NCBI RefSeq assembly: GCF_947503125.1
Contig: NZ_CANNCR010000016.1
Coordinates: 1 to 64,000, forward strand
Origin: an uncultured Metabacillus sp.
GTDB lineage: Bacteria; Bacillota; Bacilli; Bacillales; Bacillaceae
Direction of reading: 5' to 3'
Length of the DNA: 64,000 nt
The notes below the pieces were generated by a model that made no database searches, was not told where the DNA came from, and saw only the letters and a list, made by a program, of their open reading frames with translations. Of the stretch, positions 1 through 64,000 are shown piece by piece. Every line of letters starts with the position of its first letter. Within the stretch, counting starts at the first letter, position 1. Position numbers and translations under genes: made by a program.

Positions 1-470
1 TCGCTGGCTTGCCTAGCAGGCTAGCATACCCACCCCTCCATATAAAGTTACTAGTATCACTCTTTCCCGTTCTAAGGGTTGATATACTTATTTCTCTATC
101 AGTCTGCTAGCCCTTAATTTTTTTGTCCAGCTAAGTGTAACCTATCCAGCAATTTAAGTTAAATCTGTATATAGGAAGCTTTACTTCTTATTCAAGTAAA
201 CTGTCACTTAGTTTAAGTACATACTCGTCAAAGACTGACGAGTTTATAACATTTACCTTGCCAATTTCTAAGCCAATAAAACCGTCATTTAAACAGATTT
301 TTTGAATATGCGTCTCAAAATGGAACCCTTTGACCTCTAATGCAGGTGCTTTAGCAGATTATGGGAAAGCCATTAGATTAATGTTCGGATAAATAGTATA
401 ATATCAATCTCTTATATGTTTAAGGGTGGCGGATTAAAGGATAAAAGTAGATGAGAAGGAACTGAAAGTA
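1..470. other. Gene-poor leader region with eroded coding traces
   Basis: No complete gene with a ribosome binding site is visible. On the minus strand, 358 down to 188 stays open for about 56 codons and ends in TAA, with a protein-like composition (for example GFHFETHIQK and GLEIGKVNVINSS), but a stop lies directly upstream and no start codon or Shine-Dalgarno is seen. This may be the 3' remnant of a decayed gene. I do not recognise the family. Nothing else could be supported here. Confidence 0.3.
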
Positions 471-496
471 GAAGTGATAGCCTAAGCTATCACTTC
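471..496 (-). terminator. Hairpin downstream of the GH43 gene
   Basis: A perfect 11-bp inverted repeat (GAAGTGATAGC / GCTATCACTTC) with a 4-nt loop lies 54 nt beyond the stop of the minus-strand GH43 gene. Read on the minus strand it is followed by a moderately T-rich tract, so it fits a Rho-independent terminator, although the U-run is weak. Confidence 0.55.
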
Positions 497-549
497 GAAC
501 TCAGTTTATTCCTCTAATTATAGGGTCTGTATATTCATTTTCCAGTCTT

Positions 550-3159
550 TTAAGAAGGATCTCCTATCAAAGAATGTATACCGTTGTTATATTCATTCTT
601 TATCTCTTCTTCTGAAAGAACCGTATTGTCATAGATTTTTAAATCATCCATTAATCCTTTGTAAGGGGTATCCCAATAGTTTACACCTAAGCCAAAGACG
701 GAGCTTGCAGAAGTGAAAACATCCGGGAAGCCAGTACCAGAGAACGTTTCTTCTCCATTCATATATACGTTTATATTTCCGTTGTCTACGACAAAAGCGA
801 GATGTGTCCATTGATTCGGTTGAATCGCCACACCTGTATCAGCATCATACCATTTCGTTCCTGACCAGACCATTGTATTTCCGGCTCCTGGTCCTTTCGG
901 GACAAGGCTGACCCAGTTATTCATATCTCTAGCACCAAAGAATGTTGTTGTAAATTGTGTAAGTTCTTCAGGGTTAAGCCATAAAGAGACGCTGTACGTG
1001 TGACTTTTAATCAACCCGTTAGGCAGCTTAATACCTGATTCACCATTAAATAATGCTGCTTCACCTAGTATGCCATCACTGTGGGTAATATTACCGCCTT
1101 CATTATTGATTCGATTACCTGTTACGGTTCCTGAACCAAAGGTACCCGTCCGGTTATGAAGGTTATTATCAAATTCATAATGGGCCGTTACTTGAGGTGA
1201 CATGGTAAAGCTTGTCTGAAATGCTGCAAGCGGATCTGCACTATAAATTTCTACATGATATTCACCACTGTGAACATTAGTAGATTTATAATTGAAGGTA
1301 AATTGGCCTTTTTCCCCAGTCAGGGTCTGTTTGATATAATCAGAATTTCCGCTTGGATCTACGATTCTTGCAGCTACTAATCTTCCTTCTTTATTTTTTA
1401 ATTGTCCTTCTATAAGTATTTCTTTGGTAGAAGGGTTAAACGTTACGTTTACGTCTTTCATCTTTTGGGGCTTCTTCTTATTTTCGATTACCTCAAGGTT
1501 AACGCTTGAAGAAAAATGTCCATCTTCCGTAATCGCTGTTAATGTGGCCTGTCCTTTAGAATGGGCGCTCAACATCACGTTAACTTCCCCTTCAGGTGTA
1601 ATGTACGGCGAGCCTGATACAGAAAGGACATCTGGGTTTGATGAGAAAAATTTGACATCTTTTATTAATGCATCATCAGGAAGAGTCTTTGCTGTTAACA
1701 CTGTTTCTGTACCTTCCTTTAAGACTTCTGAATGAATATTAAGCTCAATCCCATTAACATTTGCTTCTTTTAATTGAAATGTTGCGCTATTTTTATCCCC
1801 TATCAAGTTTGTTGCAGATAATCCTAACGTATGATCCTCTTTTTGAAAGAGATATAAGTTTTCTGCGTTATATGCCTGGAAAGAAGAGAATGCATCATCT
1901 GCTAGGCCAGAAACAACTTTAAATGTGGCTTGTTCTTTAAATTTTTGAGTTCCATTGTTTTTTGCTAGGATAATAGTCGAACCGTCTCTTTTTAAATAAT
2001 ATCCTGGTTTATTTTCAGCTTGAAATGATATATACGCTTCTCCACTGTCTGCCAATCCAGGGACAGGATACCATTGGTAGTTATATCGATTTCCAGAGAG
2101 CGAGCTGATCCGTATTTCATCATTAGAATGAAAGACATATCCATTTTCGTTTTTTACTTGAAGTAAGCGAGGTTCATCGTTGATACCTGAAGCGGTAGGT
2201 CTCATCTTCTTGATCTTACCGTCAGGATAATAGTTCAGCTCCTCAATCGATACCGATCGTCGATAATCTCCACCAGTAGGCAAGGCAGCATTGTGATAAA
2301 TAAAATACCATTGTCCAGCGTATTCAATAATTGATTGGTGATTGGTTCCAGACCCTCCTGTTGAGTCCATTAATTTACCGGCAAAGGTCCAAGGTCCAGC
2401 CGGGCTGTCACTTATCGCATAGCCAATCTCCTCTGGCCAATTCATAGCAAAGGAGAGATAGTACTTTCCATTATACTTGTGCAGCCAAGGCGCTTCTGTG
2501 TAGGAACCTTGCATTCCATCAATCGACACTTGATGAATCTCTCCGTCTAGTTCAACCATATTATCTTTTAATTTTGCATAATATAAATGGGTATTTCCCC
2601 AGTATAAATAGGCTTGTCCATCATCATCAATAAAAACGGTTGGATCAATATTATCCCAAGGCTCTTCACCCATACTTTCCGGATTAGGTGTCATACTGTT
2701 GCTAACTAATGGACCTCCGATCGCATCCTTCCAGCCCTTTACAGGATCATCGGAAACCGCTACACCAATTGAATAACCCTTTTCATTCGGATCAGGGTTA
2801 TAGACAGTTGTGTACCAATAAAATTTTCCGTCTCTTTCTATGACTTGCCCGGCCCATGCTGAATCACGGTCTGCCCATTCAAAAATCGTTCTAGGAACGG
2901 TTCCTTCTCGTGTCCAATTGTTCATGTCAGTAGAAGAATAAATACTCCATTCCTTCAATACAAAAAAATTGTCGTTGGTGGCTGCTTCATCATGACCAAC
3001 ATATAAGTAAACTTTCCCGTTATGTACCAAGGCAGCAGGGTCAGCACTAAAGCTATCTTTAATCACAGGATTCCCTTTGTTAGTGATCGCATGACCGATT
3101 CTATGATTTGGTATGATTAATAAAAATATTAATAATATAGGGATCATTCGTTTGATCAT
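550..3159 (-). CDS. Secreted glycoside hydrolase family 43 enzyme with C-terminal LamG domain
   Basis: Predicted to hydrolyse arabinan or xylan-type hemicellulose outside the cell. From the chosen ATG, residues 1-24 form a signal peptide (KR, hydrophobic core, cut near GHA). A GH43 five-bladed propeller follows with its three acidic residues in typical contexts: FSADPA (Asp40), NIDPTVF (Asp172) and YTEAPW (Glu222). After it come a carbohydrate-binding-like stretch, an Ig-like (Big_2-type) region at about 475-560, and a LamG/concanavalin-like domain at about 650-855. The ATG at 3159 is preceded by an ACGAGGAC ribosome site. A longer TTG reading at 3198 is unlikely because it lies inside a cre box. 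Monocistronic and probably catabolite-repressed. Whether it is an arabinanase, arabinofuranosidase or xylosidase cannot be told from sequence alone. Confidence 0.85.
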   Translation of the reverse strand: MIKRMIPILLIFLLIIPNHRIGHAITNKGNPVIKDSFSADPAALVHNGKVYLYVGHDEAATNDNFFVLKEWSIYSSTDMNNWTREGTVPRTIFEWADRDSAWAGQVIERDGKFYWYTTVYNPDPNEKGYSIGVAVSDDPVKGWKDAIGGPLVSNSMTPNPESMGEEPWDNIDPTVFIDDDGQAYLYWGNTHLYYAKLKDNMVELDGEIHQVSIDGMQGSYTEAPWLHKYNGKYYLSFAMNWPEEIGYAISDSPAGPWTFAGKLMDSTGGSGTNHQSIIEYAGQWYFIYHNAALPTGGDYRRSVSIEELNYYPDGKIKKMRPTASGINDEPRLLQVKNENGYVFHSNDEIRISSLSGNRYNYQWYPVPGLADSGEAYISFQAENKPGYYLKRDGSTIILAKNNGTQKFKEQATFKVVSGLADDAFSSFQAYNAENLYLFQKEDHTLGLSATNLIGDKNSATFQLKEANVNGIELNIHSEVLKEGTETVLTAKTLPDDALIKDVKFFSSNPDVLSVSGSPYITPEGEVNVMLSAHSKGQATLTAITEDGHFSSSVNLEVIENKKKPQKMKDVNVTFNPSTKEILIEGQLKNKEGRLVAARIVDPSGNSDYIKQTLTGEKGQFTFNYKSTNVHSGEYHVEIYSADPLAAFQTSFTMSPQVTAHYEFDNNLHNRTGTFGSGTVTGNRINNEGGNITHSDGILGEAALFNGESGIKLPNGLIKSHTYSVSLWLNPEELTQFTTTFFGARDMNNWVSLVPKGPGAGNTMVWSGTKWYDADTGVAIQPNQWTHLAFVVDNGNINVYMNGEETFSGTGFPDVFTSASSVFGLGVNYWDTPYKGLMDDLKIYDNTVLSEEEIKNEYNNGIHSLIGDPS

Positions 3160-3183
3160 ATTTAGTCCTCGTTTCTTTATTAT

Positions 3184-3197
3184 TGTTAACGCTTTCA
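3184..3197 (-). promoter_or_regulatory. cre box (CcpA site) upstream of GH43
   Basis: On the minus strand TGAAAGCGTTAACA matches the cre consensus TGWNANCGNTNWCA at every position. It lies 25-38 nt upstream of the GH43 start, where CcpA would block transcription. Confidence 0.75.
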
Positions 3198-3523
3198 ATA
3201 TTGAGTGTTCAATTAGATAAATGTCCGGATAATCTTCTTCAAACCTCCTTTTTTCTGAAATTCTCCAACTAGTTTATAAATTTATTAATATGTTAATATT
3301 TATATTAATAATAATGTAAATAATTGGAGTGGTCAATAACTAAAGTAACATTATTTTATTTTTGAAAAATGATCTGAAACCAAATATGGTATCTAATAAT
3401 TTGATAAAAATATTTTCATTTTTATCTTTAATTTATCAAGAAGTCACTATTGAACGTTCTGCTTATAGTGTAAACTAGTAGTATGATAATCGATAAAATC
3501 CTTATGGAGGTTTTCACTGTATT

Positions 3524-4477
3524 ATGCCTAATCACTATGAAGATTCAAATTTAAAACTTTTTACGCTAAACTCTGAACCGGAATTATCCAAAAAAATTAG
3601 TGAAATTCTTGGGGTTGAATTAGGGAAGAGTTCTGTTTCACGCTTTAGTGATGGAGAAATCCAAATTAATATTGAGGAAAGTATTCGTGGCAGCGAAATC
3701 TATCTTGTTCAATCGATCAGCGATCCGGTAAACGAACATTTAATGGAGCTCTTAATTATGATCGATGCCTTAAAGCGTGCTTCTGCGAAAACAATCAACC
3801 TCGTTATACCGTATTATGGCTATGCAAGACAGGATCGTAAAGCAAGAGCAAGGGAGCCGATTACAGCAAAGCTTGTGGCAAATCTTATCCAAAGAGCTGG
3901 TGCAACCCGTGTGATCACTTTGGATCTGCATGCACCGCAAATTCAAGGATTTTTTGATATTCCAATCGATCATCTTTTAGGTGTGCCTATCTTAGGGGAT
4001 TATTTCCAAAATAAGCAGCTTGATGATATCGTGATTGTTTCTCCAGATCATGGCGGGGTAACACGTGCTCGTAAATTGGCTGATCGCCTAAAGGCACCGA
4101 TTGCAATCATTGATAAAAGACGCCCAAGACCAAATGTGGTTGAAGTGATGAACATTGTCGGGGATATCAAAGGAAAAACAGCGATTCTTATCGATGATAT
4201 TATTGATACAGCAGGAACGATTACATTAGCTGCAAATGCTCTTTTCGAAAATGGCGCAAAAGAGGTTTATGCTTGCTGTACACATCCGGTTTTATCTGGT
4301 CCTGCCATTGAGCGCATCAAAAACTCTACTATTAAGGAGCTAGTTGTAACAGATTCCATTAGACTTCCTGAAGAAAAGCGAATTGATAAGCTAGTTGAAC
4401 TTTCTGTTGCTCCGTTAATCAGTGAAGCAATCAAACGGGTACATGAAAAGCAATCAGTTGATGAACTTGTTCAATAA
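3524..4477 (+). CDS. prs: Ribose-phosphate pyrophosphokinase (PRPP synthetase)
   Basis: Makes PRPP from ribose 5-phosphate and ATP for nucleotide, His and Trp synthesis in the cytosol. The 317-residue protein has the class I length. It carries the flexible-loop motif [16 protein letters not shown], the metal and ribose-5-phosphate region [15 protein letters not shown], and the PRPP-binding loop [12 protein letters not shown]. It is closely similar along its length to the Bacillus subtilis Prs sequence as I recall it. The gene stands alone between two glycosidase genes with a GGAGG ribosome site and its own terminator. In Bacillus the main prs normally sits beside glmU, so this may be a second copy, which the window cannot prove. 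Confidence 0.93.
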
Positions 4478-4486
4478 AATCATTTA

Positions 4487-4536
4487 AAAAAAGATCAAGC
4501 AAACCTGAAACGAAGGGTTGCTTGATCTTTTTTTTG
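4487..4536 (+). terminator. Rho-independent terminator after prs
   Basis: GATCAAGCAA pairs perfectly with TTGCTTGATC across a short loop and is followed by eight or more T residues, with a matching A-run upstream that also allows function on the other strand. Confidence 0.85.
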
Positions 4537-4560
4537 TAGGTTCATGGCAAGCGAGCGAAA

Positions 4561-4640
4561 ACGCCGATATATTTGGAAAATCGCCGATAAAATTTAAAAA
4601 ACGCCGATATAATCGGAGAGTCTCCGATAAGAATACACTT
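4561..4640. repeat. Degenerate 20-bp tandem repeat (four units, CGCCGATA core)
   Basis: Four cores, ACGCCGATA at 4561, TCGCCGATA at 4581, ACGCCGATA at 4601 and TCTCCGATA at 4621, are spaced exactly 20 bp apart between the convergent ends of prs and the GH2 gene. Sequence between the cores is AT-rich and poorly conserved. Function unknown. Confidence 0.6.
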
Positions 4641-4703
4641 TCTTGTCTTCAAAACAACAATTCTTACGAAAACAATCTTTTTTGTATGTTAACTCTACTT
4701 ACT

Positions 4704-7700
4704 TCACTTCTCAAACCGGAACCAGCCAAAATCGAAGTTGCTGCCTGGCAGGAAGATGAACGTCACCTTTTGGACTCCGGTTATTTTATCAAGTTCAAAG
4801 ACACGCTCTTCGTATTCCTCTGAGTACGTAAATTCAATCAATTGATTTGTTTCCCCTTCTTGGTCAGCAAAGCGGATATGAATGGTATTTTTATCAATCG
4901 GTGATCGGCCATATATCACAAGCTTTGAAGCACCCTCACTTGTAAAGTCCAGCACATCCAATTCTAACGAAACATTATTTCCTATTCCTTCAACACGGTT
5001 TTCATTCAGCTTAAATGTGTCCCCATAGATGTGGTCACAGTCAGCGGCATTATTTTGCGCAAAGGCTCGATTTGTTCGTTCAAAGGAAAAGCCCTTAATA
5101 TGAACCTTCTGCTGAAGGACAAAACAGATCGAGGTAATTCCTTTCAGCCTTTTTGATAGACGATACGTTTCTTCCTGATACACATTCCACTTTGATTCCT
5201 TTTGATAGATCACATCTGCCAGACATTCACTTCCGTCTTCATCAGGCATGCCCTCCCAAATTTGCAAAGAATACGCTTCATTTGTTAAGGCGAAAATTGG
5301 AATGGTGATCGTATCAGAACCATATGGGCCGAAGTCGATATCACGAAAGCCTACCTGTGTTTCGCCATCTCTGCTCGTTGCAACGCCTCTTTCGTTCCCA
5401 TTTCCGACCTCACCTTTACTATACTCATACAATCCTGCGGAAATAAATCCGTATGGGTCCTTGTAGGCTGTACCAAGGCCAACAGCCTGAAATTCTAACT
5501 GGGAGATGAGCTTGGTTTTGTCGCTGCCGTTTTTACTCGTACAGCGGAGTCGAAATTCACCATCACCTAGTGCCGTTATTTTCGCCTTATGACCAATTGC
5601 TTCGACCTTGGCGATATTGGACTCAATCCCTGCATCATTGACGACACTCCATTCAACCTCTTGATAGGACGTCGTTTCCGGGTGTAATTTTGCGCTTACA
5701 TACATCTCGGTTGTTGTTTCATTAAATAGTTGTCCTGTCTCGCTGATCAATTCGATTTTACGAAGAGGGATTTCTTCCTTGCTTCCCATCACACATGGTA
5801 AATCTTGATTTTCGATATGTGCCGTAATGCCTTCTATAGAATCCTTTGCTGGAAGTGACTCAAATTCAGCGGTTTGGTTTTCCAATCCTTTAGAAGATAC
5901 TTCGATTTGAATCTTACCTGGTTCTAAGGTTGCCCCAATGATCGCCATGAGCTTGCCTGAGAATAATCGTCTGGACAAACCTTTATATGGGTCATAATCG
6001 GTACTATCTCCATTATCAAGACCGATGAGACGGCCGGCCCCAGTCACATTCACATGTACCCGGTTATTGGCATTTTCGACAGGATTTCCAGCTTCGTCTT
6101 TCATCGTGATTTCGACAAAAAGTAAATCCTGACCATTTGCAATTAGTTGTTCTTTATCTGCCTGCAAACAAATATTCTTTGCATCTTTAAAGGATCTCTT
6201 ACGATCAGTTGCGATCACGCTGCCATTTTCATCATAGGCGATCGCTGTTAATTCGCCTTCTTCATAAGGGATCTTCCACCAGCCAACAAGCTGTTCACCA
6301 TGTTCATGGTCAATATCAAAGGTTCCGATTGTGTTCCCATTCAATTGCAGTTCAATTTTTGGTGCATTTGAACATACGCGAACATCAATCATTTGCCCTT
6401 TATTAAAATCCCAATAAGGAAAAATATGCACCATTGGCTTTGTCTTGTAATCTGTCCAGGCCGCTTGATAAATGTAATAAGAATCCTTCTTAAAGGTAGC
6501 TGTATCAATTTGTCCAAAATAAGAGTTCTTTGTATGATAAGGTGTCGGTTCACCGATATAGTCAAAGCCAGTCCAAAGAAATTGGCCGAGAGAGAAAGGG
6601 GTATCTCTTTCTGCTAGAATACATGCTTCAGCTGACTTTGCCCCCCAGCTTGTCGTACTATTCCCAAGTGCAGAGCATTGCTCGTCATCATCTGCCAGGA
6701 TCGATTTTTCAAATGGGAAATGATAGATGCCCCTGCTTTGTACGACAGAAGAGGTTTCACTGCCATAAATGATCCAATCAGGATGCTCCTCATGATGCTT
6801 TTGATAATATTTTTCTGCATAATTATAGCCGGCAACCTTTACAAGATCGGCACATTTTTGCGCATTCTCCCATGGCATATAGTTCGAACCGATGGTAACG
6901 CTCGCATTTCCTTTCGGATCATATTGTCGTACACAGTCCATGAGCAGTTTAGTGATCTCTTGACCTCTTTCATCTGCATGGGTATCATAAATTTCATTTC
7001 CAATGCTCCACATAATCAGGCTTGGATGATTTCGATCACGCATCACCCAGCTTTTCACATCAAGATGGGCCCAATCCTTAAAGAATCTTGCATAATCATA
7101 AGGTGTTTTTGATCGTTCCCACATATCAAATGCTTCGGAAACGACAAGAAACCCCATCTCATCTGCTAAATCCATCAGTTCCTTTGCCGGCATATTGTGA
7201 GCGGTACGGATCGCGTTCACACCCATATCCTTTAAAATCTCAAATCTTCTTTTTAAGGCTGTCTTATTAAATGCAGCTCCTAAGGCGCCTAAGTCATGAT
7301 GCTCACATACACCGTTTAATTTCATTTTTTTATCATTCAATAGGAAACCTTGACTAGGATCCAGGGTAATTTTTCGGAAGCCGATATTTTGTGTAATCGT
7401 TTCAATTTCTTTATGATCGACTATATCCAACTTTGTAATCAATTGATAAAGTGCAGGATCATCAGTGCTCCATAACAAAGGGTCTTCTATAAAAAGCCTT
7501 TGCTGGTTAAAAGAAAGGGGGGGATCTCCTGGAATCACCCTCTCTGCAGTAGTCCCGAGCAGTTGGCCTTTATACATGAGGGAGTGTGATAGCTGTACTT
7601 CTTCATTGATGTTTATTTCGGTGTCGATCTCTACCTGCCACCCGCCATCCTGCTGGGTCGTTGAAATGTAGATCCCATCTGTTACAATATGATTTTTGTC

Positions 7701-8117
7701 CCGAGTTTTTAACCAGACATTCCGATAAATGCCTGCACCTGAGTACCATCGGCTATTAGGGCTTTGAAACACGACTTTTACTAGTATTTCATTTTCCCCT
7801 TCAACAAGTGCATCTGTGATGTCATGTTCAAATGAGGAATAGCCGTATTTCCATTCGCCAATAAATTTGCCGTTTACATATAGGGAGGAATCCATATAAA
7901 CTCCATCAAAACACAAGAGATTTTCCTTAGCTGCTTCAGAGCGGATAAAGCGCTTACGATACCAGCCAATGCTGTTCTCATAAAGAGTTGTTGTTTGATA
8001 GATGAGCCAATCATGGGGGATATCCACAGCTTCAAATGTCAAAGCTGTGTAATCTGTCTCTTCTAAACTGCTTTTAGCAAATTCCCAGCCATCATTAAAA
8101 AGGATTTTTTTATTCAT
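4704..8117 (-). CDS. Glycoside hydrolase family 2 beta-galactosidase-like protein
   Basis: A large cytosolic GH2 enzyme of 1137 residues with no signal peptide. The N-terminal sugar-binding jelly roll (about 1-145) and Ig-like domain (about 150-250) lead into a TIM barrel with the acid/base glutamate in SIGNE (Glu375) and the likely nucleophile in YGSET (Glu454). Downstream lie a DUF4982-type segment, Ig-like and bacterial Ig-like parts, and a C-terminal carbohydrate-binding-like domain, which accounts for the extra length over LacZ. The gene is divergent from a sugar ABC importer, so it probably cleaves the imported oligosaccharide. The barrel also fits beta-glucuronidase or other GH2 activities. 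The cognate sugar is unknown. Confidence 0.85.
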   Translation of the reverse strand: MNKKILFNDGWEFAKSSLEETDYTALTFEAVDIPHDWLIYQTTTLYENSIGWYRKRFIRSEAAKENLLCFDGVYMDSSLYVNGKFIGEWKYGYSSFEHDITDALVEGENEILVKVVFQSPNSRWYSGAGIYRNVWLKTRDKNHIVTDGIYISTTQQDGGWQVEIDTEININEEVQLSHSLMYKGQLLGTTAERVIPGDPPLSFNQQRLFIEDPLLWSTDDPALYQLITKLDIVDHKEIETITQNIGFRKITLDPSQGFLLNDKKMKLNGVCEHHDLGALGAAFNKTALKRRFEILKDMGVNAIRTAHNMPAKELMDLADEMGFLVVSEAFDMWERSKTPYDYARFFKDWAHLDVKSWVMRDRNHPSLIMWSIGNEIYDTHADERGQEITKLLMDCVRQYDPKGNASVTIGSNYMPWENAQKCADLVKVAGYNYAEKYYQKHHEEHPDWIIYGSETSSVVQSRGIYHFPFEKSILADDDEQCSALGNSTTSWGAKSAEACILAERDTPFSLGQFLWTGFDYIGEPTPYHTKNSYFGQIDTATFKKDSYYIYQAAWTDYKTKPMVHIFPYWDFNKGQMIDVRVCSNAPKIELQLNGNTIGTFDIDHEHGEQLVGWWKIPYEEGELTAIAYDENGSVIATDRKRSFKDAKNICLQADKEQLIANGQDLLFVEITMKDEAGNPVENANNRVHVNVTGAGRLIGLDNGDSTDYDPYKGLSRRLFSGKLMAIIGATLEPGKIQIEVSSKGLENQTAEFESLPAKDSIEGITAHIENQDLPCVMGSKEEIPLRKIELISETGQLFNETTTEMYVSAKLHPETTSYQEVEWSVVNDAGIESNIAKVEAIGHKAKITALGDGEFRLRCTSKNGSDKTKLISQLEFQAVGLGTAYKDPYGFISAGLYEYSKGEVGNGNERGVATSRDGETQVGFRDIDFGPYGSDTITIPIFALTNEAYSLQIWEGMPDEDGSECLADVIYQKESKWNVYQEETYRLSKRLKGITSICFVLQQKVHIKGFSFERTNRAFAQNNAADCDHIYGDTFKLNENRVEGIGNNVSLELDVLDFTSEGASKLVIYGRSPIDKNTIHIRFADQEGETNQLIEFTYSEEYEERVFELDKITGVQKVTFIFLPGSNFDFGWFRFEK

Positions 8118-8525
8118 ATTTTGTATACTCGCTTTCTTCTCGTTTATTTTGGGAAAGATAGGCTATGAAGACTGACATTGATGACTTATTAGGGTATTTT
8201 CATTGTTAGAAAAACCGTTGAACATTGGTGTTTCTCTTCATGTATCACCTCTTTAAATAGCAGAGTTGATTAACAAAAGTTCGACAATTCCAGCTGTTTT
8301 GTGTCATAACTGTAAAAAAAGTAAAAGAAATGTATTGAATAAAGAGAAAACTTAGTTTATTATATAAACATAGTTACCATACTAGTACATCTAATGTGCA
8401 ACTGTTAGTTATTAAACTACTATATGTAAAGGGAAAAGTAAATATTTATTGCTAGAAAACTACCATACTAATATGTTCATTTTTTCTGGTGTTCAGCTCT
8501 TTACAACATGTTTTTATCCCTGATA

Positions 8526-8539
8526 TGTAAGCGTTTTAA
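8526..8539 (+). promoter_or_regulatory. Probable cre box upstream of the first ABC importer
   Basis: TGTAAGCGTTTTAA fits the cre consensus at 13 of 14 positions (the C of the terminal CA is A). It lies in the 475-bp divergent region between the GH2 gene and the permease genes, close to the permease start, so it could give catabolite control of the importer. The rest of this divergent region is AT-rich and shows no other clear site. Confidence 0.5.
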
Positions 8540-8592
8540 CAGGGTGAAATAAAATGCAAGATTTTATTATGAATGAAGTCAGGGGGGCTAAT

Positions 8593-9561
8593 ATGGGGGA
8601 AGTTAAAATCGAAAAGGCTGGCAATGCTCAAGTATTAAAAGAAGTGAAGACAAGTAAGCTAGCAAGAATGGCGACTTTAATACGCAAGGATTGGCAGCTT
8701 TACTCATTGTTGATTTTGCCGATGATTTATTTGGTGATTTTTAAATATGGTCCAATGATTGGAAATGTCATTGCTTTTAGGCGATTTGTTCCCGGTGGCA
8801 ATATTTACGGAGAAGCATGGGTCGGCTTTCACTATTTCAAAATGTTTATTAATGACCCGACGTTCTGGAAGGTATTCACAAATACCCTCGTGATTGGCGG
8901 ACTAACCCTATTGCTTTGCTTTCCAATGCCAATTATCTTTGCTTTATTGTTAAATGAAGTGAAGTCGAAAAAATTCAAGAAATTTGTTCAGACCGCATCT
9001 TATTTGCCGCACTTCTTATCGATTGTTATTGTTGCCGGAATGATTCTTCAATTGACCGCAATCAATGGTTCGATTAATGCAATTGTTGAGTTCTTTACAG
9101 GAGAGAAAATTAACTTTATTCAGCAAGCTGAATGGTTTAGAACCATCTATATTAGCTCAGAGATTTGGCAAGGAATGGGCTGGGGAGCGATTTTATACTT
9201 AGCAGCGCTAACAACGATTGATGAATCCCTCTACGAAGCTGCGAAAATGGATGGGGCGAATCGCTGGAAGCAAACACTACATATCACCATTCCAGGGATC
9301 CTTCCAACCATTGTGACATTGTTAATCTTAAATATCGGCAGCTTTATGGCTGTAGGCTTTGAGAAAATCTTGCTTTTGTATAATCCATTAACCTATGAAA
9401 CGTCAGATGTTATTTCTACTTATTTATATCGTGTCGGTCTTGAATCAAGTAACTTCAGTTATGCGACAGCGATTGGGTTATTCGAGTCTATTATTGGATT
9501 GATCTTGGTTTTAACTGCAAACGGTATTTCGCGGAAGCTAACAGAAAGAAGTCTATGGTAG
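8593..9561 (+). CDS. ABC sugar transporter permease, LplB-type
   Basis: Inner-membrane subunit of a carbohydrate importer, with about six transmembrane helices. The cytoplasmic EAA loop, which contacts the ATPase, is seen as EAAKMDGANRWKQTLHITIP. Type, order and neighbours match LplB/YtcP-like oligosaccharide importers. I chose the ATG at 8593 because AGGGGGG lies 5 nt before it. The in-frame ATG at 8554, with a weaker AGGGTGA, would add 13 residues. It is followed after 12 nt by the partner permease. No ATP-binding subunit is encoded in the cluster. Confidence 0.88.
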   Translation: MGEVKIEKAGNAQVLKEVKTSKLARMATLIRKDWQLYSLLILPMIYLVIFKYGPMIGNVIAFRRFVPGGNIYGEAWVGFHYFKMFINDPTFWKVFTNTLVIGGLTLLLCFPMPIIFALLLNEVKSKKFKKFVQTASYLPHFLSIVIVAGMILQLTAINGSINAIVEFFTGEKINFIQQAEWFRTIYISSEIWQGMGWGAILYLAALTTIDESLYEAAKMDGANRWKQTLHITIPGILPTIVTLLILNIGSFMAVGFEKILLLYNPLTYETSDVISTYLYRVGLESSNFSYATAIGLFESIIGLILVLTANGISRKLTERSLW

Positions 9562-9573
9562 GAGGTGGCTTTC

Positions 9574-10443
9574 ATGCAGGAATCTGTTCAATATAAGATT
9601 TTTAAGGTGTTCAATACAATTATCTTACTTGTTATCGTCTTCTGTACGCTCTATCCATTTTTGAATGTGATTGCCCAATCTTTTAGTAGTGAAGCCTATA
9701 TCAATGCCGGCAAGGTTAATTTGCTTCCAAAAGGTTTTAATATTGAAACCTATAAAACAGTAGCCGAAGATAAAATGTTTTGGATCAACTATAAAAATAC
9801 AGTGGTTTATACAGTTGTAGGAACAGTCATTTCCATGTTTTTAACAACGATCTTTGCTTATGCCTTATCAAAAAAACGATTGGTTGGCCGCAGATTTTTA
9901 ACACTGTTCGCTGTCTTTACCATGTTCTTTAATGGCGGATTGATTCCAAACTATGTATTGATTAATAGCTTAGGGTTTGATAATACAATGTGGGCCATCG
10001 TAATTCCAGGTGCAATCAGCATCTACAACATGCTCATCATGAAATCCTTCTTTGAAAATATGCCTGAGGAGCTGGAAGAAGCCGCATCGATCGATGGTTT
10101 GAATACGTATGGCATTCTATTGAAAATCATCTTGCCGCTCAGTAAGGCAGTTCTTGCCACAATGGTCCTTTTCTATGCAGTAGGACACTGGAATTCATGG
10201 TTTCCAGCCTTCCTATATCTCGATCAAAAAGAGTTATTTCCAGTGACCATTTATCTTAGAAACTTGATTGCCGGTGTGACAGGGGGCACCTCAGCAGGCG
10301 CAACATCTGCAGATAACTTAACCCAAATTTCATCCAACATAAAATCGGTTACGATGGTGCTTACGATTTTACCGATTTTAACCGTATATCCGTTTGTTCA
10401 AAAATATTTTGTATCCGGTGTCATGCTGGGATCTGTTAAGTAA
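9574..10443 (+). CDS. ABC sugar transporter permease, LplC-type
   Basis: Second permease of the same importer, with six predicted helices and the EAA-loop sequence EEAASIDGLNTYGILLKIIL. The C-terminal VSGVMLGSVK is typical of this permease family. The ATG at 9574 follows a perfect AGGAGGTGG that begins in the stop region of the upstream gene. An apparent GTG start at 9565 lies inside that ribosome site and is rejected. It should pair with the upstream permease, and the lipoprotein gene downstream should deliver its substrate. Confidence 0.88.
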   Translation: MQESVQYKIFKVFNTIILLVIVFCTLYPFLNVIAQSFSSEAYINAGKVNLLPKGFNIETYKTVAEDKMFWINYKNTVVYTVVGTVISMFLTTIFAYALSKKRLVGRRFLTLFAVFTMFFNGGLIPNYVLINSLGFDNTMWAIVIPGAISIYNMLIMKSFFENMPEELEEAASIDGLNTYGILLKIILPLSKAVLATMVLFYAVGHWNSWFPAFLYLDQKELFPVTIYLRNLIAGVTGGTSAGATSADNLTQISSNIKSVTMVLTILPILTVYPFVQKYFVSGVMLGSVK

Positions 10444-10558
10444 AGTCAGGGGTAAATGATACACAGGAAGATAAGCGTATAGTGTTTTTCGTTGATAGAA
10501 ACTGAAATAGAGCTAACGCTTTTCTAATAAATAATAGATACAAAGGGGAGGAAGAGAA

Positions 10559-12190
10559 ATGAAACATGCTTCTAAAAGGTTGATGTCTGTTTTTACTTTA
10601 TTAGTTGTATTTGTTATGGTTATTGCAGGCTGTTCCAGCAACGAAACTGGGAGTGAAAGCACCGAAATTAAGCCATCTAAAAGTGCAATGAAATCATATG
10701 GTGTAGGGGATACCTTTAAAGCTGAGGAAGCTTTTGAATTACCTATTCTATATATGGATCAACCAACTTATCCATATAAAAAAGATTGGTTACTATGGGA
10801 CAAAATCAAGGAGATCACTAATGTTACACTAAAACCTACGATAGTACCAATGAGTGACTATGCACAAAAAAGAAGTTTATTAATTAGTTCAGGTGACGCT
10901 CCGTTAATCATCCCGAAAACCTACCCTGGGGAAGAATCAGCTTTTGTTTCTTCCGGAGCTATTCTGCCAATTAGTGATTATATTGATAAAATGCCGCATT
11001 TTAAAGATAAAGTGGAAAAATGGAAGCTAGAAGATGAATTAGAGGGCTTACGTCAAAATGATGGTAAATTCTATTTGCTTCCAGGTTTACACGAAGAGGT
11101 TTGGCCAGATTATACCCTAATTGTCCGTACTGATATTTTTGAAAAGCATAATATAGCGATTCCAAAAACATGGGATGAGTTATATGTAGCGATGAAAAAA
11201 TTAAAAGAATTATATCCAGATGTTATACCGTTCTCCGATCGATTCACTTTCCTTAGTACACTTAATATTGCTGCTACTGGATTTGGTACAAAAGCTGGTT
11301 GGGGATTTGGAAATGGTTTAACATATGATGAATCAAAAGATGAATTTGTCTATGCAGCTACAACGAATGAATATAAAGACATGTTAACTTATTTTAATAA
11401 GTTAGTAGAGGATGGCCTATTAGATAAAGAAAGCTTCACACAAGAAGATGATCAAGCGATTCAAAAATTTGTTACTGGTAAATCGTTTATTATTAACGGT
11501 AATTCACAAACAGTTGTTTTACACAGAGCGGATATGGATAAAAACTTAGGTAAAGGAAATTACTCGATTTCTAAAATTACCGTTCCAGGCGGTCCTGCAG
11601 GTCAGCTTATGTCAGGTTCTCGATTAGAAAATGGCGTAATGATCTCTGCAAAGGCTAAAGAAAGTGAGAACTTCGAAGCGATCTTGCAATTTATTGACTG
11701 GCTATATTACAGTGATGAAGGGCAAGAATTTGCAAAATGGGGTGTTGAAGGAGAAACGTTCACAAAAACTGATGGTGTAAGAAAATTAGTAGACGATATC
11801 AATTACAATGGTTTAAACCCGGCTGGTACGAAGGATTTACGTGTTGACTTTGGATTCTCCGGCGGTGTATTTGCTTACGGTGGTACAACTGAGCTTTTAC
11901 ACTCCATGTTTAGTGAAGAAGAAATCAAATTCCAAGAGGATATGGCAAAAACAAAAACAACGATTCCAGCTGAACCGCCAATTCCATATTCAATCGAAGA
12001 TCGTGAACAGGTTACACTATTAAGCACACCGCTAAAAGATTACACAGATCAAAATACACTTAAGTTCATCTTAGGTGAGCGTGATTTAAGCGAATTTGAC
12101 GCTTTTGTAAAAGAATTAGAAGGTCAAGGATTACAGCAATATTTGGATATTGCGAATAAAACGTACCAAGAATATAAAAAGTCTAAGTAA
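10559..12190 (+). CDS. Extracellular sugar-binding lipoprotein of the first ABC importer
   Basis: The 543-residue protein begins with a lipoprotein signal peptide ending in the lipobox VIAGC, so it is anchored on the outer face of the membrane. The rest is a large family 1-type solute-binding fold, the size seen with LplB/LplC permeases. It delivers an oligosaccharide to the permease pair upstream. The 115-nt gap before it contains a cre-like sequence around 10512-10526 with several mismatches, so its expression may be adjusted separately. GGGGAGGAAG provides a good ribosome site. Confidence 0.88.
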   Translation: MKHASKRLMSVFTLLVVFVMVIAGCSSNETGSESTEIKPSKSAMKSYGVGDTFKAEEAFELPILYMDQPTYPYKKDWLLWDKIKEITNVTLKPTIVPMSDYAQKRSLLISSGDAPLIIPKTYPGEESAFVSSGAILPISDYIDKMPHFKDKVEKWKLEDELEGLRQNDGKFYLLPGLHEEVWPDYTLIVRTDIFEKHNIAIPKTWDELYVAMKKLKELYPDVIPFSDRFTFLSTLNIAATGFGTKAGWGFGNGLTYDESKDEFVYAATTNEYKDMLTYFNKLVEDGLLDKESFTQEDDQAIQKFVTGKSFIINGNSQTVVLHRADMDKNLGKGNYSISKITVPGGPAGQLMSGSRLENGVMISAKAKESENFEAILQFIDWLYYSDEGQEFAKWGVEGETFTKTDGVRKLVDDINYNGLNPAGTKDLRVDFGFSGGVFAYGGTTELLHSMFSEEEIKFQEDMAKTKTTIPAEPPIPYSIEDREQVTLLSTPLKDYTDQNTLKFILGERDLSEFDAFVKELEGQGLQQYLDIANKTYQEYKKSK

Positions 12191-12204
12191 GCATGAACAG
12201 ATAG

Positions 12205-12242
12205 GGTTGTCCCTTCGAGAGTGAAGGGACAGCCTGATTTTA
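12205..12242 (+). terminator. Terminator after the binding protein gene
   Basis: GGTTGTCCCTTC pairs with GAAGGGACAGCC (one G-U pair) across a 6-nt loop, followed by TGATTTT. It probably limits read-through into the YesL-like gene. Confidence 0.7.
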
Positions 12243-12269
12243 CTAGTAAGGAAAAGAGGGGGAATGATC

Positions 12270-12965
12270 ATGGAAGAAAGAAAGGAATTTGGTCAAGGGA
12301 TCCTATTTATTGCGACAAACTATATTTATTGGCTGCTAGTAACCAATCTTTATTTCATCTTAACAAATAGCCTGTTTATCTTTTTCTTTATGACATTAAA
12401 ACCCTCTTTCTCTAATATTATTGTTTACTTTTTAGCGTTAATCCCAACGGGGCCAGCGCTTGCAGCCCTTTGTTATTCGATGGAGAAGCTTGTACGAACA
12501 AAAGAACTATCTCCGACACGTGATTTTTTCTATGGTTATCGAAAAAACATCAAAGATACTTTTTCTGTGTGGCTGCCAATACTCATTGTCTACTTCATCT
12601 TATTAGTAGACTTACAATATCTCCGCCAGTCAGCATCTGAAACAAGTCAAATCTTATCCATTGTTATTTTCATACTTACAATCGTATGGACGATGCTTTG
12701 CTTAAACATTCTTATCATAAATTCCCGTTATAAGTTCAGGGTCAGAGATGTTTTTAAGCTGTCCGTCTATTATAGCTTTATGAAATTTAAACAAACGATT
12801 GGGAATTTGCTGATCCTATTTATCGTCGCTTTTCTAACAGTTATGACGACTGATTTTTTCATTGTCTTTACAGCAAGTATCATTGCCTTCCTGATGATGC
12901 TGAATATGAAAGAAATGCTCGAGGACATAGAAAGGAATTTTTTAAAGAAAGGCTCCGAAAATTAG
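12270..12965 (+). CDS. YesL-like (DUF624) membrane protein
   Basis: An integral membrane protein of about 231 residues with five or six hydrophobic segments and the family features IPTGPALAAL near residue 70 and FFYGYRKN near residue 92. DUF624/YesL proteins recur next to oligosaccharide ABC importers in Bacillales. Their biochemical role is not established and a role in uptake is only inferred from the neighbourhood. The ATG at 12270 is chosen because AGAGGGGG lies 7 nt upstream. The ATG six bases earlier is too close to it. Confidence 0.82.
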   Translation: MEERKEFGQGILFIATNYIYWLLVTNLYFILTNSLFIFFFMTLKPSFSNIIVYFLALIPTGPALAALCYSMEKLVRTKELSPTRDFFYGYRKNIKDTFSVWLPILIVYFILLVDLQYLRQSASETSQILSIVIFILTIVWTMLCLNILIINSRYKFRVRDVFKLSVYYSFMKFKQTIGNLLILFIVAFLTVMTTDFFIVFTASIIAFLMMLNMKEMLEDIERNFLKKGSEN

Positions 12966-13000
12966 CAAAGGAAAGTACATCTGTTAGGGAGTTGAGCGGC

Positions 13001-13795
13001 ATGACCATCTTGATTCAAGATGTGCTGGATAAACTAACTGAACCTGTTGAAAAGCTTGAAACAACCGTTGATAAGCTGTTATTTGGGAATCCCTCCACAG
13101 AAGTGAAAGGAATCATCGTTACATTCGTGGCTTCACACGATGTTCTACAGCATGCAATTGATTTGGAAGCAAATTTAATCATTAGTCATGAAGGGATCTT
13201 TTACAGTCATCATGAAAATGTTGAGCATTTGAAGGATGATCCGGTATATATGGAAAAAAGAAGGCTTATTGAGCAATCGGGTATTGCGATTTACCGGTTT
13301 CACGATTATGTGCATAAATACCAGCCAGACGGCATGATGGAGGGTCTTGTTCAAGCATTAGATTGGAATGCATCAATTGAAAAAAATCATCCAACATCTA
13401 CGATCTTGGTCATACCTTCAATGACCGTTAAAGAAATTGCTGAGTATATAAAAGGAAAACTTGGAATTCCGTTTGTCCGTGTAATTGGCGATTTGTCATT
13501 AAGCTGCACTCGAATCGGATTGTTAGCAGGATACAGAGGGGGAGGGAACCTGACCATACCATTAATTGAGCAAGAACATCTTGATTTGGTTATTTACGGT
13601 GAGGGTCCTGAGTGGGAGACTCCTGAATACATTCGGGATGCGTATGATCAAAACAGAAAAAAGGCAGCTATTCTTATTGGGCATGCCGCTAGTGAGGAAC
13701 CAGGAATGATGCTTCTTGCAGAAAGAATGAAATCCTTATTTCCAAGCCTGCCTGTTCACTTTATTCCCGATAAGCATCCTATCCAATTTTTATGA
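13001..13795 (+). CDS. Nif3-like dinuclear metal-centre protein
   Basis: Member of the Nif3/YbgI/YqfO family, cytosolic proteins that form a toroidal hexamer with a two-metal site. Conserved ligand contexts are visible: LIISHEG, YRFHDYVHK, and near the C-terminus IGHAASEE supplying His and Glu. The 264-residue length fits a family member without the inserted PII-like domain of YqfO. The cellular substrate is unknown. The GTP cyclohydrolase label used for some homologues is not supported here. The ATG at 13001 follows TAGGGAG. A TTG at 12992 lies too close to that site. It is likely the last gene of the YesL unit. Confidence 0.85.
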   Translation: MTILIQDVLDKLTEPVEKLETTVDKLLFGNPSTEVKGIIVTFVASHDVLQHAIDLEANLIISHEGIFYSHHENVEHLKDDPVYMEKRRLIEQSGIAIYRFHDYVHKYQPDGMMEGLVQALDWNASIEKNHPTSTILVIPSMTVKEIAEYIKGKLGIPFVRVIGDLSLSCTRIGLLAGYRGGGNLTIPLIEQEHLDLVIYGEGPEWETPEYIRDAYDQNRKKAAILIGHAASEEPGMMLLAERMKSLFPSLPVHFIPDKHPIQFL

Positions 13796-13848
13796 CTAGA
13801 GATATTTGCAGGCGACCAATCAAAAGCATCATAAATCATTTATTTGAC

Positions 13849-13878
13849 GATCTAGCGATTAGGCTAGGTCTTTTTTTT
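13849..13878 (+). terminator. Terminator after the Nif3-like gene
   Basis: GATCTAGC pairs with GCTAGGTC (one G-U) around a 6-nt loop and runs into eight T residues, a standard intrinsic terminator. Confidence 0.82.
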
Positions 13879-13986
13879 GTATTTTTGAAAATAATCTACG
13901 ATAAACGCTGCACTATCTTATAAGATGTAGTTCAGCAGTTTTTATTTTATTTCGTTGCGAACGATAACGATAAGAAACAATTTATT

Positions 13987-14000
13987 TGTTAGCGCTTACT
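13987..14000 (+). promoter_or_regulatory. Probable cre box upstream of the PTS operon
   Basis: TGTTAGCGCTTACT matches the cre consensus at 13 of 14 positions, with only the last A replaced. It lies about 85 nt before the regulator gene, as expected for catabolite control of a PTS sugar operon. Confidence 0.55.
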
Positions 14001-14085
14001 TTATTGCAAATTGAAGTTGCAAAAAGATACACTAAACTATTTGAATCGTTCGACTTATAATCTAATCATGAAAGGGGTTACTAAG

Positions 14086-16194
14086 ATGAAAGAACGGACT
14101 CAACGAGTACTTAACAGGTTTTTATCAGTAAATACCTTTTTGACTTGTGAGGATTTAAGTAAAGAGTTCAATATTAGTGAGCGTACTTTTCGTAACGAAT
14201 TGACCCTGATTAATCAATATCTTGCTGAAAATAATTATCCGTCCATTACCTCGGTCAGAGGAAAAGGGTTAAAGTTAGAACTTTCTGAGGTGGATCGCGA
14301 CAAGCTCCTGTCTAAAGTGGATGATGACAGAGAATCAGATTATTATAGGCCAAATGAACGTTTTCTTGCCTTGCTTTTAGATATTTCCGATACCACAAAA
14401 ACGACACTGCTTTTTGAAATGGAAGAAAAACTGCAGGTGTCGAAAAGTACATTGGATGAGGATATGAGGAAACTTCGTCAGTTTTTAAACAAATATGGAA
14501 TTTCTGTAGTGAGTTTAACGAAGCAAGGTATTGTATTAAAAGGAAATGAACGTACGATACGCTCAATGTTGTACGACGTCATTAATAGTATGACAGATAT
14601 TGATTATCTAATGGGATACCGAGATATAGATGCAGTGAATACCTTTGCAGATCAACTTGTTTTGGACTATTTGGATGCAAGTGTATTGAGGATTATAGGT
14701 GAACATTATGACAATGTTATGGAAAAGTCCAAAGTAGAGATTAATCATGTCTATCGAAATCAGAGCATTCTTTTTTTAGGGATATGGGTAAGGAGGCTGC
14801 AAGAAGGAAATACCCTTAGTGAATTAGCCAAGGTTAAGGCCGAGATAAGAGAAGGTCCTGTTAGAAATTTTGTCGATTCCATCTGTATGGAGTTTGGCTT
14901 ATATCCAACAATAAATGAATTAAATTATACGACTTTTACAATCGAATCATTTAATCCAAAAGATATGAATAATTCATTTGATTGGGTTACCGCACAATTA
15001 TTAGCTATTCAATTAATCGAACATGTAGAAAAAGTTACAAGAATTCCATTTTCCCAGAGAGACGAAGATTTATATGAAGGTTTGTATAAGCATATCACAG
15101 GGTTATTAAGCAGGGCGAAGAACGATTTACACGTATTTAATCCGTTAAAAGACACTATTAAAGAGTCTTATGTCGAGATCTATCAGGCAGTAACTTGCTT
15201 TAAAAAGCAAATAGAAGATTACATTAAGAAACCATTATCAGATGATGAGATTGGGTTTTTGACCGTTTATTTTTCGACCTCTGCAAGTCAAATTAAGCAG
15301 AAAGAACAGCATGTCTATCAGGCAGTTGTCCTTTGTAATCATGGGATTTCAACTGGCAAGTTGTTGGCTGCCAATTTGAAAGAGCAATTCAATATCGAGA
15401 TTGTAGCGGTTTTGAGTTCGTATGAAATAGCCTTTATTGACAAGTTGGATGTTGATTTGGTTTTTACAACAATATCAATTGATTATCATAGAAAACCTGT
15501 ATTATTGCTTAATCCGATTTTAAGAGAAAGTGATAAAAAGGAAATAAAAGATTTTTTACACAAAAATAAGGATAGGAGAAGGACCATATCAAATAAGTTG
15601 GATGCCACAAAGCTGATGCAGGATATTCTAAAGCTAATTGTAGAAAGTGGCGGTAAGGTAACACAGGAAAGTTATCAAAAAGTGGAAGAAACCTTTAAAG
15701 AACATCATTTAAAAATCAATACAAGGGAGATACAGCCGATGTTGCAGGATATTTTGAGAGATTCCAACATTCTACTAAAGCAAGAATGTAACGACTGGAA
15801 GGAGGCGATCACAAAAACTGCTCAGCTATTGGTAACAGAAGAGGTCATTGAAGAGCGTTATATCAACGCCATGATTAAGTCTGTTGAAGAATATGGGGCT
15901 TATATAGTAGTAGGGAAGCATTTAGCGTTAGCACACGCAAGACCGGAGGATGGAGTAAATAAGCTAGGTGTTAGTGTCATGACGTTAAAGGAACCGGTGA
16001 ATTTCGGAAATCCTGATAATGATCCTGTGAAAATCGTTTTTTGTCTTGCAGCAGTGGATTCTTACTCACATCTAAATGTAATGAAAAATCTGATTGAGTT
16101 AATAAATGATGAAGAAAAATTAGACCAGTTAATCACAGCACAAGATTTAAGCACATTTAAACAGGTGTTATATGGAAGTAAAGTGATGGAGTGA
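14086..16194 (+). CDS. PRD-containing PTS transcriptional regulator with EIIB and EIIA domains
   Basis: A MtlR/LicR-type activator of 702 residues. In order: N-terminal helix-turn-helix (about 1-60, EDLSKEFNISERTFRNEL), a second winged helix, two PTS regulation domains (about 180-405), an EIIB-like domain with Cys in VVLCNHGIST, and a C-terminal fructose/mannitol-type EIIA domain with the phosphorylatable His617 in LAHARPEDG. It senses PTS flux through phosphorylation and should activate the operon behind it. The ATG at 14086 follows AAAGGGG. A longer TTG reading at 14011 has no ribosome site. No separate EIIA gene is present in the operon, so this EIIA domain deserves attention. Confidence 0.88.
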   Translation: MKERTQRVLNRFLSVNTFLTCEDLSKEFNISERTFRNELTLINQYLAENNYPSITSVRGKGLKLELSEVDRDKLLSKVDDDRESDYYRPNERFLALLLDISDTTKTTLLFEMEEKLQVSKSTLDEDMRKLRQFLNKYGISVVSLTKQGIVLKGNERTIRSMLYDVINSMTDIDYLMGYRDIDAVNTFADQLVLDYLDASVLRIIGEHYDNVMEKSKVEINHVYRNQSILFLGIWVRRLQEGNTLSELAKVKAEIREGPVRNFVDSICMEFGLYPTINELNYTTFTIESFNPKDMNNSFDWVTAQLLAIQLIEHVEKVTRIPFSQRDEDLYEGLYKHITGLLSRAKNDLHVFNPLKDTIKESYVEIYQAVTCFKKQIEDYIKKPLSDDEIGFLTVYFSTSASQIKQKEQHVYQAVVLCNHGISTGKLLAANLKEQFNIEIVAVLSSYEIAFIDKLDVDLVFTTISIDYHRKPVLLLNPILRESDKKEIKDFLHKNKDRRRTISNKLDATKLMQDILKLIVESGGKVTQESYQKVEETFKEHHLKINTREIQPMLQDILRDSNILLKQECNDWKEAITKTAQLLVTEEVIEERYINAMIKSVEEYGAYIVVGKHLALAHARPEDGVNKLGVSVMTLKEPVNFGNPDNDPVKIVFCLAAVDSYSHLNVMKNLIELINDEEKLDQLITAQDLSTFKQVLYGSKVME

Positions 16195-16261
16195 AGAAAG
16201 TGACGGATTTAATAGCAATTAATTAAATAGATCATCCAAAAATGAAAAAGGAGAGAGTGGA

Positions 16262-16570
16262 ATGAAAAAGTTAAATATCTTATTTGTATGCGGAGCAGGT
16301 TTAGGAAGCAGTTTTGCTTGTCAAATGGCTGCTGAAGATGTGTTGAGCAAATTAGGTGTCAATGCCAAGCTTGATCATAGTGATATCTCGTCTGCCGTTT
16401 CAGTAAAGCCCGATATTATTATTACGGCACAGAATTTTCAATCCCAATTTGAAAAGTTCACAGTTGATCCTAAACAAACGACAATTGTTTATTTGAGAAA
16501 TATTGTATCGAAACCAGAGATTGAAGAAAAAATCACCCCGGTATTAAAAGAAAAGGGAGTTTTAGCTTAA
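16262..16570 (+). CDS. PTS sugar transporter subunit IIB, ascorbate/galactitol type
   Basis: The 102-residue cytosolic phosphocarrier has the P-loop-like FVCGAGLGSS with the phosphorylated Cys10. It passes phosphate from EIIA to the sugar bound by the UlaA-type EIIC encoded 37 nt downstream. The fold matches the SgaB/UlaB class. AAGGAGAGAG is the ribosome site. The sugar is not certain: UlaA-class transporters handle ascorbate in enteric bacteria, but the aldolase downstream argues for a different sugar here. Confidence 0.88.
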   Translation: MKKLNILFVCGAGLGSSFACQMAAEDVLSKLGVNAKLDHSDISSAVSVKPDIIITAQNFQSQFEKFTVDPKQTTIVYLRNIVSKPEIEEKITPVLKEKGVLA

Positions 16571-16607
16571 AAATAAAGAAGAGCTAGCAAGAGAAGGGGG
16601 TTAAAAA

Positions 16608-17897
16608 ATGAGTATCGTAAACTTCATAATCGAGAATATTTTGACTCAAGCAGCAGTGACAATTGCATTGATTGCCATGTTGGGGTTGATTTTACAAAAA
16701 AAATCGGCAGGGCAAGTTATTTCTGGGTCTTTAAAGACGATGCTGGGATTCATGGTGTTGTCAGCAGGGTCCAGCATAATTGTTGGCAGTTTAATATATT
16801 TCGGTGAAATTTTTACAGAAGGTTTCCATATGCAAGGGATTATTCCTTCGATTGAAGCGATTAACGGCCAAGCAATGAATGAGTTGGGACTGGGGCGTGA
16901 TATTGCACTAACTTTCTTAGCGATCTTTGTTTTTAATATTTTAATTGCCCGGTTTACTAGATGGAAATATATCTTTTTAACAGGTCAAGCTATTCTTTGG
17001 ATGGCGACGATGACAACCGTTTTTGGTTACTTTGCAGGGTTACGGGGTATTGCATTGATTTTAGTAGGCGGTTTCATTGGTGGTATCTTTGCGGTAGCAA
17101 TGCCTGCGATTGCACAACCATTTGTTCGTAAGATTACTGGTATGGATGATATTGCATTAGGACATTTTTGTACGGTCGGGTATGTGTTTGAAGCAGGTGT
17201 AGCGAAACTAGTCGGCGGAAAAGGTGAAAAGAAAAAATCTGTTGAAGATTTGAAATTACCAGCTCAATTTGAATTTTTACAAGATACCTATCTATCTTTG
17301 ATGGTGGTCATGACTCCGCTTTTTATTATTACAGCAGCGTTTGCAGGTGAAGAGTTCGCTTCTACATTATCAGGGGATACTAACTATTTAATGTTTGCAT
17401 TCTTACAATCTATCCAATTCGTAGTTGGAGTGTATGTATTACTAGCAGGGGTTCGCTTATTACTAGGTGAAATTGTTCCGGCATTTAGAGGGATTGCGAT
17501 GCGTTTGGTCCCAAATGCAAAGCCTGCATTAGATTGTCCAGTTCTATTCCCGTACAGTCCTAATGCCGTCATTGTAGGGTTTATCACAACGACTATAGGT
17601 TCAATTATTGCTATGTTTGTCTTACCTGTCTTGGGGCTGGCAATGATCCTGCCAGGTATGCTGACAGCTTTCTTCGCGGGTGGGACTGCCGGTATCTTTG
17701 GTAACTTAACAGGTGGTATTCGCGGAGCGATTATTGGCGGTATTGCACATGGTTTCTTCATTACATTATTACCGGCATTGTTAGTAACGACTTTCAACAC
17801 TATGGGATTTGTCAATGCAACAGCAACAGATGTAGATACAGTAACGGCTGCATTATTATATGCATGGCTTATTGGTCCACTTTTAAAAGCTTTCTAG
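16608..17897 (+). CDS. PTS sugar transporter subunit IIC, UlaA/SgaT family
   Basis: Integral membrane channel of 429 residues with about ten to eleven hydrophobic segments, matching the SgaT/UlaA ascorbate-type EIIC family in length and in the conserved GLILQKKSAGQVISGSLKT start and the ALDCPVLFPYSPNAVIVGF region. It imports and, with EIIB, phosphorylates the sugar. GAAGGGGG precedes the ATG. Glycine-rich loops such as TAFFAGGTAGIFGNLTGG near the C-terminus are typical. Substrate unresolved. Confidence 0.88.
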   Translation: MSIVNFIIENILTQAAVTIALIAMLGLILQKKSAGQVISGSLKTMLGFMVLSAGSSIIVGSLIYFGEIFTEGFHMQGIIPSIEAINGQAMNELGLGRDIALTFLAIFVFNILIARFTRWKYIFLTGQAILWMATMTTVFGYFAGLRGIALILVGGFIGGIFAVAMPAIAQPFVRKITGMDDIALGHFCTVGYVFEAGVAKLVGGKGEKKKSVEDLKLPAQFEFLQDTYLSLMVVMTPLFIITAAFAGEEFASTLSGDTNYLMFAFLQSIQFVVGVYVLLAGVRLLLGEIVPAFRGIAMRLVPNAKPALDCPVLFPYSPNAVIVGFITTTIGSIIAMFVLPVLGLAMILPGMLTAFFAGGTAGIFGNLTGGIRGAIIGGIAHGFFITLLPALLVTTFNTMGFVNATATDVDTVTAALLYAWLIGPLLKAF

Positions 17898-17924
17898 GAT
17901 GTGGGAAATAAGGAGGTTCAAGTG

Positions 17925-18323
17925 ATGTTTGGATTTGGTAAGAAGAAAAATAAAGAGCCGAAAAAAGAAGTAGCAGAAGAAGTAGTGTTAACAGAAGAAC
18001 GAAAAGAAGTATTATTACGTACCATCTCCTTTAAAAAAGAAGAGATAAATCAAGTGACTGGAGAGGAACAAGCAAAAATTTATGAAGATCTTGGCTTAGC
18101 ATTTCATGAGCTTGGTGACGATGAAAATGCGATTGAATCATTAGAAAAGAGTATTCAGATCAAAAAAACATTAGGCAATGGTTACAAAACTTTATTAAAG
18201 CTTTATAACAAGAAACGTGCAGAGGCTGCAAAAATGAATGATGATGAATCATTACAGAAATATCTAAAGAAAATGGATGGGTTGATGCAAGTTTCAAAAG
18301 AGGTTACGCGTGGCTTGCGGTAA
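17925..18323 (+). CDS. Small TPR protein of the PTS operon
   Basis: A 132-residue cytosolic protein with a basic N-terminus (MFGFGKKKNK), an acidic linker and one clear TPR hairpin pair at about 55-100 (YEDLGLAFHELGDDENAIES followed by LEKSIQIKKTLGNGYKTLLK). TPR units bind proteins, so a role as scaffold for the transporter or aldolase is possible but only inferred. It sits between EIIC and the aldolase with no terminator. The ATG at 17925 follows AAGGAGG at 17910-17916. The GTG at 17901 would have no ribosome site. Confidence 0.75.
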   Translation: MFGFGKKKNKEPKKEVAEEVVLTEERKEVLLRTISFKKEEINQVTGEEQAKIYEDLGLAFHELGDDENAIESLEKSIQIKKTLGNGYKTLLKLYNKKRAEAAKMNDDESLQKYLKKMDGLMQVSKEVTRGLR

Positions 18324-18365
18324 GAAATAAATGAAAAGATTACTATAAAGGGAGATTAGTTAATT

Positions 18366-19232
18366 ATGTATACAACATTAAAAGAAGTAACACTTAGAGC
18401 GGAAGAATTGAATTATACAGTAGGTTCATTTAATGCACATAATTTAGAGATGTTACCGGATATGATACGTGCAGCAAAAGAGCAAGGAGCACCAATTATT
18501 ATTCAAACAAGTGTAGATACTGCGAAATATATTGGTCATGAAAATTTGGTTGCTGTATGTAAATCTATGGCTACAAAGGAAATGGTTGATGTGGTATTGC
18601 ATTTGGACCATGCAAGAAACTTTGATGATATTAAAGAGGCAATTGATAAAGGATATACATCAGTGATGTATGATGGTTCTCATTTACCATTCAAAGAAAA
18701 CATTATGAAAACAAGTGCAGTAGTAGAATATGCACACAAATATGGAGTTTCAGTAGAGGGAGAACTAGGAACTATTGGCGGTACAGAAGAAGGGATTCAT
18801 GTAGATGAGAATGATAAGGTTTACACGGATCCGAAAGATGCAGCAGAGTTTGTTAAAGCAACAGGAGTAGATGCTTTAGCAATTGCAATCGGTACAAATC
18901 ATGGTCAATATAAATCTAAAACAGAAATAAATTTACCACTATTAAAAGAAATTAATGCCGTAGTAGATGTACCTTTAGTTATTCATGGAGGTACAGGTGT
19001 TAAGGAAACCGATATCCATGAATTAATTAATAATGGGATTCGCAAATTTAATGTAGGTACAGAGTTGTTAGTAGCATGGACAAAAACAGCAAAAGAAACA
19101 TTCGGAGAAACAAAAGTAACGAAATCATTACGACATAACATTATCCCATGTAATCAAGCAGTAAAAGAAATTGTTAAACATAAAATTGATATCTTCATGA
19201 ATAAGGAAGACCGTACTATTTTAGTGAAATAA
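18366..19232 (+). CDS. Class II fructose/tagatose-bisphosphate aldolase family protein
   Basis: Zinc-dependent aldolase of 288 residues, close to the GatY/KbaY/FbaA/IolJ group, which splits ketose bisphosphates into dihydroxyacetone phosphate and an aldehyde. Visible motifs are SFNAHN, the metal-binding HLDHA, the loop VEGELGTIGG, GTNHGQY and the phosphate-binding VIHGGTGV. In this operon it probably acts on the phosphorylated derivative of the PTS sugar, perhaps after a second phosphorylation by the downstream kinase. Exact substrate cannot be read from sequence. Ribosome site GGGAGA is 11 nt from the ATG. Confidence 0.87.
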   Translation: MYTTLKEVTLRAEELNYTVGSFNAHNLEMLPDMIRAAKEQGAPIIIQTSVDTAKYIGHENLVAVCKSMATKEMVDVVLHLDHARNFDDIKEAIDKGYTSVMYDGSHLPFKENIMKTSAVVEYAHKYGVSVEGELGTIGGTEEGIHVDENDKVYTDPKDAAEFVKATGVDALAIAIGTNHGQYKSKTEINLPLLKEINAVVDVPLVIHGGTGVKETDIHELINNGIRKFNVGTELLVAWTKTAKETFGETKVTKSLRHNIIPCNQAVKEIVKHKIDIFMNKEDRTILVK

Positions 19233-19271
19233 GTACAAAAGTGCATTAGTCGTTTTCATAAGGGTTGATAA

Positions 19272-19305
19272 AAAGAGTATGGGGAATTCCTTGTACTCTT
19301 TCTTT
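19272..19305 (+). terminator. Hairpin between aldolase and kinase genes
   Basis: AAAGAGTA and TACTCTTT form a stem with an inner GGGAATTCC palindrome, followed by TCTTT. It may terminate partly, lowering kinase expression relative to the aldolase. Confidence 0.6.
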
Positions 19306-19330
19306 ATTCGTTAGTTTATGAGGTGGTAGG

Positions 19331-19939
19331 ATGGTTAAAGTCTTAATCTTATTAGCGGGATTTCCTGGTACTGGAAAGACATACTTAGGTAATATCATCC
19401 AGAATAAATTAGGGTCATTTTATAAGCTTTCTCAGGATGACTTGAAGGAATATTATTGTGATATGTATGGATATCGTAATTTAGATGAAAAGAAAGATGT
19501 AGAAAAGATAGCATGGGCGAAGTACTATGAAATAATGGAACAGCAAATGCAAGAAGGCAGCAATATTATGTCTGATTATCCTTTTAGTCAGAAACAAAAA
19601 CCATATATTCAGCAATTAGTAGAAAAATATGGTTATGAGGTTGTTACTATTCGATTAATTGCAGATTTAGATGTGTTGTTTGAACGACAAATGAAACGAG
19701 ATTTAGATCCAACAAGGCATTTGAGTCATATTGTAACTTCTTACAAAAAAGGGGATCATTTAGCTAATAGAAGCAATGCAGATAATTTACTAACCTATGA
19801 AGAATTTATAAATAGATGTACAACAAGAGGATATGACATGTTTGAATTAGGGAAATTATATGAAGTGGATGTAACGGATTATACAAAAGTGAATTATTCT
19901 AAGTTGTTGGAAGATATACAAAAGGAGTTTAATCATTAA
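19331..19939 (+). CDS. P-loop kinase (AAA_33-type) of the PTS operon
   Basis: A 202-residue cytosolic P-loop protein with Walker A GFPGTGKT at residues 10-17 and the layout of small-molecule kinases (SQDDLKEYY after strand 2, and a lid-like region with ERQMKRDLDPTRH). The zeta-toxin and gluconate-kinase groups share this fold. Its place after an aldolase and a PTS makes a sugar-phosphate kinase the best guess: it could add the second phosphate needed for aldolase cleavage. Polynucleotide or other kinase activity cannot be excluded. AGGTGGT precedes the ATG. Confidence 0.7.
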   Translation: MVKVLILLAGFPGTGKTYLGNIIQNKLGSFYKLSQDDLKEYYCDMYGYRNLDEKKDVEKIAWAKYYEIMEQQMQEGSNIMSDYPFSQKQKPYIQQLVEKYGYEVVTIRLIADLDVLFERQMKRDLDPTRHLSHIVTSYKKGDHLANRSNADNLLTYEEFINRCTTRGYDMFELGKLYEVDVTDYTKVNYSKLLEDIQKEFNH

Positions 19940-20047
19940 AAGATCACACTGTGCTTGATCTTCGCTGTGATTATTTTGGTTTGTTATTACTAAGTTCAGA
20001 GATGATAAAACTGTACGCCTCGACATTAGTTTGGGGTGTATTTTTTG

Positions 20048-20140
20048 TACTATCATAAAGTATATAAATTTTATGGATGATAGTATAAGAAAAACTAAGG
20101 CTTTCGCCATTAGGACTTGGCGACAAGCCAAGTTTTTCTA
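20048..20140. repeat. Inverted-repeat element, possibly eroded mobile DNA
   Basis: Two dyads are adjacent: TACTATCAT (20048) pairs with ATGATAGTA (20077), and GGCTTTCGCC (20099) pairs imperfectly with GGCGACAAGCC (20119) within a longer stem whose ends are AAAACT and AGTTTTT. On the minus strand one frame stays open across the element from about 20150 to 19978 and ends in TAA, as seen in some dispersed repeats or transposon remnants. No start codon or ribosome site is seen. Confidence 0.4.
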
Positions 20141-20255
20141 ATCTGGTGAATCATTGCTTGTTTGTTTAAAAGAAAGTCAAAGGTCAAAAATGTGCACCTT
20201 TTTAGTCAACACAGTTGATCCAAACATTTGCTGATGGGCCATATAATTAGATATA

Positions 20256-20269
20256 GGAAAGCGCTTGCA
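20256..20269 (+). promoter_or_regulatory. cre-like or LacI-family operator upstream of the second ABC importer
   Basis: GGAAAGCGCTTGCA has the AAGCGCTT palindromic core of LacI/CcpA operators and matches the cre consensus at 12 of 14 positions. It is 27 nt upstream of the permease start, so it may be a catabolite or sugar-specific repressor site. The rest of the 20141-20255 stretch shows no gene. Confidence 0.5.
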
Positions 20270-20296
20270 AATTAGTTGTTGGGTGGTGTCAATACA

Positions 20297-21247
20297 GTGG
20301 GTACAAAAGTAAATACAAGTGAACTAGATCCAAAGGAACATTATGTAAATGTAGAAATGCAAGCAAAACGAAAGGTGAAGCTTAATAAGATCTTGTCTTA
20401 TGCAGCTTTCGTAGGACCAGCGCTATTATTTTTTCTATTCGTGCAAATTATTCCGTTTTTTATGGGGGTTTATTACTCGTTTACATCATGGAATGGTGTT
20501 AGCTCGGTAGTAGAGTGGGTTGGCTTAGAAAACTATATGACGATCTTTACCGATGATCCTAAGTTTTTTAACTCATTTCTATTCACGACAAAATTTATGC
20601 TGGCAGCAGTTATCATCAGTAATGTGATTGGTTTTGGGCTGGCATTAATGTTAAATGCAGCATTAAAAACGAAAAATATTTTACGGACAGTCTTTTTTAT
20701 TCCAAATGTAATCGGCGGACTTTTACTAGGATTTATTTGGCAGTTCATTTTTGTAAAAGGCTTTGCATCAATAGGGAATTTAACGGACATAGGATTCTTT
20801 AAGCTGCCATGGCTGGGTGATGAAGCAACTGCATTTTGGGGAATTGTCATTGTGTTTGCATGGCAAACAAGCGGTTACATGATGGTCATTTATATTGCAG
20901 CCTTGCAGGGTGTAGATACCTCGTTGCTTGAAGCGGCAAAAATGGATGGAGCATCAAACTGGTCTGTTTTAAGGAAAATCATTATTCCATTAATTTTACC
21001 GGCTTTCACCATTTGCTTCTTCTTAACAATTTCAATGGCATTTAAAATATTTGACCTGAACCTTTCTTTAACAGGCGGCGGGCCATTTAATTCAACAGAA
21101 TCGGTAGCGATCAATATTTATCAAGAAGCATTTATGAACAATCGATATGGATTAGGTACAGCAAAATCCATTCTATTCTTTATCATTGTCGCGGTATTTA
21201 CAACATGCCAAGTTATGTTTACGAAGAAGAAGGAGGTTGAAGCATAA
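20297..21247 (+). CDS. ABC sugar transporter permease, MsmF/UgpA-type
   Basis: Membrane subunit of about 316 residues with a basic N-terminus, six predicted helices and the EAA loop EAAKMDGASNWSVLRKIIIP. It forms a heterodimer with the next gene product, whose ATG overlaps this stop by one base. The GTG at 20297 is preceded by GGGTGGTG at suitable distance. A TTG at 20276 has no ribosome site. It starts an operon with the order permease, permease, binding protein, followed by a sensor kinase and regulator. Confidence 0.88.
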   Translation: MGTKVNTSELDPKEHYVNVEMQAKRKVKLNKILSYAAFVGPALLFFLFVQIIPFFMGVYYSFTSWNGVSSVVEWVGLENYMTIFTDDPKFFNSFLFTTKFMLAAVIISNVIGFGLALMLNAALKTKNILRTVFFIPNVIGGLLLGFIWQFIFVKGFASIGNLTDIGFFKLPWLGDEATAFWGIVIVFAWQTSGYMMVIYIAALQGVDTSLLEAAKMDGASNWSVLRKIIIPLILPAFTICFFLTISMAFKIFDLNLSLTGGGPFNSTESVAINIYQEAFMNNRYGLGTAKSILFFIIVAVFTTCQVMFTKKKEVEA

Positions 21248-22074
21248 TGAAAAAGAACTATTCGGCTGGCACCTTCCTCCTTGAGATTTTTGCGATCATT
21301 CTTGCTTTACTTTTCCTTGTACCGTTTTACTTTGTGATCATCAATTCAGTAAAAGGGTTTTCGGAAATCTTAATTGATGCAGCAGCATTGCCTAAGGAAA
21401 TCTTGTTTAGTAACTATGCCAAGGTTTGGGAGATTATTAGTTTCCAAGAAGCATTCCTTAATTCTTTGATCATAACGATTTTTAGTATTGCGGGAATTGT
21501 AGTGATCAGTTCAATGGCCGCTTGGAAAATGGTTCGAACACCAGGAAAAACAAGCAAATTCTTATTTATCCTTTTCGTATCAGCAATGGTTATTCCATTC
21601 CAAACTGTTATGATTCCACTTATGAAGCTTGGCGGAATGCTTGGAATTATGAACAGTATACCGGGAATCATCATTATGTACTTTGGATTTGGCGTTTCGT
21701 TATCACTCTTCTTATTCCACGGGTTTATAAAAACAATCCCGCAGGAAATTGAAGAGTCTGCTAGAGTTGACGGCTGCAGCCAGTTTGGCGTATTTTGGAG
21801 AATTGTCTTCCCATTATTGAAACCGATTACTGTAACCGTCATTATTTTAAATACGCTATGGATTTGGAATGACTACTTACTTCCGTTGCTTGTGCTGCAG
21901 GATGCAGGATTACGAACGATTCCGTTAGCAACGAGCTCGTTCTTTGCTCAGTACACAAAACAATGGGATATGGGCTTGGCCGCATTGGTGTTGGGAATTG
22001 CGCCAATCATTGTCTTCTTCTTGTTCTTGCAAAAGCATATTATTAAAGGGATTGCAGCAGGTTCGATTAAATAG
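21247..22074 (+). CDS. ABC sugar transporter permease, MsmG/UgpE-type
   Basis: Second permease, 275 residues, with six hydrophobic helices and the EAA-loop EESARVDGCSQFGVFWRIVF before LLKPITVTVIIL. The C-terminal KGIAAGSIK is typical of MalG-like subunits. Translation is coupled to the upstream permease by a TAATG overlap, with AAGGAGG inside the end of that gene. As with the first importer, the ATP-hydrolysing subunit is not encoded nearby. Confidence 0.9.
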   Translation: MKKNYSAGTFLLEIFAIILALLFLVPFYFVIINSVKGFSEILIDAAALPKEILFSNYAKVWEIISFQEAFLNSLIITIFSIAGIVVISSMAAWKMVRTPGKTSKFLFILFVSAMVIPFQTVMIPLMKLGGMLGIMNSIPGIIIMYFGFGVSLSLFLFHGFIKTIPQEIEESARVDGCSQFGVFWRIVFPLLKPITVTVIILNTLWIWNDYLLPLLVLQDAGLRTIPLATSSFFAQYTKQWDMGLAALVLGIAPIIVFFLFLQKHIIKGIAAGSIK

Positions 22075-22098
22075 GAGTCATCAAAAGGGATATAAAAT

Positions 22099-22130
22099 GG
22101 GGCTGTTTCAATACAAATGAGACAATCCCG
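22099..22130 (+). promoter_or_regulatory. Intercistronic hairpin before the binding protein gene
   Basis: GGGCTGTTTCA pairs imperfectly with TGAGACAATCCC across a 7-nt loop, between the permease stop and the binding-protein ribosome site. Such hairpins often give partial termination or stabilise the downstream message, which fits the higher need for binding protein. Confidence 0.5.
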
Positions 22131-22180
22131 TTTATATAAAAATAGAAAAAAAGCATAGAGACTAAGGAGGTCAATACGTA

Positions 22181-23467
22181 ATGAAGAAGTTCTTTCTATT
22201 ATGTATGTCAATGCTGTTAGTATTAGGGGTTTTGGCAGGATGTGCATCAAATAAAACACAGGAAAACACAAGCGGAAATGCAGATTCTAGTTCAGGTGAT
22301 GGAGAGGTTGTTACACTAAACTTATTCCAATTTAAAGTAGAGATCGCAGATCAGCTTCAAGCAATGATCGATGAATTTGAAAAGGAACACCCAAACATTA
22401 AAGTAAAGCTTGAAAGTGTTGGCGGTGGAGCGGATTATGGTGCAGCGTTAAAGGCTAAATTTGCCTCAGGTGAAGAGCCGGACATTTTTAACAATGGCGG
22501 ATTTAAAGAGCTTGATCTTTGGAAGGAGCACTTAGCTGATTTATCAAATGAGCCATGGGCTGAGCATGTCCTCCCGATTGGTAAAGTTCCAATGACAGAT
22601 GAAGATGGCAAGTTATATGGAATGCCAGTGAATCTTGAAGGATATGGATTTGTTTATAACAAGGATTTATTTAAAAAAGCAGGCATTACTGAGACACCTA
22701 AAACTCTTTCTGAGTTAAAAGACGCTGTGAAAAAGCTTGATGCTGCAGGAATTAAAGCATTCTCCGCAGGTTATGGCGAATGGTGGGTTATTGGACAGCA
22801 TTTATTAAATATCCCATTTGCACAGCAGAATGATCCACAAGCATTTATTAAAGGTTTGTATGACGGTTCCGCTTCATTTGTTGGAAATGAGCAATTTAAG
22901 CAATTCAAAGATATCATTGATATGGAAGTTAAATATGCGAACGGAAACCCATTAACAACAGATTACAATACACAAGTAACCCTATTTGCTTCCGGTGAAA
23001 CAGCGATGCTGCAACAAGGTAACTGGACAGAAAATATGATTTATGAAATCAATCCTGAAATCAATATGGGACTCTTGCCGATTCCGCTTAATGATGATGC
23101 GAATGCAGATGTTTTACCTGTAGGTGTACCTAATAACTGGGTTATTAATAAAAACTCTGAGCACCTTGAAGAAGCAAAAACATTCTTAAATTGGATGGTC
23201 TCTTCTGAAACTGGTAAACGCTATATCACAGAAGAATTTGCCTTTATCCCAGCATTTGATAATATTGAAGCATCTGGATTAGGTGATTTAGGTCAATCCA
23301 TCCTTGACTATTCAAAAGCGGAAAAAACAATTCCTTGGACTTGGTTCCAATGGCCGGATGGTGCAAATAAAGAGTTTGCAGCAACGATTCAAGAATATGC
23401 AGCAGGTAAAATCGATTATGAAACAGCATTAGAAAAATTCCAAACAACTTGGGATAATATGAAGTAA
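22181..23467 (+). CDS. Sugar-binding lipoprotein of the second ABC importer
   Basis: A 428-residue family 1 extracellular solute-binding protein. The signal peptide ends in the lipobox VLAGC, so the mature protein is lipid-anchored outside the cell. The composition and motifs (EFEKEHPNIKVKLESVGGGA, KDLFKKAGITETPKTLSEL, ASGETAMLQQGNW) are typical of MsmE-like oligosaccharide receptors. AAGGAGG is the ribosome site. The two-component genes downstream suggest that the same sugar is sensed outside the cell. Confidence 0.92.
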   Translation: MKKFFLLCMSMLLVLGVLAGCASNKTQENTSGNADSSSGDGEVVTLNLFQFKVEIADQLQAMIDEFEKEHPNIKVKLESVGGGADYGAALKAKFASGEEPDIFNNGGFKELDLWKEHLADLSNEPWAEHVLPIGKVPMTDEDGKLYGMPVNLEGYGFVYNKDLFKKAGITETPKTLSELKDAVKKLDAAGIKAFSAGYGEWWVIGQHLLNIPFAQQNDPQAFIKGLYDGSASFVGNEQFKQFKDIIDMEVKYANGNPLTTDYNTQVTLFASGETAMLQQGNWTENMIYEINPEINMGLLPIPLNDDANADVLPVGVPNNWVINKNSEHLEEAKTFLNWMVSSETGKRYITEEFAFIPAFDNIEASGLGDLGQSILDYSKAEKTIPWTWFQWPDGANKEFAATIQEYAAGKIDYETALEKFQTTWDNMK

Positions 23468-23480
23468 AGTGAATGTTGGG

Positions 23481-23509
23481 AAGCATGTCTTTTATGGGCA
23501 TGCTTTTTA
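23481..23509 (+). terminator. Terminator after the second binding protein gene
   Basis: AAGCATG pairs with CATGCTT across an 11-nt loop followed by TTT. It separates the transporter unit from the two-component genes, which may have their own promoter at about 23511-23540. Confidence 0.7.
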
Positions 23510-23566
23510 GCTATAATAAGGATAATAAAAGCTTATCATGCCATTCTGAAGATAAGGAGGTTCTTC

Positions 23567-25360
23567 ATGGTTAAAACGAGCATACGCAAAAAGCTGATTG
23601 TTCTTCTCCTACTCATTACAATCGTTCCATTTGGAACCTCAATTGTCATCACCTATTTATATACGAAAGAGTCGTTAAAAGATGAGTTTGTTCAGGAAAA
23701 TGTCAATCTTCTCTATCAGGGAAAGCTAAATTTGGAAGGCTATATTGAGGAATTAAAAAATCTAACCATATCGTTTTATAATAATGTAGATTTTATGAGT
23801 TACCTGCGAAATCCCGGTCAAGAAGATGATTACTTGGCAAAGGAAAGTGTCAAAAATGTGATGCTAACCATGCTTTATGCAGAAAAGAATATTAATCGAG
23901 TGAATATAGCAATTGAGGAAGATCGCCAAAATGTGTCTGTATCAAAACGATCTGGTGTCGTGTTTTCTTCATTAAAAAACGGAGATAGAGAAAATTTTCA
24001 AAAGGCAAGAAATAATCCGAATTATATTTATATCGAACCTATGCATATTTTGCAAGCCGATCGTGCTGAGGAAGATCAAAAACAGCGAAGGGATGTATTT
24101 ACCTTGCACCGGGCATTAATTGATGTTCCTTCAGATCATTTGCTAGGCTATATCTCACTAGATATCGCACCAAATAAAATTTCGGAAATAAGTGAGAAAT
24201 TATATGTAAAAGACAAAGAGGAATTTTATATTTTAAGTCCGGAAGGAGAGCTTATTTTTCGCTCTAATTCCGAAGTATCGGAAAATGAAGAATGGATTAC
24301 AAAGTTAATCAATTTGTCGCAGCCAAATGGAACAATGGAATGGCAAAAAGATAAATTTCGGGGCTTGATGATTTATGAAAAGGTTGCTGAATCATCTGGA
24401 GGCTGGATTTTGGTCAAGCGCATTCCGTATACGTCTGTGTTTGAAAGCGCCTTGAGTGTTGCCAAAATCAATATCATGTTCGGGATTGTTGGGTTAATTC
24501 TTGTCATTCTGGCAACATTTTTTGTTTCCTTTAAAATCACTTCGCCGATTCGAGTATTGCTTCAAAATATTAAAAAGGTTGAAGAAGGCAATATGAATGT
24601 CCACTTTGAATCACTTGGAAATGATGAAATCGGTGTGTTAGGGGATAGATTTATCCAAATGATCGGTAAAATCAATCACCTTATTAATCGGGAATATAAG
24701 CTTGAGATTGAAAATAAGACAAATCAATTAAAGGCATTGCAATCACAACTAAATCCGCATTTTTTATATAATTCATTGCAATCAATCGGCACCTTGGCCT
24801 TAAAGAACAATGTACCTCAGGTGTATACCCTTGTTACACATCTTTCGAAAATTATGAGATATGGCATGAATATGGATGAGGATTTTGTTCCTTTAAAAAG
24901 AGAAATCGATTATATAAAGGCGTTTTTATTATTACAAAAGGAAAGGTTTGGTGAGCAATTCGAGTATTCCTTACAGGTCGAACCTGAAGCCCTGGCAATA
25001 AAGGTTCCAAAGATGATTCTCCAGCCAATCATAGAAAATTATTTTAAACATGGCTTTGATGGCAGCCATGATACAAAAGGCCAATTATGGATCATGGGAA
25101 GGGTAGAAGGTGATACACTCATTATAGCCGTTCGTGATAATGGAAAAGGAATAAGTGATAGCCGGCTTCAAGAAATCTATCAGTCCTTTAACCAAGAAAA
25201 ACAAAAGATGAATAACAAGGGAACAAATATTGGACTAAGAAATGTTTATTTTCGTCTAAAATTGTATTTTGATGAGCGAGCTGAATTTCATTTGCAAAAT
25301 CTTGATAGCGGAGGACTTTTCGTGACAATTAAACTTCCAGTTGATAGGGAGGTTAACTAA
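23567..25360 (+). CDS. YesM-type sensor histidine kinase
   Basis: A membrane sensor of 597 residues. Transmembrane helix 1 (about 10-30), an extracellular sensing region (about 31-300), helix 2 (about 301-322), a HAMP linker (323-375), then the His_kinase domain with the phosphorylated His398 in QLNPHFLYN and a HATPase domain (about 490-595) with DNGKG and GIGL-like GTNIGLRN. It should sense an extracellular sugar or the loaded binding protein and phosphorylate the regulator encoded directly behind it. A perfect AAGGAGG ribosome site precedes the ATG. Confidence 0.9.
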   Translation: MVKTSIRKKLIVLLLLITIVPFGTSIVITYLYTKESLKDEFVQENVNLLYQGKLNLEGYIEELKNLTISFYNNVDFMSYLRNPGQEDDYLAKESVKNVMLTMLYAEKNINRVNIAIEEDRQNVSVSKRSGVVFSSLKNGDRENFQKARNNPNYIYIEPMHILQADRAEEDQKQRRDVFTLHRALIDVPSDHLLGYISLDIAPNKISEISEKLYVKDKEEFYILSPEGELIFRSNSEVSENEEWITKLINLSQPNGTMEWQKDKFRGLMIYEKVAESSGGWILVKRIPYTSVFESALSVAKINIMFGIVGLILVILATFFVSFKITSPIRVLLQNIKKVEEGNMNVHFESLGNDEIGVLGDRFIQMIGKINHLINREYKLEIENKTNQLKALQSQLNPHFLYNSLQSIGTLALKNNVPQVYTLVTHLSKIMRYGMNMDEDFVPLKREIDYIKAFLLLQKERFGEQFEYSLQVEPEALAIKVPKMILQPIIENYFKHGFDGSHDTKGQLWIMGRVEGDTLIIAVRDNGKGISDSRLQEIYQSFNQEKQKMNNKGTNIGLRNVYFRLKLYFDERAEFHLQNLDSGGLFVTIKLPVDREVN

Positions 25361-26941
25361 ATGAAAGCAATTATTATTGATGATGAGAACCATGTAAGAG
25401 ACGGCATTAAGCTGCTGGGAGAATGGGAACGACTTGGCATTCATGAAATTTTTGAGGCGAAAGATGGGGAAGAAGCGAAAATCATGATTAAGGAGCAGCG
25501 ACCTGAAATCATCTTTACCGATATGAATATGCCAAAATTAGATGGAACCCGCCTTTTAAAATGGCTGCATGAATCCAAAATTACGAGCAAAATTATTGTT
25601 ATAAGCGGTTATGATGATTTTCATTATATGAGAAATGCGATTACGTATGGAAGCTTTGATTACATTTTAAAGCCGATCGAACCTGAAATTTTAAATGAAA
25701 CCTTGGAAAGGGCGATTAAGGACTGGAAGAAGCAAGCCCTGATGAGGGAATCCACATTAGAAAATACAAAGGCAATGAATGAGATCAAACCATTATATTG
25801 GGATCATTTATTCACTGGGATGATAAATAAACCAACGATTCCTTCTGAAGCGAGGGAAAGGGTTCAAAAAGAATTTGGAATTGATCTTACAAAGGAGAAT
25901 TTCACCACCGTATTGTGTTCCATTCATCCGATCATATCAAAGAGCTTTGCTGGAGATAGGAATTTGGCGTTTTTTACCATTTTAAATATATGCAATGAAA
26001 TCGTCTGGTCCAATCGCAGTGGAGTATCCTTTAGAAATGTTAATAAGGAAGATGAAATTGTTATTGTTTTATGGAAGCAAATAGATCAGCAGGGATTACT
26101 TCAGAAAATCCAAACATGTATTTTAACGTGTTGTCAGATGAATGTTATATTTGCAGTAGGTCATTCATCACAGCAGCTACATCGATCGTATCAATCTGCT
26201 CAGCAAACAATGCTGAAGCATGATTTGCTGTCAGCTGCGAAAAAGAGAATTGTTTCTTATGAAGAGATTCGCTCAAGCTCATTGCTTCATCTTTTAGATT
26301 ATACGCAGGAAATCATGTGGGCCTTACAAAGCGGGAGTATTGAGAAAATGGATCAGGTGCTGAACAAAATCTTTACAACCCTTCAAACCTCCCATATTAT
26401 CTCCCTTGAGCAAATACAAGCATGGGAAAATCAATTTGATTTATTAAGAAAGAATTGGTTAAAGGAATATCAAATTAACGAGGACATTTCCTTCTATCAA
26501 GGCCGGGATTATTGGGGAGAGGACGGCTCCTTTTCGTTTGAGAAGTTTAAGGATGAGAAGCGAAAGGAATTCCATGAACTCATTCATTTTTTATACCGTG
26601 TTAAATACCAAAAAGAAAAAAACAGCATTCAAGAAATCGAGGCGTATATACGAAACAACTATGAGCGAGATATCACCTTACAAGAAATTGCCGATCGTTT
26701 TTATTTAAGCCGCGAGTATATTTCAAGAAAGTTTAAAGCTGAATACAATGAAACAATCACAAACTATCTCACAACCATCCGAATCGAAAAAGCCAAGGAA
26801 CTCCTGGAAAATCCGCATTTAAAAATATATGAAATATCATTTAAAGTCGGCTACCAAAACGAAAAATATTTCAGTAAAGTATTTAAAAAAATTGTTGGAC
26901 TGACGCCGAATGAATATAGGGTATCGGTTATGTCGAAATAA
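25361..26941 (+). CDS. YesN-type response regulator with AraC DNA-binding domain
   Basis: The 526-residue partner of the sensor kinase. The receiver domain (about 1-120) has the acidic pair DDE at 7-9, phosphorylated Asp54 in IFTDMNMP, and the Lys of LKPIE. A variable middle region follows, and the C-terminus (about 425-526) holds two AraC-type helix-turn-helix motifs (ITLQEIADRFYLSREYISRK and IYEISFKVGYQNEKYFSKVF). It likely activates the adjacent importer operon. Its ATG starts immediately after the kinase stop, so the two are translationally linked. Confidence 0.92.
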   Translation: MKAIIIDDENHVRDGIKLLGEWERLGIHEIFEAKDGEEAKIMIKEQRPEIIFTDMNMPKLDGTRLLKWLHESKITSKIIVISGYDDFHYMRNAITYGSFDYILKPIEPEILNETLERAIKDWKKQALMRESTLENTKAMNEIKPLYWDHLFTGMINKPTIPSEARERVQKEFGIDLTKENFTTVLCSIHPIISKSFAGDRNLAFFTILNICNEIVWSNRSGVSFRNVNKEDEIVIVLWKQIDQQGLLQKIQTCILTCCQMNVIFAVGHSSQQLHRSYQSAQQTMLKHDLLSAAKKRIVSYEEIRSSSLLHLLDYTQEIMWALQSGSIEKMDQVLNKIFTTLQTSHIISLEQIQAWENQFDLLRKNWLKEYQINEDISFYQGRDYWGEDGSFSFEKFKDEKRKEFHELIHFLYRVKYQKEKNSIQEIEAYIRNNYERDITLQEIADRFYLSREYISRKFKAEYNETITNYLTTIRIEKAKELLENPHLKIYEISFKVGYQNEKYFSKVFKKIVGLTPNEYRVSVMSK

Positions 26942-26949
26942 TAAAAGGG

Positions 26950-26990
26950 AAAGTTCCCCAATAACAAGGGGGACTTTCTCAAAATTTTTT
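26950..26990 (+). terminator. Terminator after the response regulator gene
   Basis: AAAGTTCCCC pairs with GGGGGACTTT across an 8-nt loop, followed by CTCAAAATTTTTT. Confidence 0.75.
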
Positions 26991-26991
26991 A

Positions 26992-27070
26992 CACTTTAAG
27001 AAAGTATAAATTGGCAGGAAAGAAGGAAATTCGACGTTGTGGCCAATTTAAAGTTTAAAGTATAAGTGCA
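26992..27070. repeat. Imperfect inverted repeat between convergent genes
   Basis: CACTT near 26993 and TAAATTGGC near 27007 are mirrored by GCCAATTTA near 27042 and AAGTG near 27065. The following GCAACTACGCCTCTGTC resembles dispersed intergenic repeats of Bacillaceae as I remember them. It lies in a gap with no gene. Dispersal would need a genome search. Confidence 0.35.
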
Positions 27071-27119
27071 ACTACGCCTCTGTCTTCGCCTTTCAGGCTC
27101 GTCAGTCAGCGAGTTTTCT

Positions 27120-28067
27120 TTATAGATAAGAAGCGATAAAATCAGCATTCCCTTTAAGGCTGAATTCGCCAAATCCGTTTGGTAAGAGGAAATGATCGCC
27201 TTTTTTATATGAATAGGTTGTTCCTTGGTGCGTTAATTCACCTTCGCCTTCGATGACACTAACTAATGTAAATGGTTTGTCCTGAGTTAGTGAGACTGTA
27301 CCTGATAGGCTCCATTTTTGAACGGTAAAATAAGGACATTCTACATATGTTGTGATGGCTGCATCATCAATTTGTTCTGTTTTTGGTGATACTTCAGTAT
27401 GTGAGGATGGTGTTTCTGTTACCTCAATACTTTTCTCAATATGAAGCTCGCGCAGGTTTCCTTCTGCATCTTTACGGTTAAAGTCAAAAACACGATAGGT
27501 TGTGTCAGAGTTTTGCTGTGTTTCTAAAATGATCGTACCAGCTCCAATTGCATGGATTGTTCCGCTTGGTACGAAGAAGAAATCGCCCGGCTTGATTTTT
27601 ACTCTACGTAAAAGCTGATCCCATTCTCCTTTTTCAATCATGCTGACTAACTCTTCCTTCGTTTGTGCATGATGACCGTAAATGATTTCCGCGCCTTCTT
27701 TGCAATCAATTATGTACCAGCATTCTGTTTTTCCTAGTTCACCATTTTCATGGATCTTAGCATATTCGTCATTCGGATGCACTTGGACAGATAAATCCTG
27801 GTTGGCGTCAAGGATTTTCGTTAATAGCGGGAAGCGGTCTCCCTCAATATTTCCGAATAATTCACGATGTTTTTCCCAGAGCTCGCCTAAGGAAACTCCT
27901 GCATATTGTCCGTTTTTTACCACGCTTTGTCCGTTTGGATGTGCGGAGAAAGCCCAGCATTCACCAGTAGTATCTGAAGGGATATTATAATGAAAGGAAG
28001 TTAATTGTGTTCCACCCCAAATGCGATCTTTAAATATTGGATTAAAAAAAAGTGGTTCTCTGCTCAA
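27120..28067 (-). CDS. manA: Mannose-6-phosphate isomerase, class I
   Basis: Zinc enzyme interconverting mannose 6-phosphate and fructose 6-phosphate in the cytosol. It is similar along its length to B. subtilis ManA/Pmi and has the expected size (315 residues). Metal and active-site contexts are visible: QVHPND, GKTECWYII, PSGTIHAIG and ETQQNSDTTYRV. A TTG at 28067 is chosen as start because AAGGAGG lies 8 nt before it. The ATG two codons upstream is only 2 nt from that site. Transcribed alone and convergent with the two-component operon. Confidence 0.92.
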   Translation of the reverse strand: MSREPLFFNPIFKDRIWGGTQLTSFHYNIPSDTTGECWAFSAHPNGQSVVKNGQYAGVSLGELWEKHRELFGNIEGDRFPLLTKILDANQDLSVQVHPNDEYAKIHENGELGKTECWYIIDCKEGAEIIYGHHAQTKEELVSMIEKGEWDQLLRRVKIKPGDFFFVPSGTIHAIGAGTIILETQQNSDTTYRVFDFNRKDAEGNLRELHIEKSIEVTETPSSHTEVSPKTEQIDDAAITTYVECPYFTVQKWSLSGTVSLTQDKPFTLVSVIEGEGELTHQGTTYSYKKGDHFLLPNGFGEFSLKGNADFIASYL

Positions 28068-28286
28068 TATCATAGCCTCCTTAGAAATTTTACCTTTCTA
28101 TTTTAAGCTAAAAAGCTTGGAAAAGCATACCCTTTTAAACGAAATAAGACTTTCGCCCTTTACCCCGACAGTTTGTAAAAGAAAATTCAAAATACCCCTT
28201 GATAATTTTGTGAACAGATTATATACTAATTAAGTAACTTTTCCGACTGTCATCGACAAGCTTCGACATATTTTTCGAAAAGATTG

Positions 28287-28315
28287 TTGAATCATCTTCG
28301 GATTTTTGTTATAAT
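28287..28315 (+). promoter_or_regulatory. Sigma-A promoter of the tRNA-Gly gene
   Basis: TTGAAT and TATAAT are separated by exactly 17 nt and the -10 box ends 13 nt before the mature tRNA 5' end, an excellent vegetative promoter. Confidence 0.8.
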
Positions 28316-28328
28316 AGAATATGTTCTT

Positions 28329-28402
28329 GCGGGTGTAGTTTAGTGGTAAAACCTCAGCCTTCCAAGCTGATGATGAGGGTTCGATTCCCTTCACCCGCTC
28401 CA
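28329..28402 (+). tRNA. tRNA-Gly (anticodon TCC)
   Basis: The 74-nt cloverleaf can be folded by eye. The acceptor stem GCGGGTG pairs with CACCCGC, the anticodon stem TCAGC/GCTGA carries the loop CTTCCAA with anticodon TCC, the T-arm contains GGTTCGATTCC, and CCA is encoded. It reads GGA and GGG codons. The gene is single, with its own promoter and terminator. Confidence 0.96.
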
Positions 28403-28420
28403 TACATAATAATCGTGTGC

Positions 28421-28466
28421 AACGCAGTGTTTCGTTTCTCAGATAAACGAGGCATTGCGTTTTTTA
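28421..28466 (+). terminator. Terminator of the tRNA-Gly transcript
   Basis: AACGCA and a longer interrupted stem pair with TGCGTT (TTTCGTTT opposite AAACGA), followed by a run of T. It begins 18 nt after the encoded CCA. Confidence 0.8.
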
Positions 28467-28503
28467 TTATGTCGTGCGGTGAGTAGAATGTATTTAAAGC
28501 ATT

Positions 28504-29169
28504 CTACCCAAGAACCTCATAAACCGCTTCACCGCCATGTATTTGCGTGAACATGCTTGACAATGCTTGTAATAGCTGGTTAGCCTCGTCTTTTTGAAGA
28601 GATGGCTGGAAATAAATGAGATGAAGCGCATTACGTGTGTTTTCGGTCACAGCGGATCGTTTTGAATCAACATATGGACTTCCAAACGGTCCTTGTTGGT
28701 CAGCAGATAAGAGTTTCTTTGCTAAGGAAACCTCGCGTTCATTAATCGCTATATATGAATCCTGTTCAGTTCCAATTTTAATCAGGATAGTTCCCTCAAG
28801 CTGATCGGCATCATAAATGCCTAATGGGATTTGATATTGCAGAGAAAGAAAATTATTCAGATCCACTGCTGAGTTGACATTATGTAAAAATTGTTGTTTC
28901 TGTACACGGCGATATAATGCTTCATTAGATGGTCGGTAGCGATTTGGATCTGTGCCAACAGATTTAAACAATTTTCTCCATTCGTTTATTGCCGGAATGT
29001 CAGTGACTTTTTTATCTGCATAATCAAAATAAAGGGATTCTTGAAATAATCGCAATCTGCCTTTTAGCATATGCGGAGAGTCAGAGACTTGAATATCGTG
29101 ATAACGTACAATGCCAATTTTAAAATCAGGTATTACTTGCTTTACTTCATCACTAATTTGAATTTCCAT
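28504..29169 (-). CDS. B3/B4 tRNA-binding domain protein
   Basis: A free-standing protein of about 221 residues related to the B3/B4 editing domain of the phenylalanyl-tRNA synthetase beta subunit. Family features include the central KSVGTDPNRYRPSNEALYRR segment. Some homologues edit mischarged tRNA, others have no known function, so its substrate is uncertain. The ATG at 29169 follows GGAGGTTAAAATA. An upstream GTG lies inside this ribosome site and is rejected. It is divergent from queG. Confidence 0.8.
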   Translation of the reverse strand: MEIQISDEVKQVIPDFKIGIVRYHDIQVSDSPHMLKGRLRLFQESLYFDYADKKVTDIPAINEWRKLFKSVGTDPNRYRPSNEALYRRVQKQQFLHNVNSAVDLNNFLSLQYQIPLGIYDADQLEGTILIKIGTEQDSYIAINEREVSLAKKLLSADQQGPFGSPYVDSKRSAVTENTRNALHLIYFQPSLQKDEANQLLQALSSMFTQIHGGEAVYEVLG

Positions 29170-29264
29170 TATTTTAACCTCCACAATGGTACTGTAGTTA
29201 TTTTACCATAATAAGAGGAAGGAATCGTCTGATCCGCATCAACTAACAGAAAGGAGGGAAAGGA

Positions 29265-30401
29265 ATGAATATAGAGCAATTTAAACAAGAAGTGATTGCT
29301 TATAGTAAAGAAATCGGCATTGATAAAATTGGGTTTACAAGTGCCAATATGTTTGAGGAGCTGAAGCAGCGGCTTATCACACAGCAGGAGTTGGGCTATC
29401 AATCAGGCTTTGAGGAGCCGGACATTGAGAAACGAGTCACACCTGTTAAGTTGCTGCCAAAAGCAAGCTCGATTATTTCCATTGCTCTTGCATATCCTTC
29501 TAAAATGAAAAATGCTCCTAAAAGCACGAGAGAGGATCGGCGCGGAATTTTTTGCCGTGCTTCATGGGGGCAGGATTATCACACGATTTTACGGGATCGG
29601 TTAAGTAAACTGGAAAGCTTTTTGAAGGAAAAAGTGCCGGATATCCAGGTGAAATCAATGGTTGATACTGGTGAGCTTTCAGATCGGGCTGTTGCAGAAC
29701 GGGCGGGAATCGGCTGGAGCGGAAAGAACTGCTCGATTATCACGCCCGAATTTGGTTCCTATGTTTATTTAGGAGAAATGATTACGAATTTTCCTTTCCC
29801 TCCTGATACACCGATGGAGGATCAATGTGGCAGCTGTAGAAAATGCCTTGATGTTTGTCCGACTGGCGCTCTTGTTCAAGGCGGCCAGCTTGATTCTACA
29901 AAATGCATCGCATTTTTAACGCAAACGAAAGGGTTTTTAGCTGATGAATATCGCACGAAAATTGGGAACCGGATATATGGCTGTGATACTTGCCAAACCG
30001 TCTGCCCTGTGAATAAAGGGAAGGATTTTCATTTTCACGAGGAAATGGAACCGGATCCGGAAATCGCCAAGCCAAAATTAAAACCGCTACTTACGATGAG
30101 CAACAGGGAATTTAAAGAAAAATTCGGCCATATCTCTGGTGCATGGCGCGGGAAAAAACCGCTGCAACGCAATGCGATTCTTGCACTTGCTCATTTTAAG
30201 GACACAACGGCACTTCCGGAACTCATCAAATTAATGCATGAAGATCCAAGACCAGTCATTCGCGGAACGGCAGCATGGGCTATTGGAAAAATCGGCGGAA
30301 ATGATGTTGCTGAAGAATTGCATCAAGCTTACGAAAAAGAGATGGATGAAGATGTAAAAAAAGAAATCAAGAAAGGCATAGCCTTTGTTGAAGAAAAATA
30401 A
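29265..30401 (+). CDS. queG: Epoxyqueuosine reductase
   Basis: Final step of queuosine synthesis: cobalamin-dependent reduction of epoxyqueuosine in the wobble base of GUN tRNAs. The 378-residue protein has the N-terminal cobalamin-binding domain, two 4Fe-4S motifs (CGSCRKCLDVCP and CDTCQTVCP, with the linked Cys in TKCIAF), and a C-terminal HEAT-like repeat region (about 300-378) that binds tRNA. The complete motif set argues that it is functional. AAAGGAGGG precedes the ATG. Synteny matches yhbA of B. subtilis, close to yhbB and trmL, another anticodon modification gene. Confidence 0.95.
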   Translation: MNIEQFKQEVIAYSKEIGIDKIGFTSANMFEELKQRLITQQELGYQSGFEEPDIEKRVTPVKLLPKASSIISIALAYPSKMKNAPKSTREDRRGIFCRASWGQDYHTILRDRLSKLESFLKEKVPDIQVKSMVDTGELSDRAVAERAGIGWSGKNCSIITPEFGSYVYLGEMITNFPFPPDTPMEDQCGSCRKCLDVCPTGALVQGGQLDSTKCIAFLTQTKGFLADEYRTKIGNRIYGCDTCQTVCPVNKGKDFHFHEEMEPDPEIAKPKLKPLLTMSNREFKEKFGHISGAWRGKKPLQRNAILALAHFKDTTALPELIKLMHEDPRPVIRGTAAWAIGKIGGNDVAEELHQAYEKEMDEDVKKEIKKGIAFVEEK

Positions 30402-30426
30402 AAAGGTGGCAAGGACGCCACCTTTT
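30401..30426. terminator. Bidirectional terminator between queG and mscL
   Basis: AAAAGGTGGC pairs perfectly with GCCACCTTTT across a 6-nt loop. The A and T tails serve both convergent genes. Confidence 0.88.
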
Positions 30427-30428
30427 AT

Positions 30429-30809
30429 CTATTTCTTTTCTTCTTTTAAAAGATCTCTAATTTCAGTTAAAAGCTCTTCTTTCTTATCTACTTCCGGAAC
30501 TGCCGGTGCTGCATTTTCTTCTTTCTTTTTAAAACGGTTAAAGAATCGAACAACTAAAAAGATCGAAAAGGCGATGATGAGAAAGTCGACGATTGACTGA
30601 ATAAATTCCCCGTATTTTATGGCAGCCTTTCCTACTGTTAAGGAAAGATGGCTAAAATTAATCCCGCCCATTAATAGTCCAACGGTGGGCGTAATGATAT
30701 CTTCTACGAGGGAGGTAACAATTTTACCGAACGCCGCCCCAATAACAACGGCCACCGCTAAATCCAACACATTTCCTTTTAGTGCAAACTTTTTAAATTC
30801 CTGTAACAT
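30429..30809 (-). CDS. mscL: Large-conductance mechanosensitive channel
   Basis: A pentameric membrane pore that opens at high membrane tension and releases solutes during hypo-osmotic shock. At 126 residues it has the family length and signature: N-terminal amphipathic KKFALKGNVLDLAVAVVIGA, TM1 GAAFGKIVTSLVEDIITP, a periplasmic-side loop, TM2 IVDFLIIAFSIFLVVRFFN and a charged C-terminal bundle. The minus-strand ribosome site upstream of ATG is GAGGTGA. Single gene, convergent with queG. Confidence 0.95.
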   Translation of the reverse strand: MLQEFKKFALKGNVLDLAVAVVIGAAFGKIVTSLVEDIITPTVGLLMGGINFSHLSLTVGKAAIKYGEFIQSIVDFLIIAFSIFLVVRFFNRFKKKEENAAPAVPEVDKKEELLTEIRDLLKEEKK

Positions 30810-30968
30810 ATGTATTCACCTCTAGTTTTTATTCCGATCTTAGTATAAAGGTAAAAAAGGATAAGGACAACCTGACTGTTACCTTTACCCTATCCAATTA
30901 TGATGATTTTAACGAATTTCTCAACAGCATTCACATACCCTTTAGTAAATAAGGATGGTGGTGAGATT

Positions 30969-31859
30969 ATGAAGCAAAAGCTTTTTGAGTTACATGAGAG
31001 GAAGCTTCAAATGCTTATCAATAAAAAACCGATTAAAAATGATCGGAATGATGAAGAATTCCATGCGTTCGAGAGAAGGCTTCAATCAAATGATAAAAGG
31101 AAAACTGAAATTGTAAAGGGGAGCACCACAGTAAGAATTACAAAGATTGAAGACCAATCTATTCATTTAAAGAATGCCTTGTATACATGTCACTATAAAT
31201 GGTTAAATAAACAGTATGACCGTTTTTTTCTTGAAGAACGAATCGAGCATCGTAAAGCTCGTTTTTATCGCGATGAGCTTGTTGACGATCGGATCGTTGA
31301 TTTTAATGAGATAGGAAATGAGCCGGTACCTTCTGTCGACGAGCAGCGAAGCAAGGAATCATTTGTTTATGACAGGCTTGCAGCTGTACAGTATGCGGAG
31401 CGTTGGTGGAATAGTGCAAATCCAGCTTATAAAAATTTTGATGTCAACTGCACAAATTTTATTTCTCAGTGTCTTCATGCAGGCGGAGCACAAATGCGCG
31501 GCTATCCAAATCGCTCCTCCGGCTGGTGGATGGAGCAGAATAATTGGAGCTTTAGTTGGTCAGTAGCAAATTCAATGAGGAGCTTTTTTCTCCATTCCAA
31601 AACTGGGTTAAGGGCAGAGGTTGTTGATTCAGCAGAACAATTAATGCCAGGTGATGTGATATGCTATGATTTTCAGGGAGATGGCCGTTATGATCACACA
31701 ACCTTTGTTGTCGCAAAGGATCAGGAAAATATGCCGCTGGTGAATGCGCAAACGTATAATAGCCGGATGCGTTATTGGGCCTATGAGGATTCAACCGCTT
31801 ATACCCCGAATATAAAATATACATTTTTTCGTATCATAGATGATACGAGTTCGAAATAA
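30969..31859 (+). CDS. yhbB: YhbB-like protein with C-terminal amidase domain
   Basis: A 296-residue protein whose C-terminal half (about 130-290) is the amidase_6-type cysteine peptidase fold: AVQYAERWWNSANPAYKNF, then the catalytic-type DVNCTNFISQCLHAGG, and downstream His in DHTTFVV and Asn/Gln in NAQTYNSR. The N-terminal half is charged and helical and has no signal peptide. Synteny with queG and trmL matches yhbB of B. subtilis. The role is inferred to be in cell wall or spore metabolism. The ATG at 30969 follows GGTGGTGAG. An upstream ATG at 30900 lacks a ribosome site. Confidence 0.83.
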   Translation: MKQKLFELHERKLQMLINKKPIKNDRNDEEFHAFERRLQSNDKRKTEIVKGSTTVRITKIEDQSIHLKNALYTCHYKWLNKQYDRFFLEERIEHRKARFYRDELVDDRIVDFNEIGNEPVPSVDEQRSKESFVYDRLAAVQYAERWWNSANPAYKNFDVNCTNFISQCLHAGGAQMRGYPNRSSGWWMEQNNWSFSWSVANSMRSFFLHSKTGLRAEVVDSAEQLMPGDVICYDFQGDGRYDHTTFVVAKDQENMPLVNAQTYNSRMRYWAYEDSTAYTPNIKYTFFRIIDDTSSK

Positions 31860-31994
31860 CAATGGTATAATTTCATTTGGTAACAATAATAAGCAGACTT
31901 TTGCTTTATAAACGTCCAAAGGTGGAGCAAGCGAAGCAAGCTTTAAAGCATGCTCTCATCCCCCTTTCCACATAATGTAGATGAGGTGAAAAAA

Positions 31995-32468
31995 TTGGCA
32001 TTACATGTAGTTTTATATCAACCAGAGATTCCTGCAAATACAGGGAATATTGCTCGTTCTTGTGCAGCAACAAATACAACTCTTCATCTAATCCGTCCGT
32101 TAGGGTTTTCAACAGATGATAAAATGTTAAAACGTGCCGGATTGGATTATTGGGAATTTGTTAACGTGATTTATCATGATTCTTTAGATGAATTATTTGA
32201 GGGGTATAAGGATGCAGAATTTTTCTTTTTAACAAAATTCGGCAAGCAGCCACATACAACATTTGATTATAGTGATGTTGAAAAGGATTATTTCTTTGTG
32301 TTCGGACGGGAAACAACCGGACTGCCAAAGGATTTACTGGAGGCAAATATGGACAGATGCTTACGCCTGCCAATGACAGAGCATGTTCGTTCATTAAACC
32401 TTTCGAACACAGCAGCGATCTTAATTTATGAAGCGTTAAGACAGCAAAACTATCCTGGCTTAACATAA
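31995..32468 (+). CDS. trmL: tRNA (cytidine(34)-2'-O)-methyltransferase
   Basis: SPOUT-class methyltransferase that adds a 2'-O-methyl group to position 34 of tRNA-Leu isoacceptors using S-adenosylmethionine. The 158-residue sequence is very close to B. subtilis CspR/TrmL. It has the SAM-knot motifs FVFGRETTGLP and LRLPMTEHVRSLNLSNTAAI and starts ALHVVLYQPEIPANTGNIAR. The start is TTG at 31995, preceded by GAGGTGA at the right distance. An upstream ATG at 31950 would add a non-homologous leader and is rejected. Confidence 0.94.
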   Translation: MALHVVLYQPEIPANTGNIARSCAATNTTLHLIRPLGFSTDDKMLKRAGLDYWEFVNVIYHDSLDELFEGYKDAEFFFLTKFGKQPHTTFDYSDVEKDYFFVFGRETTGLPKDLLEANMDRCLRLPMTEHVRSLNLSNTAAILIYEALRQQNYPGLT

Positions 32469-32485
32469 GAATCAATGTCTTAAAG

Positions 32486-32512
32486 GCAATCGGTCATTCA
32501 CCGATTGCTTCT
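32486..32512 (+). terminator. Terminator after trmL
   Basis: GCAATCGG pairs with CCGATTGC across a 7-nt loop and is followed by a short T-rich tract. The stem is strong, the U-run weak. Confidence 0.6.
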
Positions 32513-32609
32513 AGTCCAACTTCTTACCTCTTACTTCAAGAAGAAGAATCTTTGCATTTTTCTTTTTCACATGAACAAAAAGGCTTTCAAAAACAGCCTC
32601 GCAAAAATG

Positions 32610-32698
32610 AAAGGGTCAGATCCCTAAAAATACAATATACAGGACTAAATCACTTTGAAGTTCCATATATTGTATTTACAGGGGGCTGACCCTCTTTG
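32610..32698. repeat. Long imperfect inverted repeat, MITE- or REP-like
   Basis: The left arm (AAAGGGTCAG, then AAATACAATATA) is mirrored by the right arm (TATATTGTATTT, then CTGACCCTCTTT), about 30 bp each around a 24-bp centre. The GGGTCAG tips resemble the palindromes that accompany REP-type transposases in Bacillaceae, but no transposase is encoded here, so a non-autonomous element is likely. Confidence 0.55.
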
Positions 32699-32707
32699 TT
32701 TGATGCA

Positions 32708-32800
32708 TTATTTTTTTACACCTGGTTTGCTTTCATATCCTGCAGTAAAGATTGCTACCAAGAATGCTAAACTAACACCTAAAACTAAAATCGTGTTCAT
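32708..32800 (-). CDS. Small membrane peptide of 30 residues
   Basis: A short reading frame on the minus strand begins with ATG after a perfect TAGGAGG ribosome site and ends in TAA. The product starts MNTILVLGVSLAFLVAIFTA, a single hydrophobic helix, and ends in a basic tail (ESKPGVKK), the pattern of small sporulation or membrane-associated peptides. It lies between trmL and prkA, divergent from prkA. I do not recognise a named family. The strong ribosome site and coherent topology are the evidence. Confidence 0.65.
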   Translation of the reverse strand: MNTILVLGVSLAFLVAIFTAGYESKPGVKK

Positions 32801-33067
32801 CGCTTTGCCTCCTAACTAATCGATCACTCGTTGGAACAAGTAAGGGTATGTATAGCTTCCCCTTTTATAGCTAGTTTCATTATAACCTAATCAAAATGTG
32901 ATGTGAACGTGTAACAAAATTTTTCCCGTAAAATTTATCCCCTTTGTCGCAGGTTATAGATAGCTTTTTTACCTTCATAAGAAGAATGTTAGAGGACATC
33001 CTCGCATAAAGTGTATTAATCTGCACGAGTTTTTTACAACTACGACCAAATGATGAAGGAGGTCCTT

Positions 33068-34963
33068 ATGGATATTTTAAAGAAAATTGAAAAGTTTAGG
33101 GAAGATGAGCAACGCTTAAAGTGGGAAGGAACCTTCGTAGAGTATTTGGATATTGTTAAGGAAAAGCCTTGGGTTGCACAATCAGCTCATTCCAGGGTTT
33201 ACAATATGATTAAAGATGCTGGTATAGAAGAGATTGATGGCAAAAGAACGTATAAGTTTTTTGACCATCAGCTATATGGACTAGAAAATGCACTCGAACG
33301 CCTGGTAGAAGAGTATTTCCATCCTGCTGCAAAACGATTAGATGTCAGAAAGCGGATTTTGCTATTGATGGGTCCTGTTAGTGGCGGTAAATCAACACTA
33401 GTTACCATGCTGAAAAGAGGGTTGGAGAAGTATTCACTCTCAGACAGAGGAGCAGTATATGCGATAAAAGGCTGCCCAATGCATGAAGACCCTCTTCACT
33501 TGATTCCACATCATTTAAGAGATGATTTCTATGAAGAATACGGGATTCGTATCGAAGGAAATCTCTCACCATTAAATGTGATGAGGTTGGAGGAAGAATA
33601 CGGCGGCCGTATCGAAGATGTAAGAATCGAGAGAGTATTTCTATCCGAAGACAAACGTGTGGGGATTGGGACATTCAGTCCATCAGATCCTAAATCACAG
33701 GATATTGCCGACTTAACGGGAAGCATAGATTTCTCAACCATTGCTGAGTATGGCTCAGAGTCTGATCCTCGTGCTTATCGTTTTGACGGGGAATTAAACA
33801 AAGCGAACCGAGGAATGATGGAATTCCAAGAAATGCTGAAATGTGATGAGAAGTTTTTATGGCATTTGCTTTCCCTCACTCAGGAAGGTAATTTCAAGGC
33901 TGGTCGTTTTGCTTTAATCTCGGCTGATGAATTAATTGTTGCCCATACGAATGAAACAGAGTATCGTTCGTTCATTTCAAATAAAAAGAATGAAGCCCTG
34001 CACTCGCGGATTATTGTTATGCCTGTCCCATATAATTTAAAAGTGTCTGAAGAAGAGCGGATTTATGAAAAAATGATTAAAGAAAGTGATGTTTCCGATG
34101 TTCATATTGCGCCACATACGTTAAAGGTAGCGGCGATGTTTACGATTTTAACCCGTCTGAAAGAGCCGAAGCGGGGCGACATCGATCTTGTGAAGAAAAT
34201 GAGATTGTATGATGGGGAAATTGTAGAAGGCTTTAATTCCGTTGATGTTGCAGAGCTTCAAAAGGAATACAATGATGAAGGAATGTCAGGTATTGATCCC
34301 CGCTATGTGATTAACCGGATTTCTTCAACCATCATTCGCAAGGAAGTACCATCAATTAATGCGCTTGATGTTTTACGGGCTCTGAAAGAAGGACTTGATC
34401 AGCATGCTTCCATCTCAAATGAAGATCGTGAAAAATACTTAAACTTCATTTCGGTTGCACGTAAGCTATATGATGATATGGCGAAAAAAGAAGTTCAAAA
34501 AGCGTTTGTGTACTCCTATGAAGAATCTGCCAAAACACTTATGGATAACTATCTGGATAATGTGGAAGCTTACTGCAATAAAAACAAGCTTCGTGATCCG
34601 TTAACAGGTGAGGAAATGAATCCTGATGAAAAATTAATGCGTTCAATTGAGGAACAAATCGGGATTTCAGAAAATGCTAAAAAAGCGTTCCGTGAGGAAA
34701 TTCTTATCCGTATCTCGGCCTATGCACGCAAAGGAAAACGATTTGATTATAATTCACACGAGCGTTTACGAGAAGCAATCCAGAAAAAGCTATTTGCAGA
34801 TCTAAAAGATGTGGTTAAAATCACAACGTCCTCTAAAACACCAGACGAACAGCAGCTTAAGAAAATCAACGAGGTTGTTGCACGTCTAATCGATGAGCAT
34901 GGGTATAATTCAACCTCTGCTAATGAATTACTACGCTATGTTGGCAGCTTGTTAAATAGATAA
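33068..34963 (+). CDS. prkA: Serine protein kinase PrkA
   Basis: A 631-residue cytosolic AAA+-like protein kinase, produced in B. subtilis during sporulation. It has an N-terminal AAA domain with Walker A GPVSGGKST at residues 102-110, the characteristic CPMHEDPLHLIP segment, and a C-terminal kinase-like region ending in ELLRYVGSLLNR. It pairs genetically with yhbH downstream, as in many bacteria where PrkA (YeaG) and YhbH (YeaH) act together in stress or stationary phase. The ATG at 33068 follows GAAGGAGGTC. The earlier ATG at 33050 is less well placed. Confidence 0.95.
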   Translation: MDILKKIEKFREDEQRLKWEGTFVEYLDIVKEKPWVAQSAHSRVYNMIKDAGIEEIDGKRTYKFFDHQLYGLENALERLVEEYFHPAAKRLDVRKRILLLMGPVSGGKSTLVTMLKRGLEKYSLSDRGAVYAIKGCPMHEDPLHLIPHHLRDDFYEEYGIRIEGNLSPLNVMRLEEEYGGRIEDVRIERVFLSEDKRVGIGTFSPSDPKSQDIADLTGSIDFSTIAEYGSESDPRAYRFDGELNKANRGMMEFQEMLKCDEKFLWHLLSLTQEGNFKAGRFALISADELIVAHTNETEYRSFISNKKNEALHSRIIVMPVPYNLKVSEEERIYEKMIKESDVSDVHIAPHTLKVAAMFTILTRLKEPKRGDIDLVKKMRLYDGEIVEGFNSVDVAELQKEYNDEGMSGIDPRYVINRISSTIIRKEVPSINALDVLRALKEGLDQHASISNEDREKYLNFISVARKLYDDMAKKEVQKAFVYSYEESAKTLMDNYLDNVEAYCNKNKLRDPLTGEEMNPDEKLMRSIEEQIGISENAKKAFREEILIRISAYARKGKRFDYNSHERLREAIQKKLFADLKDVVKITTSSKTPDEQQLKKINEVVARLIDEHGYNSTSANELLRYVGSLLNR

Positions 34964-34980
34964 AAAACCTGAGGATTGTG

Positions 34981-35015
34981 GCTGGCAATTAACCATTGTC
35001 AGCTTTGTTTTTTCT
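34981..35015 (+). terminator. Terminator after prkA
   Basis: GCTGGCAAT pairs with ATTGTCAGC (one G-U) across a short loop, followed by TTTGTTTTTTC. Confidence 0.75.
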
Positions 35016-35324
35016 ATTCTGATTTGGAAAATTCAGGTTGATGCACAGAGAGGGATGAAGGGGTTGTCCCATTTCATTTTGAAGTAGCTAAATGTCTTTT
35101 AAAGCCTTATTTCATAGGCTTTGGGGTCTTGTCTTATTTTTAAGGATTCCGTATTTATTTTCGAAATTATTTGTCAATAAATCAAATCTTTCGCATAGGA
35201 TAGAGTAATCCAAAGAATTACAAGTCTGACTGTGTATGAAATTTACTCATCCACGTTAATGTATGCTAATAAAACAAATTATGTGACACTTTTAAAAAAT
35301 ATTTTTGGAGGGGGAGTTAGTTAG
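35016..35324. other. prkA-yhbH intergenic region
   Basis: No gene is seen. It contains a hairpin AAAGCC-TTATTTCAT-AGGCTTT-like dyad at about 35100-35122 that interrupts a T-rich stretch, perhaps a remnant of an inserted element, and the yhbH promoter region. The ribosome site GGAGGGGGAG lies at 35308-35317. I could not assign a sigma factor with confidence. Confidence 0.4.
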
Positions 35325-36503
35325 ATGTCAGGAAAAGAAGAACAAAACTTTGTTATTTCTCAAGAAGATTGGACCCTCCATCGTAAAGGCCATGATGATC
35401 AAACACGCCATCAAGAAAAAGTACAAGAGGCTATTCGCAACAACCTACCTGATCTCATTACAGAAGAAAGTATTATCATGTCTAATGGGAAGGATGTTGT
35501 GAAAATCCCGATTCGTTCATTGGACGAATATAAAATTCGTTATAACTACGATAAAAATAAGCATGTTGGCCAAGGAGATGGAGAAAGTCAGGTTGGTGAT
35601 GTGGTCGCAAGAGAAGGATCACAAGCAGATGCCAAAGGTCCGGGAAAAGGTCAGGGAGCTGGAGATCAGGCCGGTGAAGATTATTATGAAGCTGAAGTTT
35701 CGATACTCGAGCTGGAAGCCGCACTTTTTAAAGAGTTAGAGCTGCCTAACTTAAAACAAAAGGAACGGGACAATATTGTCATTGAAAATATTGAGTTTAA
35801 TGACATCCGCCGTACAGGTTTAATGGGGAATATTGATAAAAAACGAACCATGCTTTCGGCATATAAACGGAATGCAATGTCTGGTAATCGAAAATTTCAT
35901 CCGATTTTTCCTGAAGACTTAAAGTATAAAACATGGAATGAAGTCGTTAAACCGGAATCAAAAGCAGTCGTTATTGCGATGATGGATACGAGCGGCTCGA
36001 TGGGATTATGGGAAAAATATATGGCAAGAAGCTTTTTCTTCTGGATGACAAGATTTCTTAGAACAAAATACGAAAAGGTGGATATTGAATTTATTGCCCA
36101 TCATACAGAAGCGAAGGTTGTTTCTGAAGAAGATTTCTTTTCAAAAGGTGAAAGCGGCGGAACCATCTGTTCATCCGCCTATCGAAAAGCACTTGAAATT
36201 ATCGAAGAAAAGTATAACCCATCACGGTTCAATATTTATCCATTCCATTTCTCAGATGGTGATAATTTAACATCAGACAATGCCAGATGTGTAAAACTTG
36301 TAACTGAGCTGATGAAGGTATCAAATATTTTTGGTTATGGTGAAGTTAATCAGTATAATCGTACACCATCTACACTTATGAGTGCTTACAAGCATATAAA
36401 TGATGAGAAGTTCAGATATCACATTCTTAAAAATAAAGCCGGAATTTTCGATGCGTTAAAAACTTTTTTTACCAATGAAGACGCAAAAACGAAGGCTGTT
36501 TAA
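35325..36503 (+). CDS. yhbH: Sporulation protein YhbH (DUF444/UPF0229)
   Basis: A 392-residue member of the DUF444 family with a von Willebrand A-like fold whose metal site is visible as MMDTSGSMG at about residue 222-230. The Gly/Gln-rich segment at 80-120 ([20 protein letters not shown]) is usual for the family. In B. subtilis yhbH is sporulation-associated and lies behind prkA, as here. The length equals that of the family, so prophage insertion behind it has not truncated it. Its last codons form part of a terminator hairpin shared with the prophage integrase gene. Confidence 0.95.
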
Positions 36504-36525
36504 TTTTACAGCCTTCTATATTTTT
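36491..36525. terminator. Shared hairpin at the yhbH / integrase junction
   Basis: GAAGGCTGT pairs perfectly with ACAGCCTTC across an 8-nt loop, followed by TATATTTTT. It overlaps the last codons of yhbH and the stop of the minus-strand integrase, so it can terminate both. The attachment site (attL) must lie in or near here. Confidence 0.7.
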
Positions 36526-38063
36526 GGATACAATTGAATCGTAAATTGATCTTTCTTTTTCCAGTTTTGTTTACGTAGATAGGTTACTTTTTCAAGAATT
36601 GACTTTAACAATCGATTTTTCTTTTCAACATCTGATGTTTGATAATAAGCTTCAATAACACGTTTTACTCTTGGAATGTATTCATTGATATTTTTTTCAT
36701 ACATTTCTTCTTGTAAAATGTCCTTCTTTAGCTCCTCAATACTCGCTTCTAATTTCTTTATCTCAGTAACGACAACTTGTTGTCTTTCCATAAAAGTGTC
36801 AACATCGTACACGCCACGTTCTAAAAAAGTATGAAGATTGTTTTTTTGAATGGCTAATTCTCTTAGTTCTTTTTCTTTTCTCTCAATTGCCTTTTGTTTA
36901 ATAGGGATCACAGAATTATTTTTTCTATTTACTTGGTCATCTTCCATAATTTCCATATTATAAACAATTTCCTGTAAACCTTGTAAAATCTTCTCTTCAA
37001 CTAGATTTAAAGCAGCACCTTTTTGGATTCCTTTACATTGCGATTGCGCACATCGAATGAAATCATTTGGTCTATCTTTACGTGGTTGGTATAACATTGT
37101 ATAACCGCAAACCTCGCATAAAAGGATACCAGCTAAAGGATTAGAGAGAGTCTTATTATTTATTGTTGAAGGTCTCCACCTTCCAGAGTGAGCACGATTA
37201 GCTGCCTCCCATAGTTCTTGGGTAACTATTGGTTCATGTGCATTTTCTTTTATGATCCATTGATCTCGAGGCACTTTTTTACGTGTATATTTTCCATTTC
37301 GTTTTTGATACTTTACTTTACCCCAAATAATATGCCCAAGGTATACTTCATTTTTAATAATAGCCGTGATAGTTGAGGGAGCCCAAGTATCTTTAATAGG
37401 TGGTTTTATTTCAAGTTTGTCTAATTCTAAAGCAATAGCCTGCCTACCGTGACCATCTCTCATCATCTCAAACATCCTTTTAACAACCCAGGATGTTTCA
37501 GGATCAGGATATAGCTTTAACTTTTCGTCACGTAGATAGCCATATGGCGGCTTTTTAGAAACTGATTTACCTTCTGATACTGAATTTCTTCTACCGCCTT
37601 GTAATCGACGTGTAATGGCTTTTAATTCTTGCCTTGCAACTAAAGACTTTACTCCAAATACTAACTCCCAAGACTCTTCATCTGGATCATAGTATTCAGT
37701 AGGGGTAATAATTTTCGTTCCAGAGTATCGAAAAGCTCTGTCTAATAAGCCTTGATCTAACATATCACCACGACCAAGACGGTCAAGGTCCATAACAAGG
37801 ACTGCCTCTACAAATCCAGCTTCTAACCTCCTAATAAGTTCTTGAATTTTAGGGCGTTCAGATATAAATTCACCCGAAACTACTTCTTCATGTATTTCTA
37901 ATATGTTATGATTTTCTCTTTTTGCGATAGCTAATAACTGATTACGATGTTTTGAGAGGGTATCATACTCTAAACCTTCATCAGCTGCAGATCGTTCTTC
38001 CTCGATATCCTTACGACTTTTCCTTAAGTATATATCTATATCTAAATTAGTAGGTCTATACAA
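36516..38063 (-). CDS. int: Large serine recombinase (phage integrase)
   Basis: A 515-residue site-specific recombinase that inserts the phage DNA. The N-terminal resolvase domain has the catalytic Ser16 in YLRKSRKD and the arginine motif VLVMDLDRLGRGDM. A recombinase domain (YGYLRDEKLKLYPD and STITAIIKNEVYLGHIIW) follows, then a zinc ribbon (CEVCGY ... RCAQSQC) and a C-terminal coiled coil (about 385-460). The TTG at 38063 is chosen because AGAGGTGA lies 7 nt before it. The longer TTG frame at 38084 starts inside a region without a ribosome site. Its stop lies 13 nt beyond yhbH, as expected for an attachment site next to the integrase. Confidence 0.93.
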   Translation of the reverse strand: MYRPTNLDIDIYLRKSRKDIEEERSAADEGLEYDTLSKHRNQLLAIAKRENHNILEIHEEVVSGEFISERPKIQELIRRLEAGFVEAVLVMDLDRLGRGDMLDQGLLDRAFRYSGTKIITPTEYYDPDEESWELVFGVKSLVARQELKAITRRLQGGRRNSVSEGKSVSKKPPYGYLRDEKLKLYPDPETSWVVKRMFEMMRDGHGRQAIALELDKLEIKPPIKDTWAPSTITAIIKNEVYLGHIIWGKVKYQKRNGKYTRKKVPRDQWIIKENAHEPIVTQELWEAANRAHSGRWRPSTINNKTLSNPLAGILLCEVCGYTMLYQPRKDRPNDFIRCAQSQCKGIQKGAALNLVEEKILQGLQEIVYNMEIMEDDQVNRKNNSVIPIKQKAIERKEKELRELAIQKNNLHTFLERGVYDVDTFMERQQVVVTEIKKLEASIEELKKDILQEEMYEKNINEYIPRVKRVIEAYYQTSDVEKKNRLLKSILEKVTYLRKQNWKKKDQFTIQLYPKI

Positions 38064-38103
38064 TTTTAAATCACCTCTACACAATTATACAAATATCCAT
38101 ACA

Positions 38104-38131
38104 CGAAAAAAAGCCCGAATATGGGCTTGAT
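38104..38131 (-). terminator. Terminator of the ImmA-type gene
   Basis: On the minus strand AAGCCC and GGGCTT pair around a 6-nt loop followed by seven T residues, directly after the stop of the protease gene. Confidence 0.75.
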
Positions 38132-38135
38132 CTTT

Positions 38136-38630
38136 TTAAATTGATATAGACATTTGTTTTTTTAGATATTTTCGTTTCTCAATTTGTATTAATCGTTCAG
38201 TACATAATTCTGGGGTCACTTTAAACAAATGAACCATATTATCAATGACAGACGAATCATTTAAATCAATATAATGGAGCATATGATTTGGAATTGCCGC
38301 ATAACGGACAAAATTCCTAGCATCCCATTCCTGAAGCTGTCGAAATGCTTCTGGTATCATTCCCTGTCTACCAGAATGCCTAAGAATGTGACAAAGCTCA
38401 TGAAAAAAAATTTCACGTTGCTTAAGCTTGTCTTTACGAATATCGATTGTAATGGCTCTAAAGCGACCCACTACATCGTATCTACTAGGAATTTTATCCC
38501 TTTTTATAAAGATTTCATTCCTTTTTGCTATGTAATCTTCAGATATTTCACTTGGTTTTTTTATTTTTAGCTTCAAATAAAAAGATGTTACCCAGTCCTC
38601 TAGAGCTGTGGTTGGATAGACTTTACTCAT
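38136..38630 (-). CDS. ImmA/IrrE family metallopeptidase
   Basis: A 164-residue cytosolic protease-like protein with the zinc motif HELCH (His77, Glu78, His81) in EIFFHELCHILRHSG. ImmA of ICEBs1 and similar phage proteins cleave the lysogeny repressor after DNA damage, releasing the element. Here it is encoded with the repressor in the same minus-strand block, separated by the kinase gene, so it may inactivate the 40373-41056 product. The ribosome site GGGAG stands 8 nt before the ATG. A promoter of its own upstream is likely because the hairpin at 38682-38712 terminates the kinase transcript. Confidence 0.88.
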   Translation of the reverse strand: MSKVYPTTALEDWVTSFYLKLKIKKPSEISEDYIAKRNEIFIKRDKIPSRYDVVGRFRAITIDIRKDKLKQREIFFHELCHILRHSGRQGMIPEAFRQLQEWDARNFVRYAAIPNHMLHYIDLNDSSVIDNMVHLFKVTPELCTERLIQIEKRKYLKKQMSISI

Positions 38631-38681
38631 ATTACCAACTCCCTAGGACTATTATACGAATGTATGTTCCTTTTTTGCAAT

Positions 38682-38712
38682 AAAAAAATAACCCAATTAT
38701 AGGTTATTTTTT
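38682..38712 (-). terminator. Terminator of the HipA-HIRAN gene
   Basis: AAAAAATAACC pairs perfectly with GGTTATTTTTT across an 8-nt loop. On the minus strand it follows the stop of the kinase gene and ends in seven T. Confidence 0.8.
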
Positions 38713-40259
38713 CAATCTATTACTTCAACACTAATTTTTGCCCATTCATCTGGAGATGAATTTGAAATATCCAACTTTATGATCTTTGCTGTATACTTAG
38801 CACCATCTAATATCATCTTTTTAAATTCACAGGAGTAATATTTTGGTACATATCCTAATTTTACACTATCTGAAGAAAGAACCATTACAGCATTGTCATC
38901 ATGCTCATTAGCTGGATCTAATTCCATGCTTATAGTATCACCAACTTTTAAAGTATCACAAACGTTTTGGAAATCAGCATACCGAGCCCCAGCAAGATCA
39001 AAGGTAACCTCAAATGATTGTCCTTTCTTGTAAGAAATCTCTTTAACAAATTCAAATGTGTCAGTAGCAAGTCTACCTCGTGTAGCCTCAAGTATTTCCA
39101 TGTCTGTGCTTGTATTATTTAAGCCATACTCTATAAGGATTTCTCCATAATCAGGTCGTTTAGGTTGAGGTAACCGTTTTTTAATACTTGGAAAAATGTT
39201 TCCTTTAACTTCATAGTGTTGTTTTAAATTAGGAAAGTTTGGATAGTTTTGAAATCGATGTTTCACTGCTTCAGAAAGTTCAGGATCTTTATAATAAAAT
39301 TTATAAATATCACTGTCCTTATTATAAGTAAGTTTACCAACGGTGAACCGTGATCGAGTTTCAGGATCCTTCCATATTAATAACAAATCTGTTATTTCGC
39401 TTATCATATTATCACCCATTTTAATTAATATGTCTCTTCTTATCATAATAAATTGCTTTAGGAACTCTTTATGTATATTACTAACAAATTCTTTTGGGAG
39501 CTTTTCTACAATTGTATTTATAGATGAATCCGTTAACAAAACGAGCTGATTTAGTAATATAGAATACTCTTTTACATAGGTTGTAAAAATCTTCCTAACT
39601 AGGGAAAAGTGATTTTCTTGCCTTTTATCTAAGTAACCGATCTTTGACTTTCCTTTAAATATGTATCTTATCAGATTATCTCGTTTTTTCAATAGACTTT
39701 CTAAAGTTGTAATATTTAAGTCTCGTCCTAAAGAGGCACTATTGTCATATAGAGGGGAAATAAACTTCTTGTGTGTACCTTCGTGTCTAGTAATTCCCCA
39801 ATTATCTTGATGTCTATCTCCATTCGCAACCAATGCATCAAATAAAATACAAAATAAAAAATCTTCGATCACCAAGTCTTGCTCTTTCAAGACTTGATTT
39901 ATAAGTTGTATATTGTAACCTTTATTTTTATCATGGTCATAGTCATAAGGGAAGAAGGTACCACCGTCATAGTGTGAAAATCCACTCTTTTCATCAACAA
40001 AAAAGTAACTAATAGAACCTAACCTGCCATTTCTGATAGCTAAATCCACTTCAGCACAAGGAAAATCAATAACATTTGCTATCTCATAACAAAGTTTTTC
40101 TGCCCAGTGTTCTCCACGATCCTCACGTGGAAGTTTAAACATGACACTCCTTTTAGAGTTAGGTTCAATTAACCAAATTTTTTCGCGGTTCCCAGTCCCT
40201 TTACCTCTTTTTGCATCTACTTGCCAATCTGATACATCTATAATAGGATATGTCTCCAT
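38712..40259 (-). CDS. HipA-like kinase fused to a HIRAN domain
   Basis: A 515-residue protein I read as three parts. Residues 1-290 resemble the HipA/PI3-kinase-like protein kinase core: FKLPREDRGEHWAEKL with a possible ATP-anchoring Lys, the catalytic-loop-like ANGDRHQDNWG (Asp148, His150, Asn153) and metal-binding PLYDNSASLG (Asp172). Residues 300-400 form a spacer beginning FTVGKLTYNKD. Residues 415-513 are a HIRAN domain (FDLAGARYADFQ, LDPANEHDDNAVMVL, LGYVPK), a fold that binds DNA ends or damaged DNA in helicases. It sits in the phage lysogeny block between the repressor and the ImmA-type protease. A role in defence, toxin action or control of induction is inference. The fusion itself is seen. 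Confidence 0.72.
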   Translation of the reverse strand: METYPIIDVSDWQVDAKRGKGTGNREKIWLIEPNSKRSVMFKLPREDRGEHWAEKLCYEIANVIDFPCAEVDLAIRNGRLGSISYFFVDEKSGFSHYDGGTFFPYDYDHDKNKGYNIQLINQVLKEQDLVIEDFLFCILFDALVANGDRHQDNWGITRHEGTHKKFISPLYDNSASLGRDLNITTLESLLKKRDNLIRYIFKGKSKIGYLDKRQENHFSLVRKIFTTYVKEYSILLNQLVLLTDSSINTIVEKLPKEFVSNIHKEFLKQFIMIRRDILIKMGDNMISEITDLLLIWKDPETRSRFTVGKLTYNKDSDIYKFYYKDPELSEAVKHRFQNYPNFPNLKQHYEVKGNIFPSIKKRLPQPKRPDYGEILIEYGLNNTSTDMEILEATRGRLATDTFEFVKEISYKKGQSFEVTFDLAGARYADFQNVCDTLKVGDTISMELDPANEHDDNAVMVLSSDSVKLGYVPKYYSCEFKKMILDGAKYTAKIIKLDISNSSPDEWAKISVEVID

Positions 40260-40342
40260 AAGAGATCCTTTTCCCCTCCATTCTAAAACTTAACTTAAAA
40301 TCAGCAAACGATAATTCGAAGTTTTACTATATTTATAAAAAG

Positions 40343-40369
40343 AAAAAGACACCATTTCAATGTGTCTAA
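40343..40369 (-). terminator. Terminator of the repressor gene
   Basis: On the minus strand AGACAC and GTGTCT pair around an 8-nt loop, and TTTTTC follows. It lies directly after the repressor stop. Confidence 0.7.
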
Positions 40370-40372
40370 TTC

Positions 40373-41056
40373 TTAGTTGTTATTAGTATCTTTATTACGT
40401 TCTTTCGCTTTTTGTGCAACCCACTCAAAATGCTTCTTAACCTCAATCATATCTTCTGGAGAAAGGTTTTTCCATTCTTCAATATCAAAGAAACCAGAAT
40501 CTTCTATACCATATGTTTTTAATAGCTCACTTATTTCTGACAATGAATCAAATGGATTATCTTGATTAGGTTTAATTTCATATCTCCCTATTTTATCAAT
40601 ACGTAATACAGGTATGCCCGTTTGAAGTGAAGAACTTTGATTTTCAAGTGCTTGACGATACTTTTCAGAATATCTTGAAAAAACATTGTTAATTAAGTCT
40701 ATTTCATTTTCACTCAGTTTAATCTTACCTGATTCCCATTTATCAATAAGTTCTTTACTTACTCCTAACTCAGTAGCTAATTCTTCAGGAGTTAACCCGC
40801 AAAACTCTCGTGCCCTTTTTAGATTTTGAATAACAATTAATTGTGGGTATGCTTGATCTTCACCAGTTATTAAATAATCAATTGAAACATTAAAAATCTC
40901 AGCTAACTTTTGAGTAGTTGCATGATCAGGTTCTCTTTTGCTATTCGGATTTTCATAATGACCATATCCTTGTCTAGTTATACCTAACATTTTAGCTACA
41001 TCATCTTGAGTTAACTTTCTAGCTAACCTAAGTGACTTTAATCTATTAGCAAACAT
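40373..41056 (-). CDS. Phage repressor with two helix-turn-helix domains
   Basis: A 227-residue DNA-binding protein, the likely lysogeny repressor. Two XRE-type helix-turn-helix domains follow each other: about 5-70 (RKLTQDDVAKMLGITRQGYG) and about 78-130 (CGLTPEELATELGVSKELID). The C-terminal acidic region may oligomerise and lacks a visible Ser-Lys LexA-type protease pair, which fits inactivation by an ImmA-type protease instead of self-cleavage. The ATG at 41056 follows GTAGGTGAT. An earlier in-frame Met at 41095 has no ribosome site. Divergent from the Cro-like gene, with repeated operators between them. Confidence 0.85.
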   Translation of the reverse strand: MFANRLKSLRLARKLTQDDVAKMLGITRQGYGHYENPNSKREPDHATTQKLAEIFNVSIDYLITGEDQAYPQLIVIQNLKRAREFCGLTPEELATELGVSKELIDKWESGKIKLSENEIDLINNVFSRYSEKYRQALENQSSSLQTGIPVLRIDKIGRYEIKPNQDNPFDSLSEISELLKTYGIEDSGFFDIEEWKNLSPEDMIEVKKHFEWVAQKAKERNKDTNNN

Positions 41057-41088
41057 TTTATCACCTACTTTAATAATGAAATTATAAC

Positions 41089-41192
41089 GCAACAATTAGT
41101 TGCTATAAATAAATGCAACAAAATGTTTCATAAAATATTGACAGCTACATATTGTTTCTTGTAATATTAAGTCAACGCTACAAAATGTTTCG
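41089..41192. promoter_or_regulatory. Phage switch region: repeated operators and early promoter
   Basis: Three copies of a GCWACANNNTGTTTC motif occur at 41115, 41144 and 41177, with a GCAAC-ATTA-GTTGC-type palindrome at 41089-41103. The early promoter on the plus strand is TTGACA (41138) and TAATAT (41162), 18 nt apart, and the second operator fills its spacer. Repressor binding there would block early transcription. Symmetry AACA-NNN-TGTT suggests a dimeric XRE protein. Confidence 0.7.
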
Positions 41193-41209
41193 TTTAGTGA
41201 GGTGAAAAT

Positions 41210-41434
41210 ATGAGGAGAGATTGGCTAATTTCTTATAGAAAAAAATTCAATTTGACACATCAAAATATTGCAGATTCAATAAACGTTTCTCGTCAGTATT
41301 ATGGAATGATTGAAAGTGGCGAAAGAGATCCTAGCGTGGAAACTGCAAAAAAAATTGGAAATTTGCTTAATTTTAATTGGATAATTTTTTTTGAGAATAA
41401 AAGCAACAAAACGTTTCATGAGACATCTGCTTAA
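41210..41434 (+). CDS. Cro-like XRE transcriptional regulator
   Basis: A 74-residue single-domain helix-turn-helix protein (FNLTHQNIADSINVSRQYYG, MIESGERDPSVETAKKIG), divergent from the repressor, as Cro is in lambdoid and Gram-positive phages. It is the first gene of the early plus-strand transcript. GAGGTGA is the ribosome site. It should bind the same operators and shut off the repressor gene. A further operator-like site lies inside its 3' end (41403). Confidence 0.85.
   Translation: MRRDWLISYRKKFNLTHQNIADSINVSRQYYGMIESGERDPSVETAKKIGNLLNFNWIIFFENKSNKTFHETSA
41403..41418 (+). promoter_or_regulatory. Distal copy of the phage operator motif
   Basis: GCAACAAAACGTTTCA, one base from the first operator of the switch region at the core, lies inside the last codons of the Cro-like gene about 210 bp from the other copies. 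It may be a distant looping site. Confidence 0.5.
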
Positions 41435-41503
41435 TTAGAGGGTCCATTTTAATAAGATTTAGTTAAGTTTTTAGAAAAACAAGAACAGTAAAGAGGTGAC
41501 AGA

Positions 41504-41734
41504 ATGCTTGCAAGTACACTGATCCAACCGCATAAACATATCCCAAGGGGGAATGCGGGCATGGATAAACCTAAAAAAGAATTTCAATATGGTAATACAA
41601 CAGTCATCATCCACTCTCCATTAGTCATGATGAATGACAAAGAAAGAAAAAAATGGTTCAAGGATGAATGGGAAAAAGGAAATCCAGTCCTTAAAGATAT
41701 AGCAAATGCAGTTCATGATTGTTATAGAAATTAA
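41504..41734 (+). CDS. Hypothetical phage early protein
   Basis: A 76-residue acidic-basic mixed protein with a conserved-looking core (KKEFQYGNTTVIIHSPLVMM and DKERKKWFKDEWEKGNPVL). I do not know its function. The GAGGTGACAGA ribosome site supports the start. An internal Met at 41561 could be an alternative start. Plus-strand early genes of Gram-positive temperate phages often include such small proteins next to Cro. Confidence 0.72.
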   Translation: MLASTLIQPHKHIPRGNAGMDKPKKEFQYGNTTVIIHSPLVMMNDKERKKWFKDEWEKGNPVLKDIANAVHDCYRN

Positions 41735-41792
41735 ATTATTAGCGTCTAATTAAATATTACTGTATACAACTGAATAATTCGGAGGCGAAAAC

Positions 41793-42359
41793 ATGTCGAA
41801 CAAACCATATTCATTACACAATCTCAACCAAGAAATGAGGGATATGAGAATCCAATCTGACTTTAGCCAAATAGCACTAGGTCAGATCTTAGGCCGCACC
41901 CAAAAGCAAATGAGTGAAATTGAAAATGGCCTTATCGATCCTAGTCCAGAATTAGCTATTAATTGGTTTACTGCACTTGGAGCATTTGAACACGTTGATC
42001 TAGTTCATTACATATTCGACTTGCATCCACTAGCAGCCGCACCGATTGATCCAAGGCTAAATGAAGATCTTGGTAGAGCTATCCTAAATCTTAAACAACA
42101 GATCCAACACGCATTGGATTCGATAGAAAGCATCGAGGAATGGATATCTGATTTACGTCCAGGACAAGTCACAGAAGTTCCGATGAATGATTTTAAAGAA
42201 TTATATGATTTGTGCCCGGGTGTAAGGACAACTCTATATGCCTTAAATAGGGAGTTCGGAATTAATCTCAAAACGCTGTCCGATGATTGGACTAGAAAAT
42301 CAATTTCCCAAAGAGTAGCAATGCCAAGATATGAAGAAAGAAAATTAGTGAATGTTTAA
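41793..42359 (+). CDS. Second early XRE-type regulator
   Basis: A 188-residue protein with an N-terminal helix-turn-helix (residues 17-58: FSQIALGQILGRTQKQMSEI) and an all-helical C-terminal region of unknown role. A CGGAGGCG ribosome site precedes the ATG. It may modulate early phage genes or act as an antirepressor, which is inference. It is followed by another small hypothetical gene after 15 nt. Confidence 0.78.
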   Translation: MSNKPYSLHNLNQEMRDMRIQSDFSQIALGQILGRTQKQMSEIENGLIDPSPELAINWFTALGAFEHVDLVHYIFDLHPLAAAPIDPRLNEDLGRAILNLKQQIQHALDSIESIEEWISDLRPGQVTEVPMNDFKELYDLCPGVRTTLYALNREFGINLKTLSDDWTRKSISQRVAMPRYEERKLVNV

Positions 42360-42374
42360 GAAAGGGGAATAACG

Positions 42375-42725
42375 ATGAAGCAAACTATTAAACTAACTAA
42401 CTTACAAAAAGATATGTCAGTAATTGCAATGAGAAACTATCGTAAAACATTGAATGGTTTAGGACAGAAATTGTTTGATATTGCATTTAAGAAAGTCCAG
42501 CAAATGAATGAGGAAGTTAAACTAGATGGAATGGAAATGATTTATATAACTCAGTCCTTAAGGTTTCAAGGAAAAGAGTATGCTCAGTCTGGCAATCAAG
42601 AAATGGCAGTTTTATATAGAGAATTCGGAAATCGCATTGAATTGATCAGATTTGAATTTCAAAGAAGAAACAACCCTTTATTAAAAAATAAAAAAGCAGC
42701 AAGTGCTGGCACACTCACTGCTTGA
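42375..42725 (+). CDS. Hypothetical phage protein, helical
   Basis: A 116-residue protein predicted to be almost all helical, with a basic C-terminal tail (RRNNPLLKNKKAASAG). No recognised motif. AAAGGGGAA is the ribosome site. It is probably co-transcribed with the preceding regulator. Function unknown. Confidence 0.7.
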   Translation: MKQTIKLTNLQKDMSVIAMRNYRKTLNGLGQKLFDIAFKKVQQMNEEVKLDGMEMIYITQSLRFQGKEYAQSGNQEMAVLYREFGNRIELIRFEFQRRNNPLLKNKKAASAGTLTA

Positions 42726-42780
42726 CGGTAATACTGGTTAAACAACTCGGTACTATAATTCTACCATTTTCATTAAATAT
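42726..42780. other. Intergenic stretch before structured element
   Basis: AT-rich, no gene seen. Together with 42781-42951 it makes a non-coding stretch of 226 nt in an otherwise tightly packed phage region. Confidence 0.4.
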
Positions 42781-42870
42781 CGACAAGGATTTTAAGTTCT
42801 TGTCGTCATAACTAGGAGTGCTCTTATCCCCCTAACCCATTAAAAGAGTTCCCCTTCACTCCTGGTTATG
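42781..42870 (+). ncRNA. Tandem-hairpin structured RNA element
   Basis: The first hairpin is CGACAAG / CTTGTCG (42781-42805). The second has a 14-bp outer stem, CATAACTAGGAGTG with CACTCCTGGTTATG (one G-U), and an inner CTCTT/AAGAG stem around a C-rich loop (42807-42870). No T-run follows, so it is not a plain terminator. It may be a small RNA, a leader of the next operon or an antiterminator target. Functional role inferred from structure only. Confidence 0.45.
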
Positions 42871-42951
42871 CCGATGCGAACTTGTTATTAATACATATGC
42901 AACTTGAGGACAAGCTATGCATCAATTTTCAAAAAAAAGGAGGTTTTTTCT

Positions 42952-43053
42952 TTGAGCCCACTTGCTGTATACACATTAATTTTCCTTGGAATATGTTCTC
43001 TAATCATGTGGTTTTCAGTTAATGGGAAGAGGTCGGAAGAAAAGGGGAGGTAA
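42952..43053 (+). CDS. Small single-span membrane protein, 33 residues
   Basis: TTG start after a perfect AAGGAGG, product MSPLAVYTLIFLGICSLIMW plus a charged tail (NGKRSEEKGR). One transmembrane helix with positive-inside tail. Such small phage proteins occur in early operons, function unknown. The next gene's ribosome site (GGGGAGG) is inside its last codons, so translation is coupled. Confidence 0.65.
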   Translation: MSPLAVYTLIFLGICSLIMWFSVNGKRSEEKGR

Positions 43054-43054
43054 C

Positions 43055-43234
43055 ATGCTTTTTGAAGTTGATTTTGTAGTCAAAATAAAAAGCAATTTCA
43101 AGACGATCTACTCTACATTAGTGTTTGCCCACACAGTTAATGAATGTAAAGAGAGAGCTTCTGAAATTGCTAAAGAAAAGAGTTTGTTAAATACAAATAT
43201 TTATATTCAGGAATTAATTATTCCACAATCTTAG
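43055..43234 (+). CDS. Small hypothetical phage protein, 59 residues
   Basis: ATG at 43055 follows GGGGAGG, giving MLFEVDFVVKIKSNFKTIYS and a helical C-terminus. An alternative frame start at 43022 lacks a ribosome site. No recognised motif. It lies just before the replication genes. Confidence 0.65.
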   Translation: MLFEVDFVVKIKSNFKTIYSTLVFAHTVNECKERASEIAKEKSLLNTNIYIQELIIPQS

Positions 43235-43263
43235 TTCTTTGTAAAGGGAGTTGGTGGCAATCA

Positions 43264-44190
43264 ATGGAGTTTAGGAAACATATTTTAGACACTGTCACTG
43301 CATTTACAGGACAGAATAATGTTATTACCATCAATGTCATTTTTGTGGATTATTTAGGTGATATTGAGTCAGCTCTCATGCTTTCGCAGATTTTATATTG
43401 GTCAGATCGCACAAAATCTAAGGATGGTTATTTTTACAAGTCGGACGGTGAATGGTCCGAAGAAATTAAATTAAGTAAATACGCTATCCGAAAAGCTAGA
43501 AATAAACTAGAAAAACTAAAGATTATCGAAACCAAAGTAAAAAAAGCAGAAGGAAATCCAACAGTACATTATCGGTTAAACAAAGATCATTTTGTTGAAA
43601 TTTTTATTTCCTTTTTGCGAAATCAAAAAAACGGGTGTTCGAAATCGAAAAAACCAAATTTTGAATCCGAAAAATCTTTAACAGAGATTACTACAGAGAC
43701 TACAACAGATATTGCTGCTGCTAATAACGCGCACGCAGGAGAAAGTGACGGGGTGCCTACAACCGACCTTCCAAGTGGTGATTTCACACAATCAAGTGTG
43801 GGAGAAATATCACATACTCCTGATTATGAAGTTCCATTGCTTGAACATTTTATTCAACTTCGTGCACATGGGTTTGATTATTCTGCTAGTGATTTAGCTG
43901 CAGTTAAAGAAATATCAGCTGCAGGTGTCTCGTTAGATAACGCTAAGAACTGGTTATCAGAATGTTTCTCTAGTTATAAGCCCAAACACCCTAGAGACAA
44001 GATTAATAGTTTGTCTTATTGCGTTGGTTACATCTTGGACAAACAGTATATGCTATTGAACCCAAACGAGGGGGAGAACCATGGAAAAGAGATTCGCAAG
44101 CATAGAAGAGGCTATGGAGCACCTTCTAAAGAAAGTAAGTCTTATGAACAAGCAATGCGAGAGCTCCAGTCAGATCGAGACGCTTGGTGA
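43264..44190 (+). CDS. DnaD-like phage replication initiator
   Basis: A 308-residue protein with an N-terminal winged-helix replisome-organiser domain (about 1-115, IESALMLSQILYWSDR and LSKYAIRKARNKLEKLKIIE), a low-complexity Thr/Ser/Ala linker (about 140-185), and a C-terminal helical domain. It should bind the phage origin and recruit the helicase loader encoded next. No origin repeat is obvious by eye, but phage origins commonly lie inside such genes. Its last 110 nt overlap the following gene in another frame. Confidence 0.8.
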   Translation: MEFRKHILDTVTAFTGQNNVITINVIFVDYLGDIESALMLSQILYWSDRTKSKDGYFYKSDGEWSEEIKLSKYAIRKARNKLEKLKIIETKVKKAEGNPTVHYRLNKDHFVEIFISFLRNQKNGCSKSKKPNFESEKSLTEITTETTTDIAAANNAHAGESDGVPTTDLPSGDFTQSSVGEISHTPDYEVPLLEHFIQLRAHGFDYSASDLAAVKEISAAGVSLDNAKNWLSECFSSYKPKHPRDKINSLSYCVGYILDKQYMLLNPNEGENHGKEIRKHRRGYGAPSKESKSYEQAMRELQSDRDAW

Positions 44191-45049
44191 TGAGTATAAA
44201 TGCCAAGAGTGCCAGGACAAAGGTTATATCCTTGTCAAGAAAAAAGCCATCGATGAAAATGGGGACCAACTTAAATGGCCTAATGGCACATTGAGGTTTG
44301 ATGAGGTTGCTATTGAATGTGATTGTTTAGAACAAAGCAGAATCCGCATTCGATTAAAAAATGCTTTAATTCCTAGCGAATTTGCAAATGCTCGTTTTGA
44401 TAATTTTATCCAAAATACGGATGTCCAAGTCAAAATGTATAACTCGATAACAGAATACTTGAAGAACTTTAACCAACTCCATACCAGTCCTTCAAACAGT
44501 CTTGGATTTATTGCTGTATTTGGAGAGCAGAGATTAAAAGATCTACCACCCAATGAACGCTTAACAGCAAAGAAGCTACATAACAATTTTGGAATAGGTA
44601 AGACACATCTTCAAATCGCTGCCGCAAAATGGTTAATGAAAAACCAAAAGATTCAAGAGAATGATCGAAAACGAGGATGTAGAGTTTTGTGTGTTTCGGA
44701 CGTTTCTTTCATCGAGGAATTAACTGCAGCAAAGATGGCTGGTGATGGTGGAAGTGAATTTCAAAAATTAATTAAGACAGCCACTAGTTGGGCCGATGTG
44801 CTTGTTTGGGATGATATCGGGAAAAGCAAATGGACGGAAACAAGGGAAGGCTTATATTACCAAATCATCAATGAACGATATCGAAATAATAAGCCGATCA
44901 TTTTCAGTAGTAACGAGGACAAAGGGACTCTAAGTGAAAAAATAGGATATGCTGCATCGAGTCGCCTATTTAGCATGGCAGGTCAATACTTACTCGAAGT
45001 CGAGGGTGAAGATCAGCGATTAAAGAGAAAGGAGAAAATTTATGTGTGA
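44081..45049 (+). CDS. DnaC-like helicase loader ATPase
   Basis: A 322-residue AAA+ ATPase likely loading the DnaB/DnaC-type helicase on phage DNA. Walker A is GIGKTH (171-176) and Walker B VLVWDDIG. A CQECQDKGY ... CDC zinc cluster (Cys41, 44, 80, 82) precedes the ATPase, as in DnaC/DnaI-type loaders. The ATG follows GAGGGGGAG, so the long overlap with the upstream gene is credible. An insertion before the Walker A loop (EQRLKDLPPNERLTAKKLHN) is unusual. Confidence 0.85.
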   Translation: MEKRFASIEEAMEHLLKKVSLMNKQCESSSQIETLGDEYKCQECQDKGYILVKKKAIDENGDQLKWPNGTLRFDEVAIECDCLEQSRIRIRLKNALIPSEFANARFDNFIQNTDVQVKMYNSITEYLKNFNQLHTSPSNSLGFIAVFGEQRLKDLPPNERLTAKKLHNNFGIGKTHLQIAAAKWLMKNQKIQENDRKRGCRVLCVSDVSFIEELTAAKMAGDGGSEFQKLIKTATSWADVLVWDDIGKSKWTETREGLYYQIINERYRNNKPIIFSSNEDKGTLSEKIGYAASSRLFSMAGQYLLEVEGEDQRLKRKEKIYV

Positions 45050-45218
45050 TATCTGTAATGATACTAGGGTTGTTCACGAGGATGATCAATCAACGATTAC
45101 CTTTCAAACTTGTCCTGTATGCGGACCGTACACAGAGGAAGAACGCGAAGCCCGTTATAAAAAAATAAGAGCTAGGCTTGAAGAACTTGAAATTTTTCTT
45201 GGAATGAAGTCCGCATGA
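45042..45218 (+). CDS. Small CxxC zinc-ribbon protein, 58 residues
   Basis: Starts MCDICND and has a second pair in TCPVCGPYTEEE, so four cysteines that can bind zinc, followed by a basic helix. GAAAGGAG precedes the ATG, which overlaps the previous stop. Function unknown, perhaps DNA or protein binding. Confidence 0.7.
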   Translation: MCDICNDTRVVHEDDQSTITFQTCPVCGPYTEEEREARYKKIRARLEELEIFLGMKSA

Positions 45219-45436
45219 AATACCCAATATGGCTGACTTTGGAATATAGAAAGTCTTATAAGAAAACGTTGTGTTACACCAAAAGTATTACAAGCGAAAA
45301 GGATCTTATTGATTTCATCAACAGACTGTTTATTGATCAATCAATGATCATTAGTTTTCAAGTGAACGGTAAAGTATATTCGGTTGAAAAACTTACAAAT
45401 ATTTTTGAAAAAGCTCAAAGGGAGGCAACATTATGA
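45215..45436 (+). CDS. Hypothetical phage protein, 73 residues
   Basis: The ATG overlaps the previous TGA by four bases (ATGA), implying coupled translation. The sequence (KYPIWLTLEYRKSYKKTLCY) has no motif I recognise. It ends 4 nt into the next gene. Function unknown. Confidence 0.68.
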   Translation: MKYPIWLTLEYRKSYKKTLCYTKSITSEKDLIDFINRLFIDQSMIISFQVNGKVYSVEKLTNIFEKAQREATL

Positions 45437-45591
45437 AACAAGGAAAACGTCCAACTAGAGCACAAAAGAAAGTGCTCATAAAAGCTGGTTTAAATCCTAA
45501 CAATTGGCTTATAGAGAAGAATTTGCAGCATGTTAACGAGCTTCATTTAATCCACCGAGAATCTGGTAAACTACGAATCATTGCGGTGTAA
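45433..45591 (+). CDS. DUF6906-like small protein, 52 residues
   Basis: MKQGKRPTRAQKKVLIKAGL ... NPNNWLIEKN matches a short phage family (DUF6906) as I remember it. GGGAGG precedes the ATG and the start overlaps the previous stop. Role unknown. Confidence 0.68.
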   Translation: MKQGKRPTRAQKKVLIKAGLNPNNWLIEKNLQHVNELHLIHRESGKLRIIAV

Positions 45592-45594
45592 GAC

Positions 45595-45792
45595 ATGAAA
45601 TTAGTTGAAAAAGTTTTGCTTAATGAGTTAAAGAAAGATCCGGTAAAAGTAAGAAAAATGATTTCTACAATGGATACTCTTGATGTAAAAACGAAATCTC
45701 AAATCATGGCACTGACTCTTGTCTATGAACACCCAGAAGAACATGAACTTAGAAAAACAATTCCTGTTACTAAATTGGAGGTAATGAAATGA
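45595..45792 (+). CDS. Hypothetical phage protein, 65 residues
   Basis: ATG at 45595 three bases after the previous stop. A helical protein (ELKKDPVKVRKMISTMDTLD). The ribosome site is weak, so translation probably relies on coupling. Function unknown. Confidence 0.6.
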   Translation: MKLVEKVLLNELKKDPVKVRKMISTMDTLDVKTKSQIMALTLVYEHPEEHELRKTIPVTKLEVMK

Positions 45793-45914
45793 GCTTAGGT
45801 AAATTTTGTAGTTTTTTATATAAAACAGCTAGATTGCTAGGTGATGTAAATGCTGCTCGAAAAGGTACTCTTCATAAACGCTTATCAAATAGGGCCATTA
45901 AAAAGCTTTTTTAG
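45789..45914 (+). CDS. Small basic phage protein, 41 residues
   Basis: MSLGKFCSFLYKTARLLGDV then a basic tail. GGAGG lies 7 nt before the ATG and the ATG overlaps the previous TGA. It resembles short basic proteins found before dUTPase in other Bacillus prophages. Function unknown. Confidence 0.65.
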   Translation: MSLGKFCSFLYKTARLLGDVNAARKGTLHKRLSNRAIKKLF

Positions 45915-45925
45915 GAGGTATGCAT

Positions 45926-46429
45926 ATGAAGGTGAAAATTAAAAAAATGTCTGACCATGCAGTAATACCTAAATACGCTAAACACGGTGATTCAGGATTT
46001 GATCTTGTTGCTACGGAAGATGTAATTATTAAGCCTGGTGAAACAAAGAAAATTCCGGTTGGTCTTGCCTTTGAAATTCCAGAAGGCCATGAATTACAGA
46101 TCAGACCTAGATCAGGAATAACATCGAATACAAAAGTACGTGTTCAATTTGGAACGGTAGATAGTGGATATCGTGGAGAGGTAAATGTAACGGTAGATAA
46201 TTTTGGCCGCAAAGATATTAAACCAGTTTATTACACGCTTGGTGTTAATGGAGAACGATATGAAACATTCGAAGCTGTTCATTTATATACTTACATCATT
46301 AAAAAAGGTGATCGTATTGCCCAGGGCGTTATTGCTCCAGTAATACAAGCAACATTCTTGGAAACAGATGAACTAAGCAATAGTGAACGGGGAATAAGTG
46401 GATTCGGCTCCACTGGTGTAAGTGTATGA
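45926..46429 (+). CDS. dut: dUTP diphosphatase (dUTPase)
   Basis: Hydrolyses dUTP to dUMP, keeping uracil out of phage DNA and supplying dTMP precursor. All five trimeric-dUTPase motifs are visible: KHGDSGFDLVA, RPRSGI, GTVDSGYRGEV, KKGDRIAQGVI and the C-terminal RGISGFGSTG. A 25-residue insertion (about 95-120, VYYTLGVNGERYETFEAVHL) separates motifs 3 and 4, a feature of some phage enzymes. The ATG at 45926 is 7 nt from AGGAGG. The ATG at 45920 is too close. Confidence 0.92.
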   Translation: MKVKIKKMSDHAVIPKYAKHGDSGFDLVATEDVIIKPGETKKIPVGLAFEIPEGHELQIRPRSGITSNTKVRVQFGTVDSGYRGEVNVTVDNFGRKDIKPVYYTLGVNGERYETFEAVHLYTYIIKKGDRIAQGVIAPVIQATFLETDELSNSERGISGFGSTGVSV

Positions 46430-46731
46430 GAAAGAAAGGTGATAAATACCGTCCAGTGGTTACAGTCTTAAAAGCCAACAAACTAACTCCTACAAAAGTA
46501 CTTATTTCTGGAAATGAGTTTGTATTAAAGCGTGAGGAGGATGAAATCACCAAACAGGATTATATCAACGCTAGTCGGAAGGTACGAAGACAAAGAATCG
46601 AGTTGGATAATGCTTATATTAAGATCGAGCAGTTAAAGAAAGAAAACCTAAAATTATTGGAATATAAAAAAGCCTTTGAAGCATCTAAAAGTGCTGGTGT
46701 TGATCTTCCATATGTAAAGGGGATTTACTAA
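46426..46731 (+). CDS. Hypothetical phage protein, coiled coil
   Basis: A 101-residue protein whose residues 45-85 predict a coiled coil (NASRKVRRQRIELDNAYIKI). Its ATG overlaps the dut stop (ATGA). No known function. Confidence 0.68.
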   Translation: MRKKGDKYRPVVTVLKANKLTPTKVLISGNEFVLKREEDEITKQDYINASRKVRRQRIELDNAYIKIEQLKKENLKLLEYKKAFEASKSAGVDLPYVKGIY

Positions 46732-46826
46732 TGGATCTGGCGATAACGATTATTAGCTTAGTTATGCTTATTGGTTTTATTTTAACATTTGAGGATTTAT
46801 GGCGAAATCGGTTTAGAAGGAGGTAA
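46731..46826 (+). CDS. Small single-span membrane protein, 31 residues
   Basis: Starts in a TAATG overlap with the upstream stop. The product (MDLAITIISLVMLIGFILTF, then a basic tail WRNRFRRR) is one transmembrane helix with a positive C-terminus. Its end carries AGGAGG for the next gene. Function unknown. Confidence 0.55.
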   Translation: MDLAITIISLVMLIGFILTFEDLWRNRFRRR

Positions 46827-46830
46827 GAAA

Positions 46831-47007
46831 ATGAAAATTGTTTGTTGCAGTGTTTGCAATATTATGGTTAACCCCAAACATACGGTTGTTCTTGAAGTAA
46901 GCGAATTTGTAGGGATTGTAGGAAAAAGTAATGTCGTTCTCGACTTAAAATACGCAACAAGAAAGGGCGGTATATATGGAATGTACAAACAAATATTGTT
47001 TATTTAA
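46831..47007 (+). CDS. Small cysteine-rich hypothetical protein, 58 residues
   Basis: ATG at 46831 follows AGGAGGTAAGAAA. The product starts MKIVCCSVCNIMVNPKHTVV, three closely spaced cysteines. A longer in-frame reading at 46789 lacks a ribosome site. It overlaps the next gene by 32 nt in another frame. Function unknown. Confidence 0.55.
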   Translation: MKIVCCSVCNIMVNPKHTVVLEVSEFVGIVGKSNVVLDLKYATRKGGIYGMYKQILFI

Positions 47008-47209
47008 CTATTTTGAACAGTGTTGTCACGAAAGCGAAGAAGGCTATAAAAAGGCAATACCTAACGAATTGGATTGCCCGTCGTCATTAAGAATGGATTT
47101 TGAGCAACAGTTATATAATCTAGCTGACGAATGCGAAAGATTATTAAGATATAGAAACATGAAAGAACTAATAGAGATAAGGAAATTTATTAAGTCTCAA
47201 AGAAATTAG
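46976..47209 (+). CDS. Hypothetical phage protein with Cys cluster, 77 residues
   Basis: MECTNKYCLFNYFEQCCHES opens with four cysteines, followed by a helical region (DFEQQLYNLADECERLLRYR). Ribosome site AAAGGGCGG is 7 nt upstream. Probable small metal-binding phage protein. Function unknown. Confidence 0.7.
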   Translation: MECTNKYCLFNYFEQCCHESEEGYKKAIPNELDCPSSLRMDFEQQLYNLADECERLLRYRNMKELIEIRKFIKSQRN

Positions 47210-47262
47210 TGCGTCATACGCTTAAAAACCGACAAATAAAAATTTAGAAATGGGGAGAAAAA

Positions 47263-47976
47263 ATGGATTTAAATAAAATGGTGATGAATAGCATTGCAAA
47301 AATGGAATCAGAAGGTAAAGTACAAGAAATTGTAGACAAGCATGTTGCTAAAACAATTGAATCCGTAGTAGATGATGCTTTTGGAAGTTGGAGTCCTTTT
47401 TCTAAGGGATTAAAGAAACAGGTTGAAGAAAAACTTCAAGTGAATTTTGATGAACTTGATTTAGCATCTTATAACGCTTTAATTATGAAAGCTGTTAAAG
47501 AAAAACTAGATGATGCTATAGCAGCTGAGGGTGTTAATAGAATAAATGAATCAATTGATGGATTACTTAACTCTGCAAAGGATGAATATAAGCTTTCTGA
47601 AATCGTTAAAGAATTGTCTGAGGAAGTTGATACAGATGATATTGGTTATGACGAATACCATGAAATGACAATGCTTATTGATGACTCATTTAGCCTTTCA
47701 ACAATTATTTCGCTTGATCCTAATCCAGGCAAAGGTGAATATGATTGCAAATATCGCTTCTGGGTGAGTAATGATACAGGAAAAATAAGCAATATTGAAA
47801 TTAAAGAAGATCGTTATAGCAAAAGAAGAGATGTAAATGAATTTGATGCTCGAGCAATTATGAGAGGTTTTCGTGGCTTAGAAGAAACACTATTCAAAAT
47901 GTACGCTCGTGGATCAAAGCTAACTATTGATGAAGATCAATGTGAACTAGAAATTACTAATCCTGATTACGACTAA
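47263..47976 (+). CDS. Hypothetical phage protein, 237 residues
   Basis: Helical, acidic N-terminal part (about 1-130) and a mixed C-terminal part (YRFWVSNDTGKISNIEIKED). No recognised domain. GGGGAG precedes the ATG. The gene is the longest unassigned one in the early region and stands alone between two gaps. Confidence 0.72.
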   Translation: MDLNKMVMNSIAKMESEGKVQEIVDKHVAKTIESVVDDAFGSWSPFSKGLKKQVEEKLQVNFDELDLASYNALIMKAVKEKLDDAIAAEGVNRINESIDGLLNSAKDEYKLSEIVKELSEEVDTDDIGYDEYHEMTMLIDDSFSLSTIISLDPNPGKGEYDCKYRFWVSNDTGKISNIEIKEDRYSKRRDVNEFDARAIMRGFRGLEETLFKMYARGSKLTIDEDQCELEITNPDYD

Positions 47977-48020
47977 TACGCAATCCAAAGAAAATCTGAC
48001 GTGAGGAGGAGAGTTTGGAT

Positions 48021-48164
48021 ATGAAAAGTAGTGTGAAATTGTTCCTTTGTGGGGAATGTAGTCATGAACAGTTTGAGCACCTTAGTCCAGATGAGTCTAT
48101 GTGTATGAAGTGTGGAAAAGTGCATGTGAAGATTGATGATTACAAATTTATAGAATCAAAATAA
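48021..48164 (+). CDS. Small zinc-ribbon protein, 47 residues
   Basis: LFLCGECSH and MCMKCGK supply two CxxC pairs 18 residues apart, a zinc ribbon. GAGGAGGAGAG is a strong ribosome site about 10 nt upstream of ATG. A TTG at 48015 is an alternative start. Function unknown, possibly regulatory. Confidence 0.68.
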   Translation: MKSSVKLFLCGECSHEQFEHLSPDESMCMKCGKVHVKIDDYKFIESK

Positions 48165-48186
48165 AATAGCATGGGAGGCCAGTAGA

Positions 48187-48435
48187 TTGAAAAAACATTT
48201 GACTCCACCCAAAAAAGAAGAGATTACATGTGAAGATTTTGCCGAATTTGTTTATTTCATGAGAAATTCAATAGGGTATACCAAAAGAACTTTTGCAGAT
48301 GCAATAGGGGTAACAAGAAGAACTGTTATCAATTGGGAACAAGGTAAGGGGATACCTTACGATTTATATCCAGTATTAACAACAATAAGAAATGTAGTTA
48401 AATTACGTATTAAAAATCTCAGAATGGCAGCATGA
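48187..48435 (+). CDS. Small XRE-type DNA-binding protein
   Basis: An 82-residue protein with a helix-turn-helix (about 30-60: YTKRTFADAIGVTRRTVINW) of the MqsA/XRE type and a basic C-terminus. It starts at TTG 48187 after GGGAGG. It probably regulates a neighbouring phage promoter, which is inference. Confidence 0.72.
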   Translation: MKKHLTPPKKEEITCEDFAEFVYFMRNSIGYTKRTFADAIGVTRRTVINWEQGKGIPYDLYPVLTTIRNVVKLRIKNLRMAA

Positions 48436-48495
48436 AAAAAAGCCGAGATTACTCTCGACTCAACCTAAATTTATTATAACATGGGAGTGGTCTCG

Positions 48496-48681
48496 GTGGA
48501 TGTGAATATTGAGAGAATGACAGCAAATATTGATTTAATGGAAAATGCAGTATATGCAGTTAGAGATGGAAAATTGTTAAGAGTTCCTACTCCACCAGAT
48601 GGTTTTGGCAAACAGATAATTGAATGGGAACATGGAAAACCTTTAAAAGGAAAATATGAAAGTTCTTTTAAAATAAAATAA
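48496..48681 (+). CDS. DUF3954-like small protein
   Basis: Core motif GFGKQIIEWEHGKP matches the short DUF3954-type family found in Bacillus phages. I took the GTG at 48496, with ATGGGAG 8 nt upstream. Starts at 48481 or 48502 are also possible. 61 residues here. Role unknown. Confidence 0.65.
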   Translation: MDVNIERMTANIDLMENAVYAVRDGKLLRVPTPPDGFGKQIIEWEHGKPLKGKYESSFKIK

Positions 48682-48780
48682 GCTTGTCGGAATCAACCGA
48701 GGGCACTAATCATTCAGCTTTAATTTGCTGCATTGATTTGTGTCCTTTTTTCATTTTCTAAGTGAATGGAGGAAAAAATC

Positions 48781-49236
48781 ATGAAAAATTTAAGTACATA
48801 TTTACCTTCAGTTAACTCTAAAGCTACAAAAAAAGAAGTTGAAAAAATTTTTTATGAATATCGTAGATTCTTAATTACATTGCCAGCAGACTTTTTACCA
48901 AAAATTACTCCAACATACTCACAATTACCACCTTCTATTTCAAATAAATTTCATAGTACAACTGAAGATTCCGCAATTGAACGTATTGAATTTGAAATGG
49001 AAAGAGATAAATTTATGAACTGGATCCATAGAGCTGTTAATTCATTAAAACCCGATGAACGATTTATCATCATCAAAAGTTTTATGCAGGAACATGTTGG
49101 CTATGATCCAGACATTTGGTTGGAGTTAGGGATTGGGAAAACAAGATATTACGAAATCAAAGGAAAAGCAATCCTTCGTCTTGCATTTAATTTACAAATA
49201 GAAGTATATAAAAAGAATGGGGTGAAATCAGCATGA
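48781..49236 (+). CDS. ArpU family late-operon regulator
   Basis: A 151-residue protein with a sigma-factor-like C-terminal helix-turn-helix (LKPDERFIIIKSFMQEHVGY and IGKTRYYEIKGKAILRL). ArpU/RinA-type proteins control late gene transcription, packaging and lysis in Gram-positive phages. It precedes the recombinase and the packaging operon, the usual place. The ATG at 48781 follows ATGGAGG. An ATG at 48766 lies too close upstream. Confidence 0.82.
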   Translation: MKNLSTYLPSVNSKATKKEVEKIFYEYRRFLITLPADFLPKITPTYSQLPPSISNKFHSTTEDSAIERIEFEMERDKFMNWIHRAVNSLKPDERFIIIKSFMQEHVGYDPDIWLELGIGKTRYYEIKGKAILRLAFNLQIEVYKKNGVKSA

Positions 49237-49775
49237 ACCTCGTTCAACCGATTAGAGACAAAGATACCATTGAAGAAATAAAGGATTATCTAAAAGAAAA
49301 AAATTACAGAAATTATATTTTATTTATGCTTGGTATTAATACAGGCCTTCGCATTTCGGATATTCTTCGTCTAAGAGTTCGAGATGTTGAAGGTTGGTAC
49401 ATTACGATAAGAGAGAAGAAAACAAAGAAATTCAAACGAATTAAAATTACATCTGATTTGAAAAAGGATTTAAGAAATTATGTTAAGGATAAAGGAAAAA
49501 ATGAATTTTTAATAAAAAGCAGAGAAGGAAAGAATAAACCAATTACCAGGGGAATGGCTTATATAATCCTTCAAGAAGTTGCCCAGGAATTTCAATTAGA
49601 AAGTATCGGAACACATTCGCTTAGAAAAACATTCGGATACTGGTTTTATAAGCAATTTAAGGATGTAGCAGCACTCCAAAAATTATTCAACCACACAGAT
49701 CCAAAAGAAACTTTACGTTATATAGGCATTGAACAAGACAATTTAGACGACATGATGAGACGATTCAATTTATAA
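49233..49775 (+). CDS. Minimal tyrosine recombinase
   Basis: A 180-residue tyrosine recombinase catalytic domain without a full arm-binding or core-binding N-terminal part. Catalytic residues are visible: Arg in NTGLRISDIL, HSLRKTFG (His, Arg), His in NHTDPKE and the nucleophile Tyr in TLRYIG. The ATG overlaps the ArpU stop. Since a serine integrase is already present, it is not the main integrase. Similar small recombinases sit beside ArpU before terminase genes in other Bacillus phages. Function there is unclear, possibly DNA-end or multimer resolution. Confidence 0.85.
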   Translation: MNLVQPIRDKDTIEEIKDYLKEKNYRNYILFMLGINTGLRISDILRLRVRDVEGWYITIREKKTKKFKRIKITSDLKKDLRNYVKDKGKNEFLIKSREGKNKPITRGMAYIILQEVAQEFQLESIGTHSLRKTFGYWFYKQFKDVAALQKLFNHTDPKETLRYIGIEQDNLDDMMRRFNL

Positions 49776-49994
49776 GTCTTTATTTTTTTGTAAAAATTAA
49801 TTCGCTTCAAATTAAATATGTATAATTCATTTTTATGAAGTATTAGAAATGCTTGTGGCTGTAAGTGTATTTCTGATTTGGTGAGTTATACATAATATAG
49901 TTTATAGATAATTCATTAAGGGAAAAAACAGATCGTTTTAACCAATTTTTAATTCAATATGACTTAAATTGCAGCATAAAGGAGATTGTTACAA
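49776..49994. other. Intergenic region with possible late promoter
   Basis: AT-rich, 219 nt, no gene. A TATAAT-like box at 49821-49826 has no strong -35, so a promoter needing an activator such as ArpU is possible. Nothing else identified. Confidence 0.35.
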
Positions 49995-50171
49995 GTGACT
50001 AATGAGAATTCTAAAGAAATAATAAGTATTGAGTTTACAAAAGAACAATGGGAAGAGATTTATCAGTGGTATTTGGTAGTTAAAGACGATTTTCGAATGG
50101 AAGATTTCGCAATTGAAGCAGGGGAAAAAATAGCAAAAACTTTAATCGATAAGTATGGAACATTTAGATAA
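49995..50171 (+). CDS. Hypothetical phage protein, 58 residues
   Basis: GTG start 49995 with GGAGAT about 9 nt upstream. A TTG at 49986 would overlap the ribosome site. The product is acidic (EFTKEQWEEIYQWYLVVKDD). No known domain. Confidence 0.58.
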   Translation: MTNENSKEIISIEFTKEQWEEIYQWYLVVKDDFRMEDFAIEAGEKIAKTLIDKYGTFR

Positions 50172-50215
50172 GTTACTACAGAGTTCGCATACTTTATGGA
50201 AAATCAACGAACAAT

Positions 50216-50232
50216 CCGCGAACTATTCGCGG
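50216..50232. promoter_or_regulatory. 17-bp palindrome CCGCGAA-N3-TTCGCGG
   Basis: Perfect 7-bp arms around CTA, GC-rich against an AT-rich background, and flanked by two further GCGAAC half sites at about 50240-50245. It looks like a protein-binding site upstream of the packaging genes. Its partner is unknown. Confidence 0.5.
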
Positions 50233-50302
50233 AGAATCTGCGAACAATAAACGGACGAAAAGCACAAAAGAACATGATAAATTAGTAATATCGAAATATA
50301 TC

Positions 50303-50336
50303 AAAAGCGTCTTTCCAATCGGGAGGGCGCTTTTTC
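50303..50336 (+). terminator. Terminator before the packaging gene cluster
   Basis: AAAAGCG and CGCTTTTT with the inner CTTTCC/GGGAGG segment (G-U pairs) form a stem, followed by T residues. Confidence 0.65.
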
Positions 50337-50362
50337 TATGCCTTAAATAAGAAGGTGATGTA

Positions 50363-50503
50363 GTGGAAAAGAAATGTTGTTCTTGCGGATCTAAGGAAAC
50401 CGTTAAACATGTATGTTTTAACGGTGATATATGGTTTGTTTGTGTTGAATGTGGTCTAGTTGATTTTGATTACATCGAGGTGCTAGATAATGAAGCTAAG
50501 TGA
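50363..50503 (+). CDS. Small double zinc-ribbon protein, 46 residues
   Basis: GTG start with GAAGGTGATG upstream. Cysteine pairs CCSC and VECG with a further Cys (HVCF) form a zinc-binding fold. No known function. It overlaps the next gene by 14 nt. Confidence 0.6.
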   Translation: MEKKCCSCGSKETVKHVCFNGDIWFVCVECGLVDFDYIEVLDNEAK

Positions 50504-50681
50504 TCATTTGAATAAGGATACCAAGGATAAGTTAAATCATATTGTTAATCCCAACAAAAAGGTTAAAAAACGTAATCGTTCTTCTAAGAATAAACACGAA
50601 CGAATTGATTGGAATGATCTTATGGGTACAAAGAATAGAGGAATGAAACGTAAAAAGGGTGGAGCCAAGGTTAATGCCTGA
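50490..50681 (+). CDS. Hypothetical lysine-rich phage protein, 63 residues
   Basis: Highly basic (NPNKKVKKRNRSSKNKHERI), which suggests nucleic-acid binding. GAGGTG lies 8 nt before the ATG. It overlaps both neighbours slightly, as is common in this phage. No known domain. Confidence 0.62.
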   Translation: MKLSDHLNKDTKDKLNHIVNPNKKVKKRNRSSKNKHERIDWNDLMGTKNRGMKRKKGGAKVNA

Positions 50682-51009
50682 ATACAAAACTAAAGAACAA
50701 AAGCGTAAGTTCTATGACAGTAGCGAATGGGAACAGCTGCGTGAAGAAGTGAAGAGGCGTGACAACTATGAGTGCCAGGAATGTAAACGACAAGGACGAG
50801 TCACTATCGATATAAATGAATACAGTGAGAGTGCAAAGCGAAAGAAGATCAAGCTGGTTGTCCATCACATTAAAGAGCTTGAGCATTATCCAGAGTTAGC
50901 ATTAGAAATTGATAACCTTGAGACTGTTTGTGTTGATTGCCATAACAAAGAACATGGTCGATCCTTCGAAAGGAAGCCAAACAAATGGGAGCATGATGAG
51001 AGGTGGTAA
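50674..51009 (+). CDS. HNH endonuclease
   Basis: A 111-residue HNH nuclease with CQECKRQG, the metal-binding VVHHIKEL and CVDCHNKEHG, flanked by basic helices. HNH proteins beside terminase genes are part of the packaging machinery of many cos phages and act with the large terminase in cutting at cos. The ATG at 50674 is preceded by GGTGGAG. A GTG 15 bases earlier overlaps that site. It is followed by a candidate cos site. Confidence 0.87.
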   Translation: MPEYKTKEQKRKFYDSSEWEQLREEVKRRDNYECQECKRQGRVTIDINEYSESAKRKKIKLVVHHIKELEHYPELALEIDNLETVCVDCHNKEHGRSFERKPNKWEHDERW

Positions 51010-51013
51010 TGAT

Positions 51014-51307
51014 ATGAGTTTGATTCCATGTTGCAAGTGTGGCAAAGGTATAAAGAAACAAGGGTATCGAACAGATGGAGTGGTTTGTAACGAATGCGCA
51101 AGCAAACCTAAACTTATAACAATTGAACTAGATTCATTCAAGGATGAACCTGTTGTTCATTTCAGAGGAAAAAGAATAAAAAACATTCAAGATATTAATT
51201 TCCAATGGTTCACAGACACTGACGAACCAGGAGATAAAAAGATAGGAATAACTTATTTTGATTTAGAAGAACACGTTGTTAAAGGAATAAAGGAAATAAA
51301 AATGTAA
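51014..51307 (+). CDS. Hypothetical phage protein with CxxC
   Basis: 97 residues, starting MSLIPCCKCGKGIKKQGYRT with further cysteines (VVCNECASK), so a small zinc-ribbon N-terminus, then a mixed region (FKDEPVVHFRGKRIKNIQDI). GAGAGGTGG is the ribosome site. A frame opening further upstream overlaps the HNH gene and is rejected. Function unknown. Confidence 0.62.
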   Translation: MSLIPCCKCGKGIKKQGYRTDGVVCNECASKPKLITIELDSFKDEPVVHFRGKRIKNIQDINFQWFTDTDEPGDKKIGITYFDLEEHVVKGIKEIKM

Positions 51308-51400
51308 CATACCCCCCGGTCAAAAGTTTTGGCCTTTTTTTCGTTTCGGGGCACCGGGGAGGGGGCTCGATTTTCCAGATTTTTTGCTTTTTTCTATGTA
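51308..51400. other. GC-rich candidate cos site between HNH and terS
   Basis: ACCCCCCGGT (about 51311-51320) is mirrored by ACCGGGGAGGGGG (about 51351-51366), a strong inverted, GC-rich cluster in an AT-rich phage. Its place between an HNH endonuclease and terS is where cos sites of Gram-positive cos phages are found. The cut position cannot be read from sequence. Confidence 0.5.
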
Positions 51401-51413
51401 GGGAGGTGAAAAA

Positions 51414-51692
51414 GTGGCGAGAAGTGTAAGTATTACGCAACTTAAAAACCAGTTATTGGAAAAAGTTGATACAAATGATTTGGTTCAGTTAGAAAAGGTA
51501 GAACGGTATATCGAATTAGTCAAAACCTTCAGGGTGATGAGTAAGGCTATCAAGAAAGATGGAGAAGCTGCTGCAACAAAAATTATTGGTGAACGAAATA
51601 AAATTAATGCTTCCCTGTTGAGTATTGAGAAGTCATTTGGTTTTGATGGAAATGGAGACAAAAATAAATCTAGAATTAGTGATCTTATATGA
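51414..51692 (+). CDS. terS: Terminase small subunit, P27-like
   Basis: A 92-residue helical DNA-recognition subunit, starting GTG after GGGAGGTGA. It should bind the packaging site and pass DNA to the large subunit. The family match rests on length, the helical RYIELVKTFRVMSKAIKKDG segment, and gene order. Its stop overlaps the terL start. Confidence 0.75.
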   Translation: MARSVSITQLKNQLLEKVDTNDLVQLEKVERYIELVKTFRVMSKAIKKDGEAAATKIIGERNKINASLLSIEKSFGFDGNGDKNKSRISDLI

Positions 51693-53323
51693 TCTCGAAT
51701 AAATACGTTGATGAATATATTCGCCTATATAGAACAGGTGAAATCAAGCTTAATAAAGAACGGATCATGCTCATTGATTACTTGGAGAAATATGTTCTAA
51801 TTAGAGATGATATATACTTCGACGATAATATGATTGAAAACTATATTAAGTTTACAGAAAAATGGTATTTCCCTTTACAACCATTTCAAAAATTCTTAGC
51901 AGCGTTTGTCTTTCTTTTTTATAAAGAGGATAACGCTGTTTTTTATGAACAGTTTTTCTGGACAATGGCAAGGGGTGCTGGTAAGAACGGTCTTATATCT
52001 TCATTGGCTCACTTTTTTATAAGCCCCTTGCATGGGATACCTAAATATAATATTTCTATTGTGGCTAACAATGAAAAACAAGCGAAGGTTTCTTTCAGGG
52101 AAGTCTATGATTGCATTGAAGACAATAAAGTTCTCGAAGATTTGTTTTATTGTACGAAGGTCGAGATCCTAGGCAAAGATACTAAAAGTATACTTCAATA
52201 TCATACATCTAATGCAGGTTCCAAAGACGGTCTTCGTGATGGATGTGTTATTTATGATGAGATTCATCGATATGAAAATTTTGATGTAGTAAATGTATTT
52301 TCTAGTGGTCTTGGAAAAGTTCCAAATGCTAGAGAATTTTTTATTGGTACAGATGGATATGTACGTGAAGGATTCTTAGACAAGATGAAAGAACGTGCTT
52401 TGAATATTCTAAAAGGGAAAGATCAAGACGACCCATTATTCCCTTTCATTTGTAAGATTGATGATCCAAAAGAAGTTGATAACCCTGATATGTGGGAAAA
52501 GGCAAATCCAATGTTTTCAAAACCTATGGGAGCTTATGCAAAACAACTTTTCAAAAAGGTACTTACTCAATTTAAACAATTGGTAAACAATCCCTCGAAT
52601 CGTGAAGAGTTCATGACAAAACGTATGAATCTCCCGGAAACGGACTTATCAAAAAGTGTTGCCAGTTGGGACGACATCATGGCGACTAATAGACCATTCC
52701 CAGAGTTGCAACATAGAACTTGTGTTGGTGGTCTTGATTTCGCGAGTATCAAGGACTTCGCTGCAGTTGGACTACTTTTTAAAGTAGGAGAAGATTACGT
52801 TTGGAAAACTCATTCATTTGTGAGAAAAGGCTTCTTGGATACAGTTGCATTAAAAGTACCTATTTATGAATGGGAAAAAAATGGGCATCTAACAATTGTG
52901 GACGAACCTGTTATTAATATAAAACATATTGTTGATTGGTTTGTAACGATGAGAGAGCAATATGGAGTAAATACAATTGTTGCAGATACTTTCCGATTAG
53001 ACCTAGTTAAAACTGCCCTTGAAGAAGAAGGTTTTGAGTTGCTATATATTCGGAATCCGAAGGCTATTCATTCTTTATTGGCTCCACGAGTTGAAACAAT
53101 GTTTGCTAATCATCATGTTATATTCGGTGATAATCCATTGATGAGATGGTACACGAATAACGTCTATGTCCATATCAAAAAGGATGGAAATAAAGAGTAC
53201 TTAAAGAAAGATGAATTCAGACGAAAAACAGACGGATTCCAAGCATTCATTCATGCCCTTTGGCAAGCCGATAACATCTTAGTTGATGATGTTGATTTCT
53301 TAATCGGAGATATAAATTTTTAG
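51689..53323 (+). CDS. terL: Terminase large subunit
   Basis: The DNA-packaging motor, 544 residues. ATPase Walker A is ARGAGKN (94-100), Walker B GCVIYDEIH (185-193), and the C-terminal RNase H-like nuclease carries acidic residues in GGLDFASIKDFAAVG. It pumps DNA into the prohead through the portal encoded next and cuts at the packaging site. Start ATG overlaps the terS stop. The length and order are those of HK97-like phages. Confidence 0.93.
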   Translation: MISNKYVDEYIRLYRTGEIKLNKERIMLIDYLEKYVLIRDDIYFDDNMIENYIKFTEKWYFPLQPFQKFLAAFVFLFYKEDNAVFYEQFFWTMARGAGKNGLISSLAHFFISPLHGIPKYNISIVANNEKQAKVSFREVYDCIEDNKVLEDLFYCTKVEILGKDTKSILQYHTSNAGSKDGLRDGCVIYDEIHRYENFDVVNVFSSGLGKVPNAREFFIGTDGYVREGFLDKMKERALNILKGKDQDDPLFPFICKIDDPKEVDNPDMWEKANPMFSKPMGAYAKQLFKKVLTQFKQLVNNPSNREEFMTKRMNLPETDLSKSVASWDDIMATNRPFPELQHRTCVGGLDFASIKDFAAVGLLFKVGEDYVWKTHSFVRKGFLDTVALKVPIYEWEKNGHLTIVDEPVINIKHIVDWFVTMREQYGVNTIVADTFRLDLVKTALEEEGFELLYIRNPKAIHSLLAPRVETMFANHHVIFGDNPLMRWYTNNVYVHIKKDGNKEYLKKDEFRRKTDGFQAFIHALWQADNILVDDVDFLIGDINF

Positions 53324-53337
53324 GAAGGGGGTGAATA

Positions 53338-54498
53338 ATGTTGGGTTTCTTAGATGTAATTTTCAAAAGGAATAGTGAATTAGGCTTTATGTTCGATGTG
53401 GAAATGTTTGTTGATACAGTGAATCGAGTTCACATGAAGAAACTTGCTATTGATACATGTATTTCTTTTCTCGGCAGGACTATAAGCCAATCCGAATTTA
53501 GGATTAAAAACGGTAAAACTTTTGAAAAAGATGAATTGTACTATCGTTTAAATGTACGACCGAACAAAAACATGACAGCTACTACATTTTGGGAAACATT
53601 TATCTACAAATTGGTCTATGACAATGAATGCTTAGTTATCCAAGCTGATGATGATGATCTACTTATAGCTGACGATTTTCAGCATAATGAATACGCCGTG
53701 ATGGAGGATACGTTTACAAAAGTAATCGTCAAAGATTATGAGTTTAAGAGAAGTTTTAGGCAGAATGAAGTTATCCATTTGAGATATAAAAATGAAAGTC
53801 TTTCTCCTCTTATTGATGGGTTATTTAAAGACTATGGTGATTTATTTGGAAAAGTATTAAACTCTCAAAAACGTAAAAATCAAGTGCGCGGTACTGTTGA
53901 TATGGATATGATTGGCGCAAAAACACCAGAGCAAATGACTAAGTTGCAAGAGTTTATTGACAACATGTATAAGGCTGTTGGTGATAAGGATATAGCCATT
54001 GTTCCACAACAAAAAGGGATTAAATATCAAGAGCATTATAATGGATCGGCTAATGGCCCAAGTGTAGAAGAAATCAACAAGGTTACTAACGGTTTTCTTG
54101 ACCAAGTAGCGCTGGCGATAGGTATTCCTTTGGGACTTCTGCATGGTGAAATGGCAGATGTTGAAAAACAAACTAAAAATTACATGATGTTTACTGTCAG
54201 TCCTTTACTTAAAAAGATAAAGGACGAATCAGACGTTAAGTTTTTTACAAAGGAAGAATATCTAGCCGGCAAATGCATTGATGTAAGAAAAGTTGCACAC
54301 CAAAACATATTCGACTTAGCTAATTCAATTGATAAATTAAGATCATCCGGTTTATTTAACGGTAACGAACTGAGAAGTGAATTAGGTTATGAAAGGGTGG
54401 ATGACCCTATGATGGACAAGTACTTCATAACAAAAAACTATCAAGAAGGTTCAGAGGCGATACAAGGAGGTGAGAACGTAAATGACAGTAAAAATTGA
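53338..54498 (+). CDS. Phage portal protein (HK97 family)
   Basis: 386 residues forming the dodecameric ring at one capsid vertex through which DNA passes. The conserved phage_portal region includes KLAIDTCISFLGRTISQSEF and the stem-like LDQVALAIGIPLGLLHGEMA. Its last residues overlap the next gene by 17 nt. AGGGGGTGA precedes the ATG. Its length is near the minimal portals of HK97-type phages. Confidence 0.9.
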   Translation: MLGFLDVIFKRNSELGFMFDVEMFVDTVNRVHMKKLAIDTCISFLGRTISQSEFRIKNGKTFEKDELYYRLNVRPNKNMTATTFWETFIYKLVYDNECLVIQADDDDLLIADDFQHNEYAVMEDTFTKVIVKDYEFKRSFRQNEVIHLRYKNESLSPLIDGLFKDYGDLFGKVLNSQKRKNQVRGTVDMDMIGAKTPEQMTKLQEFIDNMYKAVGDKDIAIVPQQKGIKYQEHYNGSANGPSVEEINKVTNGFLDQVALAIGIPLGLLHGEMADVEKQTKNYMMFTVSPLLKKIKDESDVKFFTKEEYLAGKCIDVRKVAHQNIFDLANSIDKLRSSGLFNGNELRSELGYERVDDPMMDKYFITKNYQEGSEAIQGGENVNDSKN

Positions 54499-55267
54499 AA
54501 TTAAAGGACCAATTATTTCAAATGATGATGCTTGGATTTATGAATGGTTTGAAATGGACGCAACAAGCCCACGTAAGGTAACACAAGAATTAGATAAAGC
54601 AAATGGTGAAGATGTTGTTGTTATTATAAATAGTCCCGGAGGATATGTTGACGATGGATCTGAGATCTATACAGCATTAAAGAATTATCCAGGGCATGTA
54701 GAAACGCAAATTGTGGGACTAGCTGCAAGTGCTGCATCGGTAATTGCAATGGCTGGCGATAAAGTTAGGATTGCCCCAACAGCACAAATAATGATCCATA
54801 ACGCATCGATGTGGAATAATGGAGATCATAGAGCAATGGAAAAAGCTTCTGAAATGTTAAAAGTTACAGATAGAGCAATTGTGAATGCATATGTCATTAA
54901 AAGTGGTAAGTCTGAAGAAGAGTTATTGCAAATGATGGCAGAAGAAACTTGGATGGGACCACAACAAGCATTAGAACATAAGCTTGTTGATGAAATTATG
55001 TTTATGGACAATACAATTAAGCTTACAGCATCAAGTTCAGCTGCAGGTATGATTCCACAAAATGTAATTGATAAGTTAAGAAATGGTATTGGAAATAAAG
55101 GGAATACAGAAGTCATTTCCAAAGAAGATTTTAAAACCGCGCTTGCTGAAATGAAAAATGAAATACTTAATGAATTACAACAAAATTTAAAAACAAATGA
55201 AAAAGAGCCTACTCCTAAAACTGCTAAGCCAAAGCAGAAATTGAGTAAGCTCTTTTTAAGTTTATAA
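54482..55267 (+). CDS. ClpP-like head maturation protease
   Basis: A serine protease (261 residues) that trims the capsid protein during maturation. The ClpP-type catalytic Ser is in GLAASAAS (Ser83) and the His in IMIHNASM (His106). Its C-terminal part (about 205-261) is charged and helical, probably a scaffold-like segment. AAGGAGGTGAGAACGTAA precedes the ATG. It overlaps the portal gene, which couples translation. Confidence 0.9.
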   Translation: MTVKIEIKGPIISNDDAWIYEWFEMDATSPRKVTQELDKANGEDVVVIINSPGGYVDDGSEIYTALKNYPGHVETQIVGLAASAASVIAMAGDKVRIAPTAQIMIHNASMWNNGDHRAMEKASEMLKVTDRAIVNAYVIKSGKSEEELLQMMAEETWMGPQQALEHKLVDEIMFMDNTIKLTASSSAAGMIPQNVIDKLRNGIGNKGNTEVISKEDFKTALAEMKNEILNELQQNLKTNEKEPTPKTAKPKQKLSKLFLSL

Positions 55268-55284
55268 AAAGCGGAGGGAAACCC

Positions 55285-56454
55285 ATGACAATCAAATTTG
55301 ATAAATCAAAAGCTTTTAATGAAGCAAAAACAAAATTAACAGCGGTTCTTGCAAGTGAGAACAGCACAGAAAAGGAACAAACAGACGCCTTTCAAAATTT
55401 CTTTGATGCTTTACAATCTGAAGTAGTTAATACTGTTCGTTCCCAGGTAAACGATGAAATGCTAGACCGTTCAATTCTTCAGCAACGCGGCCAAAATGTA
55501 TTAACTTCTGAAGAAATGAAATTCTTTAATGCTGCTGTATTAGATGGTGGATTTAAAGATGATTCAATCCTTCCTGTTACTACTCAAGAGCGTGTGTTTG
55601 AAGATTTAACTACAGAGCATCCGTTACTTGAAGCATTAGGATTGCAAGATCTAGGTGCAGTAACTCGTTTCATTTATTCCGACCCTACAAAAGCTTATGC
55701 ATGGGGACAATTATTCGGCGGTATTGCTGGACAAGTAAATGCAGCATTTAGCGAAGAACAATTTGGTCAGTTAAAACTTACAGCATTTGCAGTTATTCCA
55801 AACGATATGTTAGAACTTGGTCCAGTTTGGGTTGAGCGCTATGTACGTACACTCTTAGTAGAATCATATTCTGTTGGTTTAGAATACGGTTTTGTAAATG
55901 GAACTGGTAACAATCAACCAATCGGACTAATGAAAAATGTTGATCCGGATACAGGAGCGGTTACCACTAAAACTTCTTCTGGTACATTAACATTCGCTCC
56001 TTCTCAATACGGTGAAGTTGTTTCTGGGGAGCTTTATGAAGTTATTAAAGCTCTATCTACCGATGCAGACGGTAAATCACTTAAAGTATTAAACAAAGTT
56101 GTAATGGTAGTAAATCCTGTGGACGCAATCGGTGTCCAAGCGCGTAATACTATCCAAACTGCTAATGGTCAATGGGTAATGGCTCTTCCATACAACATTC
56201 AAGTTGTTGAATCTGAGGAAGTTCCTGTTGGAAAAGCTCTATTCTTTGTTAAAGGTCGTTATTTAGCAGCAATTGCTGGTGGGTACAAACTTAAGAAGTT
56301 CGATCAAACATTAGCAATTGAAGATGCCACACTTTACACAATTAAGCAGTTTGCAAATGGTAAACCAAAAGATAATAAGGCTGCCTTAGTTTATGACTTA
56401 GATATCTCATTTGCACCATCTACAACCACAACAACTACTAATGGCGGGGCTTAA
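55285..56454 (+). CDS. Major capsid protein (HK97 fold) with Thr-rich C-terminus
   Basis: 389 residues. The N-terminal ~100 residues form the helical delta/scaffold region removed by the protease, followed by the HK97-fold body (TQERVFEDLTTEHPLLEALG, DMLELGPVWVERYVRT). The end is unusual: PSTTTTTTNGGA (six Thr, 56422-56439) instead of a plain C-terminus. A similar tail ends the major tail protein. The 15 bp covering its last codons and beyond (TGGCGGGGCTTAATA) also occur behind the major tail gene. See findings. Confidence 0.92.
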   Translation: MTIKFDKSKAFNEAKTKLTAVLASENSTEKEQTDAFQNFFDALQSEVVNTVRSQVNDEMLDRSILQQRGQNVLTSEEMKFFNAAVLDGGFKDDSILPVTTQERVFEDLTTEHPLLEALGLQDLGAVTRFIYSDPTKAYAWGQLFGGIAGQVNAAFSEEQFGQLKLTAFAVIPNDMLELGPVWVERYVRTLLVESYSVGLEYGFVNGTGNNQPIGLMKNVDPDTGAVTTKTSSGTLTFAPSQYGEVVSGELYEVIKALSTDADGKSLKVLNKVVMVVNPVDAIGVQARNTIQTANGQWVMALPYNIQVVESEEVPVGKALFFVKGRYLAAIAGGYKLKKFDQTLAIEDATLYTIKQFANGKPKDNKAALVYDLDISFAPSTTTTTTNGGA

Positions 56455-56468
56455 TAGGGGTGATGTAA

Positions 56469-56783
56469 TTGGAAATCACACCTGAATTATTAAAATCTTT
56501 CAAAGATAGAATGCATATCACTCATAACAGTGAAGATAATTATTTGAAAGAGCTTATTGAAACATCATATGAAGATATTAAAAGCAAATGTGGCGAATTT
56601 GATATCAATACTGCTCTTAGAGGGAAAGAGCTTGTTTTCGAAAGATCACGCTATGCATATAATGATGCCCTTGAATATTTTGACGACAACTTTTTAAGTC
56701 AAATTAATAGCTATGCTTTTGATAATCTTCCTGATACAACAACAACGACTACTACAACAACGACAACAACCATTCCAGGATAA
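56469..56783 (+). CDS. Head-tail connector with 12-threonine tail
   Basis: A 104-residue gp6-like connector (helical, LKSFKDRMHITHNSEDNYLK) that joins portal and neck. The last 15 residues run D, twelve Thr, IPG. The codons are ACA, ACG, ACT and ACC in mixed order, so the stretch is not simple slippage of one codon only. TTG start at 56469 after GGGGTGATG. The unusual tail matches the Thr-rich ends of the capsid and tail proteins. Confidence 0.82.
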   Translation: MEITPELLKSFKDRMHITHNSEDNYLKELIETSYEDIKSKCGEFDINTALRGKELVFERSRYAYNDALEYFDDNFLSQINSYAFDNLPDTTTTTTTTTTTTIPG

Positions 56784-56795
56784 GGGGTGAAGCAG

Positions 56796-57167
56796 ATGCA
56801 GCCATTTGAATATAAACCACCTCGTGTTGGTACAGGTGATCTGCGTACACTTGTCACATTTTTTGAATATGCTCCAAATGAAGGTCCGTTACCAGGTGAA
56901 TCTGAGAAACGGACCCTTTTTGTTGCCTGGGCAAAAATAGATCGTGTGTGGCTGAAGGATTTGGAATTAGCAAAGGCAAATGGTACCTTATCTGATGTAA
57001 CCATTACTATTAGAGATCCTCAATCTGATTACAGACCAACGAATTTACATTATTTAGAGATTGATGATCCTGATTATAAAGATAGGGTCTATAACATCAA
57101 AACAGCTCAGCCTAATTTGCAAAACAGACAATTTATAGATATTGTGGCCGGAGACCAGGAACAATGA
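56796..57167 (+). CDS. Head closure protein
   Basis: 123 residues with the head-closure signature (KPPRVGTGDLRTLVTFFEYA and TITIRDPQSDYRPTNLHYLE) of SPP1 gp16-like proteins, which stopper the portal and join the tail. ATG at 56796 follows GGGGTGAAGC. The GTG at 56787 is part of the ribosome site. Its stop overlaps the next ATG. Confidence 0.85.
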   Translation: MQPFEYKPPRVGTGDLRTLVTFFEYAPNEGPLPGESEKRTLFVAWAKIDRVWLKDLELAKANGTLSDVTITIRDPQSDYRPTNLHYLEIDDPDYKDRVYNIKTAQPNLQNRQFIDIVAGDQEQ

Positions 57168-57556
57168 GTGTAAATGTTACTGGTTTAAATAAGTTGATGG
57201 CAGATTTAGAAAAACGCTTTGGTAAAACTAAAATGCAAACGATTAGTGATAATGCTCTAAAACAAGGGGCAGAGGTTTTTGTCAGAGAACTAAAAAGTCA
57301 ATTTGAAACTTTCAAAGATACTGGGGCATCTATAGATGAAATAACCATTTCTGAGCCATTTTGGGTGGGGGATGTCCGAACAATAAAGATTCATTGGCGA
57401 GGACCTAAAGAGCGTTACCGCATTATTCATTTAAATGAATGGGGAACTGTTAAGAACCCTAACCAAAAAGGGAAAGGTGCTATTGCTAGAGCTTTGCGTA
57501 ATGCAGAAAATGCATATAGGAAAGCTGTTAGTGATGCAATTAGGAGAGGGATTTAG
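57164..57556 (+). CDS. HK97 gp10-like tail completion protein
   Basis: 130 residues, with the family pattern (LKQGAEVFVRELKSQFETFK, then HLNEWGTVKNPNQKGKGAIA). It completes the neck between the head and the tail tube. Coupled to the previous gene by an ATGA overlap. Confidence 0.87.
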   Translation: MSVNVTGLNKLMADLEKRFGKTKMQTISDNALKQGAEVFVRELKSQFETFKDTGASIDEITISEPFWVGDVRTIKIHWRGPKERYRIIHLNEWGTVKNPNQKGKGAIARALRNAENAYRKAVSDAIRRGI

Positions 57557-57933
57557 TGATTTATAAAATCTATGAAGCTTTAATTGCTGATACTCTCATA
57601 CAAGAAAAAGTAGGAAGTAGGATCAAATTCTATGAATATCCTGCCACTGGTGATGTAACAGGGCCGTATATCATTATAGATCCGTTAGGTCCACCGATAC
57701 CTGGAGATTATGCAGATAATGAGCCCTTGACAGATGAATATTTGTATCAAGTTGAAGTTTGGTCTAAAAGCTTATCTGATACCGGTATCATTGCAAAACA
57801 AATCCGAAAAGTTTTGAGAAAAAATCTTGGTATTCCTCAATATGGAACAGGCGTTGATGAATGGGATCAAGAAACGGCCATTTATCGTGATGCCAGGAGA
57901 TACCGGGGAAAAGAGTACGTGGAGGACGCCTAA
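57556..57933 (+). CDS. Tail completion protein (DUF3168/gp17-like)
   Basis: 125 residues, with IRKVLRKNLGIPQYGTGVDE and IYRDARRYRGK typical of tail-terminator/completion proteins. GTG at 57556 overlaps the previous TAG. Its stop codon is inside a terminator-like hairpin, which probably reduces transcription into the major tail gene or sets its level. Confidence 0.82.
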   Translation: MIYKIYEALIADTLIQEKVGSRIKFYEYPATGDVTGPYIIIDPLGPPIPGDYADNEPLTDEYLYQVEVWSKSLSDTGIIAKQIRKVLRKNLGIPQYGTGVDEWDQETAIYRDARRYRGKEYVEDA

Positions 57934-57949
57934 AAGGTGTCCTTTTTAG
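57924..57949 (+). terminator. Hairpin terminator before the major tail gene
   Basis: GGACGCC pairs with GGTGTCC (one G-U) across the loop TAAAA, which is the stop codon plus two bases, followed by TTTTT. Confidence 0.75.
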
Positions 57950-57977
57950 TTTCAATTACAAGGAGGAAAAATGACTT

Positions 57978-58604
57978 ATGCCAAAAAAATATAAAGCTTC
58001 AACAGGTATAGATGAGTTTTATTATGCAAAGCTCGATGAAACTGGTACTGCAGTAATTGTTGGAGTTCCAGAACGTATTAAATTTTTACAAAATATTAAT
58101 ATTGAAATGCCTCAAGAAGCAGTTCGTGCTTATGGTGATAACCAAACGGCTGAAATTGCAGTATCATCAGGAAATATTACAGTAACGTCTGCATTTCATA
58201 AATTGCCTGATGAAGATAAAGCTGTATTATTCGGGCTAGAAAAAACAGCTGGCGGTCTTTATGCTTACGGATCAAGCGATACTCCTCCATATGTAGCTTG
58301 TGTATTTGCAAAAACATATGAAGATGGAAGTAAGGAATGGGTTGGTTTAACAAAAGGTATTTTCATGCGTCCTAATACTGAAAGCCAAACAAAACAAGAC
58401 GGTGTAGAATTTTCCACAGAAGAAGTTTCTGCTGAGTTTATGGATCGAGAAGTTGATGGATTTGTAGAAGAAAAATCCGTTGTGTTTGGCCGTGATGAAA
58501 AAGGCGAAACTGTTCAGCGTGATGCTCTCTTCCAAGCTATTTTTGGTCAGCCATATCCAAGCACTTCTACAACCACCACTACCACTACAACTGGCGGGGC
58601 TTAA
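57978..58604 (+). CDS. Major tail protein (phi13-type) with Thr-rich C-terminus
   Basis: A 208-residue tail-tube protein, similar in layout to phi13/TP901-1-type major tail proteins (KLDETGTAVIVGVPERIKFL and AEIAVSSGNITVTSAFHKLP). The C-terminus is PSTSTTTTTTTTGGA, nine Thr with one Ser, like the capsid protein. A 15-bp sequence at its end is identical to that at the capsid gene's end. AAGGAGG precedes the ATG. The next gene is a glycosyltransferase, which is the likely modifier of these Thr residues (inference). Confidence 0.9.
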   Translation: MPKKYKASTGIDEFYYAKLDETGTAVIVGVPERIKFLQNINIEMPQEAVRAYGDNQTAEIAVSSGNITVTSAFHKLPDEDKAVLFGLEKTAGGLYAYGSSDTPPYVACVFAKTYEDGSKEWVGLTKGIFMRPNTESQTKQDGVEFSTEEVSAEFMDREVDGFVEEKSVVFGRDEKGETVQRDALFQAIFGQPYPSTSTTTTTTTTGGA

Positions 58605-58615
58605 TATAATAGCTT

Positions 58616-59686
58616 ATGAAGTTTATACTTTGTCAGCCAGCAATCAAGCGTTTTGAATGGGAATTAGAAGTTTGTTTAACTAGGTTAAACAAACTCGGCA
58701 TACAAGATATTGTCCTGCTGTTCGCGCAGTGGGACAATTCAATTCCCGAGTATTTGCAAGAAAAATACAGTGTTGAAGTGCATGTGTATGATGATACTCA
58801 CAGAAATAAAAGCTATATCCCTTCTGTAAAACCTTATTTATGGATGAAGTATTTAGCGGAGGATCCGACAAGGGAAAAGGATACCTATTTCTATTTAGAT
58901 AGTGATGTGCTGATAATGGAAATACCAAATGTAATTCCTTCTGAAAGTGTTTGGTATGCATCTAATTGTCAAAGTTACATTGGTATTGATTATATCGATA
59001 GTAAAGGCCCTGATTTATTAGATCGCATGTGTAAAGTTATGGACATCGATCCTTTGATAATAAGGAAAAATAAGCCAATAGGTGGCGCTCAATGGGTGAT
59101 AAAAAACCCTACTTTTGAGTATTGGAAAAAGGTTTATGAAGATTCATTGAAATTATTCAAGTTTCTTTCTTCAGTTGAAAATGATTATATTCGTAAGAAT
59201 GGTTCAGATTATACACCCATACAAAAGTGGACAGCGGAAATGTGGGCACAATTATGGAATGTTTATCATTTTGGAAAGACAGTTCAAGTTGATCAAGAAC
59301 TTAATTTTTGTTGGCCTACTGATCCAGTAGAGAAATATTATTTAACAAAGATTTATCATAATGCCGGAGTCCTAGACGATAATCAAAATTTATTTTTTAA
59401 AGGTAAGTATACAAATAGAGCACCCTTCCATGATGATTTTAGCCGGATAGATCAAAGTAAAGCATCAATTGAGTATGTTAAAGCAATTTCCGATGTAAAA
59501 GAGGTGAAAACATTGAAATATGAGGTTATTCATCCTTTCCACGATTTACAGGACAAAAACAAAATCTATAGCATAGGTGACACTTTCCCCAAGCCAGCCA
59601 GTAAAAGAGTTGCTAAAAAGCGTATAGAAGAATTGCTTTCAAGCGAAAACAAGCTTGGGCGGCCCTTGATCAAGCTAGTTGAGTAG
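58616..59686 (+). CDS. Glycosyltransferase (GT-A fold) in the tail operon, fused to a small C-terminal domain
   Basis: 356 residues. Residues 1-295 fit a GT-A glycosyltransferase. The nucleotide-sugar-binding DxD is YLDSDVLIME, preceded by a Rossmann-like N-terminus (MKFILCQPAIKRFEWELEVC) and followed by GGAQWVIKN and YTPIQKWTAEMWAQLWNVYH. It uses a nucleotide sugar plus metal to glycosylate an acceptor. Residues 300-356 are a separate small domain (KYEVIHPFHDLQDKNKIYSI) that is a free-standing protein in other phages, as I remember, and an internal ribosome site and TTG (59513) allow it to be made alone. No strong ribosome site precedes 58616. Acceptors are probably the Thr-tailed structural proteins. 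Inference. Confidence 0.78.
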   Translation: MKFILCQPAIKRFEWELEVCLTRLNKLGIQDIVLLFAQWDNSIPEYLQEKYSVEVHVYDDTHRNKSYIPSVKPYLWMKYLAEDPTREKDTYFYLDSDVLIMEIPNVIPSESVWYASNCQSYIGIDYIDSKGPDLLDRMCKVMDIDPLIIRKNKPIGGAQWVIKNPTFEYWKKVYEDSLKLFKFLSSVENDYIRKNGSDYTPIQKWTAEMWAQLWNVYHFGKTVQVDQELNFCWPTDPVEKYYLTKIYHNAGVLDDNQNLFFKGKYTNRAPFHDDFSRIDQSKASIEYVKAISDVKEVKTLKYEVIHPFHDLQDKNKIYSIGDTFPKPASKRVAKKRIEELLSSENKLGRPLIKLVE

Positions 59687-59708
59687 GAGGTTACCTGCTC
59701 TTTTTTTT
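59681..59708 (+). terminator. Terminator after the glycosyltransferase gene
   Basis: GAGTAGG pairs with CCTGCTC across a 6-nt loop, followed by eight T. The stem overlaps the stop codon. Confidence 0.78.
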
Positions 59709-59741
59709 GTTGTAAAAAATCAATAAAGTGAGGTATATGAG

Positions 59742-60092
59742 ATGGCAACATTAAAACGTAATATGATCGAATTGGTGAAAGAAGTTAAAGAAGGTGAAAT
59801 TGTTACCGAAAAATATTTAACCCCGGTTTTTATCCCCTTATCTGTCGTTTATGAAGCTCTTGATTTGAATAGTGAACTACAAAAAGTAAATGTATCTAAT
59901 GAAAAGGAAATTACTGATAAGTTTATTGATTTTATAGTTAACAAGGTTTATAAAGGACAGTTTACTAGAGAAGAACTAATTAATGGATTACATGCACCGG
60001 ATGCAATTTCTACACTTCATGAACAAGTTTTATTTATCACTCAAGGATATCAAAGTGATGCAACAAAAAAGTACCTGGCGAAGAAAAGTTAA
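59742..60092 (+). CDS. Tail assembly chaperone, upstream product (gpG-like)
   Basis: A 116-residue chaperone for the tape measure, present just before it in siphoviruses. AAAGTGAGG is the ribosome site. Its sequence (PVFIPLSVVYEALDLNSELQ) is helical, as in the phage tail-chaperone family. Near its end A AAA AAG at 60065-60071 allows a -1 frameshift giving a longer product (see next entry). Confidence 0.83.
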   Translation: MATLKRNMIELVKEVKEGEIVTEKYLTPVFIPLSVVYEALDLNSELQKVNVSNEKEITDKFIDFIVNKVYKGQFTREELINGLHAPDAISTLHEQVLFITQGYQSDATKKYLAKKS

Positions 60093-60277
60093 AGGATGAG
60101 GACTTTTCCCCTGAAAAACAAAAAGAATACTTAGATAAACTCATCCTCTCATTTGTTGAAAACGGTAAGGATATCAATGAAGTACTGGCAATGCCCTACC
60201 ACTTTGTTATTGAAATTCTCAGGGAACGAAATAAACCGAAACAAGTAAAATCACTTATTTCTGCATTTGGTGGATAA
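59742..60277 (+). CDS. Tail assembly chaperone, frameshifted product (gpGT-like)
   Basis: The -1 shift at the heptamer A AAA AAG (60065-60071) joins the first 110 codons to a second frame that continues from 60071 without a stop to TAA at 60277. The added 68 residues (VPGEEKLKDEDFSPEKQKEY and later MPYHFVIEILRERNKPKQVK) are protein-like, and no start codon or ribosome site serves that frame. The combined product has 178 residues. This is the classic gpG/gpGT arrangement. A join by an actual mutation seems unlikely because the heptamer is in the correct phase. Confidence 0.8.
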
Positions 60278-60305
60278 GAATTTTATAAAGAAAGGAGGAT
60301 AACAA

Positions 60306-63300
60306 TTGACTGAACGGATTGAAGGTTTAGCGATAGGACTTGATTTAGATACATTAGCTCTTGATCGTGGGTTAACAGGCTTAAAGGATAGGCTTAAATC
60401 AGTTAACAGTGAAATGAAAGCAAACTTATCTGCTTTTGATCGTGGAGATAAATCTATAGAAAAATATGAAACTACCTTAGATGGTCTTAACAAAAAGATT
60501 GAAGTACAAAAAAGGATTGTCCAGGAATCAAGAGCAGAATATGAAAAGATGGTTAAAGAGTTTGGTGAAGGATCCAAAGAGGCCGAAAAAGCTGCCCGAG
60601 CTTACAATAATCAAGTCGCATCATTAAATAGTTTGCAACGGTTTGTAGATCGAACAGCAGATGAATTAAAAAATTTAAGGGAAGAACAACAAGAAACCAA
60701 TACTAGTTTTTCTAAATTAAACCAAACCATTGAAGGGACTGTCACAAGGTTAAATCAATTTGGAGATTCAGCCTTAAATGCTGGTACAACGTTAACAGCT
60801 GGCGTTTCCACTCCATTAGCGGGGTTAGGTATTGTTTCTATAAAATCTGCTTCGGATATCCAAAAATCACAAGGGAAAATTCAAGCTTCATTAGGCATAA
60901 CAAAACAAGAAGCTAAAGAATTAAATGAAACAGCCATAAACGTTTGGAAGAACGGATTTGGAGAGAGTATGACAGATGTATCTGAAGGATTAACTCAAGT
61001 TAGAAAAAACCTTCAGAATATCTCTGGGAAAGAACTTGAAAAGGTTACACGTCAAGCCTTTATTTTACGCGATACTTTTGGGTATGAAATTCCAGAATCA
61101 ACGCGCGCTGCCAAAGCTCTTATAGACAATTTTGGTGTTGATGGTGCAAGGGCAATGGATTACATTGCTGTTGCAGCTCAAAAGGGTGGGGATTATTCAG
61201 CTGAGCTTTTAGATACCATTTCTGAATACAGCATTCAATTTAAAACGGCTGGTATAGACATTGATGGTATGTTTAATATCCTCATTCAAGGCGCTCAAAA
61301 TGGTTCCTGGTCAATGGATAAAACAGCCGATGCCATTAAGGAATTTTCAATTCGTGCTGTTGATGGATCCAAAACAACAGCAGACGGATTTAAAATGGTT
61401 GGCCTTAATGCGGATGATATGAGTAAAAAGTTTGCTGAAGGTGGAGATTCAGCACAAAACGCATTTATGGCAACCGTCGCTGCGATAGCTTCAATGGAAG
61501 ATCCACTAAAGCAACAGCAAGCAGGTGTGGCCCTTTTTGGTACACAGTGGGAAGATGTTCAAAAAAATGTCATTGGAGCTATGAATCCAACAAAAGATGT
61601 ACTTGGAGAAGTTGCTGGAGCTACAGAAGAAGCAGGAAAAGCCCTTCAAGATAACTTTGGAGACCGTGCATTAAAAGAATTAAGGGAATTAGGGGCTACT
61701 CTGCAGCCTTTAGGAAATATCTTATTGGATACAATTGAGCCTGCCTTTGAAAGTGCTTCTGAACACATCAAAGAGTTTACTGAATGGATGGAAAACCTCT
61801 CTCCAGAAGGTCAAAAAACAGTTGTTGCAATAGCAGCCATTACTGCAGCCCTTGGACCTGTTGCCTTTGGTGTTAGTGTAGTATCAAGAAGTTTAGGGGT
61901 GCTAACAGGTGTCTTAGGAAAAGGTGTCAGTGCCTTTGGAAAATACGCTCTAAGTGCAAAGGTTGCAGATGAAGCAATAGATGATCTTGGAAACACGGCT
62001 GATAAATCCACCAAAAAGCTAAAAAATGCAGATGGAAAGATAGGTAAAACATCAAAAGTATTAGGTGGATTAAAGGGTGGAGCAGGGCTTGCAGCTGGAT
62101 CCCTTCTTTCAGTCGGATCAGGAGCAGGGATACTTTCAAGTGCGCTTGGTTTTTTAACAGGCCCAATTGGATTAACCGTTGCAGGATTAGGCGCAGCTGT
62201 TGGTGCGGGAACGTTGCTCTATAAAAATTGGGACCAAATTCAGGACTCCTCTAGCCTTCTTAAAACGGGACTTGCAACTGTTCTTCCTGGTCTGTATGGG
62301 ATTGTGGGAGGAATAAAAGGCATTCGATCTATGTCTGATGAAACCATTCCTAAAATTGAGGATTTTGGTAATAAAGTATCTGATTCAACTGCAAAAGCGG
62401 TATTAGGCTATAAAAAATTAAATGACGAGGCAACAATTGAATTAAATAAGTTAATGTGGTCCGGCCAAACCATTAGCCAGCAAACAGCGGATACTATCAC
62501 GGGCATTTTTAGCCAAATGGGTGAAAAAATATCAAGTAGTTTAAAGACAAATTATGATAAGAGCTATAATTTTATGGCCGAACACTTTAAAAATAGTAAA
62601 GCTTTAAGTGAGTCAGAAGAAGCGACTATTTTAGGCAATACGCAAGTTAGATACCAAAGGCAGCTTGAAACTGTCCAATTGCAAGAGGCAAAGATTAAAG
62701 AGATTATGGATCGAGCTAGCCAGGAAAAAAGAACACTTACGCAAGAAGAAAAGAATCAAATTAATCAGATTCAACGAAATATGATGAATACAGCTGTTCA
62801 AACAATGTCTCAAAGTGAAATTGAGCAAAAAGTTATTATGGAACGCTTAAAAAATGAATCTGCTAATATTACAGCTCAACAAGCGGCAACAACGGTTCAA
62901 AATAGTTTAAAAGCTAAGAATGGAGCCATAAGAGAAGCAAATGATAAATACAATAAAACGGTTGCTGCAATTATAAGAGAACGTGATGAAACAGGAACTA
63001 TTTCAGCTGCTCAAGCTAACAAATTAATTTCAGAAGCGGAACGACAGAAAAATGAATCTGTTAGAAAAGCAACAGATATGCACAAAAACGTTGTAAATCA
63101 AGCCAAACTACAAGCCGGTGGACAAGTTGACCAAATCGATTGGGGTACAGGTCAAGTTCTAACTCAATGGGATCTATTGCTTCGTGGATCTGCTAAAACA
63201 ATCAATGCTATTAGTTCAGGGATTAACTGGATTCTAGATAAAATTGGTGTTAAGAGCAAAATTCCTATGTGGGAGCCTAAAGGATACAACAATAATACTA

Positions 63301-64000
63301 ATGTAAGTAAAACAAGGAGGGCTACAGGGAATGCTGAGCAGTATGCAAAAGGTACACCTTCTAGTGGTCATCCCGGCGGGCCGGCAATCGTTGGTGAGAA
63401 GGGCGCAGAATTAGCATATTTACCTGGCACAGGTGTTACTTTGCTTGGAACTAGAGGACCGGAATATCATCCTAACTTTCCGCGTGGAGCTTCAGTTTTG
63501 CCTAATAAACACACTGAAAAATTATTAAAAAGTTATGGCTTTCCAGGTTATGAAGATGGAGTAGGAAACTTTTTTGATTGGGTCATTAAAGGTCCAAAGG
63601 CTGTTTTGAATAATGTATGGAAAATGTTTGATGTAAACATGCCTAATCTTGGTGGAGTCTTTGGAGACATTGGAAAAGGAATGATTTCCTTTTTAAATGG
63701 AAAAGTTCATAATTTTATAGATTCTAAGATTGAGAGTATGTTTAATTTTCAAGGAAGCAATACAAGCGGAAGTGTTAAAAGTTGGATTGCTCAAGCAATG
63801 GCCATTACTGGCGTTCCTTCTTCATGGATGAGTGCATTAACAACAATAGCAATGAAAGAATCAGGTGGTAATCCAAGGGCTTATAATGGTTGGGATATAA
63901 ACGCTAAACGGGGTATTGCTTCGCGTGGATTGATGCAGACTATTCCGCCAACATTTGAAGCTTATAAATTGCCAGGGCTAAATGATATTTATAACCCTGT
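60306..64000 (+). CDS. Tape measure protein with lytic transglycosylase domain (runs off window)
   Basis: A large protein of at least 1231 residues that sets tail length. The TTG start at 60306 follows AAAGGAGG. The reading frame is open to the window end. It has N-terminal coiled coils (RLKSVNSEMKANLSAFDRGD), a TP901-1-type tape measure core (about 180-450), a glycine/alanine-rich hydrophobic membrane-like region (about 590-640), long helical coiled coils (about 760-960), and near its end an SLT-type muramidase (IAMKESGGNPRAYNGWD, catalytic Glu1185, and SRGLMQTIPPT), which locally opens peptidoglycan on infection. The C-terminal rest is cut by the window edge. Confidence 0.92.
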   Translation, partial: MTERIEGLAIGLDLDTLALDRGLTGLKDRLKSVNSEMKANLSAFDRGDKSIEKYETTLDGLNKKIEVQKRIVQESRAEYEKMVKEFGEGSKEAEKAARAYNNQVASLNSLQRFVDRTADELKNLREEQQETNTSFSKLNQTIEGTVTRLNQFGDSALNAGTTLTAGVSTPLAGLGIVSIKSASDIQKSQGKIQASLGITKQEAKELNETAINVWKNGFGESMTDVSEGLTQVRKNLQNISGKELEKVTRQAFILRDTFGYEIPESTRAAKALIDNFGVDGARAMDYIAVAAQKGGDYSAELLDTISEYSIQFKTAGIDIDGMFNILIQGAQNGSWSMDKTADAIKEFSIRAVDGSKTTADGFKMVGLNADDMSKKFAEGGDSAQNAFMATVAAIASMEDPLKQQQAGVALFGTQWEDVQKNVIGAMNPTKDVLGEVAGATEEAGKALQDNFGDRALKELRELGATLQPLGNILLDTIEPAFESASEHIKEFTEWMENLSPEGQKTVVAIAAITAALGPVAFGVSVVSRSLGVLTGVLGKGVSAFGKYALSAKVADEAIDDLGNTADKSTKKLKNADGKIGKTSKVLGGLKGGAGLAAGSLLSVGSGAGILSSALGFLTGPIGLTVAGLGAAVGAGTLLYKNWDQIQDSSSLLKTGLATVLPGLYGIVGGIKGIRSMSDETIPKIEDFGNKVSDSTAKAVLGYKKLNDEATIELNKLMWSGQTISQQTADTITGIFSQMGEKISSSLKTNYDKSYNFMAEHFKNSKALSESEEATILGNTQVRYQRQLETVQLQEAKIKEIMDRASQEKRTLTQEEKNQINQIQRNMMNTAVQTMSQSEIEQKVIMERLKNESANITAQQAATTVQNSLKAKNGAIREANDKYNKTVAAIIRERDETGTISAAQANKLISEAERQKNESVRKATDMHKNVVNQAKLQAGGQVDQIDWGTGQVLTQWDLLLRGSAKTINAISSGINWILDKIGVKSKIPMWEPKGYNNNTNVSKTRRATGNAEQYAKGTPSSGHPGGPAIVGEKGAELAYLPGTGVTLLGTRGPEYHPNFPRGASVLPNKHTEKLLKSYGFPGYEDGVGNFFDWVIKGPKAVLNNVWKMFDVNMPNLGGVFGDIGKGMISFLNGKVHNFIDSKIESMFNFQGSNTSGSVKSWIAQAMAITGVPSSWMSALTTIAMKESGGNPRAYNGWDINAKRGIASRGLMQTIPPTFEAYKLPGLNDIYNP

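Follow-up and report, generated by a model that had tools for sequence, protein, structure and literature searches.

Polythreonine tails on virion proteins of a Metabacillus prophage and a putative glycosyltransferase that may modify them

Why do three structural proteins of a single prophage end in strings of threonine, and does the gene following the last of them encode an enzyme that acts on these strings? The locus in question lies in the window, i.e. the whole stretch of 64,000 nucleotides analysed here. An earlier note had proposed, from gene order, that the prophage glycosylates its own virion proteins.

Gene order and threonine tails of the prophage locus

Runs of at least five threonines are found in 3 of the 125 open reading frames (ORFs) of at least 60 amino acids in the window, namely those of the capsid protein, the first head-tail connector and the major tail protein (MTP; Table 1). 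The C-termini read PS-T6-NGGA, D-T12-IPG and STS-T8-GGA, respectively. Of the run lengths given earlier, those of the capsid protein (6) and the connector (12) stand; the value of 9 for the MTP is reached only if the threonine preceding the serine is included, the pure run being 8. Residue shuffles of each tailed protein placed a run of equal length in the last 20 residues in 0 of 20,000 cases. Based on these shuffles and on the comparison with relatives described below, a chance origin of the tails was rejected. The structure model of the MTP (mean pLDDT 52.8) is too low in confidence to judge exposure of its tail.

The predicted glycosyltransferase gene is placed between the MTP gene and the tail chaperone gene. 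Its start lies 11 bp past the MTP stop codon, and the coordinates thereby bear out what had been claimed for a glycosyltransferase-like gene behind the tail gene. In L085, a relative lacking the enzyme, a chaperone homologue is the next listed ORF after the MTP gene.

Table 1. Features of the prophage locus (positions in the window)
Feature	Position	Strand	Evidence or remark
Major capsid protein (phage capsid family), C-terminal Thr6 tag	55285..56454	+	PF05065 E 9e-13, phrog_10 E 4.1e-49
Capsid Thr6 run, residues 380-385	56422..56439	+	codons ACA ACC ACA ACA ACT ACT
Head-tail connector 1 (gp6-like), C-terminal Thr12 tag	56469..56783	+	PF05135 E 1.2e-4, phrog_749 (unnamed) E 8.3e-35
Connector Thr12 run, residues 90-101	56736..56771	+	
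Head closure protein, without Thr tag	56787..57167	+	phrog_25, PF05521
Tail completion/neck protein, without Thr tag	57164..57556	+	phrog_5
Tail terminator, without Thr tag	57556..57933	+	phrog_78
Major tail protein, C-terminal Thr8 tag	57978..58604	+	PF04630 E 2.3e-6, phrog_88 E 2.4e-52
MTP Thr8 run, residues 198-205	58569..58592	+	
Predicted virion-tag glycosyltransferase (GT-A fold)	58616..59686	+	phrog_4417, invariant motifs, predicted structure, Foldseek
DxD motif D95-S96-D97	58898..58906	+	both Asp invariant, 38 aligned sequences
H248-N249-A250-G251	59357..59368	+	invariant in 38 aligned sequences; then invariant F260, K262
Tail assembly chaperone	59742..60092	+	PF23857 E 1.6e-28

The predicted enzyme and its distant homologues

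Residues 1-295 of the enzyme match positions 1-292 of 293, i.e. the full-length profile, of phrog_4417 (E 1.9e-112), a PHROG family without assigned function. Residues 301-356 form a small extra domain (phrog_3673) that is missing from many homologues. The alignment underlying the invariant, putatively catalytic motifs in Table 1 comprises the window enzyme and 37 homologues. The AF2 model has a mean pLDDT of 92.7, and the Foldseek matches listed for it are glycosyltransferases, including WbbM, UGGT, alpha-1,3-galactosyltransferase, glycogenin, LgtC and GlyE (5gvw), at E values of 9e-8 to 6.3e-6 and modest query-normalised TM-scores of 0.34-0.46 over the 50 matches listed. The listed matches are GT-A type by fold class, and all those named except WbbM are of GT8, GT24 and GT6 type; HNAG...FxK resembles the GT8 signature HxxGxxKPW.

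At the sequence level, the window enzyme matched no glycosyltransferase model, GT8 included, in Pfam at E 1 or in NCBIfam at 0.01, and a PDB sequence search matched no known glycosyltransferase at the cut-off. Across the 38 aligned members, Pfam matches of this kind were marginal (PF13704 in two, best 0.058; PF23452 in one, 0.0057). The enzyme is predicted with high confidence to adopt a GT-A fold, with putative sugar transfer, and the earlier call of a DxD-type glycosyltransferase finds support in the invariant DxD, the model and the Foldseek matches. A retaining (alpha) reaction is suggested solely by the fold neighbours.

At least 5 of 15 distant homologues are located in lanthipeptide/RiPP-type surroundings, two of them together with precursor-like peptides containing Thr runs, which points to a peptide-modifying enzyme. 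Library matches nearby comprise Lant_dehydr_N (L422), Lant_dehydr_C (L427), LANC_like (L423 and L425) and a C39 transporter (L423). In L427, a pinensin-type precursor with Thr13 lies 5.5 kb upstream; in L432, the homologue is directly preceded by a GG-leader-type peptide with Thr6 (match below cut-off). Three of the 15 loci (L420, L421, L431) displayed no RiPP match or appearance in the parts examined.

Joint occurrence of enzyme gene and tails

A locus was counted as tailed if it held at least one complete ORF with at least 5 threonines within its last 30 residues. The 114 loci with the enzyme include the window and its own copy (L001), and contig duplicates were kept. By this count, a Thr-tailed ORF is present in 113 of 114 loci with the enzyme versus 1 of 144 loci without, an outcome in favour of the co-occurrence that the earlier note had wished to see checked. 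The 114 loci hold 81 distinct enzyme proteins, and all 81 occur with a tail; the enzyme-positive locus L028, represented by a 10-kb fragment, lacks any C-terminal tail there. All 219 tailed ORFs of at least 90 amino acids lie on the strand of the enzyme, and the nearest tailed ORF is less than 100 nt away in 99 of 113 loci. A second collection of loci from Bacillota genomes displays a tailed ORF in 35 of 35, several being the same prophages as in IMG/VR. Laboratory phages with this arrangement are 1706 and bIL285 of Lactococcus and PLE3 of Lacticaseibacillus. Tailed proteins are not all virion proteins: an ORF of phage 1706 annotated as holin has a Thr7 run near its end.

Counted per protein family in the order enzyme with tail, enzyme without tail, neither, and tail without enzyme, three capsid families yield 22/0/81/0, 49/2/29/0 and 4/0/26/0, and two MTP families 46/4/17/1 and 18/0/25/0; in a fourth capsid family all 19 loci are enzyme-positive and tailed. 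In the first three capsid families, enzyme and tail appear to have been gained or lost jointly, with two exceptions. Enzyme-positive loci without a capsid tail are L038 and L077; those without an MTP tail are L032 and L069, and L052 and L292 yield only a 78-aa frame.

A family search of 120 whole records from enzyme-less loci, many of them fragments, matched in 0 of 120, and enzyme genes overlooked beyond the short flanks were rejected on these grounds; as a control, the same search does recover the gene in the window genome and in the record of L189. In the third capsid family, these records account for 11 of the 26 enzyme-less loci, and the remaining 15 were judged on the fetched stretch alone. 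The gene is rare per genome, since it was found in 1 of 398 Bacillota genomes and in 1 of 21 genomes (the window genome and relatives), both times as the window's own copy.

The near-isogenic pair L304/L306 is identical to 98% in the capsid, 90-98.5% in the four genes that separate enzyme and MTP, and 92% in the MTP body. Despite this near-identity, the two differ in the enzyme and in both tails, which are about 3 kb apart, the intervening genes being conserved. The capsid trees, themselves affected to some extent by recombination, give 8 independent pairs with support, of which 7 are concordant for enzyme and tail, none is opposite and one is without tail change (pooled sign test over the 7 concordant pairs, p 0.016; significance in no single family). 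Some of the enzyme-tail association might be due to gene linkage.

Among the matches listed for the Thr-tail pattern, the enzyme lies within the fetched stretch in 11 of 120 loci, and in 1 of 40 chosen whole records from the other 109. With many Thr-tailed viruses devoid of the enzyme, its universality among them was rejected. The earlier note had counted relatives with tails and no transferase against its proposal; tails of this kind are frequent in unrelated viruses, and among the relatives fetched by capsid or MTP there is L323 only, with a Thr7 tail on the MTP alone and the enzyme absent from its whole record. Other glycosyltransferases may be linked to enzyme-less tails, which is suggestive only: among 130 ORFs taken from 21 multi-tail loci, four match PF00534, three of them identified (L174 above, L207 and L233 below the Pfam cut-off), and one ORF of L242 matches PF01075.

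Interpretation and comparison with known systems

Based on this dataset, we consider it very probable that the prophage O-glycosylates its virion proteins with an enzyme of its own, which acts on C-terminal poly-Thr tags. A cytosolic GT-A glycosyltransferase would draw on a nucleotide-sugar of the host and on a metal bound by the DxD motif, and would place the sugar on hydroxyls of the flexible, presumably exposed tails of capsid protein, connector and MTP. Head and tail tube would thereby be covered by a short mucin-like coat, which might shield the surface, improve solubility, protect against proteases or aid adhesion. What had earlier been drawn from gene order is supported by co-occurrence, by joint changes in the trees, by the variety of tailed proteins and by maintenance of the runs at the protein level, and is further backed by the GT-A model and the surroundings of the distant homologues.

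An enzyme that glycosylates phage DNA or host cell-wall polymers, the tails being unmodified spacers associated by linkage, appears improbable. GT-A glycosyltransferases have many acceptors, and the gene mostly has one tailed gene less than 100 nt away. Furthermore, phage VPE25 has a homologue of the enzyme, and its DNA modification is attributed by the authors to glycosylation (PMC4999554). However, a joint change of two tails across conserved untailed genes is hard to explain by linkage, BLAST groups the tailed proteins into 19 clusters, the representatives of which have 15 different head or tail families as best PHROGs, and a peptide-modification setting is seen for no fewer than 5 of the 15 distant homologues. 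Improbable to the same degree is a docking tag for the enzyme, with modification on other virion residues or proteins. Residues past the run do recur within lineages (SHA, SA, SHV, AAV) in the manner of a docking motif, but run lengths vary and threonine is kept via mixed synonymous codons, as would be the case for acceptors, and small proteins beside the enzyme carry repeated PTTTTTTT arrays resembling multi-site acceptors.

It is very unlikely that the tails are modified otherwise (e.g. by phosphorylation), or that an enzyme with GT-A fold transfers a non-sugar group: the searches yielded no activity for phrog_4417 and a curated family match is absent, but DxD and HNAG are conserved and the listed structural matches are glycosyltransferases. 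Neutral triplet-repeat expansion is hardly credible, although the runs are homopolymeric and of varying length, as 0 of 198 runs use a single codon and adjacent codons are identical in 294 of 1106 cases (0.266 versus 0.273 expected), so that triplet slippage was rejected and the runs are therefore kept by protein-level selection, and tails occur in only 1 of 144 enzyme-less loci.

Returning to virion O-glycosylation, many phages of Gram-positive bacteria carry Thr strings at the ends of shell and tail proteins, in close relatives almost only alongside the enzyme gene, which suggests that such a phage decorates its own particle with sugar. The chances appear evenly balanced that a homopolymeric Thr tail serves as a glycosylation tag that is portable and specific to its enzyme, with a peptide-glycosylating enzyme family common to Bacteroidota RiPP clusters and Bacillota phages, repeated evolution of the tag on exposed capsid, tail, portal or decoration proteins, a mucin-like coat of the whole particle, and unrelated viruses pairing the same tag with other glycosyltransferases. 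If true, this would be a single-enzyme system with a minimal peptide tag, possibly transplantable, and the kinship with RiPP enzymes hints at a possible origin of virion systems of this kind.

Among the literature matches listed, none on poly-Thr tails of virion proteins was found by title or abstract start (bioRxiv excluded, subscription journals thinly covered). GT-A enzymes of GT8, GT24 and GT6 type share the predicted fold and the DxD with the window enzyme, and differ from it in sequence (no match at cut-offs) at the modest TM-scores given above. Glycosylation of serine-rich repeat proteins in Gram-positives likewise adds sugar in the cytosol to low-complexity Ser/Thr regions, but concerns cellular adhesins and involves several enzymes and dedicated secretion, whereas the window has one gene amid virion genes; GlyE is a fold match.

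In mycobacteriophages Che8, Corndog and Myrna, phage-encoded glycosyltransferases modify capsid and tail tube proteins (Freeman et al. 2023, via PMC12363180), and particle glycosylation is reported to affect phage-antibody encounters there (PMC12363180). Particle glycosylation alters contact with surfaces and antibodies and is therefore relevant to phage ecology and therapy. The window prophage also has a phage-encoded predicted glycosyltransferase gene; in contrast, homology to the mycobacteriophage enzymes was not seen by tblastn with the catalytic part at 1e-3, as Mycobacterium phages are absent from the 75 phage records matched.

The homologues in Bacteroidota RiPP clusters are mostly longer (479-829 aa in the loci listed, except L420, L421, L431 and L434), the second part of the L423 homologue, the sole one tested in full, matching PF02709, and none of the neighbours examined was recognised as a major head or tail protein. 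What these lanthipeptide/RiPP clusters have in common with the prophage is a homologous domain (28-35% identity), here beside RiPP genes, and peptides with Thr runs.

Threonine runs and the predicted enzyme

The window comprises a large part of the late region of a tailed-phage-type prophage, with ORFs for the portal, a ClpP-like protease, the capsid, connectors, the major tail protein (MTP), an unannotated protein and the tail chaperone, as well as a terminase-like ORF and the beginning of a tape-measure-like ORF, both assigned by eye. The prophage extends downstream of the window on the same contig (locus L379), where no Thr runs were found on the forward strand. Runs of at least five Thr occur in only 3 of the 125 ORFs of at least 60 amino acids, namely capsid, connector and MTP, which carry C-terminal runs of 6, 12 and 8 Thr. 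The earlier note had given the first two lengths correctly and nine Thr for the MTP; the pure run is eight, the ninth Thr preceding a Ser.

The enzyme encoded next to the MTP has no match in Pfam at 1e-3. Its residues 1–295 match phrog_4417 of the PHROGs profiles, and a small separate family accounts for residues 301–356. When the window protein is aligned with 37 homologues (30–84% identical to it), D95, D97, G157-A158-Q159 and H248-N249-A250-G251 are invariant throughout the 38 sequences. An AlphaFold2 model has a mean pLDDT of 92.7, and the best Foldseek matches listed, whose query TM-scores are modest (0.34–0.46), are to glycosyltransferases: WbbM, the UGGT catalytic domain, alpha-1,3-galactosyltransferase, glycogenin, LgtC, a GT8 protein and GlyE. 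Conserved motifs, model and structural matches together strongly suggest glycosyltransferase as the predicted fold class.

Among the prophage genes of L379, one encodes a protein of 472 aa that carries an O-antigen ligase domain (Wzy_C, PF04932, E 1.5e-23), possibly serving lysogenic surface conversion and conceivably tied to glycosylation. A tyrosine recombinase gene (PF00589) has an unusual location between Dit-like and spike-like ORFs on one side and a Tal-like ORF on the other, a hint that the host-recognition segment may have been rearranged or may be switchable.

Coordinates of the enzyme and of neighbouring or comparable features
Feature	Sequence	Positions	Basis of role
Predicted glycosyltransferase	window	58616-59686	phrog_4417
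Dit-like ORF	L379	472-1362	by eye
Spike-like ORF	L379	1377-2999	by eye
O-antigen ligase domain protein	L379	3142-4560	PF04932
Tyrosine recombinase	L379	5931-6923	PF00589
Tal-like ORF	L379	6871-8871	by eye
Thr/Ser-run ORF with tandem pair	L431	8057-11023	

Co-occurrence of enzyme and tails

With the enzyme as query, 80 viral loci were retrieved; further loci were obtained with capsid and MTP queries trimmed ahead of their tails. Two capsid queries, those of L034 and L029, were taken from enzyme-positive phages. A tail was counted where a complete ORF of at least 60 aa had at least 5 Thr among its last 30 residues; the count excludes loci picked by Thr pattern, includes the window and its copy L001, and is not de-duplicated by contig. 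The co-occurrence for which the earlier note had proposed to search phage genomes is found: at least one tailed ORF is present in 113 of 114 enzyme-positive loci versus 1 of 144 enzyme-less loci. The former hold 81 different enzyme proteins, each of which is accompanied by a tail, and the latter represent 121 different capsid entries, the 5 loci that gave no capsid match each being counted separately. The sole enzyme-positive exception, L028, is a 10-kb fragment. Tails without a transferase, held in advance to speak against the proposal, occur among the 144 only in L323 (MTP with Thr7, capsid untailed, enzyme absent from the whole record), and also among unrelated loci selected by Thr pattern.

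Loci per protein family by presence of enzyme and tail (at least 4 Thr among the last 40 residues)
Family	Both	Enzyme only	Neither	Tail only	Remark
Window-type capsid	22	0	81	0	
L034-type capsid	49	2	29	0	two cut ORFs excluded
L029-type capsid	4	0	26	0	one ORF excluded
L042-type capsid	19	0	0	0	
L034-type MTP	46	4	17	1	
L029-type MTP	18	0	25	0	third MTP query gave same loci

Close relatives differ in both features. In the enzyme-less L085, capsid and MTP are 84% identical to those of the window and gene order is unchanged; Thr runs are missing from its capsid, connector and MTP, and no ORF of at least 85 aa is among those listed between MTP and chaperone. L304 and L306 differ in both tails and the enzyme, despite capsids 98% identical and the four genes lying between enzyme and MTP 90–98.5% identical. 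Three capsid trees imply 6, 5 and 2 changes in the enzyme and, in the same order, 6, 4 and 2 in the tail. Eight independent pairs are supported, with 7 changes in the same direction, none opposite and one with the tail unchanged (sign test pooled over the 7 differing pairs, p 0.016; single families have too few pairs for significance).

All 5 cultured phages retrieved fit the pattern: Lactococcus phage 1706 (MTP Thr10, head protease/capsid fusion Thr9), bIL285 (MTP Thr9), VPE25 (MTP Thr10), Staphylococcus phage PMBT8 (MTP Thr16) and Lactobacillus phage Bacchae (three small Thr-run proteins adjoining the enzyme). Since an ORF of 1706 annotated as holin has Thr7 close to its end, the tag is not strictly limited to virion proteins.

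Thr tails do occur more widely than this enzyme. When viral contigs were scanned for eight Thr codons close to a stop codon, the enzyme lay in the retrieved stretch of 11 of 120 loci among the matches listed, and in 1 of 40 further records searched whole; other glycosyltransferases are present in some of these loci. Several loci (L173, L183, L194, L214, L236, L238, L287 and others) have at least two Thr-tailed ORFs and no phrog_4417 in the stretch, with runs reaching at least 24; one recurring protein, about 185 aa long, has an end resembling SPYFxVTYA-Thr(n). These loci belong to a wider occurrence of poly-Thr among other viruses.

Tailed proteins and distant homologues

Enzyme-positive loci contain 219 tailed ORFs of at least 90 aa (151 distinct bodies), all 219 on the enzyme's strand, which form 19 clusters (BLAST, 1e-4). 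Sixteen cluster representatives and the three window-type clusters together have 15 different best PHROGs; some PHROGs are remotely linked, and by such matches the 19 clusters are not all unrelated. The matches include major head proteins or head-protease fusions, major tail or tail tube proteins, connector, virion structural protein and portal. The tails are maintained as protein, since none of 198 runs (152 distinct tails) uses a single codon and adjacent identical codons are no commoner than expected.

Within a single phage, the residues that follow the run are often similar in capsid and MTP (GGA, SA, SHA or AAV), and in some enzyme-less phages endings such as PAGA and PEGA are shared; examples of these C-termini come from the window, L085, L093 and L033. 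In L024, L030, L032, L064, L068, L072 and L381, small proteins with repeated, mucin-like Thr-run arrays lie immediately ahead of the enzyme. Of these, L024 and L064 were tested; both match the major tail protein phrog_341, and L024 also matches an Ig-domain structural family.

A GTDB genome search with the enzyme yielded 50 loci. All 35 from Bacillota have a Thr-tailed ORF, several being the same prophages as in IMG/VR. The other 15, mainly from Bacteroidota, hold distant homologues (28–35% identity). A tailed ORF occurs in just one of them, L427, where it lies 5.5 kb upstream of the homologue and encodes a lanthipeptide precursor of pinensin type with Thr13-KAPAVIL at its end. Library matches in 5 of the 15 include a lantibiotic dehydratase N-terminal protein (L422), a dehydratase C-terminal or thiopeptide-type protein (L427), LanC-like proteins immediately after the homologue (L423, L425), a C39-peptidase transporter (L423) and, below cut-off, a GG-leader-type peptide with Thr6 immediately ahead of the homologue (L432). 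Comparable ORFs were seen, by eye only, in most others; nothing RiPP-like was found in the portions of L420, L421 and L431 examined. Such neighbours place the wider family, at least in part, among ribosomal-peptide-modifying enzymes, a context expected for a putative peptide O-glycosyltransferase. In L431, which is from a Chitinophaga genome, two ORFs stand in tandem: the second is the homologue retrieved, and the first resembles a further one by eye. Next to them is an ORF of 327 aa that contains a Thr/Ser run.

Proposed virion glycosylation in comparison with known phages

The comparative evidence carries the proposal of virion O-glycosylation well beyond gene order, and supports a putative phage-encoded system with a dedicated homopolymeric acceptor tag. 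No report of such a poly-Thr virion tag was found in the literature searched, most subscription papers being outside its coverage. As far as our searches show, the enzyme family had no earlier assignment to virion glycosylation. For mycobacteriophages, shielding of glycosylated virions from antibodies is reported (PMC12363180); this is unlikely to be the general benefit for phages whose hosts live in soil, food or salt habitats.
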